From the NCBI GenBank assembly GCA_003242115.1, contig QBMP01000283.1, positions 1 through 5,777 of the forward strand: DNA of 5,777 nt, written 5' to 3'. Under the pieces are notes generated by a model that saw nothing but the letters and a program-made list of their open reading frames with translations, did no database searches and was not told the DNA's origin. How positions within the stretch are numbered: position 1 is the first letter of the stretch; each line of letters starts with the position of its first letter. Below are positions 1 to 5,777 of this stretch, piece by piece. A program made the translations under genes and the position numbers. The stretch is from Phormidesmis priestleyi (GTDB taxonomy: Bacteria > Cyanobacteriota > Cyanobacteriia > Phormidesmidales > Phormidesmidaceae).

Positions 1-479
1 CCACCACACAGCAGAGTGCCGAATAGCAGGATGTGCGTCAGGGTGAGGCGCGATTGCTTCAGTCGCTCGATGCTCTGCTGCTGCTGGCCGTCGCTGTTGC
101 GCAGGAAGGCCAGGGCGTTGCGTTGGCCTTCTAGCTGGCTTTCAATTGCCCGCAGGCTATCGCTGAGTTCGCCTAGCTGCTGGCTGTGCAGGTCGTCGGC
201 ACTCGATAGCCGTTCGACTTGGCTGACGGTACTTCTGAGCGCTTCTTTGAGTTTGTCGAAGCGGCGGTCTGTATGTTCAAGGCCATCGGTGAGGGCTTCG
301 ACGCTGGTGGCTAGGCGGGTCACTTTGACTCTGACTTTGGCCTGTTCTTCAGTCAGTTCGGCCAGCTCGGCCAGTTCGCTCAGGCTTACTTCTCTGGGTT
401 CTGTAGTCGGTGAAACGACAGGTTGAGAGGTGGTGGCAGAACCGAATAGTTCTTGATTTAGGTCGCGTCGATTACTCAT
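1..479 (-). CDS. Coiled-coil protein with C-terminal membrane helix (partial, runs off left edge)
   Basis: Not recognised as a named family. The reading frame runs from ATG at 479 to the window edge without a stop, 159 codons, so the true C-terminus lies outside. The start MSNRRDLNQELFGS is preceded by GAGGG with a 7-nt gap to the ATG. Residues 1-30 are polar and probably disordered. Residues about 31-145 are rich in Leu, Glu, Gln, Arg and Ser with heptad-like Leu/Val spacing (SELAELAEL, VTRLATSVEAL, RFDKLKEAL, LGELSDSLRAIESQLEG) and contain a QQQQ run, so a long coiled coil is predicted. From residue about 146 a hydrophobic stretch begins (LTLTHILLFGTLLCG), consistent with a membrane helix cut by the edge. 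The start overlaps the end of the upstream 53-aa gene by 8 nt, suggesting translational coupling. A membrane-anchored rod, such as a sensor, spacer or tether, is inferred from architecture only. Confidence 0.8.
   Translation of the reverse strand, partial: MSNRRDLNQELFGSATTSQPVVSPTTEPREVSLSELAELAELTEEQAKVRVKVTRLATSVEALTDGLEHTDRRFDKLKEALRSTVSQVERLSSADDLHSQQLGELSDSLRAIESQLEGQRNALAFLRNSDGQQQQSIERLKQSRLTLTHILLFGTLLCG
354..380. repeat. Three tandem 9-bp units inside the coiled-coil gene
   Basis: Three near-identical 9-mers, cagttcggc, cagctcggc and cagttcgct, lie head to tail. On the minus strand they encode the SELAELAEL segment at the start of the coiled coil. This looks like simple in-frame duplication of a short coding unit. 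Confidence 0.55.
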
Positions 480-633
480 CGAATAGCCCTCTGAGGGTGT
501 GGCTGACGGCGCTGCTGCGGTCTTGGGCGTCCAGTAACGGGTCTAGCCAGCGGGCGGTGCGCCAGCCGGTGTAGGTGCCGCTGCCAAACATCAACACGCT
601 CAGCGAGGACAGTAGAAAAAGGCGGAGGATCAT
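472..633 (-). CDS. 53-aa single-pass membrane protein
   Basis: Unrecognised small protein, 53 residues from ATG 633 to TAA 472. Support for it being real: GGAG sits 7 nt upstream of the ATG, and its stop overlaps the start of the downstream coiled-coil gene by 8 nt. The N-terminus MILRLFLLSSLSVLMFGSGTY is one positive charge followed by a hydrophobic stretch (residues 5-17), fitting an N-terminal signal-anchor or membrane helix. No Cys is present, so it is not a lipoprotein. The rest (TGWRTARWLDPLLDAQDRSS and a short tail ending LRGLFDE) is amphipathic, with two Trp and alternating Arg/Asp. It lies between two other membrane-associated reading frames, so it probably works with them. Function unknown. 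Confidence 0.68.
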   Translation of the reverse strand: MILRLFLLSSLSVLMFGSGTYTGWRTARWLDPLLDAQDRSSAVSHTLRGLFDE

Positions 634-654
634 GGCTTTTCTCCTTAACAGCGG

Positions 655-778
655 TTCGAGGACTGCCGCGAACAGGGCTGAAAATGCGTTACAGGTGGGG
701 CGATTCAGCCGAGGACATCTGAATCGGCTGAGGACAGTTCGAGGGCATCCGCGAACAGCGCGAGGACAGGCCGAGGAC
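655..778. repeat. Degenerate GTCCTCG / CGAGGAC repeat cluster
   Basis: The heptamer CGAGGAC occurs at 657-663, 710-716, 761-767 and 772-778, with a TGAGGAC variant at 729-735. A longer imperfect direct repeat pairs 655-675 with 738-758 (18 of 21 bases match, 83 bp apart; both end in ccgcgaacag). Within the cluster, CAGCCGA (706-712) and TCGGCTG (724-730) form a perfect 7-bp inverted repeat with an 11-nt loop, overlapping a second inverted pair GATTCA (702-707)/TGAATC (720-725). On the minus strand the repeats encode the Ser/Cys/Pro-rich tail after the transmembrane helix of the shifted frame. They may also structure the mRNA upstream of the 53-aa gene. Confidence 0.5.
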
Positions 779-976
779 GGTGGCGATCAGGGTGAGCGTG
801 AGCAGTATGCAGCTAGCGGCGAGTAAAAATGTGGTGGCTTTCTGCCATGCCGTTGATGCAAGCGTTACGCGGATGGTGGGGAGGCTGCGGGCAGTGCCGT
901 ATTCGTCGAACCAAGCACGGGCAGTAGGGTGATCGGCTGCGGCTTCGAGGCTGATAGCTGTTGGCGCAGCTGTGAG
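689..976 (-). CDS. Start-less -1 frame extension encoding a transmembrane helix (candidate frameshift product with 865-1245)
   Basis: This frame has 95 sense codons and a TAA at 691-689, but no ATG, GTG or TTG between the upstream in-frame TGA (just above 1090) and the end of the membrane segment. The translation looks like protein: a soluble part with acidic and aromatic residues (SLEAAADHPTARAWFDEYGT), then a strong hydrophobic helix at extension residues about 50-70 (FLLAASCILLTLTLIATVLG), then a Ser/Pro/Cys tail. It is in the -1 frame relative to the gene starting at 1245, and the two meet at an in-frame C CCT TTC heptamer. A -1 slip there would give about a 185-aa fusion: 90 residues of the upstream protein plus these 95. 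Alternatives are a genuine frameshift mutation or a one-base sequence error. Confidence is moderate that the frame is translated, lower that it is programmed. Confidence 0.5.
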   Translation of the reverse strand, partial: LTAAPTAISLEAAADHPTARAWFDEYGTARSLPTIRVTLASTAWQKATTFLLAASCILLTLTLIATVLGLSSRCSRMPSNCPQPIQMSSAESPHL

Positions 977-1245
977 AAAGGGTTCTTGGCGTTCGCGGCC
1001 CCCTCGTTGAAGCCTTGCAGGAAGGCAGTGAATGCCTGCTGGTTGACGTATTCGGCGCTCTGTTGACCGATGGCGTAGGCATCGGCGCTCACGTCAGCAG
1101 CTAGCTGTTGGGTGACGGCGACGACTTCCGATTGGACGGCGCTGGCGGTGTTGAGCGCTTGTGGGTTGGGAGCTTGTGACGATTGCGTTTGAGTCTTTGT
1201 CTGTGAATTAGGCTGGGCTGATTTACGCGGATCTTTGTTGGGCAT
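865..1245 (-). CDS. Gln/Ala/Ser-rich small protein (zero-frame product)
   Basis: Unrecognised 126-aa protein. Two ATGs are possible, at 1251 and 1245. GGAG (1256-1253) is only 1 nt from the first but 7 nt from the second, so I choose 1245 (MPNKDPRKSAQPNSQT). Residues 1-40 are polar, Gln/Ser/Thr/Pro-rich and probably disordered. Residues about 38-86 (QSEVVAVTQQLAADVSADAY and onward to FLQGFNEGAANAK) look helical and amphipathic. Beyond the C CCT TTC heptamer the zero-frame tail of about 35 residues has no acidic or aromatic residue and is Pro/Ala/Ser-rich, in contrast to the -1 frame, which encodes a membrane helix. The start overlaps the end of the upstream gene (1223) by 23 nt. It could be a short isoform or an artefact of a broken frame. 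Confidence 0.72.
   Translation of the reverse strand: MPNKDPRKSAQPNSQTKTQTQSSQAPNPQALNTASAVQSEVVAVTQQLAADVSADAYAIGQQSAEYVNQQAFTAFLQGFNEGAANAKNPFSQLRQQLSASKPQPITLLPVLGSTNTALPAASPPSA
936..982 (-). promoter_or_regulatory. Candidate -1 ribosomal frameshift signal
   Basis: On the minus strand, positions 982-976 read CCCTTTC, which in the frame of the upstream gene is split as C CCT TTC and so fits the X XXY YYZ slippery consensus. After a 5-nt spacer (975-971), GCTGCG at 970-965 can pair with CGCAGC at 941-936, a 6-bp GC-rich stem. A competing 5-bp hairpin, AGCTG/CAGCT, lies in the same place. A purine-rich GAGGGGG (1005-999) lies 16 nt upstream of the heptamer and could act as an internal Shine-Dalgarno-like stimulator, though this is farther than in the best-known case, dnaX. 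The functional role is inferred. Confidence 0.4.
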
Positions 1246-1543
1246 GGCCATACTCCTGATTTAAGAATTGGGCGGTGGTTCTGCCTTGGCTGAGCGCTTC
1301 TAGGTAGCGTCCTAGCAGTTGCAGATCTGACAAGGCGTAACAGCCACTGGCGTCGGGATGGATGCCGATACGATTTCGCCAAGTGCGTAGAGTGGCAGTT
1401 TTGACGGCCTCTCCTTTGAGTAGGGCGGCAAATTGACGCACCTGAAACGGGGTGATCCCTTCCGCGTCTAGGTCACTCAGGATCTCGACTTGGCGAGGGT
1501 CAGAGGTTTCTGAAATGCAGTTAAAACAGAATGATACGGCCAC
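1223..1543 (-). CDS. Predicted small DNA-binding protein (helix-turn-helix-like)
   Basis: A 106-aa protein that begins the minus-strand cluster. I place the start at GTG 1543 because GGAGGAG (1559-1553) precedes it by 9 nt. An in-frame GTG at 1576 would add 11 residues but would put that strong site inside the gene. The N-terminus has an FCFNC pair of cysteines. The middle (SDLDAEGITPFQVRQFAALLKG) and the C-terminal part (TLRTWRNRIGIHPDASGCY, then ALSDLQLLGRYLEALSQGRT) resemble a winged or MerR-like helix-turn-helix with a Trp-Arg recognition segment. Fold assignment is by eye. Its position next to the divergent control region suggests a regulator of this cluster or of its own promoter. The end overlaps the next gene's start by 23 nt. 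Confidence 0.7.
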   Translation of the reverse strand: MAVSFCFNCISETSDPRQVEILSDLDAEGITPFQVRQFAALLKGEAVKTATLRTWRNRIGIHPDASGCYALSDLQLLGRYLEALSQGRTTAQFLNQEYGHAQQRSA

Positions 1544-1552
1544 GGTTTTGCT

Positions 1553-1559
1553 CTCCTCC
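1553..1559 (-). promoter_or_regulatory. Strong ribosome binding site deciding the GTG 1543 start
   Basis: GGAGGAG on the minus strand, 9 nt from GTG 1543. It is the longest anti-Shine-Dalgarno match in the minus-strand cluster and argues against the upstream GTG at 1576. Confidence 0.6.
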
Positions 1560-1582
1560 AAGGCGCTGATAATCACAAATCG

Positions 1583-1596
1583 CTAAAACGGTTTAG
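1583..1596. promoter_or_regulatory. Palindrome upstream of the helix-turn-helix-like gene
   Basis: CTAAAACGGTTTAG is palindromic at 12 of 14 positions (arms CTAAA/TTTAG, central CG). It lies about 40 bp upstream of the GTG at 1543, where an operator for the divergent regulator could sit. The rest of 1597-1671 shows no clear element. Confidence 0.3.
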
Positions 1597-1671
1597 AAGC
1601 CATCCGTGCGTCTCATGAAACGTACAAAGCCGAGTCCAAATGTTTAGGTTTGTGAGCGGCAGGTTGATGTT

Positions 1672-1766
1672 AGCATACTCAAAGCGCATTCAGAGCATAT
1701 CTAAATGACATTTTGAGCGCATGTATGCTTTAAAGCCCATCTGAAGTAGGATAAAAGCGAATTTAA
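1672..1766. repeat. Helically phased array of degenerate 11-bp units upstream of the RHH gene
   Basis: Reading in steps of 11 bp from 1672: AGCATACTCAA, AGCGCATTCAG, AGCATATCTAA, ATGACATTTTG (weak), AGCGCATGTAT (to 1726). After a 7-nt interruption (1727-1733) come AGCCCATCTGA, AGTAGGATAAA (weak) and AGCGAATTTAA, which ends at 1766 directly before the ATG at 1767. The core AGCNNAT or AGCNNAC recurs at 1672, 1683, 1694, 1716, 1734 and 1756. Superimposed on this are inverted parts, AGCATAC (1672-1678)/GTATGCT (1723-1729) and CTCAAA (1678-1683)/TTTGAG (1712-1717). One unit per helical turn fits cooperative binding by a small dimeric protein such as the RHH protein encoded next to it. An origin iteron or centromere role is also possible. 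Confidence 0.55.
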
Positions 1767-1967
1767 ATGACCTTTCTAATGCCTAAAAGAGTAACCGTCA
1801 CTTTGGCCGATACAGTGGCCGACAAGTTACAGCGCTGGTCTGACGCTAGAGGTCAGGCAATTGCAACAGTGGCAGGGGTAGCAATCGAGCTAGCTCTGAA
1901 CGAGGCAGAAACTAGGGGCGAAATTCCTCCTGCGAAGGAGATAGTTACGACAAATAAGGAGAAATGA
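1767..1967 (+). CDS. Ribbon-helix-helix (CopG-like) DNA-binding protein
   Basis: A 66-aa protein with the RHH pattern: a short beta strand KRVTVTLAD with alternating residues (about 7-15), helix 1 TVADKLQRWSDARG (16-29), and helix 2 AIATVAGVAIELALNEAETRG (31-51), then a charged tail ending TTNKEK. Such proteins dimerise, insert the paired strand into the DNA major groove, and act as plasmid copy-number or partition repressors. Start ATG 1767 is used because the 11-bp array ends there. ATG 1779 (MPKRVTVTL) is equally plausible from family length, and neither has a strong Shine-Dalgarno (AGGAT lies about 14 nt before 1767). The array immediately upstream suggests autoregulation. It could equally be an orphan RHH antitoxin or centromere-binding protein. 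Confidence 0.82.
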   Translation: MTFLMPKRVTVTLADTVADKLQRWSDARGQAIATVAGVAIELALNEAETRGEIPPAKEIVTTNKEK

Positions 1968-1970
1968 TAA

Positions 1971-2037
1971 CTGTTTGAACAGTGACGAGAACGCACTAAA
2001 AAACGGCCCAAACCCGAAGGTTCAGACCGTCTTTAGT
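1971..2037. terminator. Terminator-like hairpin after the RHH gene, apparently bidirectional
   Basis: The stem is ACGG (2003-2006)/CCGT (2027-2030) outside, an internal loop, then AACC (2011-2014)/GGTT (2019-2022) closing a 4-nt loop. On the plus strand the T-tract is weak (CTTTAGTT). On the minus strand the loop becomes C(UUCG)G, a very stable tetraloop, followed by six T residues, so it looks stronger against leftward transcription. A small palindrome, CTGTTTGAACAG (1971-1982), lies just before it. Confidence 0.5.
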
Positions 2038-2073
2038 TACTAATCAAGTAAATCCTGTAGCCTTCAAAATTTG

Positions 2074-2105
2074 ATAACTGACTAGATTGCCGTCCTGACA
2101 GTTAT
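2074..2105. promoter_or_regulatory. Inverted repeat upstream of the replication gene
   Basis: ATAACTG (2074-2080) and CAGTTAT (2099-2105) are perfect 7-bp inverted arms with centres 25 bp apart, 29 bp before the replication-protein ATG. Placement suits an operator for the rep promoter. No convincing -35/-10 pair was seen in 2038-2133. Confidence 0.35.
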
Positions 2106-2133
2106 TGATTTTTCTCAGAGGGCAACGGGAACA

Positions 2134-4182
2134 ATGTCGTGCGGGGCTCCGTACGTTGTTTTCATGGTACCCGATTTTGATCGACTGCGTAAACAAGAAC
2201 GCGATCGCATTCCTCAGCAATCTCTAAAACCCAGTTCTGGCAAGTCCTTTGCCATTCTAAAAAATTTCCAACAATTTCCTAAGCAACCTGATTCACCACC
2301 TCTACGTGAGGCGAATCATGCCTTTTATGATCTCTGGCTCGCCCAGCCCAGCTGGTCACCGATCATCCTCACCAAAGCTGGCTGGATCACGGTCAAAGGT
2401 AGCGGCACCAAACAGGTTCCCCTCACTCTTAGAACCCTAGAGTCTTACTACCGGCGCGGCCACATCATCGGCAAACGCTTCAGCAAGCTCACCAACTATC
2501 TGATGATCGACATCGACATCAATAGTTCCTTCCATCCCGATAACGGCGGCTTCCACGCCATCCTGGTCACGATGGAACACCTCGGCCTCTGCCGCTATCT
2601 CATCGTCTGCTCCAGCACTTCTGGCGGACTCCATCTCTACTTCCCCCTGCCAGAGCCCGTTAACTCCTGGCAGCTCGCCTACACCGCTCACAGCGCCCTC
2701 ACCGCTAACGGCGTTCAAATCGTCGGGGGCCAGTGCGAGCTATTTCCCAATAAGAAGGCATTCAACGCTGAACACAACGGCCACCGCCTACCGCTGCAAA
2801 ACGGCTCCTTCCTACTCGATGACGACTTTAGTTGCATCAGCAATGATAAAGCCGACTTCCTTCGCCATTGGCAGACCGCTGCGGCTCACCAAGACGAGGA
2901 GACGCTACAGCTCGCCCTCAGCGGCAAAGTCGTCTATGCACGACATTCCACACCCGTGGAACTGCCGCCTGTTGTCACCGCACCACAGGTACTGCGATCA
3001 CCAACCGCTCGCCCCACGCCCGTCATCCCCCCGATCGCCTGGACTCGCTTCGGCCAATCTAACGAGATCATGCGTGAGCTGGTCAATTATGGTGATCGCT
3101 ATGTCGGCCACAAAAACAGCACCGACCTCGCCACCTGGATTAAAGCCGTCGCCCCACAGCTTCCCGGCTATCAGCGGTTTGCTAGCCCAAAATCAAAGCA
3201 GGACATCGAGTACGGCTCCTGGCCAAAACGCTGGGCCGAGTCACACTTTAGAAGCGCTTGGCTGCATAAAGTCGGTGGCTCTGACCACAACGCTAACGTT
3301 GCTAGAGATGCAAAGCAGCGGCTCTTCGCGGCCTTAGCCCACATCTGTGTAGACGTAAGCATCGGCATCACCCAGCTCTGGAAGATGGTCTCTGAGATCT
3401 CGGCGGTCTGCTTCGATAAAGGCATCGGCTGGAAAACCTTCACTAAGCACAAAGACGAGGTATTGGCTTATATCAAACGTACTGGTGATCTAGGTCTCTC
3501 TAGCAGTGATTCAGAGGATGTAAATTCTTTTTCTTTGGAGCTGGCTGAAGCTCAGAATGCTGAGCCGGAATTGCCGGAGAAAAAGAGCTACGCACAGTTA
3601 TTAACGCTTAGGTGTGTGACTGCCATATATAGCAACGCTTTTGCTTCATTTACCACCCCTAAAAATGAGGCTGGCCAGGGGGGGTGTACAACGGCTAAAA
3701 CGGCGGCTAATTTGCCCAAGGAAGCGGCGGATACTCAGATGGTTCCAAAAGAGCCTGTTAGCAGCCCCATAGAGACGGCTAAAGGTCAGGTCGAAGGCAG
3801 TGGAACTGGAAGGGAAGGACTAGCACAGACAGGTTTCAGCGCCGGTCAGCAGGTGCGTATCGCCATGCCAGGAGGCTCTTTAGACGGGATAGAAACGCGG
3901 GTGCTGGCGAAGACGTTGAATGTTCTGGGTCAGCCGGTCTATCAGCTTGACTACCAGCGGCAGGGGCAGGCAATTACGCTGCCTGCTGAGTGCTTACAGG
4001 TAGTTAAGGCGGAAGGCCACGCGCTGCTGGGAAAAGCGGTAATCAGAGCGACGGCAGCGCAGTTGCTTCAAGTACTCGGTCAGGCTTTTCCGTTCGTGGG
4101 GCCTGGGCTCTGGACAGTAAAGCGTGACGAGGTTCCGGTCAAAGCATGGGGGCAGTTGTGCAGGCTGGTGGGAGAGATGTAG
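2134..4182 (+). CDS. Plasmid replication protein with archaeo-eukaryotic-primase domain and C-terminal KOW/SH3-like domain
   Basis: A 682-aa predicted replication initiator or primase. Primase (AEP) signature motifs are in order: I, LMIDIDI with acidic D126 and D128 (metal binding); II, SGGLHLYFPLP with H167 (the sxH element); then ELFPNKK (202-208) and HRLPLQNGS (217-225) followed by LLDDDF. This order matches the AEP family that makes RNA or DNA primers on plasmids and phages. No Walker A helicase motif is visible, so helicase must come from the host or elsewhere. Residues about 300-450 form a second helical region (WPKRWAESHFRSAWLHKVGG). A low-complexity linker (about 455-565) leads to a beta-rich KOW/SH3-like domain (GQQVRIAMPGG to LPAECLQVVK, 571-625). 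ATG 2134 has only a weak GGGA; ATG 2164 is an alternative. Assignment to AEP is by motif; the role as this plasmid's initiator is inferred from context. Confidence 0.75.
   Translation: MSCGAPYVVFMVPDFDRLRKQERDRIPQQSLKPSSGKSFAILKNFQQFPKQPDSPPLREANHAFYDLWLAQPSWSPIILTKAGWITVKGSGTKQVPLTLRTLESYYRRGHIIGKRFSKLTNYLMIDIDINSSFHPDNGGFHAILVTMEHLGLCRYLIVCSSTSGGLHLYFPLPEPVNSWQLAYTAHSALTANGVQIVGGQCELFPNKKAFNAEHNGHRLPLQNGSFLLDDDFSCISNDKADFLRHWQTAAAHQDEETLQLALSGKVVYARHSTPVELPPVVTAPQVLRSPTARPTPVIPPIAWTRFGQSNEIMRELVNYGDRYVGHKNSTDLATWIKAVAPQLPGYQRFASPKSKQDIEYGSWPKRWAESHFRSAWLHKVGGSDHNANVARDAKQRLFAALAHICVDVSIGITQLWKMVSEISAVCFDKGIGWKTFTKHKDEVLAYIKRTGDLGLSSSDSEDVNSFSLELAEAQNAEPELPEKKSYAQLLTLRCVTAIYSNAFASFTTPKNEAGQGGCTTAKTAANLPKEAADTQMVPKEPVSSPIETAKGQVEGSGTGREGLAQTGFSAGQQVRIAMPGGSLDGIETRVLAKTLNVLGQPVYQLDYQRQGQAITLPAECLQVVKAEGHALLGKAVIRATAAQLLQVLGQAFPFVGPGLWTVKRDEVPVKAWGQLCRLVGEM
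2201..2208. repeat. HIP1 octamer
   Basis: GCGATCGC, the highly iterated palindrome abundant in cyanobacterial genomes. It is the only perfect copy I found in the window; 4204-4212 (acgatcgcg) is a near copy. It supports a cyanobacterial host. Confidence 0.85.
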
Positions 4183-4216
4183 CGGCAGGGGCTGGGGACT
4201 TGTACGATCGCGAGAG

Positions 4217-4245
4217 TTGACGACATAGGACTACATCAGTAGACT
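4217..4245 (+). promoter_or_regulatory. Putative promoter of the toxin-antitoxin operon
   Basis: TTGACG (4217-4222) matches the -35 consensus at 5 of 6 positions. After 17 nt, TAGACT (4240-4245) matches the -10 at 4 of 6. It sits 41 nt upstream of the antitoxin GTG, with no gene between. Confidence 0.5.
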
Positions 4246-4284
4246 TTAATAAGCACCTTATAAAGTTTCTAAAAGAGGCTAATT

Positions 4285-4299
4285 CTGTGACTTTCACAG
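4285..4299. promoter_or_regulatory. Palindrome covering the antitoxin start codon
   Basis: CTGTGA-ctt-TCACAG is a perfect 6-bp inverted repeat with a 3-nt centre, and the GTG start (4287-4289) lies within its left arm. It may be the operator bound by the Phd/YefM-type antitoxin, or an mRNA hairpin that limits initiation. Confidence 0.42.
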
Positions 4300-4631
4300 T
4301 AGACAACATTCGATCGCTGACTGAGTTTCGTCGCCATACCAAGGACTACGTTGGCAAGCTACGCGAATCAAATTTGCCTTTAGTGCTCACCGTCAATGGA
4401 GAAGCCGCTCTTGTCGTTCAAAACGCACAGGCTTTTCAGGACGTCCAAACCCGACTTCAGCAGGCAGAAGCAGAACTTCAGAAACTGAAATTGGAGGCGC
4501 TTACTCACGATATTCAAGTCGGCATCGACCAGCTAGACGCTGGGGAGTACACAACCTACACAGAGGAAACTGCCTCAACGTTAGTTGATCGAATAAAGGC
4601 AAAGGGACGCGCACAAAAAGCGAACGCATAG
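4287..4631 (+). CDS. Type II antitoxin, Phd/YefM family
   Basis: A 114-aa antitoxin. Residues 4-55 show the Phd/YefM N-terminal DNA-binding fold: VDNIRSLTEFRRHTKDYVGKL, then LPLVLTVNGEAALVVQNAQAFQDV, in which the strand-turn-strand LTVNGEAALVV is characteristic. A Gln/Glu/Leu helix (RLQQAEAELQKLKLEAL, 56-72) leads to the C-terminal half (73-114), the part that in this family wraps the toxin. GTG start chosen: GAGG lies 8 nt upstream and no ATG is near. It should neutralise the downstream ParE-like toxin (gap 7 nt) and repress its own operon with it; the palindrome over its start is a candidate site. It acts in the cytoplasm. Confidence 0.88.
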   Translation: MTFTVDNIRSLTEFRRHTKDYVGKLRESNLPLVLTVNGEAALVVQNAQAFQDVQTRLQQAEAELQKLKLEALTHDIQVGIDQLDAGEYTTYTEETASTLVDRIKAKGRAQKANA

Positions 4632-4638
4632 GTTAAGA

Positions 4639-4944
4639 ATGCAGAACTTCCGTCTTTCACCTGCCGCTGAATCGGATCTCACCGATATCTGGACATACAG
4701 AGCTGACTCTAGTGAGGAACGAGCCGATGAGTTAATCGAACAGCTGGTGAAACAGTTTATGATGCTGACTACTTTTCCAGAAGCTGGGCGCAAACGTCCT
4801 GAAGTGAAAAAGGGAATCAGAAGCTTCGTTGCAGAGCGTCATGTCATCTTCTACAGGACGCTCAACCAAGGTATCGAGATCGTTCGGGTTCTTTATGGGA
4901 CACGAGATATCGACAAAATATTCTCAGACGATTCTTCTAGTTGA
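4639..4944 (+). CDS. Type II toxin, RelE/ParE family
   Basis: A 101-aa toxin of the RelE/ParE superfamily. It shows the usual pattern: N-terminal strand FRLSPAAESDLTDIWTY (4-20), a helical pair (EERADELIEQLVKQFMMLTTFP, 26-47), RKRPEVKKGIRSF (51-63), then the core strands ERHVIFYRTLNQGIEIVRVL (66-85) and YGTRDIDKIF (86-95). The FYR and RVLYGTRD segments are typical of ParE-like proteins, which poison DNA gyrase; RelE-type mRNA cleavage cannot be excluded from sequence. It follows the antitoxin by 7 nt with only a weak AGG upstream, consistent with coupled, lower translation. Length is normal and the frame intact, so it is probably active and serves plasmid maintenance. Confidence 0.88.
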   Translation: MQNFRLSPAAESDLTDIWTYRADSSEERADELIEQLVKQFMMLTTFPEAGRKRPEVKKGIRSFVAERHVIFYRTLNQGIEIVRVLYGTRDIDKIFSDDSSS

Positions 4945-4962
4945 AACAGACTGAACGTACAT

Positions 4963-5035
4963 CCCTCAACTTTTCTGAGCGCAGATGTGGCGCAAAGTGA
5001 GGGCTAACTACTTTTCGAGTATGATTTTCTCACTT
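4963..5035. promoter_or_regulatory. Inverted repeats in the parA upstream gap (operator, parS candidate or terminator)
   Basis: CCCTCAACTTT (4963-4973) pairs with AAAGTGAGGG (4994-5003), allowing one bulge. The inner GCGC tetramers extend this into a long imperfect hairpin. AAGTGAG (4995-5001) also pairs with CTCACTT (5029-5035). Thus three CTCA(A)CTT-like elements occur in alternating orientation within 73 bp. Small type Ib ParA systems commonly carry their centromere upstream of parA, which fits this position. A terminator for the toxin gene is less likely because no T-run follows. Confidence 0.4.
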
Positions 5036-5061
5036 GTAGCCAGATTAGGTAATTTCACAGA

Positions 5062-5777
5062 ATGAGTCTCTTCAAAATTGCCGTCTGTGGCCGCAAAGGG
5101 GGCGTGGGGAAAACTACCACCGCTGCTTCGCTGGCATCATACTTTGCATTTCACGGACTTAAGGTACTGGTTCTTGACCTTGATCCACAAAGTAATACAG
5201 GCTTCGTGCTAGGTGTCGATCCAATAGCACCAGGCACTGCTGAGCTGATCCTAGAACAGGCTCCTCAACCACTAGAAGCATCTGAGAACCTTTTTGTCTT
5301 ACCTGGTGGGTCATCGTTGCAGGGACGAGATATCGAGATGGCCGATCCAGAAGAGCTATCCTACGCAGTCAAGGCTTTTAGTGATTTCAAGGTCATCATA
5401 TTTGATTGCCCACCCGGTAGCGATCACCTAGAAAGGCTTGGTCTGGTTGCGGCAAACATCGCGCTAGTGTGTACAAACGCCCATCCTCTAGGCATCATCG
5501 GAGCAGAGCGGGTTCTCGCCGAAATTAGACGGCGGCAAGAGCGTCATCAGTCTGGGCCTAAATATTGCGCCTTCGTGCTGACACAGATTAATAAATCTAG
5601 GGTTTTCGATAAAGAGCTGCCAGAACAGCTAGCTACAAAATATGCTGATATCCCACAACTCTCTATAGGACAAAACTCCGACTTAGCTTGGGCAACCGCA
5701 CAGCGAGTTCCACTTATGGACAATAGCCCCTCCAAAAAATCCATTGAGGATATTGAGAAGGTTGCTCGGTGGGTAGT
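5062..5777 (+). CDS. parA: ParA-family partition ATPase (3' end beyond window)
   Basis: The frame is open from ATG 5062 to the window edge, 238 codons, close to the usual 200-300 aa of small ParA proteins. The deviant Walker A motif GRKGGVGKTTT has signature lysine K12 and catalytic-loop K17. Walker A' is LVLDLDPQSN (D41), and Walker B is VIIFDCPPGSD (D115). There is no N-terminal DNA-binding domain before Walker A, so it is type Ib-like; partners of such ParAs are often RHH centromere-binding proteins, and one would be expected just to the right. It forms ATP-dependent dimers on the nucleoid that move and space plasmid copies. The signature lysine argues against the McdA carboxysome-positioning branch. 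The Shine-Dalgarno is weak (AGG 12 nt upstream). Confidence 0.92.
   Translation, partial: MSLFKIAVCGRKGGVGKTTTAASLASYFAFHGLKVLVLDLDPQSNTGFVLGVDPIAPGTAELILEQAPQPLEASENLFVLPGGSSLQGRDIEMADPEELSYAVKAFSDFKVIIFDCPPGSDHLERLGLVAANIALVCTNAHPLGIIGAERVLAEIRRRQERHQSGPKYCAFVLTQINKSRVFDKELPEQLATKYADIPQLSIGQNSDLAWATAQRVPLMDNSPSKKSIEDIEKVARWV

Follow-up and report, generated by a model that had tools for sequence, protein, structure and literature searches.

A putative programmed −1 frameshift that would append a predicted membrane helix to a small, probably soluble protein encoded on a plasmid-like contig of Phormidesmis priestleyi

The window analyzed here, 5,777 nucleotides in length, is the whole of contig C203 of a Phormidesmis priestleyi genome. 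Its plus strand encodes a ribbon-helix-helix protein, another that weakly matches a phage primase, a toxin-antitoxin pair (Phd-like/ParE) and ParA, a gene content that resembles a plasmid backbone. The toxin-antitoxin pair occupies positions 4287-4944 and consists of a Phd-like antitoxin, whose match lies below the Pfam cut-off, and a ParE toxin; among open reading frames of at least 90 aa, a 276-aa gene takes its place between matching flanking genes in cf. Phormidesmis sp. LEGE 11477 (L009). The minus strand carries four closely spaced genes, A (1576..1223), B (1245..865), C (633..472) and D (479..3). Gene A encodes 117 aa, has no family match above the cut-off, and shares its last 23 nt with the beginning of gene B; the two genes are likely to be translationally coupled. 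Gene C encodes 53 aa with a hydrophobic N-terminal segment and has a 54-aa counterpart in Phormidesmis sp. RL_2_1 (L008), and the start of a similar reading is present in the DNA of LEGE 11477. The 3′ end of gene D is lost at the contig end, and its coiled-coil-like product has a hydrophobic C-terminal segment and matches, all below the Pfam cut-off, of the coiled-coil type. No promoter- or terminator-like sites were found between positions 600 and 1800, and no Rfam matches were found within the window.

Gene B is read in its zero frame from an ATG at 1245 to a TAA ending at 865 and yields a predicted soluble product of 126 aa. Within the family, three of 63 genomes encode this protein, that of the window being one of the three, and a class-wide search recovered the gene in the same three of 388 genomes. 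The two relatives for which DNA is available are RL_2_1 (G056) and LEGE 11477 (G057), whose zero-frame proteins are 84% and 74% identical to that of the window, respectively. A search for further DNA relatives returned no records in the plasmid collection, no viral contigs, and only two loci in genome contigs, both already known. In the protein database, 136 zero-frame relatives were found at E <= 0.001, and among the 120 listed, all except P0114 are 104-127 aa long. The zero-frame alignment comprises 128 sequences including the window's own, i.e., 126 besides the latter and its 98% cluster P0003. Neither the zero-frame protein nor P0114 has a Pfam or NCBIfam match above the cut-off (sub-cut-off matches are at E 0.013 or weaker), and gene B proteins have no match in PHROGs at E 0.01. 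One homologue, P0110, stops directly after G112, so the tail of the short form may be dispensable.

A second reading lies under the 3′ part of gene B. In the −1 frame, 95 codons follow the putative slip and end at a TAA (691-689), giving a C-terminal extension at 982..689 on the minus strand; both frames are open over 982..868. The open reading frames and translations bear out the earlier note, which had described these two frames, and its observation that the −1 frame has no start codon of its own also holds: from the upstream stop to past the predicted helix the window contains no ATG, GTG or TTG, the first of these codons, an ATG, lying 234 nt after the start of the slippery heptamer. The extension is encoded in the same three of the 63 family genomes as the zero-frame protein, with 75% identity in RL_2_1 and 73% in LEGE 11477. 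The transmembrane segment that the earlier note suspected here is also predicted: helix FLLAASCILLTLTLIATVL is encoded at 829..773 on the minus strand, as judged from hydropathy and from the model of P0114. The best 19-mer of the window's −1 frame has a Kyte-Doolittle mean of 2.51, as compared with about 1.0 in the zero frame, and when the −1-only DNA is shuffled base by base 2000 times, a value of 2.0 is reached in 0.25% of cases. A 19-residue segment with a hydropathy of 2.24-2.94 is present in seven of the eight sequences that carry the −1 part, namely the window, L008, L009, P0123, P0124, P0125 and P0114; P0126 was excluded because it is cut. In an alignment of six sequences, a Cys in the helix and the tail CSR..S.CP.P...SSAE are invariant.

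Since gene callers would miss an extension devoid of a start codon, its near-absence from protein databases is expected. A query with the −1 frame returned only four matches, of which two are marked partial, one has an internal start, and the fourth, P0126, has an upstream frame change and a truncated end. P0114 contains the zero-frame and −1 parts fused in a single frame; used as a query, it has 139 matches, and of the 120 listed, none besides P0114 itself exceeds 66% coverage. Its AlphaFold model is of low confidence overall (mean pLDDT 62.6, pTM 0.24) and contains a long helix at residues 27-77, a short one at 83-91, and one at 124-152. Over this last helix, the block means of pLDDT for residues 121-150 are 75, 95 and 92, the two higher values belonging to residues 131-150. 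Under the end of the −1 frame, positions 705-731 of the window form an inverted repeat, TCAGCCGA-N11-TCGGCTGA, which is kept in L008 and L009 with its spacing unaltered, surrounded by GAGGACA-type direct repeats (654-793) and with an RNA fold z of −2.5. It is possibly a DNA- or RNA-level site, and the stem-loop and DNA repeats may account for part of the conservation of the −1 frame there.

The two frames meet at a heptamer, C CCT TTC (982-976, minus strand), which lies in the zero-frame phase as noted earlier and is the only X_XXY_YYZ sequence in the 126-codon open reading frame of the window. CCCTTTC is present in the same phase in all three DNAs and is the sole X_XXY_YYZ common to their possible shift regions, RL_2_1 having an additional, overlapping AAACCCT one codon earlier. 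In LEGE 11477, a −1-frame TAG stands directly 5′ of the CCC, so the shift region begins exactly at the heptamer; from there to the W codon, its only two Z_ZZN sites both lie inside the heptamer. The frame offset is −1 in all three DNAs, the zero-frame stop follows 115 nt after the start of the heptamer in each of them, and the 30 nt from CCCTTTC onward are identical. At the protein level, Pro is found in 128 of 128 sequences and Phe in 127, preceded by N in 69 and S in 59; the exception, P0039, reads NPY and is the one sequence that would lack the heptamer. A heptamer of this form arises in 7-10% of shuffles of 24 codons; the motif alone is therefore weak, and its conservation and position carry the case. 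For E. coli, Sharma et al. 2014 (PMC4066793) list C_CC.U_UU.C among the patterns with high-level −1 frameshifting, and H_HH.U_UU.Y among the most efficient motifs; these efficiencies pertain to E. coli and not to cyanobacteria. Such efficiency, as given there, would fit tRNA re-pairing without a strong stimulator.

Two stimulatory elements had been suggested by the earlier note, and neither is supported. When the 57-nt piece is folded, the 6-bp GC stem (970-965 with 941-936) is predicted for the window and for RL_2_1; in the window's 83-nt piece and in LEGE 11477, a 5-bp AGCUG/CAGCU hairpin is predicted instead, and in LEGE 11477 the long stem is one pair short. With this pair lost, covariation absent and the predicted folds unexceptional (z −0.7 to −1.4), the GC stem is not supported as a stimulator; of the elements whose conservation the earlier note proposed to check, the heptamer and spacer are kept in all three DNAs and the GC stem does not persist unaltered. 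The upstream GAGGGGG (1005-999), separated from the heptamer by 16 nt, codes for part of an almost invariant NEG; it therefore carries little weight as a Shine-Dalgarno-like signal. A candidate 3′ hairpin, AGCUG-CGCCAA-CAGCU (971..956, minus strand), begins 4 nt after the heptamer and is invariant in the three DNAs, which offer no covariation within it.

The DNA-level comparison of selection rests on three sequences, and since the sequences, here and in the protein alignment, share ancestry, the p-values overstate independence. Suppression of synonymous change, which the earlier note proposed as a check, is evident directly after the heptamer, where the three-way comparison finds a synonymous change in one of 12 conserved codons, the upstream figure being 22 of 47 (one-sided p 0.013); it fades once the stretch is extended to codon 108 (4 of 18, p 0.06). 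Between the zero-frame stop and the end of the helix, the similarity of the −1 frame exceeds that obtained with rearranged substitutions in all three pairs (p 0.0005-0.0025), and the other two frames exceed it in none. The same test is weaker in the C-terminal tail, giving p 0.007, 0.17 and 0.01 for the −1 frame and 0.03 for another frame in one pair. Over the whole −1-only region, dN/dS is 0.40-0.62 in the −1 frame and 0.52-0.78 in one other frame, which leaves the −1 frame undistinguished by this measure.

Upstream of the zero-frame stop, the protein alignment itself carries a trace of the −1 frame. In columns 112-125, second-base changes make up 20.5 of 28 single-step variant types (0.73), as against 22.7 of 64 upstream (0.35), a skew with a one-sided Fisher p of 0.0017 (128 zero-frame sequences, proteins only). 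The variants in question are S/L, T/M, N/S, T/M, A/V/E and P/L/R, together with A/D/E/G/V at 120, and most of them are silent in the −1 frame (WFDEYGTAR). Since the second base of the zero frame is the wobble base of the −1 frame, this skew indicates that selection sees the −1 frame in the tail. The second-base share shows no excess in columns 103-111 (0.40) and is only suggestive in columns 91-102 (0.60, p 0.08). At position 120, 127 of 127 sequences have A, D, E, G or V, i.e., GNN, which matches the demand of the −1-frame CGN Arg codon, and directly before G112, 128 of 128 have a residue for which a codon ending in T exists, a requirement of the −1-frame Trp. All but one (P0032) of the 127 complete tails are compatible with WFDEYG[T/S]AR, the T/S tolerance having been set after the data were seen; between 2 and 126 of 128 sequences pass in upstream control windows, the high values occurring where the zero frame hardly varies. 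In view of this spread, compatibility is taken as no more than supporting evidence, and greater weight is given to the base-position skew. In codons 103-108, it is the zero frame and not the −1 frame that is conserved. In our reading of these sequences, the zero frame would be kept for its own sake to about L108 and the −1 frame from about W onward, the stretch between them probably serving as a linker in the long form.

The −1 part might instead be an overlapping gene in its own right, with its start within the zero-frame gene or at the end of it, for example through termination-reinitiation at the stop or at a rare start codon. The zero-frame stop of LEGE 11477 does overlap a −1-frame GTG (GTGA, offset 114), and P0125 begins, by alignment, at the Leu of LPTVRV. 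However, the window and RL_2_1 read GTAA at that place and contain no ATG, GTG or TTG between the upstream stop and the helix, on which grounds a separate start was rejected for both; moreover, an ATC at offset 27, common to the three DNAs, is replaced by Leu in P0123 and P0124. The selection on WFDEYGTAR also sits upstream of the zero-frame stop, and P0114 is a fusion of the two parts, such that a separate gene is considered very unlikely. An alternative we hold to be very unlikely is a programmed −1 shift elsewhere in the overlap, at codons 108-111, with both products following the zero frame over codons 91-108. Conservation alone permits such a later shift, since the zero frame is conserved through L108, changes in codons 103-108 are of the zero-frame type, and P0114 is joined after codon 108; yet no X_XXY_YYZ or Z_ZZN site exists at codons 108-111 in the three DNAs, the stretch 91-108 varies in length and sequence among homologues, and synonymous changes become scarcer immediately 3′ of the heptamer. 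That an ancestral fusion gene was broken by a frameshift mutation or sequence error and is decaying in this lineage is most improbable: P0114, the only single-frame form among the 120 homologues listed and the only continuous reading of the kind that the earlier note thought would speak against a programmed shift, is a single-member cluster that may itself carry an indel, and the break is seen in each of three separate assemblies and, going by protein length, in 119 of 120 listed homologues, while the −1 frame is still under selection. A local error or pseudogene is rejected in view of this conserved break, which persists in both relatives with DNA.

We therefore return to a programmed −1 slip at C_CCU_UUC (982-976), reaching a conserved, start-free −1 frame with a predicted helix, as the very probable explanation of the comparative evidence, in keeping with the earlier proposal of a soluble 126-aa form and a membrane form of about 185 aa. 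In the proposed mechanism, the two tRNAs would re-pair in tandem, tRNA-Pro exchanging CCU for CCC and tRNA-Phe exchanging UUC for UUU. Translation would then pass from ...N-P-F-L-T-A-A... to WFDEYGTAR, the helix and a short tail, a product of 90 + 95 = 185 aa. Ribosomes that do not slip would stop at 865 and release the predicted soluble 126-aa form, and those that slip would make a form predicted to be anchored in the membrane. More broadly, it seems reasonably likely that a widespread cyanobacterial plasmid gene family uses C_CCU_UUC frameshifting as a soluble/membrane switch, in which the ribosome sets the anchored fraction of a small helical protein through a shared dual-coded stretch, each frame being conserved in a different part, and in which the anchor is unannotated for want of a start codon. 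If so, 126 protein-database homologues, recorded as short, would be only half-described, and bacteria would offer a case of frameshifting that adds, and does not remove, a membrane anchor. Gene B would also be a small and experimentally tractable system in which to study C_CCU_UUC slippage in cyanobacteria.

Among known systems, the G/GT tail chaperones of phage lambda depend on a −1 shift by which a small protein is continued in a second frame, as proposed for gene B; unlike that of gene B, the lambda extension is soluble, and it serves phage morphogenesis. In E. coli copA, according to PMC5009743, a −1 frameshift truncates a membrane pump, leaving a putative chaperone of 70 aa; as proposed for gene B, one bacterial gene gives a soluble and a membrane form by −1 frameshifting, but the copA shift removes the membrane part, whereas that of gene B would add a helix. 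The same paper describes csoS2 of alpha-carboxysomes, likewise a gene of carbon-fixing bacteria that yields two forms by −1 frameshifting; its shifted form, with three residues from the −1 frame, is the shorter one, in contrast to that of gene B, which would be the longer. In arterivirus nsp2TF, the C-terminal region reached by frameshifting carries its own transmembrane segment, but, according to PMC5009743 and PMC7971519, the shift is −2, the system is viral, and the segment is an alternative transmembrane region, not an added anchor. Searches of the open-licence PMC literature, consisting mostly of titles and the starts of abstracts, gave, among the papers listed, no report of frameshifting in the gene B family and no anchor-adding shift in bacteria, and none of the listed items that combine CCCUUUC with frameshift concerned bacterial frameshifting by title. 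Passages of PMC3711429, a survey of prokaryotic frame transitions, likewise gave nothing on this family.

Downstream of gene B, the operon continues in LEGE 11477 with genes D, E (181 aa), F (98 aa, hydrophobic) and G (582 aa). Gene G contains a P-loop-like motif, recognized by eye, and has a weak AAA match in Pfam and no solved-structure match among PDB sequences. Matches to gene G at 25-42% identity occur in 20 records of the plasmid collection, all from cyanobacteria, e.g., Nostoc and Tolypothrix, and gene D has no match in that collection; two of the G-matching plasmids (L012 and L013) encode mostly hypothetical proteins. The operon may have a role in plasmid transfer or maintenance at the membrane. 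Judging by operon position, the soluble/anchored pair may set the fraction of a soluble plasmid protein that is tethered to the membrane, and this tethering is envisaged beside the coiled-coil-like and ATPase-like proteins encoded downstream. Over genes D to G (L009:9733-12857), no Pfam or NCBIfam family was found above the curated cut-off. The LEGE 11477 contig that bears the ParA gene also carries, at L009:14662-15753, a photosystem II reaction-centre gene (Photo_RC, E 5.7e-92), which we take to be of the D1 type.
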